Below are positions 1 to 64,000 of a stretch of DNA of 64,000 bases, piece by piece. The stretch's first letter is position 1. Every line of letters begins with the position of its first letter. The DNA comes from Desulfolutivibrio sulfodismutans DSM 3696 (GTDB taxonomy: Bacteria; Desulfobacterota; Desulfovibrionia; Desulfovibrionales; Desulfovibrionaceae). A program made the position numbers and the translations under genes. The stretch is from positions 744,001 through 808,000 of the forward strand of contig NZ_CP045504.1 of the NCBI RefSeq assembly GCF_013376455.1, written 5' to 3'. The notes beneath the pieces are model-generated. The model saw nothing but the letters and a program-made list of their open reading frames with translations, had not been told where the DNA came from and did not search any database.

Positions 1-1065
1 GAACAGGTGTTGCCGGGCCAGCCAGACGATGAACAGGAAAAACACCCCGTAGGCCCCGATCATCTGGGTCTCCTCGGGACGGGTCAGGGTCGGGCCGAAG
101 GTCACCCCCAGGGCGGACGAGGGAATCTGGTAGCCGATGACCTCGAAAAATCCGAACAACAGGCCGCCGAGAAGGTAAAACACCCAGAAGCTTAGGGAAA
201 TCTGCCGGGCGGTCAGGTAGGCGAAGCCGATAAACGCCGGATAGAAATAGATGCGCAGCTTGCTGAACCCGGAAAAAAAACCAGTCTGGGGAAAATAGGG
301 CCCCAAAAGAAACAGGGTGGGAAACTGGGGCACGGCCGGGTCGTAAAAGCCGATGCCGTTGATCGTATGCAGAAAGATCGGGATGAAAAGGCCCACCATC
401 AGGAAACGGTCGGTGAAAAAGGCAAAGGGGCGGCCCTGGTCATAGGCCTCGGTCATGAGCGTGGGCACGCGCAGAAGCGGGAAATTCATGCGTTCGTTGG
501 CCACCCACTGCCGGGAAAAGAGATTCACCAGGCAGACCATGACCAGGTAGCACAAAAGGATGAACACGCCCCAGGCAGCCAGGGGCACGATCCACGCCGA
601 CCAGGGGATGCGGGCGAGCACCTCCAGCCAGCCCAAGCGATAGCCGCCCTCCAGGCCGTTGTACAGGGCCTCCACGGCGGACGGATCAATGGGCGCCCAG
701 TCCTTGGGAACCAGGGGGGCCAGCACGTCCTTCCAGCGGTTGCCCACCGTGGCGAAATGGGCCGGGGCCGTGATGTTGATGAAAAACGTCCGGGCCAGGC
801 CGGTATAGGCCACGCCGGAGACCACGACCATGAACCCCCAGGACACGAGGAGTTCGATGCCCGTGAGGACAGGATTTTTCCGAAAAAACAGGCGCGAGAC
901 CAACGCCGCGCCAAGGGTGGCCACAAACAGGATGAAAAACGGCGCCAGGGGGAAATGCCCGCCCCCAAGGGGGGTGGCCGCCATGTACATGTTGTTGGCC
1001 GGGGTCACGGCGCAGATGACAAGCCCCATGACAATGCCCAAAACCACGCTTCGCGCCCGGATCAT
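1..1065 (-). CDS. polytopic membrane protein, DUF6785-like (3' end outside window)
   Basis: Reading the minus strand from the ATG at 1065 gives 355 codons with no stop before the window edge, so the C-terminus is missing. A GGGAGGG ribosome site lies just before the ATG. The visible part has about eight hydrophobic segments, with an N-terminal anchor around residues 6-22 and a later segment rich in Phe and Tyr. There is no signal peptide cleavage motif and no catalytic motif that I recognise. The pattern resembles the large uncharacterised membrane family listed as DUF6784/DUF6785; this is from memory and not certain. It starts 97 bases after the FtsX fusion gene on the same strand, so it is probably the next cistron of that ABC operon and may be a partner membrane subunit. 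Confidence 0.7.
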   Translation of the reverse strand, partial: MIRARSVVLGIVMGLVICAVTPANNMYMAATPLGGGHFPLAPFFILFVATLGAALVSRLFFRKNPVLTGIELLVSWGFMVVVSGVAYTGLARTFFINITAPAHFATVGNRWKDVLAPLVPKDWAPIDPSAVEALYNGLEGGYRLGWLEVLARIPWSAWIVPLAAWGVFILLCYLVMVCLVNLFSRQWVANERMNFPLLRVPTLMTEAYDQGRPFAFFTDRFLMVGLFIPIFLHTINGIGFYDPAVPQFPTLFLLGPYFPQTGFFSGFSKLRIYFYPAFIGFAYLTARQISLSFWVFYLLGGLLFGFFEVIGYQIPSSALGVTFGPTLTRPEETQMIGAYGVFFLFIVWLARQHLF

Positions 1066-1162
1066 GCCCGCCCTCCCAGGGTGTCGGCCCGATTTCCGGC
1101 CGTAAAACGTGCCTGGAAGCAACGCATGTGACGCCCCAGGCGCATCCTCGCTTTGAGCGGCA

Positions 1163-4100
1163 TCATGCCCCCCTCGCTTTCTGCTCGGCAAACCCGGCGA
1201 CGATGTTTTCCTCGTAGGCCACCTGGTTTTCGGGGTCCAGGGAACGCCACACCAGAAGCTGTTTGCGCAGATTGTCCAAAAAGCCCTTGTTCAGGCGCTT
1301 CCACATGCCCGCCTCACCGGCCACCCGCCTCAAGGTCACCTGGATTTCCATGAACCCCGGGTTTTTCATGTCCGGCACAAACAGGATGTCCACGCGCTCC
1401 TTGATGCCGAAATCAAAGGGAGCCAGCCACACCATGGCCGTGAGCCGGAAGCAGGAACGCAGTTCGCGAAACGCCGTGTCGATCTCTCCGGGATGCGGCC
1501 CCTTGTCCGGAACGTCCCACGGGCATTCGAAGGCGAACTGGACGTCGTCGGTGGAAAAAAGGCCGTGGGAGATGTCCTGGTGGGACTTGTAATAGTCGTA
1601 CAAAAACCCTCCGGCGTATTCCTGCTCCCGAATGCGCATGAGAAACGGCAGATGCACGGAGATGACGCCGTCAATGGCCTCGGGCAGGGTCCAGGAACGG
1701 TTGACGTCGGGGATGGCGATCTCCCCAGCCACCTTGGAGGGATAGATGACCGACAAAAGGACCACGGCGATGACCAGGAGCATGGCCGCCACCCCGGCCA
1801 GGGAGGAATAGTTGGCGGTCATCCCGGCCCATATGGAGGTGCCGGACAACAGTCCGGCCGCGGTTTGGGCCAAGAGATATCCCAGGACGGCGCTGATGAC
1901 CGCAAAGGCCAGGGCTTCGGCGATGAACAGGAAGGAGACGTGGGTGGGGGCCAGTCCCACGGCCGTGTATACCCCGATCTCCCGTTTGCGCTCGTAGACG
2001 CTGCCGATCATGGTGTTGAGCACGATGCACACGGAGATGATCAGCGGGATGATGATGTTGGGCACCCCGGCGTAGCTCAAGGTATCCGAGGAATGGTAGA
2101 CGAAGGTGCCGTTCTGCTCCCCGGCGTAGATGGCCAGTCCGAAACGCTCGGCCAGCCTGGAGGCCAGGGTCCGGGCGTCCATTCCGTCAGTGCCGTCAGG
2201 GCCGCCCGATACGCCGACCGGGGGGGACACGGAAATGGATTTGAGCGACCCGCCAAGCCCCATCAGCACGTCATGGGGAATGATCACCGTCACGTCGCCG
2301 TCCACATGCTGGTAGCGGCTTTGCATGGCGCGCACGTCCTCGCCGGAGTCCATGGCCTCTTTTTCAGCCTCGGTGGCCTCCATGGCCGCCTCGCTGGGGA
2401 AAACCACCGGGGTGAGCGTCTCGCCGTCGAGATCCGTGGCCCCATCCAGGGCATTCTGCCCGAAAACGCCCACCACCCGGAAATCCATGCCGAAAAGGCG
2501 CACCATGTCGCGCCCCGGGGAGAGCGGGACCACATCCAGACGTTTGGCCAGCCCCTCGGGCAGGATCACGGCCATGCGCTCGCCCGGCGCAAACCAGCGC
2601 CCGCCCGTCAGGATGCGGCCCATGCGCGCGGCCTCGCCCGGCTGCGTTGAAAGCCCCATGACCCCCTGGGCCGTCACCCGCCCGGAGGAGGAAACCAGTT
2701 CGCTCATGCCCGGCTGGGTTTTGTCCGCAAGTTCATACCACGACAGGGGCAGGACGCTTTCGCCGGAAGCGAACATGTCGCTTACGGTGGCCAGGGCCTC
2801 TGGCGGCAGGCTGCGCCAGCCGATGTTTTTGATCAGCGCGCCCTGATAGGGGGCGTCGTCGCGATATTTCACCGCGCCTTCCTGGCGGGTGCTTTTCACG
2901 GCGGTGAAGCTCATGATGGTGAACGTCAAAATGATCAGGGTCAGGCAGGTGAGCGTGGTGCGGATCTTGCGACGCCGCAGGTTGCTGACGCCGATGACGA
3001 AGGCGGCGGCAAAGGCCTTAAGCCCCCCGATCTCCGAGGTCTTGACGTGCATGGCCCGTTTTTGCAGATCGCCCATTTCCCGTTCGAACCGGAAGAAGAT
3101 GATCATGGCCACGCCGAAGGACAATCCCAGGATGAAAAAGGCCAGAATGACCACCAACGGGCTGTAGGTCAGGCGAAAGGCCGGATGCACATGGTAGACC
3201 ACGGCGATGACCGCCGCCAGGATGCCGCAGAAGCCAAGAATCCGCTTGTGGATGTCGGCGTAGCAGAAAATGACCCGCTCCAGGCAGTAGGCGAAGGGCA
3301 CAAACAGGGCGATGTAGAACAACACGCCCAGCAACACGTCTTTCTGGGTCTTCTCCACGTCGTTGTAGACCCGGGTGGCCAGGGCCCAGCTCGACCGGGC
3401 GGCGGACACGAAGGCGTCATAGGATTGCCCGGCCAGGGCCTCTTCCCCAGCCTTGAGCTGGGCCACGCCCGCGTGTTCCAGTTCCCGGATGCGCTCGTTG
3501 AAAATGCCGTGCTCCTCCAGATTCTGGATGCGGGGCGCCAGAAGATCCCACATGTCCCGGGCGGCGGCCATCTCCGTGACCGGCAGGATGGGCCATTGGT
3601 CCACGGAATAGCCCGTGCCCAGGGGATCCTTCGGCGAGGCGTTCAAAAGGATCATCTTCCGGGCCAGCACCGTGTCCGACAGGATGAGCTTATACGGCGT
3701 CCCGGGCTCCAGAAACAGGGTCAGAAGCGTGGAGTCGAGCGTATCCAGGCGGCTGAACCAGGAGCGCATGGGCGGGGCCTCGCGCCGACCGTCCAGGAGT
3801 TCGATCTTGGTGAAATAGCGGAAGGTGCGCGGGTCCAGGGCGGAAAAAAGCGTGCTCTGGTCGCAGCCGAACATGATCAGATCGGTTTCCATGGCGTCCC
3901 GGGACATCTTGACCCGGTAGGCATCCTTTCCGGTCTGCTTCTTGTCCACGGCCCACACGGCCTCGCCCGTGTCCGGGTCGAAGCGGAAGCCCTCGATGAT
4001 GGCCTTGTCCAGGACGTATTTGCTGCTGGAAAGGCCGTTGACCCGGAAAATGCCCTTGGCGTCGGCCATGGCGTAGAACCGGGACTTGCCCTGGTAGACC

Positions 4101-6166
4101 AAAAAGACCGTGCCCGGGGCCGGACGTTCGGGAAAAAGCTCTCCCTGGCGGATGAAGTTGGCCCGGCCGGTGAGCGACGCCAACACGTTTCGCGGCCGCC
4201 GGTCCCCGGCATCGAAGGGCTTGGAGCACACGTCGGCCAAAAGCCGCGTGGCGAACCGGCTTTGCCGGGATAAAAAGGCGAAATCCACATGTTCCGGGAT
4301 GTCGTCGGGGGTTCCCCAGAGTCCACGGGAGTCGTTGACCGTGGCCAGGGTCAGACCCAGGATGCCCGCGATGGCGCTGACCTCGCCGCCGAGCTTGGGC
4401 TTGTCCACCAGATAGCTCTGCCAGGGATGCAGGCGACTTTGGCGCAGGGCGTCGCGGTAAAACGGCTCGCCCGTCCGGGACAGGCCCATTTCGGATTCGA
4501 TGGTGGCCGCCGAATCCGACAGGAACCGGCCGATCTGGCCGTAGGCCTGGGAGATGTTCACCTCGGGCTTGAGTTCGTAGGTAAACCCCTCGCAAAAGCC
4601 CCCTACTCCGTTGCCCCGGCTGGACAGGTACAGGGAGACGGCGGCCAGGATGTCCTTGTCGCCCACCTGGCGGCGCAGATCCCGGGCGCTTTGCACGCAG
4701 CGCAACTGCTCCTCGGCGCTTTTGATGCTCTCGCCCAGGCGGTCCATGGCGGCGGGAATGACCCCAAGGAGCACCTGGCGTTCCTCGGGGGTGACCGTGG
4801 AAAAATCCTCCAGCCACACCAGACGGCGCAACACCCGCCGCTCCTCGGCCAAACGCGTGGTTTCCAGGCTTTCCTGGGCCCCCTCGACCTCCAGGCGCAG
4901 GCGCATGAGCCGGGTGGTCAGGGAATCCACCGCGTCCTTGAGGCCGGTGATCAGCCATTGGCTCACGGCCGGAGAGACAAGGATATTTCCTGCTCCCTCC
5001 GCCTCCAGGGCGGCCTGCAGGGCCTCTTTGGCGGCCGTGTCGCGCTCGATGCCTTCCTTGAGCTCGCGCACCACCCCCCGCAGATCGCGCCCCTTGACCC
5101 GAAGCGCGGTGATCAACTCCCGCATCCCGGCCTGATCCCTGCCCTGCCCCGAGGTGGCGGCCAGGAGCACGGACCTGGCCGGAGGGGCGTCCCGAAGCTC
5201 CAACGCCAGTCGCAAAAGCGCGGCCAGGGAGGCGGCCTGATCCGCTCCCGGGGCCCTTCCCGGCACGAAGGCCCCGGTGTCGTAGGCGGCTTCCACCAGG
5301 ATCACTTCATGGGCGAGGTTTGGGTCGCTGCCCGGGATAAACACATGGATGTTCTCGGCGATGGCCTGTTCCCACCGGGCTGCGGCCGTCAGGAGCACTT
5401 CCGGCGCGGCGAAATCGGGGGCGTCAAAATCGCCGAAAAGGGCCCGGGCCTCCTGCGCGCGCATGTAGAACCGGGGAAACTTGATGGGCGTCAGCTCAAA
5501 CTTGTCGCGGTAAAACCCGGCTGTGGACGGCCCGCCGTCCACGCCCCGGTCAATGTAGATCAGGGCCTTGGCCCCGAGTTGGGCGGCGTTGATCCAGTTT
5601 TTTCCGGAATCCAGCTCCATGAGCACGATCTGTCCGGAGATTTCCCGGCCGGACAGGGAGGCGAAGTCCCCCTTGCCGCCGTAGACCGCCCGGCCGCCGA
5701 TCCCTTCAGGGGGCACGGCCCCCGGGGTCAGGGCGTTGAGGTCCGTGGGCAGAAGCGGCGCGAAGCGATCCGTCCCGGCCAGATTGATGCGCGTCGGGCC
5801 GTGCCCCAGAAACGGGAGCTGATAGGCATGGCGTCCGACCTCGCCGATCCCCAGGGAAGAGAAAAAATCGAAAACGAAATCCGCCGCCGCCTCGCCCCCC
5901 GGGGTTCCGGCCCGGCGATCCCCCAGCGCCGCCAGGGCGGTGACGATCTCCCGCTCGAAATCCTCCCCGGCGACGGCGGGCATATGCTCCATGACCCGAT
6001 GCCGGGCATGGTCCGGGGCAGGCCTTTCCGGCTTGCGCCGCGAGGCGGCCTCGGCGACGCCGTGCGGCACGCCCAAAACGGCCCAGGCCGCCAGGACGGC
6101 CAGCAGCCAGATCACAGCCCGGCCCGGCCTGCCGGAAAAGAAAGCCTTTGCGTCGTACAGGGCCAT
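1163..6166 (-). CDS. giant M28 peptidase-like / FtsX-type ABC permease fusion protein
   Basis: A 1667-residue protein. After an N-terminal hydrophobic segment (about 18-40) comes a periplasmic region resembling a PA-plus-M28 aminopeptidase fold (about 50-450). Its metal-site motifs are degraded: EAAYDT (292-297) stands where M28 enzymes have a His before the Asp, and GADQ (307-310) replaces GADN. A helical region and a beta-rich region follow, then several membrane segments (about 940-1030), an FtsX entry helix (about 1050-1090), a MacB-like periplasmic domain, and a three-helix FtsX core (about 1360-1485) containing YERKREIGVYTAVGLAP. A cytosolic tail of about 180 residues ends it. I chose the ATG at 6166, 8 bases after the ATPase stop; the frame is open further upstream only as a shadow of the ATPase gene. 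It is likely the main permease of the adjacent ATPase. Substrate unknown. Confidence 0.85.
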   Translation of the reverse strand: MALYDAKAFFSGRPGRAVIWLLAVLAAWAVLGVPHGVAEAASRRKPERPAPDHARHRVMEHMPAVAGEDFEREIVTALAALGDRRAGTPGGEAAADFVFDFFSSLGIGEVGRHAYQLPFLGHGPTRINLAGTDRFAPLLPTDLNALTPGAVPPEGIGGRAVYGGKGDFASLSGREISGQIVLMELDSGKNWINAAQLGAKALIYIDRGVDGGPSTAGFYRDKFELTPIKFPRFYMRAQEARALFGDFDAPDFAAPEVLLTAAARWEQAIAENIHVFIPGSDPNLAHEVILVEAAYDTGAFVPGRAPGADQAASLAALLRLALELRDAPPARSVLLAATSGQGRDQAGMRELITALRVKGRDLRGVVRELKEGIERDTAAKEALQAALEAEGAGNILVSPAVSQWLITGLKDAVDSLTTRLMRLRLEVEGAQESLETTRLAEERRVLRRLVWLEDFSTVTPEERQVLLGVIPAAMDRLGESIKSAEEQLRCVQSARDLRRQVGDKDILAAVSLYLSSRGNGVGGFCEGFTYELKPEVNISQAYGQIGRFLSDSAATIESEMGLSRTGEPFYRDALRQSRLHPWQSYLVDKPKLGGEVSAIAGILGLTLATVNDSRGLWGTPDDIPEHVDFAFLSRQSRFATRLLADVCSKPFDAGDRRPRNVLASLTGRANFIRQGELFPERPAPGTVFLVYQGKSRFYAMADAKGIFRVNGLSSSKYVLDKAIIEGFRFDPDTGEAVWAVDKKQTGKDAYRVKMSRDAMETDLIMFGCDQSTLFSALDPRTFRYFTKIELLDGRREAPPMRSWFSRLDTLDSTLLTLFLEPGTPYKLILSDTVLARKMILLNASPKDPLGTGYSVDQWPILPVTEMAAARDMWDLLAPRIQNLEEHGIFNERIRELEHAGVAQLKAGEEALAGQSYDAFVSAARSSWALATRVYNDVEKTQKDVLLGVLFYIALFVPFAYCLERVIFCYADIHKRILGFCGILAAVIAVVYHVHPAFRLTYSPLVVILAFFILGLSFGVAMIIFFRFEREMGDLQKRAMHVKTSEIGGLKAFAAAFVIGVSNLRRRKIRTTLTCLTLIILTFTIMSFTAVKSTRQEGAVKYRDDAPYQGALIKNIGWRSLPPEALATVSDMFASGESVLPLSWYELADKTQPGMSELVSSSGRVTAQGVMGLSTQPGEAARMGRILTGGRWFAPGERMAVILPEGLAKRLDVVPLSPGRDMVRLFGMDFRVVGVFGQNALDGATDLDGETLTPVVFPSEAAMEATEAEKEAMDSGEDVRAMQSRYQHVDGDVTVIIPHDVLMGLGGSLKSISVSPPVGVSGGPDGTDGMDARTLASRLAERFGLAIYAGEQNGTFVYHSSDTLSYAGVPNIIIPLIISVCIVLNTMIGSVYERKREIGVYTAVGLAPTHVSFLFIAEALAFAVISAVLGYLLAQTAAGLLSGTSIWAGMTANYSSLAGVAAMLLVIAVVLLSVIYPSKVAGEIAIPDVNRSWTLPEAIDGVISVHLPFLMRIREQEYAGGFLYDYYKSHQDISHGLFSTDDVQFAFECPWDVPDKGPHPGEIDTAFRELRSCFRLTAMVWLAPFDFGIKERVDILFVPDMKNPGFMEIQVTLRRVAGEAGMWKRLNKGFLDNLRKQLLVWRSLDPENQVAYEENIVAGFAEQKARGA

Positions 6167-6174
6167 GCGCCTGC

Positions 6175-6915
6175 CTATGCGTCCTTGGAGCTTATGGCGC
6201 CCACGGAGATGTTGAGCTGGTCGCGACTCTCGATCTTGTCGATGCGGCCGTCGCGAATCCAGACCACCCGATCGGAGACGGCCAGCATCTTGTGGTCGTG
6301 GGTGGCGGAAATGACCGTCACCCCGCGTTCGCTGCTCAAATGCTTGAGCAGGGCGATGATTTCCTCGCCGGTGCTCAAATCCAGGTTGCCGGTGGGTTCG
6401 TCGGCCAGGATGATGGCCGGGGTGTTGGCCAGGGACCGGGCGATGGCCACCCGCTGCTGCTGGCCGCCGGAGAGTTCGTTGGGCTTGTGGGCGTGGCGCT
6501 CGCGAAGCCCCACCAATCCCAGAAGCTCCAACCCCTTCTCCACGGACTCGTCGTTGGACATGCCGGCGAAGACCATGGGCAGAGTGACGTTCTCCAGGGC
6601 GGTCATGACCTGGATGAGATTGAAGGTCTGGAAAATATATCCGATTTTCCGGTTGCGCAGCCAGGCCAGTTCGTAGGCGTCGAGTTGGGCGATGTCCACC
6701 TCGTCGATGTACACCTTGCCCGTAGAGGGTTTGTCCAGGCCGCCGATCATGTTGAACAGCGTGCTCTTCCCTGAGCCGGACGGCCCCATGATGGACAGGT
6801 ATTCCCCGGCCTGGATGCTTAAATCCACGCCTTTGAGGGCCTGCACCACCTGGGCGCCCATCCGAAAGGTTCTGGTGACTTCCGAAACCCGGACGATGTT
6901 GTGTCCCGTATCCAT
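6175..6915 (-). CDS. ABC transporter ATPase, LolD/MacB type
   Basis: A 246-residue ATPase with all the nucleotide-binding motifs: Walker A GPSGSGKS (about 45-52), Q-loop FQTFNL, signature LSGGQQQ, Walker B IILADEPTGNLD and switch His in SATHD. This is the subgroup that works with FtsX/MacB/LolC permeases in lipoprotein release, export or signalling without a periplasmic binding protein. The ATG at 6915 follows a GGGGGGCGG stretch. It lies between the short FtsX permease upstream and the giant fusion downstream, in one minus-strand operon with gaps of 51 and 8 bases, so it most likely energises both permeases as a heterodimer. Confidence 0.93.
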   Translation of the reverse strand: MDTGHNIVRVSEVTRTFRMGAQVVQALKGVDLSIQAGEYLSIMGPSGSGKSTLFNMIGGLDKPSTGKVYIDEVDIAQLDAYELAWLRNRKIGYIFQTFNLIQVMTALENVTLPMVFAGMSNDESVEKGLELLGLVGLRERHAHKPNELSGGQQQRVAIARSLANTPAIILADEPTGNLDLSTGEEIIALLKHLSSERGVTVISATHDHKMLAVSDRVVWIRDGRIDKIESRDQLNISVGAISSKDA

Positions 6916-6966
6916 CCGCCCCCCGTAAAAAACGCCTGTTGAGTCCCCGGACGCGCCGGGTCAGCC

Positions 6967-7698
6967 TCATTCCTGAACGCGCATGGCCTCGATGGGCCGC
7001 ATCCGGGCGGCCACCACGGCCGGATACACCACCCCGGCCAGACTCAAGATGAATCCCACCACGATGGCCGCCCCGACGGATATGGCCAACCCGCCCACCG
7101 GAAGCCAGACCAGGGCCGCCAGGCCAAAACGCGCAAGTCCGGCCAAAAGGGCGGCCACGGCCCCGAACACCGCACCAATGAGCGCCCCAACGAATCCCTG
7201 CATGCCCGCCTCAAGCAGGAACAGCCGCAGCACGAAGCTGTCCAGGGCCCCCAGGCATTTCATGGTGCCGATCTCCCGAAAGCGTTCGGTCACGGCCATG
7301 AGTTGGGCGTTGACGATACCCACGGTGCAGACCAGAAGGGACAAAATGACGATCCAACGCTCCTTGGCCCCGGTCCCCACGCTCTCGGGCAGGGCCCGGC
7401 CGTCGGCGTCCACAGGGGGCTCGGCAGGCAGGTCGTAACCGGCCTTGACCAGAACATTGCGCAATTGCGGGTCGCCGGAATGCAACAGGCCCGTGGCCAC
7501 CTCGGCCCCGGCCAGCACGAAGCCCAGAAAGGCCACGGCCAAAATGAGCCCGACCACGGTGATCATGGACCGAAAAAAACGCACCTTGATGCTTTTGATG
7601 CTGATTTCCAGAGACTTGCGAAAGGGCAAGACGACCTGACGGGAAATCTTCTTCCCGCCGGTGTCGAAGAAGGCGGAGGCGGTTTTGCCCGTGGCCAT
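6967..7698 (-). CDS. short FtsX-family ABC permease
   Basis: A 243-residue protein with a cytosolic N-terminus, a first membrane helix around residues 42-65 (VVGLILAVAFLGFVLAG), a short periplasmic loop of about 60 residues, and three C-terminal helices. It carries the FtsX motif TERFREIGTMKCLGA and ends with RPIEAMRVQE, as many MacB/LolC permeases do. The periplasmic domain is much shorter than in MacB. The ATG at 7698 was chosen; the frame extends 13 codons further to a TTG but nothing supports that start. First gene of the ABC operon. It probably pairs with the FtsX half of the 1667-residue protein. Confidence 0.88.
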   Translation of the reverse strand: MATGKTASAFFDTGGKKISRQVVLPFRKSLEISIKSIKVRFFRSMITVVGLILAVAFLGFVLAGAEVATGLLHSGDPQLRNVLVKAGYDLPAEPPVDADGRALPESVGTGAKERWIVILSLLVCTVGIVNAQLMAVTERFREIGTMKCLGALDSFVLRLFLLEAGMQGFVGALIGAVFGAVAALLAGLARFGLAALVWLPVGGLAISVGAAIVVGFILSLAGVVYPAVVAARMRPIEAMRVQE

Positions 7699-7878
7699 GG
7701 AACATCCCGGAGTGGTTTTGGCTGGCGAAGACGCCAAGCGTGTTCAGGTCCGAACAAAGCTTATCAAAAAAAAATTCCGTATGTAATAGGTAATATGCGG
7801 TTTTCGCGGTTTCGCCGTCCGACTTTCATGAAACCGTGACCGAATCGGCGTCTGCGCCCACCGCCGCCCGCCCGGCGC

Positions 7879-7894
7879 CGCAACAATCCGGCCT
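7879..7894 (-). promoter_or_regulatory. candidate sigma-54 (-24/-12) promoter
   Basis: On the minus strand AGGCCGGATTGTTGCG has GG and GC separated by exactly ten bases and a TTGC box at -12, close to the sigma-54 consensus. It starts inside the stop codon of the sigma-54 response regulator gene and points toward the ABC operon, whose first ATG is about 170 bases downstream. GG-N10-GC matches are common by chance in GC-rich DNA, so this is a candidate only. Confidence 0.4.
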
Positions 7895-9320
7895 ATTTTC
7901 TCCCGGCCCGGCGTCTGGGGATCTCGATGGCGTATTTTTGAATCTTGTAGTTCAGGGCGCGGCGGCTGACGCCCAGAAGAGGCGCGGCATCCTTTTGCAC
8001 CCAGCCCGATTCCTCCAAGGCCCGGATGATGGCCTTTTTCTCGCTCTCCTCCAGGGACAGGGACTGGTTGCCCTCCGGGGCCTGGGGCGCGGACGGCGCC
8101 GGGGCCGCTGGAGCGGGGGGGGCGGGCGCAAACGGGGTGAAGGCCGAGGCGCGGGCCCCCGGCAGGGGGAGCTGGAGGTCCACGGGAAGCAGCGTCCCGC
8201 CGGAACACAGCACCACCCCGCCCTCCAGGGTGTTTTTGAGTTCGCGCACATTCCCCGGCCAGGAATAGGCCAAAATCGCCGAAACCGTATCCGGGTGCAG
8301 GGCCACCAGGGGAATGCCCTGCCTGCGGCAGAAATCACTGACGAAATGCTCGGCCAACCCCGGAATGTCCTCCCGGCGCTCCCGCAACGGCGGCACATGG
8401 ATGGTCACCACCTTCAGGCGGTACAGCAGATCCTCCCGGAACCGGCCGCCCGCCACCTCCTGAAAAATGTCGGCATTGGTGGCGGCGATGACCCGGCAAT
8501 CCACCTGTATCTCGCGCACGTCGCCGATGCGCCGGATCTTGTGGTTTTCCAGAAACCGCAACAGCCGGACCTGCATTTCGGAACTGATGTTGCCGATCTC
8601 GTCCAGGAAAAGGGTTCCCTGGTGGGCCTGTTCGATGAGCCCTTTCTTGTCCTTGACGGCATGGGTGAACGACCCTTTGACATGCCCGAAAAGCTCGCTT
8701 TCCAGAAGCCCGGCCGGGGTGGAGCCGCAGTCCACGATCAAAAGCGGCCCGGCGTGGCGGGCGCTTTTTTCGTGGATCAGATGGGCTACCAGTTCCTTGC
8801 CGGTGCCGGATTCGCCAAGCACCAGCACGTTGACGTCGCGGGGGGCCACCCGGTCCACCAGGGCGGCCAGTTCCTTCATGGCCTGGCTTTCGCCCACAAA
8901 CGACACGACGCGTCCGCCCCGGGCTTCCTCCCGGCGGCCGGACTTGGCCAGGACGGAGGCCACCTTGGCCAAAAGCTCCCGGCCGTCGAACGGCTTGGTC
9001 AGGTAATCCACCGCCCCGTGCTTCATGGCGTCCACCGCGCCGGAGATGCTGCCGTGGGCGGTCAACAGGATCATGGGCAGGCCGGGATGGAGCTTTTCGA
9101 TGAATTCCAGAAGCTTCATACCGTCCATGCCGGGCATGCGGATGTCGGAGATGACAAGATCCACGACCCCGGTCTTCAGCCGCTCCAGGGCCTCTTCGCC
9201 GCTTGCGGCCTGCACGACGAGATATCCCGCCGAGGCCAGCCTGGCGTCGAGCACCTCCAGGATATGCGGGTCGTCGTCCACCACCAGGACGTGTTTTCCT
9301 TCGCGGACGGCGCTATTCAT
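7893..9320 (-). CDS. sigma-54-type response regulator, GlrR/QseF-like
   Basis: A 475-residue regulator: receiver domain (1-120, phospho-acceptor Asp59 in VISDIRMPGMDG, Lys109), AAA+ domain (about 140-375, Walker A GESGTGKE 169-176, Walker B TLFLDE 236-241), a Pro/Ala linker, and a C-terminal Fis-type HTH containing LLGVSRRALNYKIQKY. The loop that normally reads GAFTGA and contacts sigma-54 reads GSFTHA (216-221); the essential Phe-Thr is kept. ATG at 9320 was chosen; a GTG two codons earlier is possible. Last gene of a kinase-lipoprotein-regulator operon with the order of E. coli glrK-qseG-glrR. It probably activates sigma-54 promoters nearby, including the candidate at its own 3' end. Confidence 0.93.
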   Translation of the reverse strand: MNSAVREGKHVLVVDDDPHILEVLDARLASAGYLVVQAASGEEALERLKTGVVDLVISDIRMPGMDGMKLLEFIEKLHPGLPMILLTAHGSISGAVDAMKHGAVDYLTKPFDGRELLAKVASVLAKSGRREEARGGRVVSFVGESQAMKELAALVDRVAPRDVNVLVLGESGTGKELVAHLIHEKSARHAGPLLIVDCGSTPAGLLESELFGHVKGSFTHAVKDKKGLIEQAHQGTLFLDEIGNISSEMQVRLLRFLENHKIRRIGDVREIQVDCRVIAATNADIFQEVAGGRFREDLLYRLKVVTIHVPPLRERREDIPGLAEHFVSDFCRRQGIPLVALHPDTVSAILAYSWPGNVRELKNTLEGGVVLCSGGTLLPVDLQLPLPGARASAFTPFAPAPPAPAAPAPSAPQAPEGNQSLSLEESEKKAIIRALEESGWVQKDAAPLLGVSRRALNYKIQKYAIEIPRRRAGRK

Positions 9321-9327
9321 GGTCACG

Positions 9328-9936
9328 TCAGTAATTGGAAAGCCCTTTCTTTTTTTCCTGAATCTCCCGGTGGATCTCCTCCAGGGCCTGAACCTGGCGC
9401 TGGATGATCCGCCGGACTTCCTCTTCCTTTTCCAAAAGCCGCTTGTCGCATTCCTTGTCGCAGGCGGCCTTTATGTCCTTGAGCAGAAACGCCGGGCGGT
9501 ATTGGGACAAAATCCCGGCCATGAATTTGGGATCCTCGCCGTCGCCGCCGGGGGGGGACTCGGCCCGCCACGTTTCCCACAGGCTCCTGGCCTTCGCCAG
9601 TTCTTTCTCGTCCTGGGCCATGGCCAGCCTCGCGCAGGCCAGTCCATAAAGGGCCCTGCGCCTGGACGGCTCGTCCAGGGCGGCCTGGCTGACCTGCTCA
9701 AAGAGGGAGGCGGCACGCTCCACGTCGCCGCCTTGAAACGCCGAGACGGCGTCAAGATATCTGGGATCTTCCGCCGGGCGCGGCGTCTCTTCCCGGGATT
9801 GCGGGGCGACCGGCGGCGATGCCGTCACGGGAGGGGGCGGCGAGGCGCCCGGGGCGCACCCCGAAAACAGTCCGACAGCCACGACGGCCACAGCCGCCAG
9901 GACGATCCGCATTCCACTGCGACACTGGATATCCAC
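9328..9936 (-). CDS. lipoprotein between kinase and regulator, QseG-like by position
   Basis: A 202-residue lipoprotein. The N-terminus has Arg residues, a hydrophobic core and LFSGC with the lipidated Cys at 27, then a Pro-rich linker and an alpha-helical, TPR-like body (SAFQGGDVERAASLFEQV). The C-terminal third is strongly charged and predicted to form a coiled coil. The GTG at 9936 is preceded by GAGAGGA at good spacing; an ATG at 9912 would also give a full signal peptide. It starts 4 bases after the kinase stop and ends 7 bases before the regulator start. In E. coli the lipoprotein QseG sits at this position and acts on the sensor kinase; equivalence is inferred from gene order only. Confidence 0.75.
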   Translation of the reverse strand: MDIQCRSGMRIVLAAVAVVAVGLFSGCAPGASPPPPVTASPPVAPQSREETPRPAEDPRYLDAVSAFQGGDVERAASLFEQVSQAALDEPSRRRALYGLACARLAMAQDEKELAKARSLWETWRAESPPGGDGEDPKFMAGILSQYRPAFLLKDIKAACDKECDKRLLEKEEEVRRIIQRQVQALEEIHREIQEKKKGLSNY

Positions 9937-9940
9937 GCCC

Positions 9941-11485
9941 TTATCCTCTCTCCCCGCCCACTGGAATTGTAAAGAAAAATGTGCATCCCGCGCCAGACCG
10001 GCTGGTCACCCAGATATCCCCGCCATGCGCCTCGACGATGGTCTTGGCGATATTTAAGCCCAGGCCGATGCCGTCGGTGGTCTTTTTGGTGCGTGCGCCC
10101 CGGTAATATTTATTGAACACATACTGCTGCTCCTCCTCGGGGATGCCCGGCCCTTCGTCGGCGACGCTGATGAGCACCTTGTTGCCGCCGTCGGCCATCT
10201 CCAGCCCCACGGTCACCGTGGAGTCCCGGGGGGAATACTTGATGGCGTTGCCCACCAGATTGAGCAGGGCCTGGCCCAGAAGTTCCTCGTCGCAAAGGAT
10301 CAGCGGGATATGCCCCCCCATCCGGGACGCCAGCCGGATCCCCTTGGCCTCGGCGGACGGCGAGGCCTTTTCGAGCACATCCTCGGCCATCTCTCCCGGC
10401 GACACCGGGGTCGGAATGATGTCCACGATCTGCGAGGCCATGCTGGAGACGCGCATGAGCCGGGCAAGCAGATTGGAGATGCGCTCCAGTTCATCCCCGG
10501 CGATGTCCAAAAACCGTTTCTGGCGCTCGTTGACCTCGCCGAAGACGTTTTCCTTGATAAGGCTGACCGACTCCCGGATGGAGGTCAGGGGCGTGCGGAT
10601 CTCATGGCTGAGCATGTCGATGAAATCCGTGCGCATCTTTTCTTCATCCCGAAGCCGCAGGGTCATTTCGTTGAAGGCCGCCGCCAATTCCCCCAGTTCG
10701 TCCGTGGAGAACACCCGCACCGGCTCAAGCTTGCCGGAGACGGTAAAGGCCCGGATGCCGCGCCTGAGCTCGCGCAACGGACGACTGACGGAAAAGGCCA
10801 GATACACGATGCCCAAAAGCCCCACGGCCACGGACACCACCAGCCCCGTCACCCCGCGATTGACCGATTGTTCGCTCAACACGTACAGGTCGCGCATCCC
10901 CGTCTCGATGACCCGCTCGTTGTCCCGGCGGGCAGCCAGGATGATCTCCATCCAGCGATTGAGCTTGGCCTGGGGAACCCACCCCTGCCCGGTGAGCTCC
11001 GCCCCCACCGCCAGATCGGGAAATTCCGCCTTGAATTCCTCGTGCAGGCCCTCCCAGACCGCGAATCCGTCGTAGCGAAACCACAGGATGCTCCAGATGG
11101 CGTTGCGGTATTCCTGGAGGGCGGCCAGAAAATATTTTTTATATTCGTCCTCGCGAAGCAGCAGATATTTTTTCTGGTTCTCCTCCATGGACAACAGACT
11201 ATCGATCATGCGCTGGGAGATGGATAACACCTCGAAACGCACTTTCACAATATCCCGTGTGATGTCCACGGTGTCCCGGATGGAGATGAAAAGGGTGGAT
11301 GTCGTGAAATAGCTGATGGCCAGGATGACCGAAAACACGAAAAAAAGTTTGAAGAGAATGCCCAGGCGGCCGATCTGACGTCGATTGGGATGCATGACCA
11401 GTTGTCCGTTGCGGCCGGTTTTCCCGGGCCGCGCGCCCCTGTCGCCGACCAGGGCCGCGACCAGATTGCGAAGTAACCGCATCAT
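9941..11485 (-). CDS. membrane sensor histidine kinase, GlrK/QseE-like
   Basis: A 514-residue kinase: membrane helix about 42-66, helical periplasmic domain about 67-210, second helix about 212-234, HAMP domain, then HisKA with the phospho-acceptor His294 in DMLSHEIRTPLTS. The HATPase domain has Asn413, DEGPGI (443-448) and GIGLGL (472-477). All catalytic boxes are intact. ATG at 11485 taken; an internal ATG at 11395 would remove a basic 30-residue extension. It heads the three-gene operon with the lipoprotein and the sigma-54 regulator, so it most likely phosphorylates that regulator. Confidence 0.93.
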   Translation of the reverse strand: MMRLLRNLVAALVGDRGARPGKTGRNGQLVMHPNRRQIGRLGILFKLFFVFSVILAISYFTTSTLFISIRDTVDITRDIVKVRFEVLSISQRMIDSLLSMEENQKKYLLLREDEYKKYFLAALQEYRNAIWSILWFRYDGFAVWEGLHEEFKAEFPDLAVGAELTGQGWVPQAKLNRWMEIILAARRDNERVIETGMRDLYVLSEQSVNRGVTGLVVSVAVGLLGIVYLAFSVSRPLRELRRGIRAFTVSGKLEPVRVFSTDELGELAAAFNEMTLRLRDEEKMRTDFIDMLSHEIRTPLTSIRESVSLIKENVFGEVNERQKRFLDIAGDELERISNLLARLMRVSSMASQIVDIIPTPVSPGEMAEDVLEKASPSAEAKGIRLASRMGGHIPLILCDEELLGQALLNLVGNAIKYSPRDSTVTVGLEMADGGNKVLISVADEGPGIPEEEQQYVFNKYYRGARTKKTTDGIGLGLNIAKTIVEAHGGDIWVTSRSGAGCTFFFTIPVGGERG

Positions 11486-11553
11486 GCCGGTAGAAAGTCG
11501 TGACCGCCGACCGCGCCGTTTTCAAAAAAACGCGCGATCTCGCTGCCGCGCGC

Positions 11554-12057
11554 CTATTTGGCCGCGAACAGTTCCTTTTCAAAGACATGGGGACGGTTCA
11601 AATTGGTCACGATCAGGCGCTGGCTGCTCGTGGCGGTAAGCACCACCTTGCCGTATCCGAAAAGTCCGCCGAAAAGCCCCGGCTCGGACTTGACCGATTC
11701 GATCTTGGTCAGATCCATGGAGAACGACCCGAACACGGCGTCGTCGCAGATGAGCCGCTTGGGGGTCACGGCCACACGGAGGGTGAAAAAGGAGAACAGG
11801 CGTAAAAAGGCCATGAGCCCGAAGATGAAAAAGAGACTGTAGCGGATGACCCAGATCGTGACGCTGATGATGCGGGGCAAAAATTTTTCTATTTCCTCCG
11901 GGGCCTTGAAGGTCAAAAGCCCCCGCAACATGTCCTCGCTGGACCAGGCGGCGACGGCCAGCAGCAAAAAGATGGCGGCCTTGGCGAAAACGACCCAGTG
12001 TTTCCCTGTGCGGAAGCGAATTTCTTCGCCCTCGTACACCAGACGGTTCAGGCTCAT
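11554..12057 (-). CDS. PH-domain (bPH2/DUF304-like) membrane protein
   Basis: A 167-residue protein with two membrane helices (about residues 24-40 and 72-98) followed by a bacterial PH-like beta domain (RVAVTPKRLICDDAVFGSFSMDLTKIESVK) of the kind found in YdbT/YdbS. The ATG at 12057 is preceded by AAGGGAG at good spacing, so I prefer it over an ATG ten codons upstream. Function of the family is not established. It ends 68 bases before the kinase gene on the same strand, so co-transcription is possible. Confidence 0.75.
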   Translation of the reverse strand: MSLNRLVYEGEEIRFRTGKHWVVFAKAAIFLLLAVAAWSSEDMLRGLLTFKAPEEIEKFLPRIISVTIWVIRYSLFFIFGLMAFLRLFSFFTLRVAVTPKRLICDDAVFGSFSMDLTKIESVKSEPGLFGGLFGYGKVVLTATSSQRLIVTNLNRPHVFEKELFAAK

Positions 12058-12192
12058 CCCGTATCTCCCTTGTCCCGGCCGCGCCATGCCTGCACGGCCC
12101 GAAAAAAAGACGCTTCCGGCTTGGGCCGACGCGTCGAAAAAAAAGAGCTACCCCATATGCCTGCAAATGGCAAAGCGTTCCTTACCCGTTCC

Positions 12193-13212
12193 TCATCGCC
12201 ATGACCATCCGTACCAGGCCGACACCCAGGACAGAAGCACCGCCAGCATCGCCGCCCCGCCAAGCGCCCTGTCGACCGCCGGTCCATCGGGACGCCGCTT
12301 GCGGGCCTTGAGCGCCCCGTCCGCAACCCCCAGCAGCATCCCCGCTGCAAAGCCAAAGAAATGGCCCGCCAGATCGATCTTGTCGCCGCCTTCCTCGTCA
12401 CCGGCCCCCAAAAGGGCCAGAAGCATCAGCCCGGCCGCAAACGGCGCGGCCTGGCGCAGGGACAGCCCCCGCATGCCGCACAGGGTGCGCAGCCCTCCGA
12501 GAACCCCCAACGCCCCAAAAACCGCCGTGGACGCGCCCAGAAAATGATGGCCCGGCCCCTGGACCACCGCTTTCAGAGAATTCCCGGCCGCGCCTGCCGC
12601 CAAGGCCAGGAAAAAACCCGTGCCCACCCCGGCCTCGCGGCACAAAAAGGCCATGAAAAGGCCGCCCACGGCCACATTGCCCACAAGATGCGCCATGTCG
12701 GCATGCAGGGTCAGCGCGGTCACCGCCCGCCACCACTGTCCCGAAAACAGCATCGCCCCGGTATCCCCCGCGCCCATGCGCGTGAAATTCAGGCGCTTGC
12801 CAAAGACCACGGGGTCGGAGATCAAAAAGACAAAGAGCAAACACAGCCCGGCCATGACCCAGGCCACGCCCCGGGCCGGAATCGGCCGCGGCAGGCGCGA
12901 CGCGCCGGTCTCGTCGGCGCGATTCTCCCGGATGTAGGCCCGAATCTCCTCCACGGCCTGGGCCGCGTGCCGCACGGGCACTCGAATCCGCCACAATGCC
13001 CCGTCCCGGGAAAGCCCATGCGGCACACCCCGGGCGCTCAAGACCAGCGCCCATTCCCGGGCGCGCGCCTCGGGCACGCCCGGGGCGCCGTCCTCGAACA
13101 CCTCGCCGGTGATGTCCCGCTGCGCCTCACGCCGGGGAAACAGCCTGCGCCCAAGCCTTCCCAACGCCTCGCCCAGGGCATGACGCCCCTTTTCGCCGCC
13201 TTCGCCTTCCAC
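12193..13212 (-). CDS. rhomboid family intramembrane serine protease
   Basis: A 339-residue protein. The first 110 residues are cytosolic and contain a DUF2007-like beta-alpha region. The rest is a rhomboid core of about six to seven helices: WWR loop motif (160-162), Asn179 in LVGNV, catalytic Ser228 in LGASTAVFG and catalytic His284 in LAGHFFG. The Ser-His dyad is complete, so it is expected to be an active intramembrane protease; substrate unknown. The start is a GTG at 13212 with a weak upstream GAAGCGGA. It diverges from the permease gene at 13256. Confidence 0.88.
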   Translation of the reverse strand: MEGEGGEKGRHALGEALGRLGRRLFPRREAQRDITGEVFEDGAPGVPEARAREWALVLSARGVPHGLSRDGALWRIRVPVRHAAQAVEEIRAYIRENRADETGASRLPRPIPARGVAWVMAGLCLLFVFLISDPVVFGKRLNFTRMGAGDTGAMLFSGQWWRAVTALTLHADMAHLVGNVAVGGLFMAFLCREAGVGTGFFLALAAGAAGNSLKAVVQGPGHHFLGASTAVFGALGVLGGLRTLCGMRGLSLRQAAPFAAGLMLLALLGAGDEEGGDKIDLAGHFFGFAAGMLLGVADGALKARKRRPDGPAVDRALGGAAMLAVLLSWVSAWYGWSWR

Positions 13213-13255
13213 GTGTCCGCTTCACCCGCGCTTGCGTCTCTGCTATGTACCCGAC

Positions 13256-14332
13256 ATGGATACAAGCCCACGCCGATTCTCCACCCTGTTTTTCATGATC
13301 GCCCTGGCCTGCTCACTTTTTTTGGCCTACATCGTTCTGCGGCCCTTCGTCCACCTCATCGTCCTGGGCGCGGTGCTGGCCACCCTGTGCCACCCCGTCT
13401 TCCGGGCCTTGCGCGACAAGATGGGCGGCCGCGGCGGGCCCGCCGCCCTGACCACCGTGGCCATGGTGGTCTTTTTGATCATCGTGCCCCTTTTGGTGCT
13501 CACCGGGGCGCTGCTCAACCAGGGCATGCAGACCCTGGCCTCGGTTCAATCCTGGCTTGTGGAAAACGACCTGGAATCCCTGCTCTCCCAGGAACATCTG
13601 GCCCCGTACCTGGACTGGCTCAAAACCCACGTCCCCCTCCTCGATCCCTCGAAAATCGATCTCCAGTCCGACCTCATCGAACTCTCCAAGCAGTCCGGCC
13701 AGATCATCCTCGACGCCGGGACCACCCTGCTCGGCAACGCCCTGGGACTGACCATCAATTTCTGCATCCTGGTCTTTATCCTGTTTTTTCTCATGCGCGA
13801 CGGCGAAACCATGCTGGCCCGCATCAAATACCTGCTCCCCTTGCGCGAGGAACAGGAAAACCGGATCATCCGGCAGTTCGGCGACATCTCCCGCTCCGTG
13901 GTCATGGGCAGCTTTCTCATCGCCGTGTGCCAGGGGCTGGCCGGCAGCCTGGGCCTGTACATTGTCGGCATTCCGCCCCTTTTCTGGGGGTTCATGATGG
14001 GCTTCACCTCGCTCGTTCCGGTCATCGGCACGGCCATCATCTGGATACCCGCCGCCCTCTACCTGTCCCTGGTCGGCGACTGGGAATGGGGACTTTTTCT
14101 CGCCGCCTGGGGCGTGATCATCGTCTCCGGCATCGACTCCATCCTGCGCCCGCTCCTGCTCAAGGGCCGCTCCAACATGTCCATGTTCTACGTCTTTCTC
14201 TCCATCCTGGGCGGCATCAAATACTACGGCGCCCTGGGACTGCTCTACGGCCCGCTTATCGTCAGCCTGGCCATGGTCATGCTCTCCATCTACTCCGAAG
14301 CCTACCGCCAACACCTCGACAGCCAGGAATAA
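13256..14332 (+). CDS. AI-2E transporter family (PerM/YdiK-like) membrane protein
   Basis: A 358-residue inner-membrane protein with the family layout: two N-terminal helices (about 13-50), a helix near 60-85, a soluble amphipathic domain of about 80 residues, then five helices. It keeps the signatures FFLMRDGE, GFTSLVPVIGTAIIWIPAALY and GALGLLYGPLI. Members include TqsA, YdiK and PerM; substrates range from AI-2 to ions, so the name should not be read literally. The ATG at 13256 was chosen; the frame is open to a TTG at 13232. Transcribed away from the rhomboid gene and followed by strong inverted repeats. Confidence 0.88.
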   Translation: MDTSPRRFSTLFFMIALACSLFLAYIVLRPFVHLIVLGAVLATLCHPVFRALRDKMGGRGGPAALTTVAMVVFLIIVPLLVLTGALLNQGMQTLASVQSWLVENDLESLLSQEHLAPYLDWLKTHVPLLDPSKIDLQSDLIELSKQSGQIILDAGTTLLGNALGLTINFCILVFILFFLMRDGETMLARIKYLLPLREEQENRIIRQFGDISRSVVMGSFLIAVCQGLAGSLGLYIVGIPPLFWGFMMGFTSLVPVIGTAIIWIPAALYLSLVGDWEWGLFLAAWGVIIVSGIDSILRPLLLKGRSNMSMFYVFLSILGGIKYYGALGLLYGPLIVSLAMVMLSIYSEAYRQHLDSQE

Positions 14333-14373
14333 ACAACCGGCGAGACCACCGGGGCTGCCGCCCCGGGCCCCGC

Positions 14374-14599
14374 CCGGGGGGAATCATTCCCCCCGGCCCC
14401 CCCGTCACCGGGCGTTGGCCGGGCTGCTGCGCAGCTTTGGTCAACGCCCGGAAACGCGGCTCCCGGCCAGGTGTCAAAGCCTCTGAACCCGAAACTTTGC
14501 GGCCCCCTGGCAGGCGCTAAAGCGCCTGCCAGGGGGCCGCACGTTACGGGGTGCAGGGGCCTTAGGCCCCTGCCGGGGGTGCGGGGGCAGCGCCCCCGC
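14374..14599. repeat. cluster of four perfect GC-rich inverted repeats
   Basis: This fills most of the 301-base gap between the convergent permease and nikO genes. It holds four perfect inverted repeats: 14374-14396 (11 + 11 around one base), 14499-14540 (19 + 19 around TAAA), 14553-14573 (9 + 9) and 14581-14599 (8 + 8). No coding potential. It can act as a bidirectional terminator. The CCGGGGGG core of the first repeat also occurs at 59660-59697, so this looks like a dispersed REP-like family. Confidence 0.85.
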
Positions 14600-14633
14600 T
14601 CTCCCCTCCCTCCTCCCCTCACCTCTCCCCCCC

Positions 14634-15371
14634 TTACGGGCGATGACGATGGGGTTGGGCGCCGAAGCGGTGGCTATGCACGTGGGTATGGAAGGCGTGG
14701 CCATCTTCGCGGACCATGCGTCCGTTTTGGATGGTAAGGAAGGTCGAGGTGGTCTGGTCGAGGAAGTCCCAGTCGTGGGAGATGACGATAAGCGAGGTTT
14801 CGAGGTTATTTAAGATGGCGATGATCCGGTCGCGGGTTTCCGGGTCCAGGCCGTTTGTGGGTTCGTCCAGGAGCAGGGCCTTGGGCCGCATGGCCAGCAC
14901 CCCGGCCAGGGACACCAGTTTTTTCTCGCCGCCGGACAGACGATGCGTCAGGCGGTCCTCGAAACCGGAGAGGCCAAGGTAATCCATGGTTTCGACGGCG
15001 CGGGCGCGGGCCTCATCCGGGGACAGGCCAAGGTTCAGGGGCCCGAAGGCCACGTCATCCAGAACCGTGGGGTTGAAAAGCTGGTCATCGGCGTTTTGCA
15101 GCAGAAGGCCGATGCTGCGGCGCACCTGTGCAAAGTCTTTTTCCACGCGGCACGGGGCGTTGTCAAAGTACACCTCCCCCGAGGCGGGACGTAAAAGGCC
15201 CATGATCACATGCAGCAGGGTGGTCTTGCCGCTGCCGTTTGGGCCGTAGAGGCCCATGCGGTCTCCGGATTGAAAGCAGAAGTCCATGGCGTCGAGCACG
15301 GGACGCACCGCCCCGGGATAAGTGAAGCATATCCGGCGAAGTTCCAGAAGCGGTGGCCGTGATTGATCCAT
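14634..15371 (-). CDS. nikO: ECF-type nickel/cobalt transporter ATPase NikO/CbiO
   Basis: A 245-residue ABC ATPase: Walker A GPNGSGKT (about 36-43), Q-loop LLLQNADDQLFNPTV typical of energy-coupling-factor ATPases, signature LSGGEKK, Walker B ALLLDEPTNGLD, and switch His in VISHDWDF. The C-terminal tail is His-rich (HAFHTHVHSHRFGAQPHRHRP has eight His), suggesting metal binding or buffering. The ATG at 15371 has GGAG ten bases upstream; an ATG four codons earlier is the alternative. Last gene of a five-gene metal-uptake operon, 22 bases after nikQ. Nickel rather than cobalt is inferred from the NikK/NikL partners. Confidence 0.9.
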   Translation of the reverse strand: MDQSRPPLLELRRICFTYPGAVRPVLDAMDFCFQSGDRMGLYGPNGSGKTTLLHVIMGLLRPASGEVYFDNAPCRVEKDFAQVRRSIGLLLQNADDQLFNPTVLDDVAFGPLNLGLSPDEARARAVETMDYLGLSGFEDRLTHRLSGGEKKLVSLAGVLAMRPKALLLDEPTNGLDPETRDRIIAILNNLETSLIVISHDWDFLDQTTSTFLTIQNGRMVREDGHAFHTHVHSHRFGAQPHRHRP

Positions 15372-15393
15372 GCGCGTCTCCATGGCTGCCGTG

Positions 15394-16155
15394 TCAGAAG
15401 TGGGGGGAAAAGGCTTCCAGGGCGACAATGGCCCCCAGACAGACGACCATGGCCGCAAGAAACGCCCGGTCACGGGGGGCAGCGGAAAACCGGCGCAGGG
15501 TATAGAACGCGCCGTTAAATCCGCGCAGGACCATGGCCTCATAGACCCGCCGGGAGCGGTCGTAGCCGCGCACCAGGACCATGCCCAAAAGATTGGCCAC
15601 GGTGCGGTAGGTATGCAGGCCGGTTTTCGGGCGAAAGCCGCGTAGCTTGGCGGCCACGCGCAGCCGGGAATATTCGTCGGCCAGGACATGGACGTAGCGA
15701 TAGGTGAAAAGGAACAGGAAGGTCAGTTTGGGAGGAACGCCCAGACGGCCCAGGGCCTGCCCGAAAACCGGGGCGTCCATGGTGGCGGCCAGGGCCAGGA
15801 AGGCGCAGACCACGGCATTGGATTTGACCGTGACCAGAAGGGCCAGGGCCAGCCCCTCGCGGGTGGCGGTCAGAGGGCCAAGGGTGAGGACGGGTGTTCC
15901 CGGCAGGGAAAAGGGCAAGACCAGCCAGAGAAAGAAGATGAAAAAATTGACGGCCACAAGCCTGCGCCCGACGGCCAGGGGATCGAGCCGGGCCAGGGCC
16001 ATGAGGATCACGCCTACCCCAAGGCCCGCCAGGGGGGCGGCCAGATGGCGGCACAGGGCCACGGCCACGGTGAAAAAAAAGACCATGGCCACCCGATAGC
16101 GGGGGTCCAGGCGATGGATGGAGGAATCCCCCCGGGCAAAGGGCTCGTCAAGCAC
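15394..16155 (-). CDS. nikQ: ECF transporter transmembrane T component NikQ/CbiQ
   Basis: A 253-residue membrane protein with about five helices and the conserved CbiQ cytoplasmic coupling motifs with Ala-Arg-Gly pattern (AAKLRGF and AMVLRGF), which link the membrane component to the ATPase. Start is a GTG at 16155; the upstream GGAAGGGATAG overlaps the end of nikL. Located between nikL and nikO, same strand, with gaps of 8 and 22 bases. Confidence 0.9.
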   Translation of the reverse strand: MLDEPFARGDSSIHRLDPRYRVAMVFFFTVAVALCRHLAAPLAGLGVGVILMALARLDPLAVGRRLVAVNFFIFFLWLVLPFSLPGTPVLTLGPLTATREGLALALLVTVKSNAVVCAFLALAATMDAPVFGQALGRLGVPPKLTFLFLFTYRYVHVLADEYSRLRVAAKLRGFRPKTGLHTYRTVANLLGMVLVRGYDRSRRVYEAMVLRGFNGAFYTLRRFSAAPRDRAFLAAMVVCLGAIVALEAFSPHF

Positions 16156-16163
16156 CGGGGCGG

Positions 16164-16919
16164 CTATCCCTTCCGGCTCTTGAAATAGGCGGCCACGCCC
16201 ATGAGGCCGAAGATCCAGCCGATGCCGCCGAGGATTTCGGTCATGGACGGCGCGGGGTCCATGGCTTCGGCCAAAAGGGTCTTGACCGGGGCCAGCTTGG
16301 CGTCGAGCATCTTGTCCATGGCGGCCAGCAGGGCGGGATCGGGCGAAACCGGGGCGGGAGTTGCGGCCTGGGGCGGAACCGGGGTTGCGGTGGTTACGGG
16401 GGTTCCCGTTGCCGCCCCGGAGGAGGCCGGTGGGGAGGGAATCGGGGCTGACGGTGCGGCCGCAGGGATGTCGTTCGCCGCGACCGGCGTGTCGGCCGGG
16501 GCCTTTGCAGGGTCTGCGGACGAAACCGGTTCAGGCGCTGCCGGGGCGATGCTCACTGGGGAGTTCAGATATTCTTCGGCCTTGAGGATGGTCTCATTGG
16601 CGTGGCCCTCTCCGGCCTTGAGGGTGATGCGCAGATCCGCCTTTTTGGCCCGGGCGGCCGCCGGGATGTCGAAGGAAAGCAGGCCCTGGTCGTCGGTGGT
16701 TCCGGAGAAGAACTTCTCCCCCGTGGCCGCGTCGAAGACCTCGATGAGGCCGCCGCGCACCCGGCTGGACTTGCTGAACCAGGACTCGGTGACGATCCTG
16801 CCGCCATCGACGTAGGCAAAGAGGTTCACCCGGTGGGCCGAGGCATTGGGAACGACCCCCATCGCCACGACGAACGCCAGCAAAACCGTCCGCAACCAGT
16901 AAAACGCCGCGTGATTCAT
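16164..16919 (-). CDS. nikL: nickel transport accessory protein, NikL-like
   Basis: A 251-residue protein with a signal peptide ending near SAHRVN, so a mature N-terminus carrying His may be exposed. A beta-sandwich-like periplasmic domain (about 30-125, carboxypeptidase-regulatory-like, FSGTTDDQGLLSFDIPA) follows, then a Pro/Ala-rich linker of about 90 residues and one C-terminal membrane helix (GGIGWIFGLMGVAAYF). This is the layout of NikL, which replaces CbiN/NikN in some proteobacterial nickel ECF systems. ATG at 16919 has a strong GGGAGGGAG. It sits between nikM and nikQ. Confidence 0.75.
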   Translation of the reverse strand: MNHAAFYWLRTVLLAFVVAMGVVPNASAHRVNLFAYVDGGRIVTESWFSKSSRVRGGLIEVFDAATGEKFFSGTTDDQGLLSFDIPAAARAKKADLRITLKAGEGHANETILKAEEYLNSPVSIAPAAPEPVSSADPAKAPADTPVAANDIPAAAPSAPIPSPPASSGAATGTPVTTATPVPPQAATPAPVSPDPALLAAMDKMLDAKLAPVKTLLAEAMDPAPSMTEILGGIGWIFGLMGVAAYFKSRKG

Positions 16920-16978
16920 GCTCCCTCCCAGGCCGCCCCGGGCAGTCGGCCATTGGATGCTTTGCGCCGAAAAACGGC

Positions 16979-17587
16979 TCACCGGGCCACCTCGCCCCGC
17001 AACAACTCGGGCCGGGTCTTCGCCAGATACGAAACCACCATGGCCGTGATCAACCCCTCGGCGACCATGATGGGCAGATGCACGGCCACCAGGATTTTGG
17101 CTGCCGCGAAAAAGCCCTCGTCGGAAAATTCCAGGGCCACCGCGGTCAGAAGCGCCGAGAAAAGCACGGAGAAAAAACCGCAGCAAAAGGCCCCCACGGC
17201 GCGCCGCTTGCCGGTAGACCGTAAAAGCGGCCGGAAAAGGTAAAAGCAGGCCACGGCCGGATAGGCCATGTCGCAGGCGTTGACCCCCAGTACGGCCAGT
17301 CCGCCGTACTGGAAGAGCACCGCCTGGAGCAAAAGCCCGGTCAGGATGGCCGGAAAGGCGGCCCAGCCCAAAAGCGCCCCCAGAAGGCCGTTCATGATGA
17401 GATGGGCGCTGGACGGCCCGATGGGCACATGGATGAGCGAGGCCACGAAAAAAGCGGCGGAAAGGATGGCCACGGTCATGAGTCGGTCATAATCCAGACG
17501 CTTGAGGCCGACAGCCGTGCCCACGGCCGCCAGCACCGCTCCGACCCCCAAAACCGGCGCCGACAACACCCCTTCCGAAATATGCAT
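16979..17587 (-). CDS. nikM: nickel/cobalt substrate-specific component NikM/CbiM
   Basis: A 202-residue integral membrane protein that begins MHISEG; in CbiM/NikM the amino-terminus and His2 bind the metal, so the ATG at 17587 (with GGAGGAGGGGG just before it) must be right, not the longer frame. It also keeps IGPSSAHLIMNGL, GGLAVLGVNACDM and VHLPIMVAEGLIT. Six to seven helices. It determines the metal specificity of the ECF complex with NikL, NikQ and NikO. Confidence 0.92.
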   Translation of the reverse strand: MHISEGVLSAPVLGVGAVLAAVGTAVGLKRLDYDRLMTVAILSAAFFVASLIHVPIGPSSAHLIMNGLLGALLGWAAFPAILTGLLLQAVLFQYGGLAVLGVNACDMAYPAVACFYLFRPLLRSTGKRRAVGAFCCGFFSVLFSALLTAVALEFSDEGFFAAAKILVAVHLPIMVAEGLITAMVVSYLAKTRPELLRGEVAR

Positions 17588-17653
17588 GCCCCCTCCTCCA
17601 CAAAACATCCCCGGCCGCCCGTGATCCCAGGCGGCCGGAGAATCAGACGTTTT

Positions 17654-18433
17654 TTACTTCTTTCCCTTGGCCGGATCCACGAAATACGTCCACAGCACCG
17701 CGCCAAGCTCCACGTCCTTGTCCTGGCCGTCGTGGGCAATCTTTTCAGAGGCGGTGTTGAGCGCCGCAAATCCCCACCAGCCGGACCAGGGAGCCACATA
17801 GGTGAACACGCCGGCATCGTCGGTGGTGACCACCTGGGTGACCATGTAGTCGTTGGGGGCGGCGTATTTTTTGTCCTTGTTGTAATATTCGACCTCAACG
17901 GCGCATCCGGCGACGGGTTTGCCGTCAAGCAACACCTTGCCCTGGAAGACGTTGCCCGCATAGTTGCCGAAGGGGCGGGTCAGGGGCACGATTTCGGTCT
18001 TAATGCCCAGGGGCTTGTCCCAGCCTTCTTCCTCGCCAAAGGCCGGAATCACCACCTTGGTGAAATGCTGGATGAAGCAGTCCTCGGCGGGCTCCCAGTA
18101 GGGCTCGGGAACCATGTAAAAGGAATAAACGCCGGGTTTTTTCAGGGCCTGGGAGGCCTGCCAGGCCTTGTGGTCCAGGAATTTGATCTCTTTGAGGGCG
18201 GACTTGAGATCGGTTTTGGTCTCACCCTCGACCATGGCGAATTCCTTGGGACTCACCAGGTCCATGCCGTTTCCCTCCATGGGATGGGCAAAGGCCACGG
18301 TCAGGGTCACGGTCTCCTTGCCCTTGTCCAGGACATGGTCGGCCGAGGGGATGACCATGCCGAAATGGGCCTGGGCTGTTTGGGCGAAAATGAAAACCAC
18401 CGCCGCGCACCACAGAAGTGTCTTGCGAATCAT
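17654..18433 (-). CDS. nikK: periplasmic DUF4198 protein, NikK-like
   Basis: A 259-residue exported protein: signal peptide with cleavage near AQTAQAHFG, leaving a near-N-terminal His, then the DUF4198 fold annotated as a periplasmic component of cobalt/nickel ABC transport. Typical stretches are ADHVLDKG, VTLTVAFAHPMEGNGM and GKPVAGCAVEVEYYN. ATG at 18433 is preceded by AAGGAGAAACGG. First gene of the nik operon, 66 bases before nikM. NikK with NikL favours nickel as substrate, fitting a hydrogenase-rich sulfate reducer; that is inference. Confidence 0.82.
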   Translation of the reverse strand: MIRKTLLWCAAVVFIFAQTAQAHFGMVIPSADHVLDKGKETVTLTVAFAHPMEGNGMDLVSPKEFAMVEGETKTDLKSALKEIKFLDHKAWQASQALKKPGVYSFYMVPEPYWEPAEDCFIQHFTKVVIPAFGEEEGWDKPLGIKTEIVPLTRPFGNYAGNVFQGKVLLDGKPVAGCAVEVEYYNKDKKYAAPNDYMVTQVVTTDDAGVFTYVAPWSGWWGFAALNTASEKIAHDGQDKDVELGAVLWTYFVDPAKGKK

Positions 18434-18748
18434 CCGTTTCTCCTTGCGTCGAACCTGTTTGACGGAAAGGCCTGCATCCGGCGGCCCCATGGCCCCATCG
18501 CGACCCGCCGCACGTTTCTCCCGGCCACGCGCCAGGAAAAACGACCTGCTTCTCGGCGAAAACACAGAAATTAACGCATCACCTAAAGATGCTATACATC
18601 AATTCATGCCAACAAACACACCACAAATCCAGTTTCGTATACTGCGAAATTCCTATCTTCCCCCCAGGATATTGTCAATGGAATCGGAAAACGGGTGAGG
18701 CGACGCCGTGCGGGCCGGGACGGTTGGCATGTGGGCCGGACCGGGCAT
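18434..18748. other. intergenic region upstream of nikK
   Basis: About 315 bases without a gene, AT-rich around 18560-18660. A short inverted repeat GCATC-N7-GATGC lies at 18576-18592 and could be an operator. I see no cobalamin riboswitch and no clear NikR box. The nik operon promoter should be here, but no convincing -35/-10 pair stands out. Confidence 0.5.
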
Positions 18749-18756
18749 AAAAAAAA

Positions 18757-18776
18757 GGGCCTCCCGAAGGAGGCCC
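18757..18776 (-). terminator. intrinsic terminator after secD
   Basis: A perfect 8-bp stem GGGCCTCC/GGAGGCCC with a CGAA loop; on the minus strand it is followed by eight T residues (18749-18756). It lies 22 bases after the secD stop, so the yajC-secD transcript ends here. Confidence 0.93.
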
Positions 18777-18798
18777 GTGAGACAGTCTGCGGAGGAAC

Positions 18799-20400
18799 CT
18801 AGATGCTGATGGCCGCTCCCGGGGGGCGGCGGCGCATCCAGATGTCGAAGATGGTCCGGGTGACGAAGATGGCCGTGAACATGGAGGCCACAATGCCCAG
18901 GATCAGCGTCACGGCGAAGCCCCGGATGGGGCCGGTGCCGAACTCGTACAGCACCACGGCGGCGATGATGGTGGTGATGTTGGCGTCGAAGATGGTCAGG
19001 GTGGCCCGGGAATACCCCTCGTCCAGGGCCATGCGCGGGGTAAGCCCCCGCCTGAGTTCCTCGCGCACGCGCTCGTAGATGATGACGTTGGCGTCCACGG
19101 CCATGCCCAGCGTCAGGATGATGCCCGCGATGCCCGGCATGGTCAGGGTGGCCCCGAAGGCCGCCAGCCCGGACAGGATGAGCATGATGTTGAGCACCAG
19201 GGCCACATCGGCCGCCAGCCCGGCGAATCCGTAGTAAACGATCATGAACACGATGATCAGCGCGCCGCCGATCAGGGCGGCCATGACGCCCTTTTCGATG
19301 GACTCCTGGCCCAGGGAGGGCCCGACGCTGCGCTGCTCAAGGATGTTCACCGGAGCGGGCAGGGAACCGGCCCGCAGCACGATGGCCAGATCCCGGGCCT
19401 CGTCGGTCGAGAACCGGCCGGTGACGCTGGCCCGTCCGCCACTGATCTTTTCCTGGATGACCGGGGCGGAATAGACCTTGCCGTCAAGCACGATGGCCAT
19501 GCGCTTTTTGACGTTGTCGGCGGTGATCCGCTCGAAAAGCTTGGAGCCGCGCGGGGTGAAGGTCAGGGACACGTAGGCCTGGTTGTTGGAATCGAAGTTG
19601 GCCCGGGCGTCGGAGATGTATTCGCCGGTCATGACCGCGTCGGCCTTGAGCACGATGGGACGATCCAGGAAGGTGCCGTCGTTGTTGCGGTGCCGCATGG
19701 TGGACAATTCCCGGCCCGGGGGAAGGATGCCCTTGGCGGCCTTGTCCGGATCGGCCTCGTCGTCCACGATCTTGAATTCCAGGTGGGCCGTGCGGCCGAT
19801 GATCTTGATGGCCCGCTCGGGATCCTGGAGGCCGGGCAGTTGGACCTGGATGCGGCCGCCGGCCTGCCGCCGGATGTCCGGCTCGGCCACGCCGAATTCG
19901 TCGATGCGGTTGCGGATGGTCTTGACCGCCTGATCAATGGTCAGCTTTTCCAGGTAATCCAGATATTCCGGGGTGAATTGCAGCTTGTACAAAAGCTTGT
20001 CGCCCTCCACGGTCTCGGTGGAGACCACGGAGAGGATGGAGAATTGCTTTTTGAGCATCGCGTCCAGGGCCTCGCGCTGGTCCATTTTGGCCAGGACGAA
20101 GTCCAGGTGCTTGCCGTCGGTCATCCCCGGACGCAGCACGGCGATGCCGTCCTCGCGGGCCTGTTCCCGGACGTCACGCCCCATGAGCGACAGGGAGTTT
20201 TGCACGGCCTTGTTCACATCCACGCCAAGGGTCAGGTGGATGCCACCCCTGAGATCCAGCCCAAGGCTCACCTCGTCGTCGGGCAAAAATTTGCCCAAAG
20301 CCGATTCCTTGACCCCCGGGATCGAGGGCAGCATATACAAAAGGCCGAAAAAAACGACCACCGCGATGAGCGCCACGCGCCAACGCAAGCTTCCGGTCAT
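18799..20400 (-). CDS. secD: protein translocase subunit SecD
   Basis: A 533-residue SecD, normal length for the group: first membrane helix about 8-27, the periplasmic P1 region with LGLDLRGGIHL, and five C-terminal helices with the SecD signatures GMAVDANVIIYERVREE and NITTIIAAVVLYEFGTGPIRGFAVTL. ATG at 20400 has AAGGAGAGG at good spacing. It follows yajC on the same strand (127 bases apart). SecF, its usual downstream partner, is absent: a strong terminator follows directly. Confidence 0.95.
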   Translation of the reverse strand: MTGSLRWRVALIAVVVFFGLLYMLPSIPGVKESALGKFLPDDEVSLGLDLRGGIHLTLGVDVNKAVQNSLSLMGRDVREQAREDGIAVLRPGMTDGKHLDFVLAKMDQREALDAMLKKQFSILSVVSTETVEGDKLLYKLQFTPEYLDYLEKLTIDQAVKTIRNRIDEFGVAEPDIRRQAGGRIQVQLPGLQDPERAIKIIGRTAHLEFKIVDDEADPDKAAKGILPPGRELSTMRHRNNDGTFLDRPIVLKADAVMTGEYISDARANFDSNNQAYVSLTFTPRGSKLFERITADNVKKRMAIVLDGKVYSAPVIQEKISGGRASVTGRFSTDEARDLAIVLRAGSLPAPVNILEQRSVGPSLGQESIEKGVMAALIGGALIIVFMIVYYGFAGLAADVALVLNIMLILSGLAAFGATLTMPGIAGIILTLGMAVDANVIIYERVREELRRGLTPRMALDEGYSRATLTIFDANITTIIAAVVLYEFGTGPIRGFAVTLILGIVASMFTAIFVTRTIFDIWMRRRPPGAAISI

Positions 20401-20527
20401 GAGTGCGCCTCTCCTTCACACCGCAAATGCGGCTCAAGGCAGCGTGCGGACGGCCGTAAAAAAGGAACGGACGATCTTGGGCCAAGACCGCCTGCCCCTG
20501 TCGCGGCCGTCCCGCGACGCAGCTGTG

Positions 20528-20896
20528 CTATTCGGATTCCTTGGCCTTGTCCTTGCCCTTGGGCTCGATCTTGGGACCGCCGTCGGCCAGGCCGGAGACA
20601 AAGGCGCGATTGACCTTGATTTCCACGCCGCTGCCCACATCAATGGTCAGCACGTCGCCGTTGACGGCAAAAATACGGCCGTAGATGCCGCCGCCGGTGA
20701 TGATGGAGTCGCCCTTTTTCAGGTTGGCCAGAAGCTCCTTGTGCTGCTTGGCCTTTTTCTGCTGGGGACGGATGAGCAGAAAATAAAAGATGGCGAACAT
20801 CAGGATCAGGGGCAAAAACGCGCCGATGGGATTGCCTGCGGCCGCGTCGCCGCCCGGGGCCGCGCCCATGGCGAAGGCCACGCTGTCGAAAAACAT
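20528..20896 (-). CDS. yajC: preprotein translocase subunit YajC
   Basis: A 122-residue protein with one membrane helix (FLPLILMFAIFYFLLIRPQQKK, about 27-48) and the conserved YajC cytosolic domain (LKKGDSIITGGGIYGRIFAV). ATG at 20896 follows GGAGGAAGT. The C-terminus is a charged Lys/Glu tail. Works with SecDF in protein export. Confidence 0.95.
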   Translation of the reverse strand: MFFDSVAFAMGAAPGGDAAAGNPIGAFLPLILMFAIFYFLLIRPQQKKAKQHKELLANLKKGDSIITGGGIYGRIFAVNGDVLTIDVGSGVEIKVNRAFVSGLADGGPKIEPKGKDKAKESE

Positions 20897-21093
20897 ACTT
20901 CCTCCGGTCCTGGTTGCATTTCCCTGCGGCCGGATCACGGCCCGGGAAATCGGTTTCCAGCGCGGGAACGGTTCAACACACTAGGCCCGCACGAATCAAA
21001 CCACGTCGAAACACGGTTCTTGAACATATTTTCGCCGCAAAGCCAAGCCCGACAAACGCCTGCCGGAACCAAATCCGCCCTGCGGCCAAGAAA

Positions 21094-21113
21094 AAGCGGC
21101 CCGCAGGCCGCTT
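21094..21113 (-). terminator. intrinsic terminator after rpoD
   Basis: A perfect 8-bp stem AAGCGGCC/GGCCGCTT with a four-base loop directly after the rpoD stop on the minus strand, followed by TTTCTT. It ends the rpsU-yqeY-mutS2-dnaG-rpoD transcript. Confidence 0.9.
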
Positions 21114-21116
21114 CGT

Positions 21117-22883
21117 CTAGCTTTCGTAATAGGAACGCAGATGCTGGCTGCGCACGGGATGGCGCAGCTTGCGCAGGGCCTTGGCCTCGATCTGGCGGAT
21201 GCGCTCCCGGGTGACGTTGAAGAGCTTGCCCACCTCTTCCAGGGTGTGGTCGGACTTTTCCCCCAGCCCGAAACGCTTGCGCAAGACCTGTTCCTCGCGC
21301 GGGGTCAGGTCCGAGAGCACCTTGCCGATCTGCTCGCCGAGCTTGGTGTTGACCACCTCTTCGGCCGGGGCCAGGGCCTTTTTGTCCTCGATGAAATCGC
21401 CCAGGCTGGAATCCTCCTCGTCGCCGATGGGAGTTTCCAGGGAGATGGGCTCCTTGGCGATTTTGAGGACTTTTTTGACCTTCTCCAGGGGATAGTCCAT
21501 GCGCTCGGCGATCTCCTCCGGGGTGGGGTCGCGCCCAAGCTCCTGCACCAGGTAGCGCGAGGTGCGGATCAGCTTGTTGATGGTCTCGATCATGTGCACG
21601 GGGATGCGGATGGTCCGGGCCTGGTCGGCGATGGCCCGGGTGATGGCCTGCCGGATCCACCAGGTGGCGTAGGTGGAGAACTTGTAGCCGCGCTGATATT
21701 CGAACTTGTCCACGGCCTTCATGAGCCCGATGTTGCCTTCCTGGATGAGGTCCAGGAACTGGAGGCCGCGGTTGGTGTATTTCTTGGCGATGGACACCAC
21801 CAGGCGCAGGTTGGAGCGGATCAGCTCCTGCTTGGCCCGCTGGGCCGCCGTGTTGCCGCGCTTGATGCGCCACAGCACCTCTTCCAGGTCGTGGACGTGG
21901 TGGCAGCACTTGTCCTGGAGGCGGACGAGAATCTCCATCTTGGCCGTAAGCATCTCCTTGAAGGAGAAAAGCTCCTCAACCGTCAGTCCCAGGCTGTCGG
22001 CGGCCAGCACGGGATTGATGTTGCGCTGGTCGAGCCTGCTGAAAATCTCCTGGATCTCGGACTGGGATTTGCCCACGGACAGAATGTAGGCCGACAGATC
22101 ACGCTGGCAGTTGTGCATCTGCCGCACGTAGTCCTCCACGGTCTCGATGACCCGGTCGATGAGGGTCTTTTCCAGCTTGATGTCCCGCAGACGCCCCACC
22201 ACCTCGTCCTTGTAGACCATGATCTCCTTCTGGATGCCGTAGACCCGCCGGGACAGACAGGCGCACTGGTCCAGCTTGCCGTAGATCTTGCGCTTTTTTC
22301 GATAGATGGCCCGAATCTCCTCCAGAAGGAAGATGACCCGCTGCCGCTGGTTCATCTCGTCCTCGGAGGGGTCGTCCTCTTCGATGGTCTTGACCACATC
22401 CTTGAGCTTCATGCGGCCCAGACGCAGGTCGTCGCCCACCTGGACCAGCTCCTCGATGGCCACGGGCACCTCGACCAGGGCGTAGAGCACGTCCATCTCG
22501 CCGTTTTCGATCTTCTTGGCGATGGTCACCTCGCCGTCGCGATCAAGCAGGGGCACCGCGCCCATCTCGCGCAGATACATGCGCACGGGGTCGGTGCTGC
22601 GCGAGGAATAATCGAGGGAATCTTCGCTCTCGGTGAGTTCCAGGTCGGCGTCCGGGGTGTCGTCGGGCTCGGCGGTCAGGGTGTCGAGCTTGCGGGCGTC
22701 CTTGTCCGAATCCACGATATTGATGTCGAGCTGATCGAATATGGAGATGACCTCCTCGATCTGCTCGGGATTATTGACCTCGGAAGGCAGAGCCTTGTTG
22801 ACCTCATCAATGGTCAAAAAGCCTTTTTGTTTGCCCTTGACGATGAGGCTCTTGATCTGCTGAATTTCCTTGAGATTACTCAT
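21117..22883 (-). CDS. rpoD: primary RNA polymerase sigma factor RpoD (sigma-70)
   Basis: A 588-residue sigma-70 with region 1.1 at the N-terminus, region 1.2 ([16 protein letters not shown]), a spacer domain of about 200 residues, the region 2 core ([33 protein letters not shown]), and region 4 ([20 protein letters not shown]). The ATG at 22883 overlaps the last 8 bases of dnaG; an ATG seven codons upstream is less likely because its N-terminus is not sigma-like. Final gene of the macromolecular-synthesis operon. Confidence 0.98.
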
Positions 22884-24597
22884 CTCCCCTCCCAAGTAAG
22901 GCATTAAGCTCGGCGAATAGCCGCATCTCTTCTCCCGTGTCTCCCACGGCCCTGGCCCGGCGCATGGCCTCCATGAGTTCCTTCCGGGCCGACTCCCCCC
23001 GGGTGGCGCGCAAAAATCCGGAAATCTCCTCGAAAAGCTCCCGGCGCGCCTCGTCGGTCAGCTCCCCAAGCCGTCTGGCCTCCAGCACGAAGTCCAGCTC
23101 CAATTCTTCGAAAACCAGTCTGGGGTCGCCGTCCCCCAGGGCCGCAAGCCGGGCCCACAGGGAGCGCGCCGCAGGCCCGGATAAATAGTCTCCCGCCCCA
23201 AGCTCCCGCAAGGCGGGGACGTACTCAGGACAACGGGCCGCGAAGGTCACGATGCAGCGCTCACGCGGATTAAGCTCCAGCCCAGGGCTCTCCCGGCGTC
23301 TGGAGGCTGGAACAGCCGCCTGCCGCCGCACCACGGCATCGGCCAGGGCGCCGCGCAACCCCGCCTCGGACAGCCCGAGGGCTGCGGCGACTCGCGGGGC
23401 GTAGGCCGCCCGCAGATTGGCGTCTCCCACCTTGCCCAAAAAACCCTCGGCCCAGGTGATCTGCTCCTTGCGGGCCATGGCCGAAACGGCCCGAAAGCAA
23501 TAGCGCAGCCCCTCGTCGGCACCGCCCAGGCAGGCCTCGAAGGCCTCCCGCCCCCGGGTCTGGAGCAGGCTGTCCACGTCCTCGCCCTCGGGCAAAAGGG
23601 CCACCCGGCAGGCCGCCCCGGCGGCCAGAAGCATCTCGGCGGATCGCAGCGCCGCCTTGCGCCCGGCCCCGTCCCCGTCGAACACCAGATCCACCGTGGC
23701 GCAAAACCCGAGTAGCCGCTTGATCTGCTCCGGGGTGAGCGCCGTGCCCAGAACGCCCACGGCGTCGCCGTAGCCGAACTGGTGCAAGGTGATGACGTCC
23801 ACATAGCCCTCGGTGAGGATGGCCCGGCGGCTTTTGGCCATGCTCGGCCGGGCGTCGCACAGGGCGTAGAGATGGTCCCCCTTGCGATATATGGGCGAAT
23901 CGGCGCTGTTTAAATATTTGGGGTCGCCCTCCCCCATGATGCGGCCGCCAAAGGCCACCACGGTCCCGGCCACGTCGCGGATGGGAAAGATCAGCCGGTC
24001 CCGGAAGCGGTCCCAGGTCCGCCCGTCCTCGCGTTTGGACAAAAGCCCGGCCGTGGCCGCCTGGGCCGGGGAAAATCCCTGTTTTTTCAAAAAATCCTCA
24101 AGGGCCTGCCAGCCTGGGGGGCTGTAGCCCAGGCCGAACTTCGCGGCCACCTCCGGGACGATGCCCCGCCGTTCCAGGTAGTCCCTGGCGGCCTTGCCCT
24201 CGGGCGAGGCCAGGCAGCGCCGGAAAAAGGCGTCGGCTACGGCGTGCATGTCCAGGCAGGCCTGCCGCAGGCGTTTCTTCTCCCCGGCCCTGGGATCGGG
24301 ACGCCCGGAATCCAGGCGCACCCCCACCTCGTCGGCCAGCCGGGAAAGCCCCTCGCGAAACTCCAGCCCGTTGATGCGGCAATAAAAATCGATCACGTCC
24401 CCCGAGGCCTGACACCCGAAACAATGAAAATATCCCCGCTCCGGGTGGACGTTGAACGATCCCTTGGTCTCCTGGTGGAAGGGGCACGCGCCGACCAGCC
24501 GCCCGCCCACGGGCCGCAGATCCACATACCGCCTGACGATCTCGACGATGTCGGCCCTGGCCTTGACCGCCGCCACCCCCGAGGAATCAAACTTCAT
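22876..24597 (-). CDS. dnaG: DNA primase DnaG
   Basis: A 573-residue primase: CHC2 zinc-binding domain (Cys38, His41, Cys59, Cys62), the catalytic core with TOPRIM motifs EGYVDVI (about 258-264) and DGDGAGRKA (about 306-314), and a helical C-terminal DnaB-binding domain. The ATG at 24597 was chosen; ATG 24612, five codons upstream, is equally possible since neither has a strong ribosome site. Overlaps rpoD by 8 bases, so the two are probably translationally coupled. Confidence 0.96.
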
Positions 24598-24654
24598 GCC
24601 GTCACGTCCCATGCCGGATGCGTCCCGAAAGGCTCCGACCGGCCGTCAAAACCG

Positions 24655-27021
24655 TTACGCCAACTCCACCATGGTCATGCCGTCGCCGCCCCGATCCGCC
24701 GGGGCCAGGCAATACGACGCCACCTGGGGAGAGGCGCGCAAAAAATCGTGAACCTCGCGTCGGAGCGCTCCCGTTCCTTTGCCATGGACGATTTCCAACT
24801 GGGTACGGCCTTTTAAGACGCTCTCATCCAAAAATACGGCCAGTTCGGCCACGGCCTCATCGGCCCGGCGTCCCCGCAGGTCGAGAACGAAGGAGGGCAC
24901 GACAGGACTTCTTCCGGACGGTTCGGGATCGGATTTCACGGACCATCCCCCGCCGCCCGGCCTGGTATCGCCTCCCGACGGGGCAGCCGCATCCCGGGCG
25001 TCCACCCAGATGCACACCCCTCCCATATCGACCTTGAGCATCCGTCGTTTGAGGTCTTTGTCCAGCACCCGCCCGGATTTGTTCCAGCTTTGCAGATGCA
25101 CGGCGTCGCCGGGGGTCAGGCTTTCGAAGTCGGCGACGGCCGGTTTGGCTGCGTCCGCCACGCCTGGGTCTGTCGCCGCCTGTTCCTCAATAAGTCTTTT
25201 CCCGGCCTCGGCAAGGGCCTTCTGGGCCTGTTTGCGTCCAAGGCGCCCTTCCTGGTAGCTGCGCGATATCTCCCGGGAGGCCTCGCGAACCTCGTCCAGC
25301 AAGGAAGCCAGGCGCTTTTCGAACCGCTCCCGTATCCTGGCCGTTTTTTTCTTTTCTTCCGCCTTTTGTACGGAAAGCTCGTCGAGTTCCTCCTGCTTAC
25401 GCAGGGCCAACTCGTTTAAGCGGTCGAGGATGGACGTGGAGTCGGCCCCCTCCAGCAGCAGATAGCGGTGGGCCCGTTCCAAAATCTCTTCCGGCAGGCC
25501 GTGTTCCCGGGCCACGTCCAGGGCCACCGAGGCCCCCACCTGATCGTAGGCCAGCCGGTACAGAGGCTTTTTCCCGGCCGGATCGAACAGCATGCAGGCC
25601 GCCCGCACCCCGGGCTTGCTCAGGCCGTAGGCCTTAAGGGCCGGAAAATGGGTGGCCGCCGCCAACCAGGCGTTTTTTTCGAGCAGCCCGTCCACCACGG
25701 CCTGGGCCAGGGCCGCGCCCTGGGCCGGGTCGGTTCCGGCCCCGAATTCGTCGAGAAGGACCAGGGTCGTCCCGTCCACCTGGGGCCAGGCCCGGCTGAC
25801 GTGGCGAATCTGGGCCGTAAAGGTGCTCAGGTGGTCTTCCAGGCTCTGCTCGTCGCCCAAAAAGACAAAAATCTTGCGCCAAAACGGCAACGAGCATCCG
25901 GCGGCCGCTGGCACGGCCAGCCCGGAAAAGGCCATGAGCGCCAAAAGCCCCAGGGTCTTTAAGCACACGGTCTTGCCGCCGGCGTTGGCCCCGCTGATGA
26001 TCAAGGCCCGATGCTGCGGTTCGAGCACGATGTCCTGGGGCACCACCCCGGCCCCTGCGGCCCGGCCAAGGATCAAAAGCGGATGGCGCGCCCCAGGCAG
26101 GCGCACGGGTTCATTCGCCCCCACCTCGGGGATGACCCCGCCTGTGGCCTCGGCCAGGGCCGCACAGGCGAAAAGCACGTCCAGCGCGACCAAAAGCCGG
26201 TAGGAGGCCAGTAGCGCCTCCCATTCCTGGCGGCACAACAGGGTCAACGTGGCCAGCACCTTGGCCTCGGCCTCGCGCTCCTCTTTTTTGAGCTCCTGGA
26301 GGCGGTTATTGACCTCGACCAGGAAAAACGGCTCGAAGTAGCAGGTCTCGCCGGTCTGGGAATAGTCGTGGATGATCCCCGGGATGCGGCCCTTGAAATT
26401 GGATTTGAGCGGCAGCACGTAGCGATCCGAGGAGATGGTCATAAAATCGTCCTGGAGGAAGGGGGAAAGCCCCTGCTCCTGGACGTAGTCCTTGACCTGG
26501 CGTGTGCAGCGGCGATGGATGGCCCGTATTTCGGCCCGGGCGGAAAAAAGCTCGGGCGAGCTTTCGTCGCGAAGCCCTCCGTCCGGGGCCAGACAGCGGG
26601 CCAGGGCGGCCATGGTCTTTTTGGGAACCGGCGCGGCCTCGGCCATCTGCCGCAACAGGGGCCGCGCCGTTTCCGGAAATCCCCGGGGCGCTTCCCGGGG
26701 GGCCAGGGCCTCGCGGGCCTGCCCGGCCTGGATAAGTACGGCCTGGATGGCGAACAGGGCGTCCAGATCCAGGGGGACGCTCTCGCCGCCGAGGGACTCG
26801 AACAACCCGTCCAGGGAGGGAAACTCGGAAAGACGAAAAACAGCGTCGCGGTGCAGTTCCAGACACTCGGCCAAAAGCCCCTGCCGCTCGGATAAACGCT
26901 CCAAGTCCGCCAAAGGCGTCAGCGCCACGGCCGCCCGGCGTCCGGGAACAGACACGGCAAAATCCGCCAGGTATCCGAGAACCTTGGGAAACTCCAAAAG
27001 CTGGAGGGAACGTGTATCCAT
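24655..27021 (-). CDS. mutS2: MutS2 family ATPase/endonuclease with Smr domain
   Basis: A 788-residue MutS2: MutS core and lever, ATPase domain with Walker A GANAGGKT (344-351) and Walker B LVLLDEFGAGTDP, a coiled coil around 520-620 rich in Lys/Glu, a KOW-like segment, and a C-terminal Smr nuclease domain (about 708-788) with LDLRG and HGKGTGALR. Members suppress recombination or rescue collided ribosomes by splitting them (RqcU in Bacillus); which applies here is unknown. ATG 27021 starts the homology; the longer frame is the shadow of yqeY. Inserted between yqeY and dnaG. Confidence 0.95.
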   Translation of the reverse strand: MDTRSLQLLEFPKVLGYLADFAVSVPGRRAAVALTPLADLERLSERQGLLAECLELHRDAVFRLSEFPSLDGLFESLGGESVPLDLDALFAIQAVLIQAGQAREALAPREAPRGFPETARPLLRQMAEAAPVPKKTMAALARCLAPDGGLRDESSPELFSARAEIRAIHRRCTRQVKDYVQEQGLSPFLQDDFMTISSDRYVLPLKSNFKGRIPGIIHDYSQTGETCYFEPFFLVEVNNRLQELKKEEREAEAKVLATLTLLCRQEWEALLASYRLLVALDVLFACAALAEATGGVIPEVGANEPVRLPGARHPLLILGRAAGAGVVPQDIVLEPQHRALIISGANAGGKTVCLKTLGLLALMAFSGLAVPAAAGCSLPFWRKIFVFLGDEQSLEDHLSTFTAQIRHVSRAWPQVDGTTLVLLDEFGAGTDPAQGAALAQAVVDGLLEKNAWLAAATHFPALKAYGLSKPGVRAACMLFDPAGKKPLYRLAYDQVGASVALDVAREHGLPEEILERAHRYLLLEGADSTSILDRLNELALRKQEELDELSVQKAEEKKKTARIRERFEKRLASLLDEVREASREISRSYQEGRLGRKQAQKALAEAGKRLIEEQAATDPGVADAAKPAVADFESLTPGDAVHLQSWNKSGRVLDKDLKRRMLKVDMGGVCIWVDARDAAAPSGGDTRPGGGGWSVKSDPEPSGRSPVVPSFVLDLRGRRADEAVAELAVFLDESVLKGRTQLEIVHGKGTGALRREVHDFLRASPQVASYCLAPADRGGDGMTMVELA

Positions 27022-27043
27022 GGGGCGCGGTGCGGTGGGTAGG

Positions 27044-27490
27044 CTACCCGGCCAGACGGGAACGCGCCATGTCGCTGACCATTTTCCCGTCGGCCCGGCC
27101 CTTGTGCTTTGCCAGGACGGTCGAAACAACCCGTCCCATGTCCTTGACGCTTTGGGCTCCAAGCTCGGCAATGGCTTGGTCGACCTCGCGGAAAAGTTCG
27201 TCCTCGGTCAAGGGAGTGGGGAGGTATTCGTTAAGAACCGAAAGCTCCCGCTCCTCCCTGTCCCGAAGATCGTCACGGCCTGCACGGCCGAATTGTTCAA
27301 TGGACTCCCGACGCTGTTTGGCCTGTTTCGCAAGAACCTCGGCCAGTTCGTCGTCGGAAAGCGGCCGCAGAAGTTCCACCTGCCGGTTTTTGGCCGCAGT
27401 TTTGAGCATGCGCAAAACGGACAAACGCACCTCGTCCCTGGCCTTGTAGGCGGCAAGGTAGTCTTTTTCAATGCGGTCTGTAAGATTCAT
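27044..27490 (-). CDS. yqeY: GatB/YqeY domain protein
   Basis: A 148-residue YqeY, complete for the family, resembling the C-terminal tail domain of the GatB amidotransferase subunit (VRLSVLRMLKTAAKN, SVKDMGRVVSTVLAKHKGRADGKMVSDM). Cellular role uncertain. Its ATG shares one base with the rpsU stop (TAATG), implying translational coupling. Confidence 0.94.
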   Translation of the reverse strand: MNLTDRIEKDYLAAYKARDEVRLSVLRMLKTAAKNRQVELLRPLSDDELAEVLAKQAKQRRESIEQFGRAGRDDLRDREERELSVLNEYLPTPLTEDELFREVDQAIAELGAQSVKDMGRVVSTVLAKHKGRADGKMVSDMARSRLAG

Positions 27491-27690
27491 TACATCATGT
27501 TGATTTTACGCATCTTTTTCAGAAGACGCTTTCTGGCGGCAGCCTTTTTCTTCTTGCGCATGACGCTTGGCTTCTCGAAATGCTGCCGTTTTTTCAACTC
27601 GGACAACACCCCGGCCTTCTCCACCTGCTTCTTGAAACGACGCAACGCAATGTCGAAGTTGTCGGAATCCTCAAGGAAAACTCCCGGCAC
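27490..27690 (-). CDS. rpsU: 30S ribosomal protein S21
   Basis: A 66-residue, highly basic S21 starting at a GTG (27690) with GGTGAGG just upstream. The protein begins (V/M)[18 protein letters not shown] and ends with the Lys/Arg-rich tail [16 protein letters not shown]. It leads the rpsU-yqeY-mutS2-dnaG-rpoD operon. The frame is open for 56 codons further upstream but without S21 homology. Confidence 0.95.
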
Positions 27691-27747
27691 GTACCTCACC
27701 CCCTCTGGCCCGATCTTTCCGCTTAAAGAGATTGGCGGAAAACGGAA

Positions 27748-27776
27748 TTCATATTCCCCGTCCGGGCAAAAGGCAA
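27748..27776 (-). promoter_or_regulatory. candidate sigma-70 promoter of the rpsU operon
   Basis: On the minus strand TTGCCT (27776-27771), a 17-base spacer and TATGAA (27753-27748). Predicted transcription start about 27741, giving a 5' leader of about 50 bases before the rpsU GTG. Confidence 0.45.
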
Positions 27777-27811
27777 GGATTTTCCCTGCATCCGTCTGGA
27801 ACGAGAAAAAG

Positions 27812-27839
27812 AACCCGCCCGGCCGTCGCCAGGCGGGTT
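27812..27839 (-). terminator. intrinsic terminator after the HU / small membrane protein genes
   Basis: An 8-bp stem AACCCGCC/GGCGGGTT followed on the minus strand by CTTTTTC. It lies 30 bases after the stop of the 62-residue membrane protein and just upstream of the rpsU promoter, separating the two operons. Confidence 0.88.
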
Positions 27840-27869
27840 GGAAAGCTGCCCCGGCCACATCGGCGGGAA

Positions 27870-28058
27870 TCAGTGATGGTGACCGGCCTCTTGGCAGGTG
27901 GCGTCCTTGAGGGACTTCAGGACGCAGTAGCCCACCCCGGAGCCGATGATGAGCAGTACCAGATAAAGCACGCTGAAAAAAATGAAATGGTCAGGCATCC
28001 ACCAGGGCAGATCCTGGGGCAGCGGACTCTGGACCGTTTCTCCGTGTATCATCCACAT
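27870..28058 (-). CDS. small single-span membrane protein
   Basis: A 62-residue protein: a short amphipathic start, one membrane helix ([24 protein letters not shown], about 24-47), then a short cytosolic tail ending CQEAGHHH. Cys and three terminal His could bind metal or haem, but this is a guess. ATG 28058 has GGGAG eight bases upstream. It starts 18 bases after the HU stop on the same strand and is followed by a terminator, so it is the second gene of an HU transcript. No recognised family. Confidence 0.7.
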
Positions 28059-28076
28059 GATGTTGGCTCCCACGAG

Positions 28077-28349
28077 TTATTGAATGGCGTCTTTGAGCAG
28101 CTTGCCGGGGCGAAACTTCACGACCTTGCTGGCCGGGATGTTGATCTCGGCGCCGGTGCGCGGGTTACGGCCGGTGCGGGCCTTGCGCTCGTCCACGGCA
28201 AAGGTGCCGAACCCGGTCAGGGTCAGTTTTCCGTCAGCAACAAGCGTGGCTTCCACGGACTCCAGAAAGGCGTTCAGCGCACGTTCAGCATTCGCCTTGG
28301 TCAGCCCGGTCTTTTCCGCGATTTTCACCACCAGATCAGCCTTGGTCAT
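28077..28349 (-). CDS. hup: DNA-binding protein HU
   Basis: A complete 90-residue HU/IHF family protein: helical dimer half (MTKADLVVKIAEKTGLTKAN), the DNA-contacting arm with GRNPRTGAEINIPA and the C-terminal VVKFRPGKLLKDAIQ. Dimeric nucleoid protein that bends DNA. The sequence is closer to HU than to IHF. ATG 28349 has GGAGGAGAGG upstream. A long leader of about 180-240 bases carries a hairpin at 28376-28394. Confidence 0.95.
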   Translation of the reverse strand: MTKADLVVKIAEKTGLTKANAERALNAFLESVEATLVADGKLTLTGFGTFAVDERKARTGRNPRTGAEINIPASKVVKFRPGKLLKDAIQ

Positions 28350-28375
28350 CGGTCCTCTCCTCCTCTTTTGGAATC

Positions 28376-28394
28376 GCCGACGGCATCCGTCGGC
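28376..28394 (-). promoter_or_regulatory. hairpin in the HU gene leader
   Basis: GCCGACGG and CCGTCGGC form a perfect 8-bp stem around three bases, 27 bases upstream of the HU ATG. No T-run follows, so it is not an intrinsic terminator; it may stabilise the leader or tune translation. Confidence 0.5.
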
Positions 28395-28536
28395 CTCTCA
28401 CGCGATTCGATCCCCTCTCCCACTCCTGAAAAAACATGTCATGACCGGCAAGGCCATACCCAGCGGCCCTTCAATCAGACCGCCAATTCCAACCTCTCCC
28501 CGGCGGAAATGACGTGACACGCGATGAGACAAAAAA

Positions 28537-28566
28537 ATCACAATCCATCGTCTGCGTAATTGGCAA
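28537..28566 (-). promoter_or_regulatory. candidate HU promoter
   Basis: Minus strand TTGCCA (28566-28561), 18-base spacer, TGTGAT (28542-28537). The surrounding DNA is AT-rich. A TTGACT at 28592-28597, overlapping the rsmA stop, has no good -10 partner. Confidence 0.3.
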
Positions 28567-28593
28567 GAGATGAACTCCATTTTCAACCCAAAG

Positions 28594-29433
28594 TCAAGAG
28601 GGCCCGTGGATTTTCAAGGTTTTCGCCAAAATCCGAAAAAAATCCGGCGAGAGTTCCTCCGGTCGACAAGAAGGTAAATAGCCATTCATTTCAAATATTT
28701 GAGAAATATCATCCGTCCACTGGGCCTTGAGGGTGTGGCGCAACTGCTTGCGGCGGTGGCTGAAACACCGTTTCAGAAAGGCCGCCAGCCCGGAAAGGCT
28801 CTCGGGACGCGGCCCGGAAGGCAAAGGATCAAGGCGTACCACGGCCGAATCCACCTTGGGCCGGGGACGAAAGACCGTGGGCGGCACCTTGAACAGATAG
28901 TCCACCGTCACGAAATTCCCCATCCAGGCCGTCAGCGCCCCATACTCCCCGGTTCCCGGCCGGGCGGCCATGCGCAGGGCCACCTCGTGCTGGACCATGA
29001 AGATGGCGTATTCGAAGGCATCCACCCCGGCGCACAGATCCCACACCAAGGGCGAGGCCACGTTGTACGGCAGATTCCCCACCATCTTGAGCCGGGGCAG
29101 GCTCGCCAGCCGCGCCCAGTCCAGGCGCAGGGCATCCATGGCCGCGACGCCCACCCCGGGGGCCCGGGCGGGCAAGGCCATGGCCAGGTCCGCATCCTTC
29201 TCCACGGCCAGGTAGCGGCCGGGTCCGGCCTTGGCGATCCATTCCGAAAGCGCCCCCCGGCCGGGACCGATCTCCAGGACCGTATCCTGCGGACCAATGT
29301 CCAGAGCGGCCACGATCTTGCGGGAAATATTCTGATCCACCAAAAAGTTCTGCCCCAGGCTGCGCTTGGGGGGAGCGGATTCGCCCGGCCCCCTCGGCCC
29401 GGGGACGGCGCTCCGCTTGTCACGACGGGCCAT
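28594..29433 (-). CDS. rsmA: 16S rRNA dimethyladenosine transferase RsmA (KsgA)
   Basis: A 279-residue enzyme that dimethylates two adjacent adenosines near the 3' end of 16S rRNA. Visible motifs: KRSLGQNFLVD, SAM-binding EIGPGRGAL, catalytic NLPYNV, and the C-terminal domain with VFRPRPKVDSAVVRL and CFSHRRKQLRHTL. ATG 29433 has GGGGAGG upstream. It overlaps the end of the upstream glycosyltransferase by 14 bases. Confidence 0.96.
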   Translation of the reverse strand: MARRDKRSAVPGPRGPGESAPPKRSLGQNFLVDQNISRKIVAALDIGPQDTVLEIGPGRGALSEWIAKAGPGRYLAVEKDADLAMALPARAPGVGVAAMDALRLDWARLASLPRLKMVGNLPYNVASPLVWDLCAGVDAFEYAIFMVQHEVALRMAARPGTGEYGALTAWMGNFVTVDYLFKVPPTVFRPRPKVDSAVVRLDPLPSGPRPESLSGLAAFLKRCFSHRRKQLRHTLKAQWTDDISQIFEMNGYLPSCRPEELSPDFFRILAKTLKIHGPS

Positions 29434-31162
29434 GATCCGCCTCCCCAGCCTGCCCACGGCCCGCATCCCGTATCGTCGCCGCATCCCCGGCGCGCTCCAA
29501 CAGATCATGCTTGAGCGCCCACAAGATGCAAAACGCGGCCCGCTCCTCATCCATATCCGGCGCGATCCCCATGAGTTTTCCCGCCAGTTCGGCGACCGGC
29601 AGGGGATTTCGGGCCAGCACGAGCAGCCGCTTGAGCGTCTCCATGTCGAAAAGGGCGTCCAGGGCCGGATAGATGACCGGGAAGTCCTGGCCCCGGTAGA
29701 CCGCCTGCCCGGCCCGGCTGGCCGCCACCGACTGGGCCGGGTCGAGGAGCGCCGACGGATGGCCGCGGAACACGCGACCGTAGGGAATATGCATGGGATG
29801 GGGCGTGCCGCGCAGGACGTCGCGATCCGGGACCGGTTCCCGCCGCAGATCCTCCCACAGGGAAAGATACCTGGACACCACATGGTCCCAGGAGAATTCC
29901 GCCTCGACCCGCCTGCGGCCATTGTGGCCCATCTGCCGCCGCAAGGCCGGGTCGTCCGCCAGATCGGCCAGGGCCCGGGCCAGTTGCGGCACGTCCACCA
30001 CGCACTGCTGGGCGCGTATCAGGTGGGCGTGGTTGTCGAAGCACAGGGGGGACAGGGCGTCCAGAAGCGGCGTGGCCGCCGGGCCCAGGGTGGGAACCAA
30101 AAGCCCCGTGCGGCCATGCGCCACGAGGTCGCGATAGCCGTCGAAGTCCGAGGCCGCCACCGGCAGCCCGCAGGCCATGGCCTCCAGGATCGACAGCCCG
30201 AAGGTCTCCTGGAGGTTGTCCACCGGGGACAAAAAGACGTCCGAGGCGGCGAAGATACGGCGTTTCCGGGCCTCGTCCGGACGGGGAAACAGGCGGAAGG
30301 ACAGCCCGACGCCAGCGGCCAAGTCCGTAAGGGCCTTTGTGAAGGCCTCCCCGCCCTCTTCCGTCCATCCGGCCATGACCAGGCACGGCGGCGCGCCTGC
30401 GTTCGTGCGGCGATGCTCCGCCAAAAGCCGCTGAAAGGCCCGGAGGACCGGCAGGGGATCGAGCTTGGAGCTGTGGGAGATGCGGGCGAAGATCAAAAAA
30501 ACCGTGGCGTCGGGGGGAATGCCCAGCATCTCCCGGGCCTCACGGCGGGCCTGGTCCGTGGCCACGGCAAATGACGCCACATCCACCCCAAGGGGCAGGC
30601 GCACGACCCGGGGCCGCCCCGCTTCGGGCGCGACGAGAGCCCCCGGCTGGGGGTATCCCTGCGACAGATAGGCATAAAACTGCAAAACGGCGTCTACGGC
30701 GGCCCGGGAGGTGGCCACCACCGCGTCCCTGGCCGTGGCCCCCGGCCACAGGTGCAGGAGGAAATCCCGGCCGTAGGCGGCATAGCTCAAGGAATGGGTG
30801 ACCGAGGTGATGGGGAAGATGTCCCGGGAGACGAGGTTGCGCAGCCGGGCCAGATGGGCCGGGTAGTTGATGCAGTCCGAGAGGTGGAAGGCGAAATAGT
30901 CGTTGTGGCGCAGGCCTGCGGGAAGATCCAGGCGCGTCAAGAATTTGAATTTTCCCCGCCGCGCGAGGCCGGGCCGCCTGTCGCCCAGCATCCTGGCCTG
31001 CTCGTCGCGGTCCTTGGGCGAGGCCAGATAGAAATGGTAGGCGTCGAAGGGGTCGGCGTCCAACAGGGCGTCGAGGAACCCGGCATTGGCCGCCTTGCGG
31101 CCCAGGGCGTCGCCGGATTCCAGAAAAGGGTCGAGGGTTCCCCACAGGCGCGGTTCGGGCAT
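29420..31162 (-). CDS. glycosyltransferase family 4-like protein
   Basis: A 580-residue cytosolic protein with a GT-B fold. The N-terminal half accepts a sugar acceptor (SVTHSLSYAAYGRDFLLHL); the donor-binding half has FLIFARISHSSKLDPLPVLRA, the E-x7-E motif region QETFGLSILEAMACGLPVAASDFDGYRD, and a helical C-terminal extension of about 130 residues not typical of the family. ATG 31162 chosen over a GTG three codons upstream. Followed by rsmA with a 14-base overlap. Acceptor and pathway unknown. Confidence 0.85.
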   Translation of the reverse strand: MPEPRLWGTLDPFLESGDALGRKAANAGFLDALLDADPFDAYHFYLASPKDRDEQARMLGDRRPGLARRGKFKFLTRLDLPAGLRHNDYFAFHLSDCINYPAHLARLRNLVSRDIFPITSVTHSLSYAAYGRDFLLHLWPGATARDAVVATSRAAVDAVLQFYAYLSQGYPQPGALVAPEAGRPRVVRLPLGVDVASFAVATDQARREAREMLGIPPDATVFLIFARISHSSKLDPLPVLRAFQRLLAEHRRTNAGAPPCLVMAGWTEEGGEAFTKALTDLAAGVGLSFRLFPRPDEARKRRIFAASDVFLSPVDNLQETFGLSILEAMACGLPVAASDFDGYRDLVAHGRTGLLVPTLGPAATPLLDALSPLCFDNHAHLIRAQQCVVDVPQLARALADLADDPALRRQMGHNGRRRVEAEFSWDHVVSRYLSLWEDLRREPVPDRDVLRGTPHPMHIPYGRVFRGHPSALLDPAQSVAASRAGQAVYRGQDFPVIYPALDALFDMETLKRLLVLARNPLPVAELAGKLMGIAPDMDEERAAFCILWALKHDLLERAGDAATIRDAGRGQAGEADHGPS

Positions 31163-31333
31163 GGACCCCACAAGCCACGAAACCCGTGGGATGTCAATTG
31201 CGCGTCGGCGTGCGGCCCTCCCGGGGCGAAATATCTCCCGATTTCCCAGGCGGCGCAGGGCCGTTTCGGCCTATGGCCTTGATATTGCATTACCTGGCCT
31301 GAAATCGCGAGAGCTCCAGTACGGAGGTATGTC

Positions 31334-32821
31334 ATGAAGCGCGGAAGCAGGCCGGAACTGGTCTGGGGTATAGGTTTATCCGAACAGGTCGAGGGGGAAA
31401 TCCTTGCCGCCCTGGGACCGGGATATCATCTGCGCAACTGGTCCGACGAGACCTTGCCCAAGGAACGGGACATCGCCCGATGCAATCCGCTGGTGATCTG
31501 GATCACCCGCAAGGCGTGGACGGACATGCCCGACGACGTACGCCGCAGGCTTCGGGAATGGGATCTTCCCCAGCGTGTGCTGCTCGTCGAGGACGGGAAG
31601 TCCGTGTCGGACTTTGAAGACGTGGTGGAAAACGGCTTTTTGTCCGCCGTGTCCCTGCCCTTGACCACCAAAAAGATCCGCGACGTGATCTTCCGGGCCA
31701 AGGAGGTCAAAAGCCTCTATGACGACATCTTCCGCATGACCCGGGAAATCATGTTGGAACGGGAGCTTCTGGCCCGCAAGACCGACCTCATCCTCTTCCT
31801 GAACCAGATCCTCACCCGGGCCTCGGAATCCCTCGACCCTACGGTGATCCTGACCCAGGCCAGGGACGATCTGGGCCTTTTGCTGCCCATCAAGGCGCTC
31901 ATGTCCGCCTTCTGGCAGGCCGACGACAACGGCGTGATCGAGTCCGAATTTTTCCTGGAACCGGACATGGATGCCGAAGCCGAAGAGGCCTGGACCGGAT
32001 ATCTTCTGGAAAACGTCCACCGCCTGACCCAGCGCCCCGTGGCCGGATACCAGGTGGCCTATCTCGGGGCCGGGGAATCCCGGACCGATACCCCCGACTA
32101 CACCTTAAACGCCAACGGCGTGCTGCTTCTGCCGCTCAAAACCGCCGGGCATGTCTTCGGATGCCTGGCCATCTCCCGGGGCGCCGGACACCCCATGGGC
32201 AAGGACGAGGTCCAGGCCCTGTATGCCGCCGTCAATCATTTGTCGCTGGCGTTGCGCAACGCCGCCCTTTTCAGCGAGGTCAAGACCAAGGCCGACCATG
32301 ACGGCCTGACCCGCATCCACAACCGCCGGGCCTTTGACGAACGCCTGGTGGAGGAGCTCAAGCGCCACCAGCGGTACAGCAGCCACCTGAGCCTTTTGAT
32401 GCTCGACCTGGACCATTTCAAGCAGATCAACGACCAGCACAGCCACCAGGCCGGCGACCTGGTGTTGCGCGAGATCGGCCGCGTGCTGCAAGACGCCCTG
32501 CGCAGCACGGATTTCGGGGCTCGGTACGGCGGCGAGGAATTTGTGGTCATCCTGCCCCAGACCTCCGAGGATCAGGCCTGGATACTGGCCGAGCGCCTGC
32601 GCCGGGCCATCGCCACGGTGCAGTTCGCCTTCGAAGGCCGGGAATTCCAGGTGACCGCCTCCATCGGGGTGGCCACGCTCAAGCCCGGGGCACTCAACAA
32701 GCGCATGGATCTGTTGCGGCAGGCGGACCAGGCCTTGTACCAGGCCAAGTCCAGCGGCCGGAACATGGTCTGCGTGTCCGGCGGACATGACGAGCCCAAG
32801 GCTGCGGCCCAGGCCTCCTAG
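31334..32821 (+). CDS. GGDEF-domain diguanylate cyclase with GAF-like sensor
   Basis: A 495-residue soluble protein: an N-terminal receiver-like region without an obvious acceptor Asp (1-125), a coiled stretch, a GAF-like domain (about 150-320), and a GGDEF domain (about 325-485) with active-site GGEEF (399-403) and an inhibitory I-site RSTD (390-393) exactly five residues before it. It should make c-di-GMP and be product-inhibited. The ATG at 31334 has GGAGG five bases upstream. Transcribed divergently from the glycosyltransferase and not in an operon. Confidence 0.92.
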   Translation: MKRGSRPELVWGIGLSEQVEGEILAALGPGYHLRNWSDETLPKERDIARCNPLVIWITRKAWTDMPDDVRRRLREWDLPQRVLLVEDGKSVSDFEDVVENGFLSAVSLPLTTKKIRDVIFRAKEVKSLYDDIFRMTREIMLERELLARKTDLILFLNQILTRASESLDPTVILTQARDDLGLLLPIKALMSAFWQADDNGVIESEFFLEPDMDAEAEEAWTGYLLENVHRLTQRPVAGYQVAYLGAGESRTDTPDYTLNANGVLLLPLKTAGHVFGCLAISRGAGHPMGKDEVQALYAAVNHLSLALRNAALFSEVKTKADHDGLTRIHNRRAFDERLVEELKRHQRYSSHLSLLMLDLDHFKQINDQHSHQAGDLVLREIGRVLQDALRSTDFGARYGGEEFVVILPQTSEDQAWILAERLRRAIATVQFAFEGREFQVTASIGVATLKPGALNKRMDLLRQADQALYQAKSSGRNMVCVSGGHDEPKAAAQAS

Positions 32822-32965
32822 GGGGCGGCCTGTGGGCCATGCGCCATCCTTGTTCCGGGAAAAAGCGCCATGTCGGCGTGTTGCATCCGAAACACGGACG
32901 TTGCCCGGCCCCGATGCGGCACACGGCGGGATGGTCAGGCCCGATTGATCCGGCCGGGATTTGCC

Positions 32966-32994
32966 TTGACAATTCCCCTGCCCTGAACTAATAA
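32966..32994 (+). promoter_or_regulatory. sigma-70 promoter of tRNA-Arg
   Basis: TTGACA (32966-32971), 17-base spacer, TAATAA (32989-32994) ending ten bases before the tRNA 5' end. A strong consensus promoter. Confidence 0.85.
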
Positions 32995-33004
32995 TCTCTG
33001 TTTC

Positions 33005-33081
<77 letters not shown>

Positions 33082-33090
33082 TAAAAAATC

Positions 33091-33118
33091 AGGGGCTTGG
33101 AAGCGATTCCAGGCCCCT
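33091..33118 (+). terminator. intrinsic terminator after tRNA-Arg
   Basis: Stem AGGGGCTTGG/CCAGGCCCCT (one G-U pair) with an 8-base loop, followed by TTGTTTTGGTTT. Confidence 0.88.
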
Positions 33119-33223
33119 TTGTTTTGGTTTGGGTATTTCTTACGGAGGAGTATAAAACGGAAACGTCTGATCACTGCTCTGCAGGTAGAAGCATTTCCGG
33201 ATGAATATTTCCTCCGCACACTA

Positions 33224-33484
33224 TTACTCATTCTCAACAATCTTAATACATGCGATATTTGAAAGAGGTATAAAAATGTTTGGCAATGTAATCCCGACAT
33301 TGCTAACCTTAACTAACGACACTTTGTCTTCTCTATATTCAATATCATGAACTAATGATATTTCTAATATTTCTGTTTCTCTTTCTACAATGACACCTAA
33401 ATTTTCATATAACGATTCTTTATATATCTCTCTTGTTTCTTCAGAGTCGTCATCCTCTGCCCAGAGAACATTAATCCTTCTCAT
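33224..33484 (-). CDS. 86-residue orphan protein in AT-rich islet
   Basis: An 86-residue acidic protein in DNA much richer in AT than all neighbours. ATG 33484 follows GAAGGGGGA at good spacing. The start, NVLWAEDDDSEETREIYKES, looks like the first beta strand and acidic pocket of a receiver domain, but the rest (IPLSNIACIKIVE) does not continue that fold and no phospho-acceptor Asp is visible. It may be a truncated or remodelled receiver, or an unrelated small protein. Base composition and position behind a tRNA suggest horizontal acquisition. No function assigned. Confidence 0.5.
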   Translation of the reverse strand: MRRINVLWAEDDDSEETREIYKESLYENLGVIVERETEILEISLVHDIEYREDKVSLVKVSNVGITLPNIFIPLSNIACIKIVENE

Positions 33485-33568
33485 AAATCCCCCTTCGAAT
33501 TTATTAATTCGTAAAACATATTCAAATCCGTACTCAATATCCTAGAAAGACATCCTGTTGACTGTAAG

Positions 33569-33853
33569 TCAACAGTGATCACTCGACTCGCTGCAGCGAC
33601 GCGCCACCTTATTGGCAACCCTCCCCGGCCCCCGCAACACACGACGCACCACATCAGGTTCACGGTCGATGACCAGCAGATAGGCCCGGGCTGGTCCTTC
33701 CGGCGTTCGCGTCTGTTGTTCCCAATGCCGAAGTGTGGCCAGCTTGAAGCCAAACGTCCGAGCAAAATCCATCTGCGTCATCTGAAGCTGTTTGCGGATG
33801 CTTCGTACGTCCACCGTGGCCGGAATGTGGACGGCGTAGTCCTGGCTTGGCAT
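33569..33853 (-). CDS. HTH antitoxin-like protein (HigA/NadS type), probably eroded
   Basis: A 94-residue frame from the ATG at 33853 (GGGGTGAG just upstream) carrying an Xre-type HTH with the hallmarks of HigA-2/NadS antitoxins: VDVRSIRKQLQMTQMDFARTF, TLRHWEQ, RTPEGPARAYLLVIDREP. The usual N-terminal segment (consensus about G-AREALA-RGE) lies upstream but broken: REALA is in a different frame from the HTH, as if a base were lost and another gained within about 20 bases, and no ATG opens the upstream part. The tail after RRVL is about 20 residues longer than usual. No intact toxin gene is next to it. A decayed toxin-antitoxin remnant is the likely reading. Confidence 0.6.
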   Translation of the reverse strand: MPSQDYAVHIPATVDVRSIRKQLQMTQMDFARTFGFKLATLRHWEQQTRTPEGPARAYLLVIDREPDVVRRVLRGPGRVANKVARRCSESSDHC

Positions 33854-34126
33854 CTCACCCCGGTATGGCAAGGGCCTCGCGCGCCCGTGCAGAATGCGGC
33901 TCCCATCTTCGATGTGTGGTTCCCTGCGGTATTCCTGAACGATCCGAGAAATTCTCCGCTGCCATACGCAGCCAATATCCGCCAAGATAACGAGCGGTGA
34001 GGACTTCCATCAAGTGAATATTTCTTATCGCTCCCTCGTACACTAACGGCCCTCCCGGTTCTGGCTTCCGATTCAGTGACTATTCCACTGGCGCAAAAAA
34101 TCAAGCCGCAATGCGCACCAAACGAA
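33854..34126. other. gap between HTH remnant and ppsA terminator
   Basis: About 270 bases with short frames only. On the minus strand RIVQEYRRE, in frame with the HTH gene, could be the last helix of a RelE/HigB-like toxin, but the rest of a toxin is not found. No integrase, IS or repeat of the tRNA end is visible. Confidence 0.4.
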
Positions 34127-34186
34127 AAATCCCCGCCGAAGCGGGGATTTCTCATATATCCTAGGGGGCGGCCCGCAGGCCGCCCC
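34127..34186 (-). terminator. tandem hairpins terminating ppsA
   Basis: Two hairpins follow the ppsA stop on the minus strand: a 9-bp stem GGGGCGGCC/GGCCGCCCC (34165-34186), then AAATCCCCGC/GCGGGGATTT with a TTCG loop (34127-34150) followed by TTCGTTT. The second is a typical intrinsic terminator. Confidence 0.9.
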
Positions 34187-34210
34187 GGTCGTCAGAGGCA
34201 GGGCCGCGCC

Positions 34211-37200
34211 CTACCATTTCTTCTTGCGCTGGGCCTCCAGGGCCTTTTCCTGCTCCTCGTAGGACGAGAACCCGGCCTGGCGCAGGGCGTCGAACACCGT
34301 GCTCTCCCAGTCCCAGTCGGAATAGATCACCGGCTTGTGGAAAAGCCTGCGGAAGCTCTCCATCTCCTGGCGGTAGAACCCGGCCTTCTGGGTGTCCAGG
34401 TTGTCGCGCAACTGTTCGGCGAATCGCGACATCTCCCCCTCGTACCAGTCCCTGAGGTCGTGCCCGGTCTTGTATTTCTTGAGGATGTGGTCGTACTTGT
34501 GCTCGGCCAGAAGCTGGCGCAGGCGGTTGACATGCTGGATGCTCAGCCAGTCGCCGAGCTTGGAGACAGGTAGATGTTCGGCCTCGACAGAGGCCATGTC
34601 CAGCTTGGTCTGATAATAGGTGTCGGGCACGACCGAGGCGGACACGATGCCCGCGATGGCCACCAGCCCCCGCAGGATCACGCTGTTGGACACGCCCTGG
34701 CCGCAGAACCCCACCTTCTTGCCGTACTTCTGGCCGGTGAAGATGGTCACCAGAAGCGCCCAAACCACGGCCGGGTCTTCCTCGTCGTAGATGTGGCGCA
34801 GGGAGGGGTTGTCGCGATCCGTGGCCAGGACCATCTGGGTCATGTCGTTGGAGCCGATGGAGAAGCCGTCGAACTCCTGGATGTACTGCTTGGCCAGGAT
34901 GGCGTTGCTCGGTATCTCGGACATGAGCATGATCTTCAAGCCGTCGCGGCCGGAAACGAGCTTATGCACCCGCTCCAGGTAGCGCTTCATGCTGCGGGCC
35001 TCTTCCATGGTGCGCACGAACGGCAGCATGATCTGGAGGTTCTTGCCCCCGAAGATGCCCCGGGCCAGCTTGAAGGACTCGATCTCCCAGTCGTGGATGT
35101 TGCGGGAGACGCCCCGGTAGCCGAGCATGGGGTTGTCCTCGAAGCCCTCAAACAGCATGCCGCCCAGGAGGTTGCGGTATTCGTTCGATTTGAAATCCGT
35201 GGTGCGGTAGATGATGTCCTTGCCGTGGAAGGCCATGGCGAAAAGCCCCAGGCCCTGGGACAGGGTCTGGACGTAGAGCTCCTTGCCGGAACGGAAGCCG
35301 CGCGAAAAAAGCTGCCGCTTGATCTTGTCCGGCAGGGCCGCCAGATCCTCGATCTCGGAATTGATGCCCACCTGCCGGGCCACCTCGCGGCGCACGGCGT
35401 GGATGCGCTCCAGGGTCTCCACGATGAGCGGCTCGTCTTTCACCGCCTCCACGCGCTGGGAAACGAGGTGCTTGACCTCATAGCGGCGCTTGACCGCGTC
35501 GGGGTCGTTGGATTTCTCCTGAAGCTCGTCCCAGTAGCCCAGGATCACGGCCACATGGGTCTCCAGGTCGCGGGAGGTCTTGATCACGTCCAGACGGCGC
35601 GCGGCCAGCTCCAGATGCTCGTCGAGCTTTTTGTCCAGCTCGCGAATCTTGCGGTGGATGGCCAACACCGCGTCCGCGCCCTTGGGACCGGCCTGCTCCT
35701 CGGCCAGACGGTCGAGTTCGCCGGAGAGTCCGGTCACAAGGCCCACGTACTTGCGCAGGTTGACGTCCACGGAGATGTAGCCGCCCGCCAACTGCTCACG
35801 CACGATCTTGCTGAGCCTGGCGTCCAGTTCCTTGAGCTTGTGGTCGACCAGATGGGGCAACGTGCCGTTGTCGTAGGCCTCCAGCGCCGAGGGATGCACG
35901 CCGATGTTGCCCAGCATGAACTCCGCCCGCAACAGCCCGACCTCGAAATCGGAAACGTCGCGCAACCGGGACAGGAAAAGGGCCTGGCCCACGTCGGCCA
36001 GAATCAGGCCGACCTTGGTCTTGGTGTCGGGCAGCTTGGAGAGGTCCATCTCGCCGCCCACCTCCACCAGGGGGATGATCCCCCGGTAGACCAGCCCGCG
36101 CGAGCCGTCCACGGTCACTTCCTGGCCGTCCAGGGCGCGCAGGGTCTCGGGGCGCTGGATGCCGATGACCGCCGGGATGCCGAGCTCCCGGGAGGTGATG
36201 GCCGCGTGGCTGGTGTCGCCGCCCACGTCGGCCAGGATGGCCGAGGCGATGCGCATGCCCGGCACCATGTCCGGGTCCGTGCGCTCGGCGGCCAGGATGT
36301 CGCCCTTGGCCACCTTGTTGAGCTCAAGCGCCGAACGCAGGAAACGCACCGTGCCCTGCCCGGCCCCGCGCGAGGCCCCGTTGCCTTCGAGGATGACCTC
36401 GGCCCCGGCCAGGGCCTTTTTCTTCACCTCCATGCGGCGCATGAAGATGGTTTGCGGATGCAGCTCGAATTCTTCGTTCCAGCGGGTCTCGGGACGGGCC
36501 TGCACGAACCACAGCCGGTCGGACTGGTCGATGCAGAACTCCGTGTCCATGATGATGCCTTCGTAGGCCCGGCTGATGTTGCGCACCCCCCGGGCGACCT
36601 CCTCGGCCTGGGCCAGGGACAGGGCCCAGCGGTAGGCCTCCACGTCCGGAACCTTGACAATCTTGGTGCCGCCGCCTTCCTCGTAGACGATCTTTTTGTC
36701 CTTGTAGCCCATGTAGCGGACCACGACTTCCGAGGCGTCGTCGCGCTGAAACACGTACATCTTGTCCGGGGTGACCATGCCGCCCACCACGGCCTCGCCC
36801 AGGCCGTAGCTGGCGTCGATGGACACCAGATCCCGGCGCGACGTGCCCCGGCAGCCCGTGGCCGTGTCCGCGGAAAAGGCCGTGCCGGAGATGACGGGGT
36901 TGATCATGCGCATGAGGCAGACGGACAGGGAGGTGTTCTCGATAGCCCACTCTTTCTTGGCCTTCTCGGCGATGGACGGATCGCCGGTCTGTTCGGCCAG
37001 GGACACGGCGTCGAGGATGGCCTCGCGGCGGTAGGTCATGGAGCGCAGATTGTAGGCCGAGGCGCAGTCCCACTGGTAGGCGTCGACCACGTTTTGCGCG
37101 CCCACGATGTTTAAGTAGGTGTCCTGAAGCCCGGCGAAGGCCTTTTTGCGGCTGTCCTCGCCTGCGGCCGAGGACCGCACGGCCACCGGGACGTCTTCCA

Positions 37201-37795
37201 GGCCCGCTTCCTTGCAGATGTCGTTATAGCCGTCGGACACGGCCGCGCGTACCTCGGCGGGCATGTCCACGGACAAAATGGCCGCCTGCACCAGGACCGA
37301 CCGCTTGCGCAACTGGTCGATGCCCTCGGGGGAGGTGGCGAAACCTTCCACCACATTGTTGACGAAGGTGCGCAGGGGGATGAGCGTCCCTTCGGCGCGG
37401 CGTGCCGAAGCCTGGATCTCGTCGGCCAGGGAGCGCACGAATTTTTTCAGGAACTCCGGATCGCTGTTGATCTCATCGGCGTCCCAGGCGATGCGGGCGT
37501 ATTCATGGTCCACGGTGCTCCGGACCAGGGAGGCGTTGACCCTGGTTTCGTCGAGCACCTTGTGGAAGGCAATGGAGGAGACAGCCCGGAACTGGGGGGC
37601 GCGGATGCCTTCTACCTGGCTTATGAGAGCGGTGTTGTAATTCTTTCCGCCGACAAGCATTTCAGCTTCCTCACCGATGCCCACGATGTCGGCGCCGGTA
37701 AGGATAAGGGTGGTGGGCAGCTCGGCCGGTTTCGAAGCCGCCGGGGCTTTCCCGGGCTTTTTCTTCGGCTGTTTGGCTGCTTGCGCTTTGGCCAT
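34211..37795 (-). CDS. ppsA: phosphoenolpyruvate synthase, long form
   Basis: A 1194-residue enzyme converting pyruvate and ATP to PEP, AMP and phosphate. Domains: a Lys/Pro/Ala-rich start (about 1-25), ATP-binding PPDK N domain (VAVRSSAAGEDSRKKAFAGLQD), phospho-His domain (GGDTSHAAITSRELGIP, His near 531), and the PEP/pyruvate domain (DFKSNEYRNLLGG, IGSNDMTQMVL, catalytic GFCGQGVSN near 1030). E. coli PpsA has 792 residues; here about 230 charged helical residues are inserted after the LRAEFMLGNIGVHPSAL segment, plus N- and C-terminal extensions. ATG 37795 has AAGGAGGAG. It follows pyc by 85 bases. Confidence 0.95.
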   Translation of the reverse strand: MAKAQAAKQPKKKPGKAPAASKPAELPTTLILTGADIVGIGEEAEMLVGGKNYNTALISQVEGIRAPQFRAVSSIAFHKVLDETRVNASLVRSTVDHEYARIAWDADEINSDPEFLKKFVRSLADEIQASARRAEGTLIPLRTFVNNVVEGFATSPEGIDQLRKRSVLVQAAILSVDMPAEVRAAVSDGYNDICKEAGLEDVPVAVRSSAAGEDSRKKAFAGLQDTYLNIVGAQNVVDAYQWDCASAYNLRSMTYRREAILDAVSLAEQTGDPSIAEKAKKEWAIENTSLSVCLMRMINPVISGTAFSADTATGCRGTSRRDLVSIDASYGLGEAVVGGMVTPDKMYVFQRDDASEVVVRYMGYKDKKIVYEEGGGTKIVKVPDVEAYRWALSLAQAEEVARGVRNISRAYEGIIMDTEFCIDQSDRLWFVQARPETRWNEEFELHPQTIFMRRMEVKKKALAGAEVILEGNGASRGAGQGTVRFLRSALELNKVAKGDILAAERTDPDMVPGMRIASAILADVGGDTSHAAITSRELGIPAVIGIQRPETLRALDGQEVTVDGSRGLVYRGIIPLVEVGGEMDLSKLPDTKTKVGLILADVGQALFLSRLRDVSDFEVGLLRAEFMLGNIGVHPSALEAYDNGTLPHLVDHKLKELDARLSKIVREQLAGGYISVDVNLRKYVGLVTGLSGELDRLAEEQAGPKGADAVLAIHRKIRELDKKLDEHLELAARRLDVIKTSRDLETHVAVILGYWDELQEKSNDPDAVKRRYEVKHLVSQRVEAVKDEPLIVETLERIHAVRREVARQVGINSEIEDLAALPDKIKRQLFSRGFRSGKELYVQTLSQGLGLFAMAFHGKDIIYRTTDFKSNEYRNLLGGMLFEGFEDNPMLGYRGVSRNIHDWEIESFKLARGIFGGKNLQIMLPFVRTMEEARSMKRYLERVHKLVSGRDGLKIMLMSEIPSNAILAKQYIQEFDGFSIGSNDMTQMVLATDRDNPSLRHIYDEEDPAVVWALLVTIFTGQKYGKKVGFCGQGVSNSVILRGLVAIAGIVSASVVPDTYYQTKLDMASVEAEHLPVSKLGDWLSIQHVNRLRQLLAEHKYDHILKKYKTGHDLRDWYEGEMSRFAEQLRDNLDTQKAGFYRQEMESFRRLFHKPVIYSDWDWESTVFDALRQAGFSSYEEQEKALEAQRKKKW

Positions 37796-37880
37796 GCTCT
37801 CCTCCTTCAGAAGTTCCTGGCGTCCCCGGGGCATCGCCGCCGCGCCGCCGGGGTTGCGAGACCGGACGTATATGTCCGAA

Positions 37881-40800
37881 TCAGACTTTTTGTCCACAAA
37901 CCGGGCAGAACTTGTGGCTCTCATCGGCCACGGGCTCCTTGCAGGTGGGGCAGACGCGCAGCACCGGCCCAAGCTCCACCAGAAGCTCCCCTTCCTTGAC
38001 CGGGACCATCTTTTTGTCCTCGGCGAAATCGGCGGTCTTGAGCACCCGCTTGATCATGCCGTCCACCGGGGCCAGCACCGCCTTTTCCTGCTTCATGACC
38101 GAGATGTTGAAGAGTTCCTCGCCAGCCTTGACGTAGTCGTTGGGGCTGACGTGCATGACCCACAGGTCGCCGTTGCACGGGGCGGCCACATGGTAGGGGT
38201 TCTTGCCGTCGGCCATGGCCACAGCCGAGTCCACACGCCCCCTGGCCTCGGCCACCTGGACCTGATGGCTTAAAATCTCCGAGTCGAGCACGTAGCGCAC
38301 GATGGAAGCGCCGCGCACGTCGGGCTGGGAGATGTCCAGGATGGCCATATGGTGGGGCTTGCCCAGGCTGTCCTCGAACATGAGCTCCTGGCCGGGCTCC
38401 AGCCCCTCGAACCACACGTCCAGGGGCAGGCGGTTGGGATCGCCGTATTTGGCCTTAAACGCGATGGTCTTCAGGGCGTCGGCCGGATGGTTCAGGTACA
38501 TGACGAACTCCTCGTCCGTGGGGATGCGGTCGAGGTGCAGATGCAGGGCCTTGAACTCCGCAGCGAGGTCCGTGTCGCCCAAAGACAGGAGGGGCGAGAT
38601 TTCGGTGCGCCTGGCGATGGCCTGGGGGTATTCCGGACCAAAGGCGCTTTCGTAGACCCAGTCGGCCGGGAATCCCAGGGGCAGACGGCCGTATTTGCCC
38701 AAAAGCAGGTCGCGGAAGGCGTCGTTGCAGTTGGAATACAGTTGCAAGCGGTCTTCCTTTACGGCCGGGGTCAGGGACTTCTCCGGGGTCTCGGTGACGG
38801 TTTTGAGAACCTCCAGCATGTCCCGCACGGCCCGCTCGCCCCCGGCCTTATAGGCCCCGGTCACGGCCAGAAAGGCCGTGTTCCAGGTGATCTGCGAACC
38901 CGGGGTGACGTCGTGGTAGCGCACGATCTTGCGGGTTCCAGCCAGGAACTTGAGCATGTAGGGCAAAAGGTGGATGTAGCCCTGCTTGAGCGCCCCTTCC
39001 TGGGAGGACGAGGTGGCCCCGCCGGGCATGCCGTGCTCCACCACGTCGTAGTCGATGCCCTGGAAGTACGGCGCGGTGTAACGGTCGTAATAGGGCATGA
39101 TCTGCTTGAGCACGAAGTTGCAGGTGCGGATCATCTCCCGGTTGTCCTCGCTTAAGCAGACCGGAACTCCCAGATCCTGTTCGATGTAGGCCGCTGTGGA
39201 CAGGATCTCGCCCTGGCCGTACCAGCGCACGCTGGCTCCGATGGCCGTATCCACGATGTGCGCCCCGGCCTTGGCCGCCTCGCCCACGGCCGGGACGAAC
39301 AGCCCGTCCGTGTAGTGGCGGTGGTAGTCGATGACCAGATCCGGATATTTTGTGCGGATGGCCGTGACCAACTCGCGGATGAACCGGGGGGGGCACATGC
39401 CGGCCATGTCCTTGAGGGCCAGGATGATCCGGCGCGAGGCCTTGCGCTTGCTGACCCCGGCCACCTGGGCGGTCATGGCCAGGATCTCCTCCAACACATC
39501 CATATAGTGGGCGGTGTCGAAGCCCTTGGCGAAGGACAGGGAGATGGCCGGTTCGAAGATGTTGGCCTCGGAGGCCAGGGCCACCTGGGCGAACGGCAAC
39601 ATGTTCTCAATATGGTTGAGAAAGTCGAAACAGCGGATGATGTCGTAATGCTCGCAGATCATCTCGCCGGTTAGGCGCATAAGGTTTTTGGGCTGGGGTT
39701 TGTAACCCAGGACGTTGGTGGAGCGAATGAGAATCTGCTTGAGGGTCTTTGGCGCAAAACGGTTCCAGGCCGCCGCCTCGGAAAACGGATAGGTCATGTT
39801 GGCCATCATGGCCACATGGAAGTGCGCGCCGCCGCCATTTTCCAGGGCGAAAAAGCCGCAGTTGTCCAGGTAGGGGCCGATGAGCTCGTCCTCGGCCTGC
39901 CGGAAGCGGTTGCCGCTGTTGGACTGGGTGATGTCGCGCGTGGTGGTGTCCACGAAATGGACCCGGCCCGAGTCGCGCAGGCAGTCCAAAAGCGCCGTGC
40001 GGTCGCCGCGCGGATAGACCGGGATGTGCTTTTTGAAATCAATGGTGGGCATGGCCGGATGGAAGCGGCCCAGCCGGAAATCCCCGCGCGAGCGGTATTT
40101 GCCCAAAAGGACGTGGGGGTTCGAGCCCAGGGCGGAGATTTCGCAGGCCAGCCAGGCCAGGCGCATGGCCTCGGGCTCCTCGTCCTGGTATTCGAGCAAC
40201 TCCGGGGAATTGGCCACGAACGTGGTGTCGAAGTCCCCGGCCAGAAAACGCGGATGGCGCAGGATCTGGCGGTGATACGGAATGGTCGTCTTGAGCCCGC
40301 CGATGATGTATTCGCGCAAGGCCCGCATCATCACGGCGCAGACCTTGTCCCAGTCCTTGCCGTAGGAAATGAGCAGCGCCCCGGCCGAATCGTACTGCGA
40401 AGGGAACTCGTATCCGGCCGACAGGCAGGAATCCAGGCGGATGCCCTGCCCCCCGGGCGAAACGTAGCGGGTCACGAAACCGGAATTCGGCGCGAAGTCA
40501 TTGCGGGGATCCTCGCAATTGATGCGGCCCTGCATGGCGTGCAAAAAGGGCCTGGTGTCGCGCTTGTTGAACCGCAGCTTGCCCCCGAAGGCGATGTTGA
40601 TCTGCTCTTCCACCAGGTCCACGCCGTAGCGGCATTCAGTGATGCCGTGCTCGACCTGCAGGCGGGTGTTGACCTCAATGAGATACGGCGTTCCCGCGGC
40701 GTCCACCAGAAACTCCACCGTGGCCAGGGAGTGGTAGCCCGAGGCCCGCACCAGGCGCACGGAATATTCCTTGAGGCGTTCGCGCAGTTCGGCGGTCATC

Positions 40801-41576
40801 CCCGGCCACGGCGACGGGGTGATCTCCACCAGCTTTTGGTGGTTGCGCTGCACGGAGCAATCGCGTTCGTCAAAGGCGAAGACATTGCCATGCATGTCCG
40901 CCGCCACCTGGATCTCGATGTGGCGCACGGAGGTCAGAAGCTTTTCCACAAACAGCCGGGGATTGCCAAAGGAGGCCTGGGCCATGGCCGAGGCCTTGCT
41001 AAAGGCCGCCTCAAGCTGCTTGGGATCGTGGATTTCGTAGATGCCCCGGCCGCCGCCGCCGCCCTCGGCCTTGAGCATGATGGGGAAGCCGATCTTTTTG
41101 GCTACCTCGCGGGCCTCGGGAATGCTCACCGCGCCCTCGGAACCGGGCACCACGGGAACGTCCAGCTTCATGGCCAGCTTGCGCACCTCGACCTTGTTGC
41201 CGAGCTTGAGCATGGCGTCGGAGGTGGAGCCGATGAAAATGATGCCGGCCTCCTGGCACCGTTGTGGAAAGGAGGCATCCTCGGAGGCGAATCCCCATCC
41301 GGGATGGATGGCCACCACATCCTTGGCCTTGGCCATCTTGATGATGGTGTCCAGATCTAGATAGGCCCGGGGATTGGCCCCGAGAAGAAGCAGTTCGTGA
41401 GCCCCGGCCACGGCTGGCGAGGTCAGGTCCACATCGGTGACGGTCAACACAGGGACGGCGCGCAGGCGTTCGCGTATGGATCGGAGTACGCGCCTGGCCG
41501 AAATTCCCCGGTTTACAACTAAAATCTTCTTGCCTTCGACCTCGGACAGCACTTCGTCGAACGTCTTGATTGCCAT
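37881..41576 (-). CDS. pyc: pyruvate carboxylase with C-terminal zinc ribbon
   Basis: A 1231-residue single-chain pyruvate carboxylase (pyruvate + bicarbonate + ATP to oxaloacetate). Order: biotin carboxylase with KAEGGGGGRGI, FDERDCSVQRNHQKLVE and EVNTRLQVEHGITE; carboxyltransferase with TTRDITQSNSGNRFRQ, KDMAG and a DYHRHYTDG metal motif; and a biotinyl domain whose motif is VMKQ instead of the usual AMKM (Lys near 1162). Unusually it ends with a CxxC-x(n)-CxxC zinc ribbon (VCPTCKEP and FCPVCGQKV, about 1209-1231). ATG 41576 follows GGGGAG. Lies between birA and ppsA. Confidence 0.96.
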   Translation of the reverse strand: MAIKTFDEVLSEVEGKKILVVNRGISARRVLRSIRERLRAVPVLTVTDVDLTSPAVAGAHELLLLGANPRAYLDLDTIIKMAKAKDVVAIHPGWGFASEDASFPQRCQEAGIIFIGSTSDAMLKLGNKVEVRKLAMKLDVPVVPGSEGAVSIPEAREVAKKIGFPIMLKAEGGGGGRGIYEIHDPKQLEAAFSKASAMAQASFGNPRLFVEKLLTSVRHIEIQVAADMHGNVFAFDERDCSVQRNHQKLVEITPSPWPGMTAELRERLKEYSVRLVRASGYHSLATVEFLVDAAGTPYLIEVNTRLQVEHGITECRYGVDLVEEQINIAFGGKLRFNKRDTRPFLHAMQGRINCEDPRNDFAPNSGFVTRYVSPGGQGIRLDSCLSAGYEFPSQYDSAGALLISYGKDWDKVCAVMMRALREYIIGGLKTTIPYHRQILRHPRFLAGDFDTTFVANSPELLEYQDEEPEAMRLAWLACEISALGSNPHVLLGKYRSRGDFRLGRFHPAMPTIDFKKHIPVYPRGDRTALLDCLRDSGRVHFVDTTTRDITQSNSGNRFRQAEDELIGPYLDNCGFFALENGGGAHFHVAMMANMTYPFSEAAAWNRFAPKTLKQILIRSTNVLGYKPQPKNLMRLTGEMICEHYDIIRCFDFLNHIENMLPFAQVALASEANIFEPAISLSFAKGFDTAHYMDVLEEILAMTAQVAGVSKRKASRRIILALKDMAGMCPPRFIRELVTAIRTKYPDLVIDYHRHYTDGLFVPAVGEAAKAGAHIVDTAIGASVRWYGQGEILSTAAYIEQDLGVPVCLSEDNREMIRTCNFVLKQIMPYYDRYTAPYFQGIDYDVVEHGMPGGATSSSQEGALKQGYIHLLPYMLKFLAGTRKIVRYHDVTPGSQITWNTAFLAVTGAYKAGGERAVRDMLEVLKTVTETPEKSLTPAVKEDRLQLYSNCNDAFRDLLLGKYGRLPLGFPADWVYESAFGPEYPQAIARRTEISPLLSLGDTDLAAEFKALHLHLDRIPTDEEFVMYLNHPADALKTIAFKAKYGDPNRLPLDVWFEGLEPGQELMFEDSLGKPHHMAILDISQPDVRGASIVRYVLDSEILSHQVQVAEARGRVDSAVAMADGKNPYHVAAPCNGDLWVMHVSPNDYVKAGEELFNISVMKQEKAVLAPVDGMIKRVLKTADFAEDKKMVPVKEGELLVELGPVLRVCPTCKEPVADESHKFCPVCGQKV

Positions 41577-41638
41577 GCCGCTCCCCACGCGTTTTTCGAG
41601 CGCGCGTCGCACAGTCTAAATGGTCGCCCAGCGGGAAA

Positions 41639-42571
41639 TCAGGTCAAAGGAGGGGCAATACCGCCGGAATGGATCACGCATTCGCGGTTTGTTCCGTCCA
41701 CCCGGCGCATCAGCCGAAGCCCCCCGTCCTCGGCCAGTCCTAGGACACGCGCCATGTAGACGTCCGATCCGCCTTCGCGGACAAGCACCTCCCGGCCGAG
41801 AAAGGCCAGTCTGCGCTCAATCCGTGCCACAGGCGGGAAAGAACATGTCGCTGTAACGCAATCGTGATAGCAGGTTTGCAGGAACTTCACAAGGTCGACG
41901 GTAAAGGGGACCGGCCCGGGAAAACACCCTGATTCTGCCAGGGAACCCGCCGGGAAGGCATGGTCCGGGCGCAGATTTTCTTTGCCCGGGGCGCTTGAAA
42001 GATTGATGCCCACCCCGGCCAGCACCCGTCCGCCGCGCTCCTCAAGAAGCGTCCCGCCCACTTTTTTTTCTCCGGCCAAAAGGTCGTTGGGCCATTTGAA
42101 GCTGGCGGCGACGCCCTTGCCCGACAGGAATTTCGCCAATAAAAAACCGACGAACACCGGCAGAAAACTCTCCGGCCCCGGGACGCCCCCAGGCCAGGCT
42201 ATCGCGGCGTAGACGTTTCCCGGCGGCGAATCCCACACCCGGCGCATCTGCCCCCGCCCCCCGCGTTGGGAGACGGCCAGGACAACGTCCCAGGGGGCCA
42301 TGTCCCCGGCCCGGATCAGGTTCCAGGCCACGTCCAGGGCCGATCCGCACGGGCCGCACACCGTAAGCTGCGGCCCGTCCCGGCCAGTCCCGGACATCCC
42401 GGCCGACGCCAGAAAGCGTATGCCCGAAGCCCCCGCCTCCTCGACAAAGCCGCCTCCGCCGCGCATCATCTCCATGCCTTCCGCCCAGGCCGGATGGCAC
42501 GCGGCCAGGATCTCGGGGGTCAGATCATCGGCCTGGCCGAACGGGTCATGGCTCAAAATCCGGATTCTCAC
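41639..42571 (-). CDS. birA: biotin--protein ligase
   Basis: A 310-residue ligase without the DNA-binding wHTH of E. coli BirA. The catalytic core has SQRGGRGQMRRVWDSPPGN, KWPNDLLAGEKKVGGTLLEERG and VLAGVGINL. The first 70 residues form a novel N-terminal part of unknown role. The C-terminal SH3-like cap is present (LGREVLVREGG). Start is a GTG (42571) with GGAGGG upstream. It ends 62 bases before pyc, the obvious biotinylation substrate. Confidence 0.92.
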   Translation of the reverse strand: MRIRILSHDPFGQADDLTPEILAACHPAWAEGMEMMRGGGGFVEEAGASGIRFLASAGMSGTGRDGPQLTVCGPCGSALDVAWNLIRAGDMAPWDVVLAVSQRGGRGQMRRVWDSPPGNVYAAIAWPGGVPGPESFLPVFVGFLLAKFLSGKGVAASFKWPNDLLAGEKKVGGTLLEERGGRVLAGVGINLSSAPGKENLRPDHAFPAGSLAESGCFPGPVPFTVDLVKFLQTCYHDCVTATCSFPPVARIERRLAFLGREVLVREGGSDVYMARVLGLAEDGGLRLMRRVDGTNRECVIHSGGIAPPLT

Positions 42572-42651
42572 CGTGGAAAAACCCTCCTCGCCCGGGCCGT
42601 GGGCTGGACCTCGGGACCATCCTGGTTCAGAAAGAGGATGGAGGCGGCCAC

Positions 42652-43788
42652 ATGGACATCCATCTCGTCGGCGGCGCGGTGCGCGACCTGATCCTTGGCC
42701 GCGCGGTGACGGACAGGGACTATCTGGTCCTTGGGGCCGAGCCGGACGAGTTTGTACGCCGCCACCCCACGGCCCGGCAAGTGGGCAAATCCTTTCCCGT
42801 TTTTTTGCTGGGAGGCAGCCAGTACGCCTGGCCGCGCGGCGGGAGCCTTGCAAGCGACCTGGCCGCCCGGGATCTGACCATAAACGCCCTGGCCCTGGGG
42901 GTCTCTCCCGGCGTGGCCGGCCAGGTGACCGCCCATCCCCTGGCCTTCCCGGATCTGGGACACCGCATCCTGCGGCCCTGCTCGCCCGCATCCCTGGCCG
43001 ACGATCCGGCCCGGGTCTTTCGCGCGGCCCGCTTCGCCGCCCAATTGCCGGACTTTTCGCCCCATCCCGGGCTTGTGGCCGACATGGCCGAAACGGCCCG
43101 GTTGCGGGCATTTTCCGAACTTTCCCCGGAGCGGGTGGGGGGCGAGGTCCAAAAGGCCCTGGCCGCCCCCCGGCCGGGACGGTTCCTGGCCCTGCTCAAC
43201 ACAGCAAAAAGCCTCGATCCCTGGTTTCGCGAGTTGTGCCAGGCGGACGAGATTCCCGCCGGCCCCCTGCCCTGGCACGACAAAAGCGTGCTCGGACACG
43301 TCATCCAGGTCATGGACCGGCTGGCGGGCAATCCCCTGGCCGTGTGGATGGCCCTGTGCCACGACCTGGGCAAAACCACCACGCCGCGACAAACCTGGCC
43401 CCGCCACCTTGGGCACGACGCCCGGGGAGAGGACATGGCCCTGGAACTCGGCGCCCGGCTGCGGCTTCCCGGAAAGTTCCTCCGGGCGGGCGCGCTGGCC
43501 TGCCGCCTGCACATGAAGGCCGGACGCTATATGGCCATGCGTCCCGGCCCCCGGGTGGACCTCCTGGATCGCCTGTGGCGGGAAGGCCTTTTCGACGCGA
43601 TGTTTTCCCTGGCCGCAGCCGACCATCAAGACGATGCCCCACTCCGCCTCCAGGCCGCCCGGCGCGACCTCGACGCCATGCTGGCCGTGCATCTGCCCGA
43701 GTCCCTGCAAAACCTTGGCGCGGCATCGGGTGAACGGTTGCGCCTGCTGCGCTGTCTGGCCCTGGCCGACCTCCCCGCCCCGCCCTGA
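42652..43788 (+). CDS. tRNA nucleotidyltransferase (CCA-adding) / poly(A) polymerase family
   Basis: A 378-residue class II nucleotidyltransferase: LVGGAVRDLILGR, metal-binding DRDYLVLG, RDLTINALAL, the neck motif DDPARVFRAARFAA, and a C-terminal HD domain (LCHDLGKTTTP). Length and HD domain match bacterial Cca proteins of the E. coli type; an A-adding or poly(A) role cannot be excluded from sequence alone. ATG 42652 has GGAGG seven bases upstream. Divergent from birA. Confidence 0.88.
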   Translation: MDIHLVGGAVRDLILGRAVTDRDYLVLGAEPDEFVRRHPTARQVGKSFPVFLLGGSQYAWPRGGSLASDLAARDLTINALALGVSPGVAGQVTAHPLAFPDLGHRILRPCSPASLADDPARVFRAARFAAQLPDFSPHPGLVADMAETARLRAFSELSPERVGGEVQKALAAPRPGRFLALLNTAKSLDPWFRELCQADEIPAGPLPWHDKSVLGHVIQVMDRLAGNPLAVWMALCHDLGKTTTPRQTWPRHLGHDARGEDMALELGARLRLPGKFLRAGALACRLHMKAGRYMAMRPGPRVDLLDRLWREGLFDAMFSLAAADHQDDAPLRLQAARRDLDAMLAVHLPESLQNLGAASGERLRLLRCLALADLPAPP

Positions 43789-43793
43789 TCCCT

Positions 43794-43809
43794 CGGCCCG
43801 ATCCCTGCA
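43794..43809 (+). promoter_or_regulatory. weak candidate sigma-54 promoter upstream of flgE
   Basis: CGGCCCGATCCCTGCA has GG-N10-GC spacing and lies about 235 bases before flgE, just after the Cca stop. Hook genes are often sigma-54 dependent, but the match is imperfect. Confidence 0.25.
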
Positions 43810-44001
43810 TCTTCCTGTCGGCAAGAGGCAAAGTCTTCCTCCCCCCATGGCCCGGACACATCCATGCCGCGCCGGGGGTCGCAGGGGGACCAGGCGTCAT
43901 GTCCTGCGGGAATGCCGCCTGGCAGTGGCGATCCATCTCCGGAGATGGACGACGCAGGCCTTGGGATACCGACGAAACGGCCGGTTAGCCGGGCTGGACA
44001 T

Positions 44002-44020
44002 GGCGGCAAGTTTTGCCGCC
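44002..44020 (+). other. hairpin just upstream of flgE
   Basis: GGCGGCAA/TTGCCGCC, 8-bp perfect stem with a three-base loop, 22 bases before the flgE start; no T-run on the plus strand. Confidence 0.5.
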
Positions 44021-44042
44021 GGAAGAACAGGGAAGGTGGCGT

Positions 44043-45614
44043 ATGGGAGCATTGTGGACAGGCGTGACGGGGCTTACGACCTACAGTCGAAGCATCAGCG
44101 TGACCAGCAACAATCTGGCCAACGTCAATACCATCGGCTACCGGAGATCCTATGCCCTTTTTGAGGATCTCATGAGCCAGACAGCCACATCCTCATCGGG
44201 AAATTCCCAGGTGGGCCTGGGCGTGCAACTCTCCAACATCCTCAACAGCTATCAGGTCGGAGGAATGGAGGCCACCACCACCAGCACGAACATGGCCATC
44301 CAGGGCGACCGGGGATTTTTCCAGGTCCGCGACTCCGGATCGGGAAATCTGTATTATACCCGGGCCGGGGCCTTTCAATTCGACAGCAGCGGCTATCTCG
44401 TGGACACCAACGGCTTCCGGGTGCAAGGCTGGGCCGTGGACCAGGACGCGGTGGCCGCCGCCGAGGCCAGCGGCGCCACGTTGTCCTCAACGCCCACCAC
44501 GGGCGGCGTGACGGATATCCTGCTCAACCAGTTGCGCATCGACGGCAGGGCCACCTCCAGCATCTCCGTCATCTCCAACCTCGATTCCACCACGGAAAGC
44601 CGGGTCAACGACCCCGACAATCCGTTTTTCACCATGTTTGAAAGCTACAACTACGATAGCACGGATCCTGACGCCTCCCTGGTCTCCAACGCCTCCTACC
44701 AGACCAGCCTTACCGTCTACGACTCCGAAGGCCAGCAACACGAGCTGACCGTCTCCTACAGTAAGGCTCTGGGGGAAGACGGCAAGGAATACTGGGAATA
44801 CATGGTATCCATGGACCCCGAGGAGGATGGCCGGGCCATAACCGCCGGGACGTCCAAGGCCGGGGTGCTCATGATCGGCACCCTGACCTTCAACGACGAC
44901 GGCACCATGGACAACATGACCGCCTTCACCCTGTCGGATGAGGCATCCAACGCCTCATCCCTCAACAGTTGGGTTGCCGCGGATCTCACGGCCGGAGGGC
45001 TGCCGGAATTCTCGGCCACATTCCTGAGCGCTTCGGGAGGCGGCGCCCTGGAACCCGTCACCATGTCCACGAACCTGGGCATCAGCTCCGCAAACGGATG
45101 GGGCTCCTCCATGCCCGCGACAGCGGCAGACGTGGGCACAGCTACGAGCAACACCCTGGGGTTCAACACCTCCGACGTCACCCTGGCCTACAACGCCACG
45201 ACCAACTACGCCACCACCTCCTACACCCAGACGACCAGCCAGAACGGGTATGCCGAAGGCTATCTGCTCGACGTCTCGGTGGATGCGGAAGGCGTTGTGA
45301 TTGGAAATTTCAGCAACGGTGAGGAAGTCGGACTCTACGTCGTGGCCCTGGCGGATTTCGTCAATCCCGACGGCCTTCGGCGGGAGGGCAACAACCTGTT
45401 TTCCTCGACAACGGAAGCCGGGAACAAGATCGAGGGCGTTGCCGGAACGGGCATCTTCGACGAGATCGCAGGGAGCACCCTGGAATCCTCCAATGTGGAC
45501 ATGGCCACGGAAATGGTCATGCTCATCACCGGGCAGCGGGCCTTGCAGTCCAATACCAAGGTGGTCACCACGGCGGACGAAATGATGAAGAAGGCCCTGG
45601 AGATCAAGCATTGA
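44043..45614 (+). CDS. flgE: flagellar hook protein FlgE
   Basis: A 523-residue hook protein. The N-terminal rod domain (ALWTGVTGLTTYSRSISVTSNNLANVNTIGY) and the C-terminal one (STLESSNVDMATEMVMLITGQRALQSN with the D0 helix) frame variable central D1/D2 domains rich in Ser, Thr and Asn. ATG 44043 has GGAAGG upstream. No other flagellar gene is visible in the window, so flgE stands alone here, with two glycosyltransferases downstream on the opposite strand. Confidence 0.95.
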   Translation: MGALWTGVTGLTTYSRSISVTSNNLANVNTIGYRRSYALFEDLMSQTATSSSGNSQVGLGVQLSNILNSYQVGGMEATTTSTNMAIQGDRGFFQVRDSGSGNLYYTRAGAFQFDSSGYLVDTNGFRVQGWAVDQDAVAAAEASGATLSSTPTTGGVTDILLNQLRIDGRATSSISVISNLDSTTESRVNDPDNPFFTMFESYNYDSTDPDASLVSNASYQTSLTVYDSEGQQHELTVSYSKALGEDGKEYWEYMVSMDPEEDGRAITAGTSKAGVLMIGTLTFNDDGTMDNMTAFTLSDEASNASSLNSWVAADLTAGGLPEFSATFLSASGGGALEPVTMSTNLGISSANGWGSSMPATAADVGTATSNTLGFNTSDVTLAYNATTNYATTSYTQTTSQNGYAEGYLLDVSVDAEGVVIGNFSNGEEVGLYVVALADFVNPDGLRREGNNLFSSTTEAGNKIEGVAGTGIFDEIAGSTLESSNVDMATEMVMLITGQRALQSNTKVVTTADEMMKKALEIKH

Positions 45615-45641
45615 TGCCGCGCGCCTGAACTCCGCGCCCGG

Positions 45642-45655
45642 GTATCTCGAGATAC
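45642..45655. repeat. 14-bp perfect palindrome after flgE
   Basis: GTATCTCGAGATAC, 28 bases after the flgE stop, between convergent genes. It may work as a weak terminator or a protein-binding site. Confidence 0.5.
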
Positions 45656-45724
45656 GTTTATTGAAACACGTCTCCTCGCGATATTCGGCCACAGGGCGCA
45701 GTTCCGGAGAATGGAGATTTTTTT

Positions 45725-46999
45725 CTAGCGGCCGCCGTATTGCTTGCGCCATTCGTCTAGAAACAGGATAGCCGTTTCTAGTTCCGTCAGTCGCCCCTGC
45801 CGGGAACGCACCGCCGTGACCACATCGGCAAATCCCGCGTCCCCGGGCAGGCCTAGTTCGCCCAAAAGTCCCGAAAGTTCCTCGCGAAGCCCGGCAGGCA
45901 GATCCGCCATGCCCGCCTCGCGCCGGACGCCGTTGCCGAACCCGGGCCGTCTGGCGGCCACGAAATCCAGAAGCGTCTGCATGCGCGCCGCATAGGTATG
46001 GTCCTTAAGGGCCCGGGCCCGGGCCCGGGCAGCCATGGCCGCGCGTTCCCCGGGGTGCGCCAGATAATGGGCAGCTGCCTCCTTGAGGCCCTTGATGTCG
46101 GTAAACACCGCCACCTCGCCTGGGGCGAACACCTCAGGCAAAAGCTCCCGGCCGCTCACCAACTGAAAGGCCCCGCACATGGCCAGTTCGAAGGTCCGGG
46201 GGTTGACGAAGTCCCCAGGCGGCGCCAGGGCGGCGGGGTCCAGGCTCGAATGCAGATTGAGGTTGACCTTCGTGGCCCCGAACACCTTGACCGATTCCTC
46301 CGTGCTCACCCGCCGTCCGCCGAGTTGAAGGCGCGGGGCCAGGATGACCTCCCCGTCCCAATCGCTGCCCCATATCTTCAGATCGAACCCGAAAAGCTCT
46401 CGAAAGGCCATGCGCCGGTTGGGATAGCCCGCGCCGACAAAGGATAGGTCCGAACCGTACAGGCGGCGTTCGGCCGGGGTCAGGTCCACGGGGCGGTGGA
46501 TGTCCGGGTCGGCGGCCATGGGCAGATACAGGACGTTCTCCACCCCGGCCTGGGCCAGGCGGGAAACCAAGGGCTCTTTCTGGATGACGGCGAAAAAATC
46601 GTAGTACGGGGCGAAGGCCTGCCAATAGGTGAAGACCTGATGGTCCTCCACGAACCACATGGCCGTGGCCACGCCGTCGCGGCGCAGGCGCTTGAGGGCC
46701 TGTCGATTCACCGGGGCCTGGGCCATGGCCAGGACCAGATCCGGTTCGAAGGTCTCGACCTTGGCCAGGAGGGCCTGGGATATGGTCTGCAAAAAGGCGT
46801 GCTCCAGATAGTCCAGACGCTGGGCAGTCACCCGCAGGTTTTTTAAGGCCGAAAAGGCCCCGTAAAACTCCGGGGCCTCGAAGACCTCCACCAGATGCCC
46901 AAGCCCGGCCAGGGCCTTGGCGCAATAGCGGCCCACGGGGAGCGATCCCCCATACATGGGCAAAACCACCAGAATACGGGTCAGGGCGCGGTCACTCAT
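45725..46999 (-). CDS. CgeB-like glycosyltransferase
   Basis: A 424-residue GT-B protein of the CgeB/DUF3880 type: N-terminal RILVVLPMYGGSLPVGRY, a region with AMWFVEDHQVFTYWQ, and the C-terminal donor-site segment VNPRTFELAMCGAFQLVSG followed by LLPEVFAPGEVAVF. The last 80 residues add a helical tail. Its ATG overlaps the upstream gene's stop by 4 bases (ATGA), so the two are translated together. Sugar and acceptor unknown; flagellar or LPS glycosylation is a guess from neighbours. Confidence 0.82.
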   Translation of the reverse strand: MSDRALTRILVVLPMYGGSLPVGRYCAKALAGLGHLVEVFEAPEFYGAFSALKNLRVTAQRLDYLEHAFLQTISQALLAKVETFEPDLVLAMAQAPVNRQALKRLRRDGVATAMWFVEDHQVFTYWQAFAPYYDFFAVIQKEPLVSRLAQAGVENVLYLPMAADPDIHRPVDLTPAERRLYGSDLSFVGAGYPNRRMAFRELFGFDLKIWGSDWDGEVILAPRLQLGGRRVSTEESVKVFGATKVNLNLHSSLDPAALAPPGDFVNPRTFELAMCGAFQLVSGRELLPEVFAPGEVAVFTDIKGLKEAAAHYLAHPGERAAMAARARARALKDHTYAARMQTLLDFVAARRPGFGNGVRREAGMADLPAGLREELSGLLGELGLPGDAGFADVVTAVRSRQGRLTELETAILFLDEWRKQYGGR

Positions 47000-48288
47000 G
47001 TCGTTTCCATTTCCTGCGGTTTGCCGCCAAGCCGGGAAAAGCGGTCCAGCATCCAATCCGTTTCCAGGTAAAACCGGTCTCCAAGGGCCGGGCCGCCCGG
47101 GCTGCCGCCGGGCATGACGCCCAGGTGTTCGGCCACAAAGGCCCGAAAGGCCGCCCGGGCCTCGGCCGTGGGATCCTCCCCGGCAAAGGGGCGGCACACC
47201 ACGCCCAGGGCGTCGGTTTCGGTGCGAAAGCCCACGATTCCTGCGGGCGGTGCGGCCTTGCCCGACCCGGCCGCCAGCCGGACCATGGCCGGGTCGGCAA
47301 AGGGCGTCAGACAGGCCATGCCCATCCCGCAGGGGGCCGACTCCAGGCAAGGGGCGCACGGGGTCACGGCCTGCCAGACCGTGTGGCCCGCGCCGTAGGG
47401 GCCGGTCTCATGGCACCAGGCCGATGACAGGAAAAAGGCCGTCACCGGCGTGCCCAGATGGGCGGCCAGGTGCATGGCCCCGGTGTCCGGGGTGAACAGG
47501 GCGTCAAGCCCGGCAATCTCCCGCACCAGCCCGGCCATGTCCGTCTTGCCGGTCAGGTCGGCCACATGGTCGGCCAGGGAGGGGTGCAACTGGCGGCAAA
47601 AGGCACGGGCCGCCGGGGCCTGGGCCGCCGTTCCCAAAAGCGCGATGCGCCGCACGGCATGGCGCGAGACCGCCGCCGCCGCCAGCGGGGCCAGAACCTC
47701 GGGCGGCAGGGACCGCCTGGCCTCACGTCCGGCCAGGACCACGCCCAGCCCCCCGCCCTTGGGCGCGGCCACAGGATTGACCGAATCGGGCGAAACCAGG
47801 CGCGGGGCAAAGGCGGCCCAGAAATCCGCCAGATTGAGGCCCGCCTCCCGGCGCGCGGCCGCAAACCGGAAGGCCAGGGCGGGCCAGGGATCTTTTTGCG
47901 GCTGCCCGCTTGCCTGAAAATGTCCGCGAACGGTTTCCGGGGGAAAAAGGGCGGAGACGGCCCGGGCCAGGCCGGAATGGTTGAGCAGGTACACGCGCGC
48001 AAAGTCCAGGCCGGAAAGCTCGGCAAACACCGTGCGATTGGCGAAGACGCGGGACAGGGCGGCCGGATCGTCCGTCCCGCCGGGGACGGCCGGGCCGTGG
48101 GCGCTCAGGCCGTGGCAGACCACGCCGGGGAACAGCAACCGGGCCAGGGAGGAAAGCGAGGCGTCCGTGAGCAGGTGGACCTCGCACGCGTCGCCATCGG
48201 CGTCCGCCAGGGCCACGGACAGAAGCAGCCGCTTGGTCTGGATCAGATCCCCCAGCCGGGCCAGTTGGACGACGAGCACTCGTTTCAT
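46996..48288 (-). CDS. glycosyltransferase family 9 (heptosyltransferase-like)
   Basis: A 430-residue GT9 protein: RVLVVQLARLGDLIQTKRLL at the start and LDALFTPDTGAMHLAAHLGTPVTAFF with ETGPYGAGHTVWQ near the C-terminus, the signatures of ADP-heptose transferases. A Cys-rich stretch (PCAPCLESAPCGMGMAC) follows, as in many family members. ATG 48288. Forms a two-gene operon with the CgeB-like gene and diverges from the siroheme gene. Confidence 0.88.
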   Translation of the reverse strand: MKRVLVVQLARLGDLIQTKRLLLSVALADADGDACEVHLLTDASLSSLARLLFPGVVCHGLSAHGPAVPGGTDDPAALSRVFANRTVFAELSGLDFARVYLLNHSGLARAVSALFPPETVRGHFQASGQPQKDPWPALAFRFAAARREAGLNLADFWAAFAPRLVSPDSVNPVAAPKGGGLGVVLAGREARRSLPPEVLAPLAAAAVSRHAVRRIALLGTAAQAPAARAFCRQLHPSLADHVADLTGKTDMAGLVREIAGLDALFTPDTGAMHLAAHLGTPVTAFFLSSAWCHETGPYGAGHTVWQAVTPCAPCLESAPCGMGMACLTPFADPAMVRLAAGSGKAAPPAGIVGFRTETDALGVVCRPFAGEDPTAEARAAFRAFVAEHLGVMPGGSPGGPALGDRFYLETDWMLDRFSRLGGKPQEMETT

Positions 48289-48386
48289 AAAGGAAGCCTT
48301 CGAAAGACTTGATGATTTCTATCCGGATTTTTTTACGAAAGAAAGCTGTTTTCCCATCCGCCGGTCATCTGATATGCATTGCCCCC

Positions 48387-49079
48387 ATGCGGTACTATCC
48401 CATATTTCTCAATCTCGCCCGGAAAAAATGTCTGGTGGTCGGCGCAGGCCAGGTGGGCCGACGTAAGATCGCCACCCTGGCCTCCTGCGGGGCACAAGAG
48501 GTTCTGGTTCTGGACGTGGCCCCCCTGTCCCCTTCGGGCGCGGCCATCCTGGACCATGCCTGCGTCCGCTTCGAACAGCGCCCCTTTGTCCCGGACGACC
48601 TGGAGGGCCGGTTCCTGGTCATCGCCTCCACCAGCGACGAGGAACTCAACTGGCGCATCAGCCGCCTGTGCGAGGAGCGCGGCACTCCCTGCAACATCGT
48701 GGACCAGCCGGAAAAATGCAGCTTCATCGTTCCCGCCCTGTTCACCCAGGGGGATCTGACCCTGGCCGTGTCCACCGGCGGAAGCTCCCCGGCCCTGGCC
48801 CGAAAGATCCGCCGCGACCTGGGGGACTACTTCGGCGCGCAGTACGGGGCCTTCCTGACGCTCATGGGCAGGCTGCGGCCCCTGGTCATCGGCCTAGGCC
48901 AGGGTTCGGACCACAACTCGGAGCTTTTCCGCACCATCGTGGAGTCGCCGCTTTTAGACGCCATCAAAAGCCGTGACGCCTCGGCCGCCCTGTCCATCCT
49001 GCGCTCGATCCTTCCCGAATCGCTGCATGGGCAACTTGAAGCGATCATCCTGGGGGTGATGCACGATGACGCCGGATAA
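48387..49079 (+). CDS. precorrin-2 dehydrogenase / sirohydrochlorin ferrochelatase (CysG N-terminal type)
   Basis: A 230-residue protein matching the N-terminal half of CysG and yeast Met8: YYPIFLNLARKKCLVVGAGQVGRRKI (Rossmann site), VIASTSDEELN, NIVDQPEKCSFIVPA, LTLAVSTGGSSPALARKIRRDL. It makes sirohydrochlorin and possibly inserts iron; the uroporphyrinogen methyltransferase half is absent. ATG 48387 is the homology start; no strong ribosome site. Overlaps the next gene by 14 bases in a tetrapyrrole operon. In this group sirohydrochlorin also feeds the alternative haem route. Confidence 0.9.
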   Translation: MRYYPIFLNLARKKCLVVGAGQVGRRKIATLASCGAQEVLVLDVAPLSPSGAAILDHACVRFEQRPFVPDDLEGRFLVIASTSDEELNWRISRLCEERGTPCNIVDQPEKCSFIVPALFTQGDLTLAVSTGGSSPALARKIRRDLGDYFGAQYGAFLTLMGRLRPLVIGLGQGSDHNSELFRTIVESPLLDAIKSRDASAALSILRSILPESLHGQLEAIILGVMHDDAG

Positions 49080-49890
49080 TCTGCTGTTTCTTGCGGTGAT
49101 CTGCCTGTATCTCTCGGGAACGATCCTGTATCTGCTCGGCGTTCTGTGGCAGATCCCGATCCTTCGCCGGGCAAGCTACGCGGCCGCCATTGGGGGATTT
49201 CTCCTGCATTCGGTCTGCCTGGGACTTTCGCTTCGCGAGGAGTCCGGGACCATGCTGCTGCGCGGCGAGTTTTATTTCAGCCTTTTGGCCTGGAGTCTGC
49301 TCCTGATCTTTTTCTTTTTGTGGTGGCGGCTGCGCATGGATTTTCTGGGGCTTCTGGCCTCGCCCCTGGCGCTGATCCTCTTTCTCTCCTCCCAGGCCGT
49401 GGGCGGGGCGCGCCAGTTGCCGGAGACGCTCTCGGGCCTTTTTTTCGGACTGCACATCGGATCGCTTTTTTTGTCCATCAGCCTCCTGGCCATGGCCTGC
49501 GGCGCCGGGGCGGGCTATCTGTTCCTGGAACGCAAGATCAAGACCAAGGAAAAACTCACGGGGTTCGCCCGGGCCCTGCCGTCGCTTTCCACCTTTGACC
49601 GGGCCAACCAGTGGGCGGTCACCGGGGGCTTTCCCCTGTACACCATCGGGCTGGTCTCGGGCTTTTTGTGGGCCAAGCTCACCTGGCAGCGCATTTTCTC
49701 CTGGGATCCCAAGGAAGTGGTGGCCATTTTCATCTGGCTGCTGTTCGCCTTCCTGTTCCACCAGCGCCTGTTCATGGGCTGGCGCGGCCGCAAGACCGCC
49801 TGGCTGGCCATCTGGGTCTTTTGCCTCAGCATCGTGTCCATGCTGGTGATCAACTTCTTCATGCCCACCCACCACAGCTTCACGTCCTAA
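49066..49890 (+). CDS. hemX: CcsA/HemX-family membrane protein
   Basis: A 274-residue polytopic protein with eight predicted helices and the cytochrome c assembly (CcsA/CcmC-like) core: FGLHIGSLFLSISLLAMACGAGAGYLF and TWQRIFSWDPKEVVAIFIWLLFAFLFH. Conserved His residues for haem binding are present. Between a siroheme enzyme and hemA, as hemX is in Bacillus, where it lowers HemA level; a direct role in cytochrome c maturation is the alternative. Confidence 0.85.
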   Translation: MTPDNLLFLAVICLYLSGTILYLLGVLWQIPILRRASYAAAIGGFLLHSVCLGLSLREESGTMLLRGEFYFSLLAWSLLLIFFFLWWRLRMDFLGLLASPLALILFLSSQAVGGARQLPETLSGLFFGLHIGSLFLSISLLAMACGAGAGYLFLERKIKTKEKLTGFARALPSLSTFDRANQWAVTGGFPLYTIGLVSGFLWAKLTWQRIFSWDPKEVVAIFIWLLFAFLFHQRLFMGWRGRKTAWLAIWVFCLSIVSMLVINFFMPTHHSFTS

Positions 49891-49893
49891 ATC

Positions 49894-51279
49894 ATGCAAT
49901 ACACTATTCATTTGTTCGGCTTAAACCACAAGACGGCGGACGTGGAGGTGCGAGAGGCCTTTGCCCTGGCCGACGGCGGCATTCTGGAGCGGGCTCTGGT
50001 TTCCCGGGAAAGCCCCATCCGCGAGGCCCTGGTCCTGTCCACCTGCAACCGGGTGGAGATATTGGTGTCCGGGGCTCCCGAGGCCGAAGTGGCCTCCCTG
50101 GTCTTGTCGCGCTGGGCCGGACACTGCAACCGGGATGCAGCGCGGCTTTCCCCGCACATTTACGCCCACGCCGGGACCGAAGCCGTGGAGCATGTCTTCC
50201 GGGTGGCCTCGGGCCTGGACTCCATGGTCCTTGGCGAGCCCCAGATCCTGGGCCAGATGAAGGACGCCTACCGTCGGGCCGTGGGCAACGGCTCCACGGG
50301 GGTGATCCTCAACCGGCTGTTGCACAAGGCCTTCTCCACGGCCAAAAAGGTCCGCACGGCCACGGGCATCGGGGCCAGCGCCGTGTCCATCAGCTATGCC
50401 GCCGTGGAGCTGGCCAAACGCATCTTCGGGGAGACGGCCGGGAAAAAGGCCATGCTCATCGGGGCCGGGGAAATGGCCGAATTGGCCGCCACCCACCTTC
50501 TGACCGCGGGCATCTCCCACCTGTACGTGGCCAACCGGACCTTTTCCCGGGCCGTCGAGTTGGCCGAACGCTTCCATGGCACGGCCATCCCCTTCGAAAA
50601 CCTGGCCGAACATCTGCCCGAGGCGGACATCGTCATCAGCTCCACCGGCGCGCCCCAGGCCATCATCCGGGCCCGGGACATCAAGGACGTGCTCAAAAAA
50701 CGGCGGCAGCGGCCCATGTTTTTCATCGACATCGCCGTGCCCCGGGACATCGACCCCGACGTCAACGGCCTGGACAACGTCTACCTCTACGACATCGACG
50801 ACCTGCGCGAGGTGGTGGAGGAAAACCTGGCCCAGCGCAAGGAAGAGGCCACCCGGGCCGGAGAGATCGTGCGGGAGCAGGTGGAAAGCTTCTCCCACTG
50901 GCTCAAGGCCCTTGACCTGAGTCCCACGATCGTGGATGTTTTGCGCTATGGAGAAGACATCGCCAAAAAGGAATTGTGCAAGACCCTGCGCCGCCTGGGG
51001 CCGGACGTATCGCCCGAGACGGCCAAGGCCCTGGAATGCCTGGCGTTGTCCATAAGCCACAAGATTCTCCATGAGCCCATCGTGTTTCTCAAACGGCGCT
51101 CCAGGGAAAACGCCGGGGAACGATTTCTTGATCTGATCCGCCGGGTGTTCGACCTGGACAAAGAAACTGTCCCCGAAGACGCCCATGGCCGGGGCGCGGA
51201 CGACCCGGCCTGCGGCTGCGAAGACGAAATATCCAACAAAGCGGGTGCGTCATGCGTTCCTACCTCATCGAGGAACTGA
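49894..51279 (+). CDS. hemA: glutamyl-tRNA reductase HemA
   Basis: A 461-residue enzyme making glutamate-1-semialdehyde from glutamyl-tRNA, the first step of C5 tetrapyrrole synthesis. Catalytic Cys51 in LVLSTCNRVEI, GLDSMVLGEPQILGQMKDAY, NADPH-binding AMLIGAGEMAELAA, and DIAVPRDIDP. The C-terminal 40 residues form a poorly conserved tail with CGC. Three bases after hemX. Confidence 0.97.
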   Translation: MQYTIHLFGLNHKTADVEVREAFALADGGILERALVSRESPIREALVLSTCNRVEILVSGAPEAEVASLVLSRWAGHCNRDAARLSPHIYAHAGTEAVEHVFRVASGLDSMVLGEPQILGQMKDAYRRAVGNGSTGVILNRLLHKAFSTAKKVRTATGIGASAVSISYAAVELAKRIFGETAGKKAMLIGAGEMAELAATHLLTAGISHLYVANRTFSRAVELAERFHGTAIPFENLAEHLPEADIVISSTGAPQAIIRARDIKDVLKKRRQRPMFFIDIAVPRDIDPDVNGLDNVYLYDIDDLREVVEENLAQRKEEATRAGEIVREQVESFSHWLKALDLSPTIVDVLRYGEDIAKKELCKTLRRLGPDVSPETAKALECLALSISHKILHEPIVFLKRRSRENAGERFLDLIRRVFDLDKETVPEDAHGRGADDPACGCEDEISNKAGASCVPTSSRN

Positions 51280-51587
51280 CCGAAGACGATATGCACAGCA
51301 TCAAGGCCAGGCTCTTGGAGAAAGGCTTCAAGGGTACCCTGGACGACATCTATTTCATCCCCTTTCCCCAGGAGATGCTCAACGACGAACAGACCGAGCA
51401 TGCGGCCGAATGCGGCCCCTATGTCCTGGTTCTGGAGACGGGGCAGGACTCCATCAAGATGGAGCTTTTGGTGCGGGGCAAGGGTCGGCTGCGGTGTTCC
51501 TGCATCAGCTATTGCACGCCGGAGCAACGCAACCAGATGATCGATTTTCTGGACAACTTCATCCGCGAACTGGACATCCCGGTGTGA
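51252..51587 (+). CDS. small conserved Cys-containing protein
   Basis: A 111-residue soluble acidic protein that starts inside the 3' end of hemA (28-base overlap). It has a segment CSCISYCTPEQRNQMIDFLDNFI with three Cys in seven residues and a hydrophobic beta core (PYVLVLETGQDSIKMELLVRG). I do not recognise the family. The overlap suggests coupling to hemA. Confidence 0.75.
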   Translation: MRSYLIEELTEDDMHSIKARLLEKGFKGTLDDIYFIPFPQEMLNDEQTEHAAECGPYVLVLETGQDSIKMELLVRGKGRLRCSCISYCTPEQRNQMIDFLDNFIRELDIPV

Positions 51588-51624
51588 GCCGTCCCGGCAG
51601 TCCCGGGGTTTTGGACCCCGGAAA

Positions 51625-53391
51625 ATGACCCCCACCCTGTCCGCATCGCTTCCGGCCAGGCTCGGCGACCTCTCTCCGGTTCAGGCCAGGCTGTGCCTCG
51701 CGATCCGGGCCTTTCTCCTGGAGCGGGCCCCGGAGGTTTCCGGCGCGTCCGTGGTGGCCGGGGTCTCGGGAGGACCGGACTCCACCGCCCTGCTGGCCAT
51801 CCTGCGTCTTCTGGCCCCAGGCCTGGGCCTGACCCTGACCGTGGCCCACCTGGACCACGGCCTGCGCCCGGAGTCGGCGGATGAGGCCCTGGCCGTGGCC
51901 GCCCTGTGCCGCAGCATCGGCCTGCCCTGCCTGACGGAAAAGGCCGCCCTTCCGGAACCGGGTTCCCCGGGGCTTGAGGCGGCATCCAGAAACGCCCGGT
52001 ACGCCTTTTTCGAGAAGGTCCGGGCCACGGTCGGGGCCGGTTTCATCGCCGTGGGGCATACCCAAAACGATCTGGCCGAGGATTTGCTCCTGCGGCTTGT
52101 GCGCGGTTGCGGCTGGCCGGCCCTGGGCGGCATGCCCGCCTTCGATCCGCGTCGTCGGCTGGTGCGGCCGCTTTTACTCACGCCCCGGGCGCGCCTGACC
52201 GCCTTTCTGGCTGAAATCGGGATCGCGGTCGCCGACGATCCCAGCAACGCCGACCCCGCCTATCGCCGCAACCGCGTCCGACACCGCATCCTGCCCCTTT
52301 TCCTGGCGGAAAATCCGGGCTTTTTGGATGTGGCGGCCCGGTTGTGGCGGCAGGCCGACCTGGACCGGCAGGCCTTCGCCGCCGATCCCATCCTCACAAC
52401 CGGGCCGCAGTACGCCGCAAACGGGGATATCCTGGTGGCCCGGAAAACGCTGGCCGGACTGCCTCCGGCCCGGCGCATCCGGCTTTTCAAGGCGGTCCTG
52501 GACCGGCTCGGCCCGGGCGAGTCCCTGACGGACACGCTTTTTCGGCTGGAGCGGGCTGTTTCGGCCAGACGGGGGGGGGCTACGTTTCAATTTCCAGGGG
52601 GAAAAACCGCCCGGATTTTTACCGCAAACGTTCGCTTTCGCGGCCGGGGCGCATTGACAGGAATTGGCGCTGAAGATAGAAAGGGAGATTGTGAAATTTT
52701 AAACGAGGAGGCCTCGCCCGTGAATATCCTGATTTTCGGACCCAATGGCAGCGGTAAGGGAACCCAGGGTTCCCTGGTGAAAAAGAAATTCAACCAGGCC
52801 CATATCGAATCCGGCGCGATCTTCCGCGAGCACATCGGCGGCGGCACGGAGCTGGGCAAAAAGGCCAAGGCATACATCGACAAGGGCGAACTCGTCCCCG
52901 ACGACATCACCATTCCTATGATCCTATCCACTTTGAAGGATAAGGGCAAGGACGGATGGCTGTTGGACGGCTTTCCGCGCAACATCGTCCAGGCCCAGAA
53001 GCTGTGGGAGGCCCTGCAGGCCGCGGGCATGAAGCTGGACTACGTCATCGAGATCCTTTTGCCCCGCCAGATCGCCAAGGACCGCATCATGGGCCGCCGC
53101 CTGTGCGCCAATGACGCCAACCACCCCAACAACATCTTCATCGACGCCATCAAGCCCAAGGGCGACGAGTGCCGGGTGTGTGGCGGCGCGCTGAAGACCC
53201 GTTCCGACGACCAGGACGAGGACGCCATCAACAAGCGCCACGACATCTACTACGACACCAAGACCGGCACCCTGGCCGCCGCCTATTTCTACAAGGATCT
53301 GGCCGCCAAGGGACAGACCAAATACATCGAGCTCAACGGCGAAGGCAGCATCGACTCCATCAAGGAGACCCTGCTGGCCAAGCTTTCCTAG
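51625..53391 (+). CDS. tilS: tRNA(Ile)-lysidine synthase TilS, frame continuing into adenylate kinase
   Basis: From ATG 51625 the frame runs 588 codons. Residues 1-340 are TilS, which converts the wobble C of tRNA-Ile(CAU) to lysidine: PP-loop VSGGPDST (about 47-54), VAHLDHGLRPES, VGHTQNDLAEDLLLRL, and a C-terminal beta domain with TFQFPGGKTARIF. No stop follows; after about 25 linker residues the same frame enters complete adenylate kinase at 52720. A run of nine G (52571-52579) lies in the TilS part. Adk also has its own promoter and ribosome site, so separate Adk translation is likely, while read-through product may also form. Confidence 0.85.
   Translation: MTPTLSASLPARLGDLSPVQARLCLAIRAFLLERAPEVSGASVVAGVSGGPDSTALLAILRLLAPGLGLTLTVAHLDHGLRPESADEALAVAALCRSIGLPCLTEKAALPEPGSPGLEAASRNARYAFFEKVRATVGAGFIAVGHTQNDLAEDLLLRLVRGCGWPALGGMPAFDPRRRLVRPLLLTPRARLTAFLAEIGIAVADDPSNADPAYRRNRVRHRILPLFLAENPGFLDVAARLWRQADLDRQAFAADPILTTGPQYAANGDILVARKTLAGLPPARRIRLFKAVLDRLGPGESLTDTLFRLERAVSARRGGATFQFPGGKTARIFTANVRFRGRGALTGIGAEDRKGDCEILNEEASPVNILIFGPNGSGKGTQGSLVKKKFNQAHIESGAIFREHIGGGTELGKKAKAYIDKGELVPDDITIPMILSTLKDKGKDGWLLDGFPRNIVQAQKLWEALQAAGMKLDYVIEILLPRQIAKDRIMGRRLCANDANHPNNIFIDAIKPKGDECRVCGGALKTRSDDQDEDAINKRHDIYYDTKTGTLAAAYFYKDLAAKGQTKYIELNGEGSIDSIKETLLAKLS
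52654..52682 (+). promoter_or_regulatory. candidate adk promoter inside the tilS frame
   Basis: TTGACA (52654-52659), 17-base spacer, TAGAAA (52677-52682). Start of transcription about 52689, followed by CGAGGAGG and the GTG of adk at 52720. Confidence 0.6.
52720..53391 (+). CDS. adk: adenylate kinase with metal-binding LID
   Basis: A 223-residue adenylate kinase starting at GTG 52720 with GAGGAGG at good spacing. Walker A GPNGSGKGT (7-15), LLDGFPRN, and a LID domain with Cys129, His135, Cys151 and Cys154. This C-x5-H-x15-C-x2-C pattern and numbering are those of Desulfovibrio gigas Adk, whose site holds zinc, cobalt or iron. It catalyses 2 ADP to ATP + AMP and recycles AMP from sulfate activation. 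The frame is open upstream into tilS. Confidence 0.95.
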   Translation: MNILIFGPNGSGKGTQGSLVKKKFNQAHIESGAIFREHIGGGTELGKKAKAYIDKGELVPDDITIPMILSTLKDKGKDGWLLDGFPRNIVQAQKLWEALQAAGMKLDYVIEILLPRQIAKDRIMGRRLCANDANHPNNIFIDAIKPKGDECRVCGGALKTRSDDQDEDAINKRHDIYYDTKTGTLAAAYFYKDLAAKGQTKYIELNGEGSIDSIKETLLAKLS

Positions 53392-53413
53392 CTCTCGCGC
53401 CTTCTTTTGCAAA

Positions 53414-53481
53414 AAAGGCCCCGCCAATCCGCCGGGGCCTTTGGTTCTTGCGGACCCCTTTCGGCCACAACCGGAAGGGGT
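53414..53481. terminator. bidirectional terminator(s) between adk and suhB
   Basis: Hairpin AAAGGCCCCG/CGGGGCCTTT (53414-53442), T-run strongest on the minus strand for suhB. A second, imperfect 11-bp stem (53454-53481) is followed on the plus strand by TCGTCATTTTT and could end adk. Confidence 0.85.
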
Positions 53482-53587
53482 TCGTCATTTTTCGACCTCT
53501 GATGCGGGTGCGCGCATCATGATTCCAGGACGAATTCACACCAGATCGCTTTCCGGGCGCAGGGCAAAACGTCCGTGGTGTCCTTGG

Positions 53588-54367
53588 TCAGGGGGCAGGG
53601 GTCAAAAGGTCGAGGAGCGCGGCATGCAGGTGGCCGTTGGTGGCCAGGATGGTCGGGGCCTTCAGGTCATACGGGGCGTTGGGGAGGTACTGGGTGACGC
53701 ATCCCCCGGCCTCGGCCACCAAAAGCCATCCGGCGGCCGTGTCCCAGGGGTTGAGGGCCTTTTCGTAGAAGGCGTCGAAACGTCCGGCCGCGGTATAGGC
53801 CAGGTCCAGGGCGGCCGAACCAGGGCGGCGCACGCCCTGGGTGGCTGCCAGCACCCGTTCCAGTTCAACTAAAATGTCGGCCATGTGGGCCTCGATGGCG
53901 TAGGGAAATCCCGTGGCCACCAGGGCGTCGGCCAGGTGCGCTGTCCGGGAGACGCGCATGGGGCGGCCGTTGCAGGAGGCCCCGAGCCCGGCAGCGGCCA
54001 GGAAGGTTTCCCCCAGCATGGGGGCATGCACCACGCCCAGGGCCACCTTGTCCCCGTCCCACAGGGCCACGGAGGTGCACACGAAGGGAAAGCCGTGGGC
54101 GTAGTTGGTGGTGCCGTCGATGGGGTCGATGATCCAGGTCCGGGGACCGGGAACGGTCGTGGCCGCGGATTCCTCGGCCAGAAAGGCGCTTCCCGGGAGC
54201 AGGCGGCCGAGTTCCTCCACCAGAAAGCGTTCCACGGCCGTATCGGTCTGGGTGACCAGATCGATGCGGCCCTTTTTGCGGATGTCTTTTTTGCGGTCCC
54301 ACTGGTCGCGGATGATGTCACCGGCGCTTTGCACGATGGCGGCGGCCCGGGCGAGAAGATCCTGCAT
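53588..54367 (-). CDS. suhB: inositol monophosphatase family protein (SuhB)
   Basis: A 259-residue Mg-dependent phosphatase: AEESAA (metal Glu 65-66), IDPIDGTTNYAHGFP (metal Asp 81 and 84), and NPWDTAAGWLLVAEAGG with the third metal Asp. Members dephosphorylate inositol phosphate or act with Nus factors on rRNA. ATG 54367 lies 9 bases after the mreB stop, so both are in one operon. Confidence 0.93.
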   Translation of the reverse strand: MQDLLARAAAIVQSAGDIIRDQWDRKKDIRKKGRIDLVTQTDTAVERFLVEELGRLLPGSAFLAEESAATTVPGPRTWIIDPIDGTTNYAHGFPFVCTSVALWDGDKVALGVVHAPMLGETFLAAAGLGASCNGRPMRVSRTAHLADALVATGFPYAIEAHMADILVELERVLAATQGVRRPGSAALDLAYTAAGRFDAFYEKALNPWDTAAGWLLVAEAGGCVTQYLPNAPYDLKAPTILATNGHLHAALLDLLTPAP

Positions 54368-54376
54368 GGGATGCGG

Positions 54377-55408
54377 CTAGTTGATGAACACGTTGGCGAA
54401 GCGTTCCCGGTCGTCCAGGGTCTTGCCGGTGCCGCGCACCACGGTGGTCAGGGGATCGTCGTCCACGAAGACGCTTAAGTTGGTCTCCTGCACGATGAGC
54501 CGGTCCAGGCCATTGAGCAGGGCCCCGCCCCCGGCCAGGAGCAGTCCGTTTCGGGCGATGTCGCCCACCAGTTCGGGCGGGGTTTTCTCCAGGGCCTTGA
54601 GCACGGCGGCCACGATGATGTTGACCGGGTCTTTGATGGCCTCGCGGATGTGGCCGTCTGAAATGGTGACGTTTTGCGGGGTGCCGTCGAGGAGGCTTTT
54701 CCCGGAAATTTCCATGGTCTTGGGTTCGGGCAGGGGCATGGCCGACCCGATGGTGATCTTTATCTCCTCGGCCAGGTTTTCGCCGATGAGCACCTGGAAC
54801 TGGTCCTGGACGTACCTCTGGATGGTTTCGTTCATCTCGTCGCCGGCCACGCGCACGGACTCGGCATAGGCGATGGTGGAAAGCGAAATGACGGCCACCT
54901 CGGTGGTGCCGCCGCCAATGTCCACAACCATGTTCCCGGTGGGACGCTCAATGGGCAGCCCCGCGCCGATGGCGGCGGCCATGGGCTCCTCCACCAGCCG
55001 CACGTCCCGGGCCCCGGCCAGTTGGGCGGACTCGATGACGGCGCGCTTTTCCACCTGGGTGATGCCCGTGGGCACGCAGATGACGATCTTGGGCTTGGCG
55101 AAGCGGAAGCCGTGGATCACCTTGCGGATGAAAAAGGCGATCATGGCCCGGGTGACCTCGAAATCGGCGATGACCCCGTCTTTCATGGGCCGGATGGCCC
55201 GGATGCGATCCGGGGTGCGCCCCAGAAACTCCTTGGCCTCGGCGCCCACGGCCATGAGGCTGTTGGTGCGGTTGTCGATGGCCACCACCGAGGGCTCATT
55301 GAGGACAATGCCCTGGCTTTGCACATACAAAAGGGTGTTGGCCGTGCCCAGGTCCATGGCCAGATCCTTGCCGAGGAAATTGAACATCCGGGAAAACAAG
55401 CTGCGCAT
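54377..55408 (-). CDS. mreB: rod-shape-determining actin homologue MreB
   Basis: A 343-residue MreB: DLGTANTLLY (phosphate 1), VVDIGGGTTEVAVISL (phosphate 2), GLLLAGGGALLNGLD (adenosine) and VRVAGDEMNETIQRYV. Directs wall synthesis in rod or vibrio cells. The ATG at 55408 begins the family N-terminus (MRSLFSRMFNFLGKDLAMDLG). mreC and mreD are not next to it; suhB follows instead. Confidence 0.97.
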   Translation of the reverse strand: MRSLFSRMFNFLGKDLAMDLGTANTLLYVQSQGIVLNEPSVVAIDNRTNSLMAVGAEAKEFLGRTPDRIRAIRPMKDGVIADFEVTRAMIAFFIRKVIHGFRFAKPKIVICVPTGITQVEKRAVIESAQLAGARDVRLVEEPMAAAIGAGLPIERPTGNMVVDIGGGTTEVAVISLSTIAYAESVRVAGDEMNETIQRYVQDQFQVLIGENLAEEIKITIGSAMPLPEPKTMEISGKSLLDGTPQNVTISDGHIREAIKDPVNIIVAAVLKALEKTPPELVGDIARNGLLLAGGGALLNGLDRLIVQETNLSVFVDDDPLTTVVRGTGKTLDDRERFANVFIN

Positions 55409-55578
55409 GGTGCCTACCGATTGTCCGGCTCGGGCCGGGGGTGGTTTCAAGAAAAAAGAGGCGCGAAGAAGGCGCGCGGTCCAATTCCGGAGACAAGCCC
55501 GGCCATGCGCAACGGCACATGCCGCCCTCGGGCCGGAAATCCGGTCGGGCGCATGTTAGAGTTCCTCGGGGAAAAAGT

Positions 55579-56550
55579 CTATGACGGGCCGTGGGAAAGA
55601 CGACTTTTCAGGTGCAGATTCTCAAGAAAGAGAACCAGATATTCCGAGGTCATGCGGGCGAAATCCTTGATGTCCTGCCCAAAGCCCAGGGGGCGCTCGT
55701 CGGCCAGGACCAGGACCGCCCGGGAACGCCGGGCAAAAGCCAGTGGCAGGCAGATCACGCTACGAAATTCCGTGGCCGGAACATCCTTGCCGAAAAGCGG
55801 GGCCGGGGCGGCGCAGGACTCCCCGTCGCCCACAAAGGCCGGAGAATTGTTCTTGAACACCCAGCCGATCAAGCCCTGTCCCATGGTGAATTTCTTGGGA
55901 GCATCCAGGGGATGCTCGAACACCCCCCGGCTGGGGCCTTCGAGGTAATAGCCCTGTCCTGACTCGTCACGCACGGCCAGGAAACAGGCAGCAAACCCCG
56001 TGGTTTCGGAGAGGGCGCCAAGCAGCGCGGCCTGGAAGGCGGGCCAGGTGGGGTGGCTCCGGCGCAGGCCGCTTATGGTCGCCAAGGCCCGGTAATAGCG
56101 GGCGTCCCGGGCGTCCTCGGCACGCTGTCGTTCGGCCATGACATGGCTGGCGGCGATGTCCGCAAACTGCCCCAGGATTTTCTGGTCTTTTTCCCCGAAG
56201 GTGAAGGTCTTGCGGCTGTCCAGGCACACGGCGCCGCCGCACAGGGGCACGGGGCAGCCCATGAAGGCCCGGATGCGGGCTTCGTCTTTTTGGTCGTAAT
56301 AGCCTAAGAAACCCCGTTTCTGGTCGAAATTCCCCACCAAAAGGGGTTTTTGGTTGCGGATGATCCATCCGGCCAGGCCCATGCCCGGGGAGATGACCAC
56401 ATCGGCCTTCACGTCGTCGCCCAGGCTGTAGTGGGCCGCCACCCGGCAGTCCTCGGAGTCCGGATCGGGCAGAAAAAGCACGGCCGAATAAGCGTCGAAA
56501 ACGTTGAGGGCCAGGGCCATGAGCTTATGGTAAAACGCGGTGTCGGCCAT
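55579..56550 (-). CDS. tandem GAF-domain protein
   Basis: A 323-residue soluble protein with two GAF domains (about 10-145 and 165-310): the first has SPGMGLAGWIIRNQKPLLVGNFDQKRG, the second FTMGQGLIGWVFKNNSPAFVGDGE. Between them is a helical linker. No output domain is present, so it may be a free-standing sensor that works through a partner. Starts ATG 56550, ends 170 bases before mreB on the same strand. Confidence 0.85.
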   Translation of the reverse strand: MADTAFYHKLMALALNVFDAYSAVLFLPDPDSEDCRVAAHYSLGDDVKADVVISPGMGLAGWIIRNQKPLLVGNFDQKRGFLGYYDQKDEARIRAFMGCPVPLCGGAVCLDSRKTFTFGEKDQKILGQFADIAASHVMAERQRAEDARDARYYRALATISGLRRSHPTWPAFQAALLGALSETTGFAACFLAVRDESGQGYYLEGPSRGVFEHPLDAPKKFTMGQGLIGWVFKNNSPAFVGDGESCAAPAPLFGKDVPATEFRSVICLPLAFARRSRAVLVLADERPLGFGQDIKDFARMTSEYLVLFLENLHLKSRLSHGPS

Positions 56551-56766
56551 GGGAACCCATGATCCGGAAAACGCCTCCGGGCGCGCTTTCCAGGCAAAGA
56601 AAAGCTTTATTTTTTTCGGTCAATGCCGTACATACGTGGATTCCACATATGGATGACCGGGCATTCGTCACGTCGCCTTTTGCACTGGATACCCCACTTC
56701 CAGGCGAATGGAAAGCGGCGCGGCCCCTGTCTCGGCTACCAGCCACCAAGGAGCGACCACCGGACC

Positions 56767-58527
56767 ATGGCCTTCACCTGGGAAAAAGCCTTCAGCCGCG
56801 TGCGCGAGTTCCGTTTCGCCATTTCTCCGGAAAAGGCGTCGCCAACGGAGATCACACGGCTCCAGAACATTCCGGATCTCAAGCGGTTCCTTGATCTGGT
56901 GCACATCAAGCACTGCCTTTTGCGACCCTATTTCGAGCTCCCCCATTATCCCCTGGTGGACCCCCGGGAGCTTCTACCCTCCTTCGAAGGCGACCTCTAC
57001 GAATACAAGGATCTGCCCGGATTCTCCATGGTGGCCCTGGGCAGGCCCCTGCGCTATTTCCAGGAAATCTTCCAATACGACATCCTGCACTGCCTGCACG
57101 ACTACAACGCCGAGGAATACCGGGAGCAATGCCCCCTTGAACATTCCATTTTCACCCAGAACATCCGCACCTTCTGCGCCCGCCTGCCCAAGGTGGCCCA
57201 GGACGCCTTTCGCTCCGACTTTTCCGATCGCGACGTAAGCAGCCTGGAGAACTATCCGGCCCTCTTGCCCACCATTTTGCAGATGGACCGGGCCCATGTC
57301 TTTTCCCAGGACAGCCACAACGATTTCTACCTCTCCGGGGTCTACTGCTCCTTTCCGTCCTATCTGGACACGGAACTCAAACGCTTCGGCTTAAACATCC
57401 GCAAGTTTTCCGTGGGCGACGACCGCAAATACGAGCGCAACCGGAATTTCGTCTATCAGTTCCTGATGGAGCTCTACGGCTTCCCCATCGTGTCCGAGCG
57501 GCGCACCTCCTCGGCCCTTTTCGCCCGGCGGCTGTTCCGCATGGGCGAACAGTTCATGGTCCGGGTGCTGGGGCAGACCGACCGCTGCATCACCAGCCTC
57601 TCGTCCCATCCCGAGGCCAAATATTATCCCCGGGTGGAAAAAATCGCTTTGGTTTCCATCGACAGCCTGCACAAGGATCTGGTGGCCGTCCTCGACGAGG
57701 GCGGCTATTTCGTGGACAAGAAACGGCGCGTGGTCATCCTGCGCGTCACCTACCGCCAGCACAAATACGACCCCAACAACGTCCGCCAGGATCGCGCCCT
57801 GTCCGTGTCCGCCCAGGAGATCATCCATCCCCTGACCGCCAAGCCCCTGCCCCGGGTGAACATCATCAAAGACATCTACACCATGTTCCTGCGCTTAAAC
57901 GACATCGTGCGCGGGGAATACAACGGCCGGGTCATCTATAAGCGCAACGAGGTGGTGGAAAACACCGATACCCACGAAAAACGCTTGAAGTGCCTCTATT
58001 TCTGGCTTGGCAAGCACCAACGGCGGATCATCGGCTATTCCGACGAATTCTATTCCAATGTGGTCAAGGTGCTGGACAATTACCTGCTCAACGCCGACCA
58101 TTACGATGACTTCGACGCCATGCGCGACCTGTATCAGGAGGTCTGGAGCCGTTACAGCTACATCCAACAGGCCCGCAAGGTCAAAGACCTGGAAGACCTC
58201 CAGGATCGCCACTACAAAGGACAACGCATTTCCTATCTCAAGATGCTGACCCTCTACGTGGAGATCATGAACGATTTGAAGTTTGAGATCGTCAACTATT
58301 TCGAAACGCTTGTCGAAAAAGTTCTGCATATCGGAGAGAAGGTCTTAAGCGACAGCTACCTGGCGGCCAATTACATCCGCCCCCGGGAGGAAAAGCTCTC
58401 CGAATACGGACTGTCCGTGAAAAAGACCTACGGACGGCTGGTCGCCCTCCTGGACGAATTCAAGTCCATCCGCAAGGCCAAGAAAGAAAAAGGCCTGAAC
58501 CTCCCGCTCACCGCCGATCCCATGTGA
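56767..58527 (+). CDS. conserved hypothetical protein, 586 residues
   Basis: A 586-residue, highly charged, predicted cytosolic protein with no membrane segment or signal peptide. Aromatic- and His-rich central part (HCLHDYNAEEYREQCP) and a mainly helical C-terminal half (QQARKVKDLEDLQDRHYKG). ATG 56767 has AAGGAGCG upstream. It starts divergently from the GAF gene and ends 35 bases before gcvT. I recognise no domain. Confidence 0.8.
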   Translation: MAFTWEKAFSRVREFRFAISPEKASPTEITRLQNIPDLKRFLDLVHIKHCLLRPYFELPHYPLVDPRELLPSFEGDLYEYKDLPGFSMVALGRPLRYFQEIFQYDILHCLHDYNAEEYREQCPLEHSIFTQNIRTFCARLPKVAQDAFRSDFSDRDVSSLENYPALLPTILQMDRAHVFSQDSHNDFYLSGVYCSFPSYLDTELKRFGLNIRKFSVGDDRKYERNRNFVYQFLMELYGFPIVSERRTSSALFARRLFRMGEQFMVRVLGQTDRCITSLSSHPEAKYYPRVEKIALVSIDSLHKDLVAVLDEGGYFVDKKRRVVILRVTYRQHKYDPNNVRQDRALSVSAQEIIHPLTAKPLPRVNIIKDIYTMFLRLNDIVRGEYNGRVIYKRNEVVENTDTHEKRLKCLYFWLGKHQRRIIGYSDEFYSNVVKVLDNYLLNADHYDDFDAMRDLYQEVWSRYSYIQQARKVKDLEDLQDRHYKGQRISYLKMLTLYVEIMNDLKFEIVNYFETLVEKVLHIGEKVLSDSYLAANYIRPREEKLSEYGLSVKKTYGRLVALLDEFKSIRKAKKEKGLNLPLTADPM

Positions 58528-58562
58528 CCGGCCGTCAACCCCTACACCTCGGAGGAACCATC

Positions 58563-59642
58563 GTGGAAAACCTGTCCACCACGCCCTTGACCGCGCATCA
58601 CCAAGGCCTGGGAGCCAAAATCGTCCCCTTCGCCGGGTTCGCCATGCCGGTGCAATACACGTCCATCCTGGCCGAACACGCCCACACCAGAACCAAGGCC
58701 TCCATCTTCGATATCTGCCACATGGGCGAATTCACGGTGCAAGGCCCCGGCGCGGCCCAGGCCCTTGGCCGCTGCGTCACCCAGGACGTGGAAAGCCTCG
58801 GCGTGAACAAATGCCGCTACGGATTCCTCTTAAACGACGCCGGCGGGATCATCGACGACCTCATCGTCTACCGCCTGGAGGACGAGCGGTTCATGGTCGT
58901 GGTCAACGCCTCGCGCATCGCCCCGGATTTCGCCCGGTTGCGCACGCTTTTGCCCGAAGAGATCCTGCTTGAGGACATCTCGGCCCAGACCGCCAAGATC
59001 GATCTCCAGGGACCGGTCTCCCACGAGGTGCTGGCGCGGCTTTTACCCGGCGACTGGTCGCAGCTCAAATACTTCAACTGCACCTGGGTCACCTTCGAGA
59101 AGCTGCCGCTTCTGGTCAGCCGCACCGGCTACACCGGCGAACTCGGCTACGAGTTCTTCCTTCCGGCCTACAAGGCCCTGGCCCTGTGGGAAAAACTCCT
59201 GGCCGACCCCGACGTCAAGCCCGCCGGACTCGGCGCCCGGGACACCCTGCGCCTGGAAATGGGCTACCCCCTCTACGGCCAGGATCTGGACGAGGAACAC
59301 ACCCCTTCCGAGGCCGGATACGCAAGCCTGCTCAAGCCCGGGGCCTTCATGGGCAGCGCCGGGGCCGGGCTGGTCCGGGAGCGCCTCATCGCCCTGGCCG
59401 TCCCCGGACGGCGCAGCGCCCGGCACAACGACCTCGTGCTCTGCGACGGCGTCCAGGCGGGCCGGGTCACCAGCGGCTCCTTCTCTCCCAGCCTGGGGCA
59501 TGGCATCGCCCTGGCCTACGTGGCCATGGACGACGCCGAAAAAACCGACTTCACCATCAAGGCCGCCAAGACCGAACTCGCCGCCTCGCGCACGGAACTG
59601 CCCTTCTATAAAGAGGGAACGGCCCGGAAGAAGCTGGGATAG
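58563..59642 (+). CDS. gcvT: glycine cleavage system aminomethyltransferase GcvT
   Basis: A 359-residue T-protein: FAGFAMPVQYTSILAEH, DICHMGEFTVQGP, VNKCRYGFLLNDAGGIIDDL, SRTGYTGELGYEFF, GLGARDTLRLEMG, VTSGSFSPSLG. Transfers the methylene group of glycine to tetrahydrofolate. Start GTG 58563 has GGAGGA at good spacing; a GTG 13 codons upstream is less supported. gcvH and gcvP are not in the window. Confidence 0.94.
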   Translation: MENLSTTPLTAHHQGLGAKIVPFAGFAMPVQYTSILAEHAHTRTKASIFDICHMGEFTVQGPGAAQALGRCVTQDVESLGVNKCRYGFLLNDAGGIIDDLIVYRLEDERFMVVVNASRIAPDFARLRTLLPEEILLEDISAQTAKIDLQGPVSHEVLARLLPGDWSQLKYFNCTWVTFEKLPLLVSRTGYTGELGYEFFLPAYKALALWEKLLADPDVKPAGLGARDTLRLEMGYPLYGQDLDEEHTPSEAGYASLLKPGAFMGSAGAGLVRERLIALAVPGRRSARHNDLVLCDGVQAGRVTSGSFSPSLGHGIALAYVAMDDAEKTDFTIKAAKTELAASRTELPFYKEGTARKKLG

Positions 59643-59659
59643 GGGAAGGCCTCCGGCGG

Positions 59660-59697
59660 CCCGGGGGGAAACCTTTTAAAAAAGGTTTCCCCCCGGG
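59660..59697. repeat. 18-bp perfect inverted repeat (REP-like) after gcvT
   Basis: CCCGGGGGGAAACCTTTT and its exact complement flank two bases. It lies between gcvT and rsmE and can form a strong terminator-like hairpin. The CCGGGGGG(A)A core is shared with 14374-14396. Confidence 0.88.
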
Positions 59698-59778
59698 ATC
59701 CCCCTTCGAAAATTTTGACTGGGACGCGGGGGAATTTTTCCTCCGTTCGCTGGCAACCCGACACAAAAACGAGGCACC

Positions 59779-60507
59779 ATGGGCCGGTTGGATGCGTTTT
59801 ATCTGGAGCCGGAAGGCTGGCGGGAGCCGTATCGGCTCACCGGCGGCGAGGCCACGCATCTGGTCCGGGTGCTGCGCAAGAAGCCGGGCGAGACGGTGCG
59901 CCTGTTCGACGGCCTGGGCCGGGAAGGCGAGTTCCGCATCGTTGACGTGAAAAAAGATAAGGTTGCGCTTGAAGTCTTGAGCGTGGGCATGGAACCGGAA
60001 CCGGAAGTCCAGGTCTGGCTGGCCGTGGGCTTCGCCAAGTCGGCCCGGCGCGGCGCGACCCTGGAAAAGGCCGTGGAGCTCGGGGCCGCCGGGATCATCT
60101 TCTGGCAGGCGGCACGCAGCCAGGGCGTCATGCCCGGGGCGGTCAAGGAGACGTGGCGCGACCAGATGATCGCCGCCGCCAAGCAGTGCGGGGCGGCACG
60201 GCTGCCCGGGATACGCTGCATTTCCGGCGGAGCGGCCGGGGTGGCGGCCATGGGTCCGGACTTCGACCGCCGCTTCGTCCTGTGGGAAGCAGCCGACGCC
60301 AAAGCCAGGCTTGAGGCCGGGGACATGGCCGATCCAGGCCGGGTGCTGGCCGTAATCGGTCCCGAAGGAGGCCTGGCCGGAGACGAGGTGCAGACCTTTC
60401 TGGACGCCGGTTTTGGGCCCGTCAGCCTGGGCAGGCGGATATTGCGCTTCGAGACGGCGGCCCTGGCCGTGTTGGCCCTGGCCCTTTTGCGTCCCGGCGG
60501 GAGATGA
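59779..60507 (+). CDS. rsmE: 16S rRNA m3U1498 methyltransferase RsmE
   Basis: A 242-residue SPOUT methyltransferase: N-terminal PUA-like domain (GGEATHLVRVLRKKPGETVRLFDG) and the knot with VIGPEGGLAGDE and VSLGRRILRFETA. ATG 59779 has GAGGCACC upstream. Its stop overlaps the first ATG of rarA (ATGA). Confidence 0.95.
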   Translation: MGRLDAFYLEPEGWREPYRLTGGEATHLVRVLRKKPGETVRLFDGLGREGEFRIVDVKKDKVALEVLSVGMEPEPEVQVWLAVGFAKSARRGATLEKAVELGAAGIIFWQAARSQGVMPGAVKETWRDQMIAAAKQCGAARLPGIRCISGGAAGVAAMGPDFDRRFVLWEAADAKARLEAGDMADPGRVLAVIGPEGGLAGDEVQTFLDAGFGPVSLGRRILRFETAALAVLALALLRPGGR

Positions 60508-60509
60508 CC

Positions 60510-61718
60510 ATGTCCGACAAGACCCCCCTGGCCGAGCGCATCCGGCCCTCCACCCTGGACGATTTCGTGGGCCAGGGGCACCTGCTGTCCCGGGCCAAGA
60601 CCCTGCTCAAATCCAAGCGTCTGCCGAGCCTTCTGCTCTACGGCCCGCCCGGGTGCGGCAAATCCACCCTGGCCATGGTCCTGGCCAAATCCAAGGGCCT
60701 GCCCTTTCTGCGGGTCAGCGCCCCCGAGGCCGGCCTTGCGGCCCTGCGCGCCCAGCTGCCCGGCCACGACATCCTCATCCTCGACGAGCTGCACCGCTTC
60801 TCCAAGGCCCAGCAGGATTTCTTCCTGCCGCTTCTGGAGTCCGGCGAGATCGTGCTTCTGGCCACCACCACGGAGAATCCGTCCTTTTCCGTGACCCGGC
60901 AGCTTTTATCCCGAATGCATGTGTTGCGGCTTCGTCCCCTGTCCCATGCCGAGCTTTTGCGCATCGCCGAACGCGGGGCCGGAGCCCTGTCCCTGGAGCT
61001 GGGCAGGGAAAGCCTGGAACTCATGGCCAACATGGCTATGGGCGACGGCCGCACCCTGCTCAATCTCCTGGAATACACGGCCGAACTGACCCCCGAAAAC
61101 CAGACCCCGGAGAACCTGCGCACGGCCCTGCCCGAGGCGCTCATGCGCGGCGACCGGGACGGCGACGCCCACTACGAGCTGGCCTCGGCCTTCATCAAGT
61201 CCATCCGGGGCAGCGATCCCGACGCGGCCCTGTATTATCTGGCCTGCATGCTCGAAGGCGGCGAAGACCCGCGTTTCATCTGCCGCCGCCTGATCCTGTC
61301 GGCCTCCGAGGACGTGGGCCTGGCCGAGCCCATGGCCCTGCCCATGGCCGTGTCCTGCGCCGAGGCCATCGACCGGGTGGGCATGCCCGAGGGGTTCATC
61401 CCCCTGGCTGAGACCGCCGTGTTCCTGGCCCTGGCCCCCAAGAGCAATTCCACCTATGCGGCCTATCTGGCCGCCAAAAAGGAGCTTGGCATCTCCGGGG
61501 CCAAGCCCGTCCCCCTGCATCTGCGCAACGCCGCCACCGCCCTGCAAAAGCAGTGGGGCTTCGGCCAGGGCTACAAATATCCCCATTCCTATCCCGACGC
61601 CTGGGTGGATCAGGACTACCTCCCGGACGAACTGCGCGGCCGCCGCTTCTATCAGGCCAAGGACCAGGGCATGGAGCCGCGTCTGGCCGCCAAACTTTCG
61701 CGCTTGCGAAAAAAGTAA
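60510..61718 (+). CDS. rarA: replication-associated recombination protein RarA (MgsA)
   Basis: A 402-residue AAA+ ATPase: RIRPSTLDDFVGQGHLL, Walker A YGPPGCGKST, Walker B ILILDELHRF, sensor 1 TTENPSF, and the C-terminal tetramerisation domain with SAFIKSIRGSDPDAALYYLA and GYKYPHSYP. Acts at stalled forks with single-stranded DNA-binding protein. ATG 60510 has GGGAG six bases upstream; ATG 60504 overlaps the rsmE stop. Confidence 0.95.
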   Translation: MSDKTPLAERIRPSTLDDFVGQGHLLSRAKTLLKSKRLPSLLLYGPPGCGKSTLAMVLAKSKGLPFLRVSAPEAGLAALRAQLPGHDILILDELHRFSKAQQDFFLPLLESGEIVLLATTTENPSFSVTRQLLSRMHVLRLRPLSHAELLRIAERGAGALSLELGRESLELMANMAMGDGRTLLNLLEYTAELTPENQTPENLRTALPEALMRGDRDGDAHYELASAFIKSIRGSDPDAALYYLACMLEGGEDPRFICRRLILSASEDVGLAEPMALPMAVSCAEAIDRVGMPEGFIPLAETAVFLALAPKSNSTYAAYLAAKKELGISGAKPVPLHLRNAATALQKQWGFGQGYKYPHSYPDAWVDQDYLPDELRGRRFYQAKDQGMEPRLAAKLSRLRKK

Positions 61719-61828
61719 CCGCCCTTGCCCTTCCCGCCAGAAGGGTTTACCCCGCCTCAATACGCCGCAACACGGCAATCCCGCCGTGGAGGCCACAGGC
61801 CGTCGCCCCGTTGGACTTAGGAACCGCC

Positions 61829-62722
61829 ATGGGTCTTGCCGCTTTCGACGACTTTTTTTCCGGCCACGCCCGCCGGTATCTTCTGGCCGCCATCGAACTG
61901 GCCCTGTCCGAGGACGGCCCGGACCTGACCTCCCTGGCGGTTTTTTCACCCCAGGACATCCTGCGCGCCCGCATTGTGGCGAAAGAGGACAGCCTGGTGG
62001 CCGGACTGCCCATCGTGCCCCTGGTGCTCTCCGCCCTGGGGGCTCTGGCCGCCTGCGACCTAGATTTCCCCGTGGACGAAGGCGCCCGCGTGGACCGGGG
62101 AACGGTGGTCTGCCGCCTGACGGGACCGGCCGTGGCCGTGCTTAAATCCGAACGGGTCATGCTCAACTTCATAAGCCACCTCTCGGGCATCGCCAACCTG
62201 ACCGCACGCTACGTCGCGGCCCTGTCCGGCACGAACACCCGCCTTCTGGACACCCGCAAGACCCTTCCCGGGCTCAGGTATCCTGAAAAATACGCCGTCA
62301 CCGTGGGCGGCGGCGTCAACCACCGCACAAACCTGGCCGACATGCTCATGCTCAAAGACAACCACATCGACCGGGCCGGGGGCATCCCCCAGGCCATGGC
62401 CGCCTTGCGTAAAGCATACGAAAACAGTATGGAAATAATGCCGCCGGTTGAGATCGAGTGTCGCAGCCTGGAGGAAGTGGTCCAGGCCGTGGCTGAAAAT
62501 CCCGCCCGGATCATGTTCGACAACATGGACCCGCCCACCATGCGCCGGGCCAGGGCCCTGGTTCCGCAGGGCATCGAGACCGAGGCCAGCGGCGGCGTGG
62601 ACCTGGATTCCATCGCGGCCGTGGCCGCATCGGGCACGGACTTCGTGTCCGTGGGCCGCATCACCCACTCCGCGCCCGCAGCGGATTTCAGCATGCAACT
62701 CGAGAGCATCCCCAGAGCATGA
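61829..62722 (+). CDS. nadC: nicotinate-nucleotide pyrophosphorylase NadC
   Basis: A 297-residue quinolinate phosphoribosyltransferase: LNFISHLSGIANLT, LDTRKTLPGLRYPEKYAV, GGGVNHRTNLADMLMLKDNH, FDNMDPP and ASGGVDLDSI. Makes nicotinate mononucleotide from quinolinate and PRPP. ATG 61829 has TTAGGAACC upstream. Heads nadC-nadA-nadB, with ATGA overlaps. Confidence 0.96.
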   Translation: MGLAAFDDFFSGHARRYLLAAIELALSEDGPDLTSLAVFSPQDILRARIVAKEDSLVAGLPIVPLVLSALGALAACDLDFPVDEGARVDRGTVVCRLTGPAVAVLKSERVMLNFISHLSGIANLTARYVAALSGTNTRLLDTRKTLPGLRYPEKYAVTVGGGVNHRTNLADMLMLKDNHIDRAGGIPQAMAALRKAYENSMEIMPPVEIECRSLEEVVQAVAENPARIMFDNMDPPTMRRARALVPQGIETEASGGVDLDSIAAVAASGTDFVSVGRITHSAPAADFSMQLESIPRA

Positions 62723-63765
62723 ACACCACCATCTCCTCCGTCATCGACCGGCACCGTCGCCGCCTGGGCGACCGGCTGGCCATCCTGGCCCACCACTACC
62801 AGCACGACGACATCGTCCGCCACGCCGACCATGTCGGCGACTCGCTGGAGCTGTCGCGCAAGATCGCCGACCTCACCGCCGAATACATCGTGTTCTGCGG
62901 GGTGTTTTTCATGGCCGAAACCGCCGCCATCCTGGCCGCGCCGGGACAAAAGGTGCTCATCCCCGACGCCAAAGCCGCCTGCGTCATGTCCGACATGGCC
63001 CCGCACGAACTGGTGGCGGTCATCAGCCGGAATCTGCGCTCCACGGGCCGCACGGTGGTTCCCCTGACCTATGTCAATTCCTCGGCCCGGGTCAAAGCCG
63101 TGTGCGGCCGCCTGGGCGGCTCGGTATGCACCTCGGCCAACGCCGACACCATGCTCGCCTGGGCGCTTGGCCAGGGGGACGGCGTGCTCTTTCTGCCCGA
63201 CCGCATGCTTGGGGCCAACACCTGCGACCGGTTGGGCATCCCTCCGGAAAAACGGCACATCCTTGACATCCGCCGCCACGGGGCGTTGATTGACCACCAG
63301 GCCGCTGCGGCGGCCGACGTGCTCCTGTGGCCCGGGCGGTGCGTCATTCACGACAAATTCACCGCTGAGCGCATCCGGGCCGTGCGGCTGGAGCACCCCG
63401 GGGCCTTGGTGGCCGTGCATCCCGAATGCCCGCCCGAGACCGTGGCTGCGGCCGATGCCGCCGGAAGCACGTCGTTTCTGATCCGGTATGTGGAAAACGC
63501 GCCGAAAGGGGCCACGATCTTTATCGGCACGGAAGAGAACCTGGTTTTGCGGCTGGCTCAACGGCACGCCGGGGAAAAGACCATCCTGCCGCTTCGGACC
63601 AGCCGGTGTTCGAACATGGCCAAAATCACAGAGGAAAAACTCGCGGCGCAACTGGCCGACATCGAATCGCAACAGCCGGTGGCCGTTCCAGACGAGGTTC
63701 GCGAACCGGCCAAAACGGCTGTGACCCGCATGCTCGACGTCTGCGCCAAACGGATGAACCCATGA
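62719..63765 (+). CDS. nadA: quinolinate synthase NadA
   Basis: A 348-residue [4Fe-4S] enzyme condensing iminoaspartate with dihydroxyacetone phosphate. Likely cluster ligands Cys88 (KAACVMSD), Cys208 (PGRCVIHDKF) and Cys297 (SRCSNM). Also AHHYQHDDIV, VHPECPPE. Its ATG overlaps nadC's stop and its own stop overlaps nadB's ATG, giving coupled translation and matched enzyme levels. Confidence 0.96.
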   Translation: MNTTISSVIDRHRRRLGDRLAILAHHYQHDDIVRHADHVGDSLELSRKIADLTAEYIVFCGVFFMAETAAILAAPGQKVLIPDAKAACVMSDMAPHELVAVISRNLRSTGRTVVPLTYVNSSARVKAVCGRLGGSVCTSANADTMLAWALGQGDGVLFLPDRMLGANTCDRLGIPPEKRHILDIRRHGALIDHQAAAAADVLLWPGRCVIHDKFTAERIRAVRLEHPGALVAVHPECPPETVAAADAAGSTSFLIRYVENAPKGATIFIGTEENLVLRLAQRHAGEKTILPLRTSRCSNMAKITEEKLAAQLADIESQQPVAVPDEVREPAKTAVTRMLDVCAKRMNP

Positions 63766-64000
63766 GTTATTACCGTATCCGCACCCAGGCCCTGGTGGTG
63801 GGCTCCGGACTGGCCGGCTGCACGGCCGCCCTGACCCTGGCCGACAGCGGCCTGGACGTTCTGCTTTTGACCTCGGGCGAAACGCTCGACGACGGCAACA
63901 GCGCCCTGGCCCAGGGTGGCATCGTCTACCAGGGACAGGACGACCCGCCCAAACTCCTGGAGCGCGACATCCTGACCTGCGGATGGAGGCACAATTCCCA
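63762..64000 (+). CDS. nadB: L-aspartate oxidase NadB (5' part only)
   Basis: 79 codons are visible before the window end. They show the FAD-binding start QALVVGSGLAGCTAAL and NSALAQGGIVY, typical of aspartate oxidase, which supplies iminoaspartate to NadA. Start ATG 63762 overlaps the nadA stop by 4 bases. Confidence 0.92.
   Translation, partial: MSYYRIRTQALVVGSGLAGCTAALTLADSGLDVLLLTSGETLDDGNSALAQGGIVYQGQDDPPKLLERDILTCGWRHNS

Follow-up and report, generated by a model that had tools for sequence, protein, structure and literature searches.

TilS, the tRNA(Ile)-lysidine synthase, makes AMP and adenylate kinase (Adk) uses AMP, and the genes for both, tilS and adk, are presumably essential. 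TilS is represented by the profile TIGR02432 and the solved chain 3a2k, and the adenylate kinases of the NF011102 / PRK14529 type, with the solved chains 2xb4 and 3l0p, which we take to be from Desulfovibrio gigas, are chains of 223 residues. A fusion of TilS to HprT occurs in Listeria and relatives, and there is a class of genes in which an internal start yields a long and a short product. For Desulfovibrio, CRP-like (HcpR) sites are predicted before sat and apsAB (PMC545781) and Rex is reported to repress sat (PMC7531388); the main text of PMC545781 has no occurrence of adk. Proteomics of Solidesulfovibrio fructosivorans is described in PMC10084766. Open-library literature, as judged by title among the papers listed, yielded no account of TilS fused to Adk, and none of the papers listed on the genus nearest to that of our source organism contained the term ‘adenylate kinase’.

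In the window (the whole stretch of 64,000 nucleotides of Desulfolutivibrio sulfodismutans DSM 3696 that was analysed), the ORF list and its translation give one open frame of 588 codons (51625-53391, + strand) in which TilS and adenylate kinase are joined with no stop between them. An earlier note made from the letters alone had described exactly this, and the frame was confirmed as open throughout, with both profiles matched. On the TilS side, PF01171 matches residues 43-221 (E 1.8e-42), TIGR02432 (lysidine_TilS_N) scores 154.9 bits, above its curated cut-off of 93.6, and chain 3a2k matches residues 27-235, while PF09179, the TilS substrate-binding domain, reaches 16.9 bits for a cut-off of 21. 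On the Adk side, NF011102 matches residues 366-587 over profile positions 1-222 of 223 (430.8 bits; cut-off 331), and 2xb4 and 3l0p are the nearest solved adenylate kinase chains (phmmer with the Adk part, E 5.9e-117). A search of the source genome (4.44 Mb, 2 contigs) with the fusion returned one full match, the tilS-adk locus itself, and a single weak further match to the TilS part (28%, E 9.6e-9).

The fused tilS-adk frame is real. At 65% GC, some 38 codons would stay free of stops by chance with a probability near 0.38, so the openness of the frame is by itself little proof. In one unfused relative (G027, locus L116), the adk frame runs through tilS for 645 codons with no stop, yet tilS is read in another frame, and a long open frame alone is thus weak evidence of fusion. 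The telling point is that tilS itself occupies the adk frame in independent genomes.

The features of the locus are collected in Table 1. Residues closely like those of the 111-aa ORF also precede tilS in loci of the nearest genus. By eye, a good ribosome site is not evident at the start of tilS itself, and a GC-rich inverted repeat directly 3' of adk (53414-53442) is a possible terminator; the terminator scan missed this repeat, its 9-nt loop exceeding the allowed length. Of the start signals that the earlier note had assigned to adk, the −35, the ribosome site and the GTG are present, and the −10 is weak: the strict promoter scan, which requires T at the last −10 position, did not list the adk promoter.

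Table 1. Coordinates of the features at the tilS-adk locus, as positions in the window.
Feature	Position	Strand	Basis
hemA-type glutamyl-tRNA reductase, upstream, same direction as tilS	49894..51279	+	PF05201, PF01488, PF00745
111-aa ORF between hemA and tilS	51252..51587	+	No Pfam match at E 0.001
TilS part of the fusion, residues 1-340	51625..52644	+	Domain matches; pLDDT mostly 90 or more
Linker codons 341-365; the start signals of adk (promoter, ribosome site) and an operator-like site share this DNA	52645..52719	+	pLDDT <50 at residues 343-362
adk −35 TTGACA, read as Leu-Thr in the fused frame	52654..52659	+	Sequence; 50-110 nt before adk in 116/153 family loci
adk −10-like TAGAAA, weak, 17 nt past TTGACA; its TAG lies in a frame not read by tilS here	52677..52682	+	
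Rex/CRP-like operator candidate TTGTGAAATTTTAAACGA, second half imperfect	52689..52706	+	3 mismatches to TTGTGAANNNNTTCACAA
adk ribosome site GAGGAGG (GGAGG at 52707-52711)	52705..52711	+	
adk, 223 codons from GTG 52720, then stop; residues 366-588 of the fusion	52720..53391	+	NF011102

We examined 154 genomes (110 stretches taken by coordinates, plus loci from earlier genome matches), 153 of which have a recognisable adk P-loop; the family search drew 199 genomes, and the loci examined were among the matches listed. We infer that the family is Desulfovibrionaceae and that the genus nearest to that of the source organism includes Solidesulfovibrio magneticus; the source genus and this nearest genus are called g1 and g26 below. 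The same frame is open in all three g1 genomes, one of which (G002) is a single contig. Among the 14 genomes of g26, nine are fused, four are unfused and one (G180) holds only an adk fragment, so that 9/13 readable genomes are fused, or 12/16 for g1 and g26 together. In the four unfused g26 genomes tilS is out of the adk frame and stops at the TGA inside TTGACA. The comparison with relatives proposed in the earlier note was divided, with the shared frame in 3/3 and 9/13 genomes on one side and a tilS stop inside the promoter in 4/13 on the other. Judged by this recurrence, the fused frame is kept in a clade, and it is probably translated.

This agreement also bears on the reading that a sequencing or assembly error, by way of a missed indel, hides the true end of tilS. 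A run of nine G lies inside tilS at 52571-52579, and single-base differences in length do switch the frame between related genomes; against this, the frame is identical in G001 and in the single-contig G002, nine g26 genomes agree, and a conserved FQFPGGKT stretch lies in frame downstream of the G run. We rejected a slip at the run itself, given the frame common to 3/3 g1 genomes and the conserved stretch in frame past it, and consider an error of any such kind highly improbable.

A second fused pair was found in g20 (15 genomes found, 11 examined, 2 fused, both incomplete drafts). Its linker is different, with TTGACA 60 nt before adk; in the g1/g26 lineage the distance from TTGACA to the start of adk is 66 nt (22 codons). 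None of the other genera examined within the family has a fused tilS-adk, and an order-wide search (150 genomes, 60 outside the family) gave, among the matches listed, only G045 and G055 as further candidates, both of which fell. In all, eight long adk frames (G099, G040, G071, G089, G003, G004, G055 and G045) were ruled out as fusions by their sequences, which have a stop between tilS and adk or lack tilS in the frame, with a stop at the adk end. Two fused relatives have peculiarities of their own. The draft G173 is truncated on its 5' side, and a second tilS piece lies on another of its contigs (G173:C104:8-958, L124; 53% identical), perhaps contamination, and the TilS part of G096 (L114) contains a long Pro/Ser-rich stretch not seen in the other fused relatives printed.

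The position of tilS relative to the adk promoter follows a rule of frame. TTGACA lies 50-110 nt before adk in 116/153 family loci. In 95 of the 153, tilS either continues into adk (14, fused) or has a stop no more than 250 nt from it (81); in the remaining loci tilS is further off (10), outside the stretch (46) or cut by a contig end (2). The 81 stop-bearing loci divide into 69 with TTGACA and 12 without it there. Within these 69, tilS ends at the TGA of TTGACA in 13, at the −10 in 23, at a TGA between the two in one, and before the promoter in 32; the −10 stops, formed by the first three bases of the hexamer, are TAA in 15 cases and TAG in 8. The promoter is thus reached by 51 tilS genes in all, of which 37 end within it and 14 are fused. 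All 14 fused loci have TTGACA and read it in frame as TTG ACA, that is, in the third frame.

When frames were counted from TTGACA in the 116 loci, a stop before adk was present in all 116 for frame 1, in 98 for frame 2 and in 71 for frame 0, the last being open up to adk in 45/116. From these stop counts by frame, the promoter as read in these loci always blocks one frame, mostly blocks a second and often leaves the third free. The fused fraction, 14/51, is near one in three and no more than one frame in three gives, although the genomes are related and the count is no test. The elements of an internal start are largely retained in the fused loci (GGAGG in 13/14, GTG or ATG in 14/14), with a weak −10.

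Our preferred reading, to which we give a probability of about 0.74, is that the fusion arose by frame drift through a shared promoter, the Adk tail being tolerated and ordinary Adk made alongside. Across the family tilS is commonly the gene immediately before adk, and in many cases its 3' end extends into the adk core promoter, where the hexamers supply its stop: one frame meets TGA in TTGACA, a second meets TAA or TAG at the −10. In the g1/g26 lineage, tilS would have drifted into the third frame, where the hexamers offer no stop, and translation would continue into adk. The internal promoter and good ribosome site would then give ordinary Adk in bulk, and the tilS message, from a start with no good ribosome site, would give some TilS-linker-Adk, which apart from the weak match above is the genome's sole TilS match. 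A joint output of fusion and free Adk had already been suggested in the earlier note; it is the natural reading of a missing stop together with adk's own start signals, and both are predicted products, with estimated masses of 60-64 and 25 kDa. Most likely TilS carries the Adk tail as a tolerated passenger, presumably neutral, although persistence of the fusion in 12/16 readable genomes of g1 and g26 could instead reflect weak selection. The new element is the frame rule, by which the promoter stops tilS in two frames and the third frame gives the fusion. An adk promoter that acts as the tilS stop in two of three frames would be a simple route to fusion for neighbouring genes under frame drift.

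For selection on the linker, variability per codon position was computed in the fused g26 genomes. The TilS tail (0.09/0.12/0.23 at positions 1/2/3) and Adk (0.02/0.02/0.11) are coding-like. The 36 nt before TTGACA give 0.30/0.30/0.26, with no codon signature in seven fused g26 genomes of equal length, and protein-level constraint on the junction was not detected in this small set of 12 codons from 7 genomes. Over the 30 nt that begin with TTGACA the values are 0.07/0.21/0.14 in fused and 0.03/0.13/0.05 in unfused genomes, and the last 36 nt before the adk start give 0.009 at each position in nine fused genomes and 0 in four unfused ones. This adk-proximal stretch is as conserved where tilS is not read through it and is thus kept as DNA; the striking peptide DCEKSNMEAVP is no more than a translation of that DNA. 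The part of the linker before TTGACA measures 48 nt in two g1 genomes (G002 being without the motif used), while the fused g26 genomes have 72, 81 or 93 nt there and all four unfused ones 80 nt; an argument from these lengths for frame-keeping was dropped, as there are too few indels. AlphaFold (65-row alignment) predicts two confident domains separated by a disordered linker (pLDDT <50 at 343-362) with a pTM of 0.59, so a fixed domain arrangement is not indicated.

These data weigh on a selected bifunctional enzyme, in which the Adk domain would use the AMP from TilS and link tRNA-Ile lysidinylation to the adenylate pool. The supply of AMP by one domain to the other, the fusion of 12/16 readable genomes in two genera and the g20 pair with its other linker are in keeping with it. 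Four of 13 readable g26 genomes are nevertheless unfused, the linker has no codon signature and is disordered, the pTM is 0.59, 14/51 is no more than one frame in three gives, and in a sulfate reducer the TilS flux is small beside that of APS reductase. We regard such an enzyme as unlikely. The link between tRNA modification and adenylate balance drawn in the earlier note meets the same findings on unfused genomes, linker, predicted structure and fused fraction, and the conserved linker DNA is equally conserved where tilS is unread; a selected link of this kind is not supported, and the fusion is probably a tolerated accident rather than a designed link. Alternatively, no lasting fusion may exist, TilS being separated from Adk through linker proteolysis, frameshifting or termination of messages at the operator. 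The disordered stretch and the operator-like site across the linker would suit separation, against which the scan listed no terminator-like site between the TilS and Adk domains; we think it quite unlikely. Frame drift with a tolerated Adk tail remains our preferred reading.

A tree from TilS and Adk, covering 65 of the 95 loci, requires four changes of the fused state, and the branch uniting g1 and g26 has an SH-aLRT of only 83. One possible history is a gain before g1 and g26 (together with g20, which sits on a long, unsure branch), after which G059 and the S. magneticus group each lost the fused state and G108 regained it; on this tree the fusion was probably lost twice. In G059 the linker before TTGACA is one base shorter than in its neighbour G120 (80 vs 81 nt). 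The changes of state hang on few indels, partly in drafts such as G108 (an assembly of 490 contigs) and G166, with its broken adk frame. In G166 (L118), an unfused draft of the S. magneticus group, the adk match is split over two frames near residue 545, probably by an assembly error, and L013 seems to represent this same genome.

The linker DNA also carries an operator-like site. TTGTNAA occurs 12-60 nt before adk in 69/153 loci, and among the 36 distinct sequences with it, 34 have TTGTGAA as the half site, with a tendency towards TTAACAA in the second half. In the source genome, TTGTGAANNNNTTCACAA at no more than 2 mismatches was found at 15 places, compared to 5 for a reversed control pattern; the site before adk in the window, TTGTGAAATTTTAAACGA, differs from it at three positions and so falls outside the 15. 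The surroundings of seven matches were inspected. Two (3516356 and 3516543 in G000:C1, L265; TTGTTAA...TCACAA) precede ORFs read by eye as aprB and aprA (APS reductase), and two (2932854, 3467732) lie at ORFs that on visual reading resemble ATP synthase genes. A fifth (2934792) immediately precedes rex, whose domain is at 2934852; the other two (297048, 2867848) have no such gene nearby. The operator pattern scan found none around sat in this genome, and a shorter palindrome, GTGAAAAATTTCAC, was seen by eye upstream of sat. Rex control of adk may reasonably be proposed. With no tilS stop before the candidate adk operator, complete TilS would require that RNA polymerase pass it, and a bound Rex-type repressor would truncate tilS messages, leaving them with no stop codon; we hold this to be improbable. 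If true, TilS supply and AUA decoding would depend on the cell's redox state and on its state of sulfate activation.

In this group of sulfate reducers two presumably essential genes share one frame, and the linker of the tilS product would be a translation of the adk start signals (promoter and ribosome site) together with the operator-like site. Gene callers may report only one enzyme here, so that tilS or adk could seem missing in metabolic reconstructions.

Compared to the described systems, the Adk part matches the whole NF011102 / PRK14529 profile of 2xb4 and 3l0p, and differs in that what forms a 223-residue chain there also makes up, in our locus, the C-terminal end of a longer frame. 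The N-terminal domain is that of TilS (TIGR02432; 3a2k), whereas PF09179 is below its cut-off and the frame runs on into Adk. As in the TilS-HprT of Listeria, TilS is fused in frame to a neighbouring purine-related enzyme, with a different partner. The operator candidate shares with those of sat and apsAB in Desulfovibrio (PMC545781, PMC7531388) a TTGTGAA-type half site beside a sulfate-activation promoter, and is imperfect here. With internal-start genes the locus has in common a single frame containing an internal ribosome site and start; here, however, the long product would cover a pair of enzymes with no relation to each other, and some relatives use the internal promoter also as the stop codon of the upstream gene.
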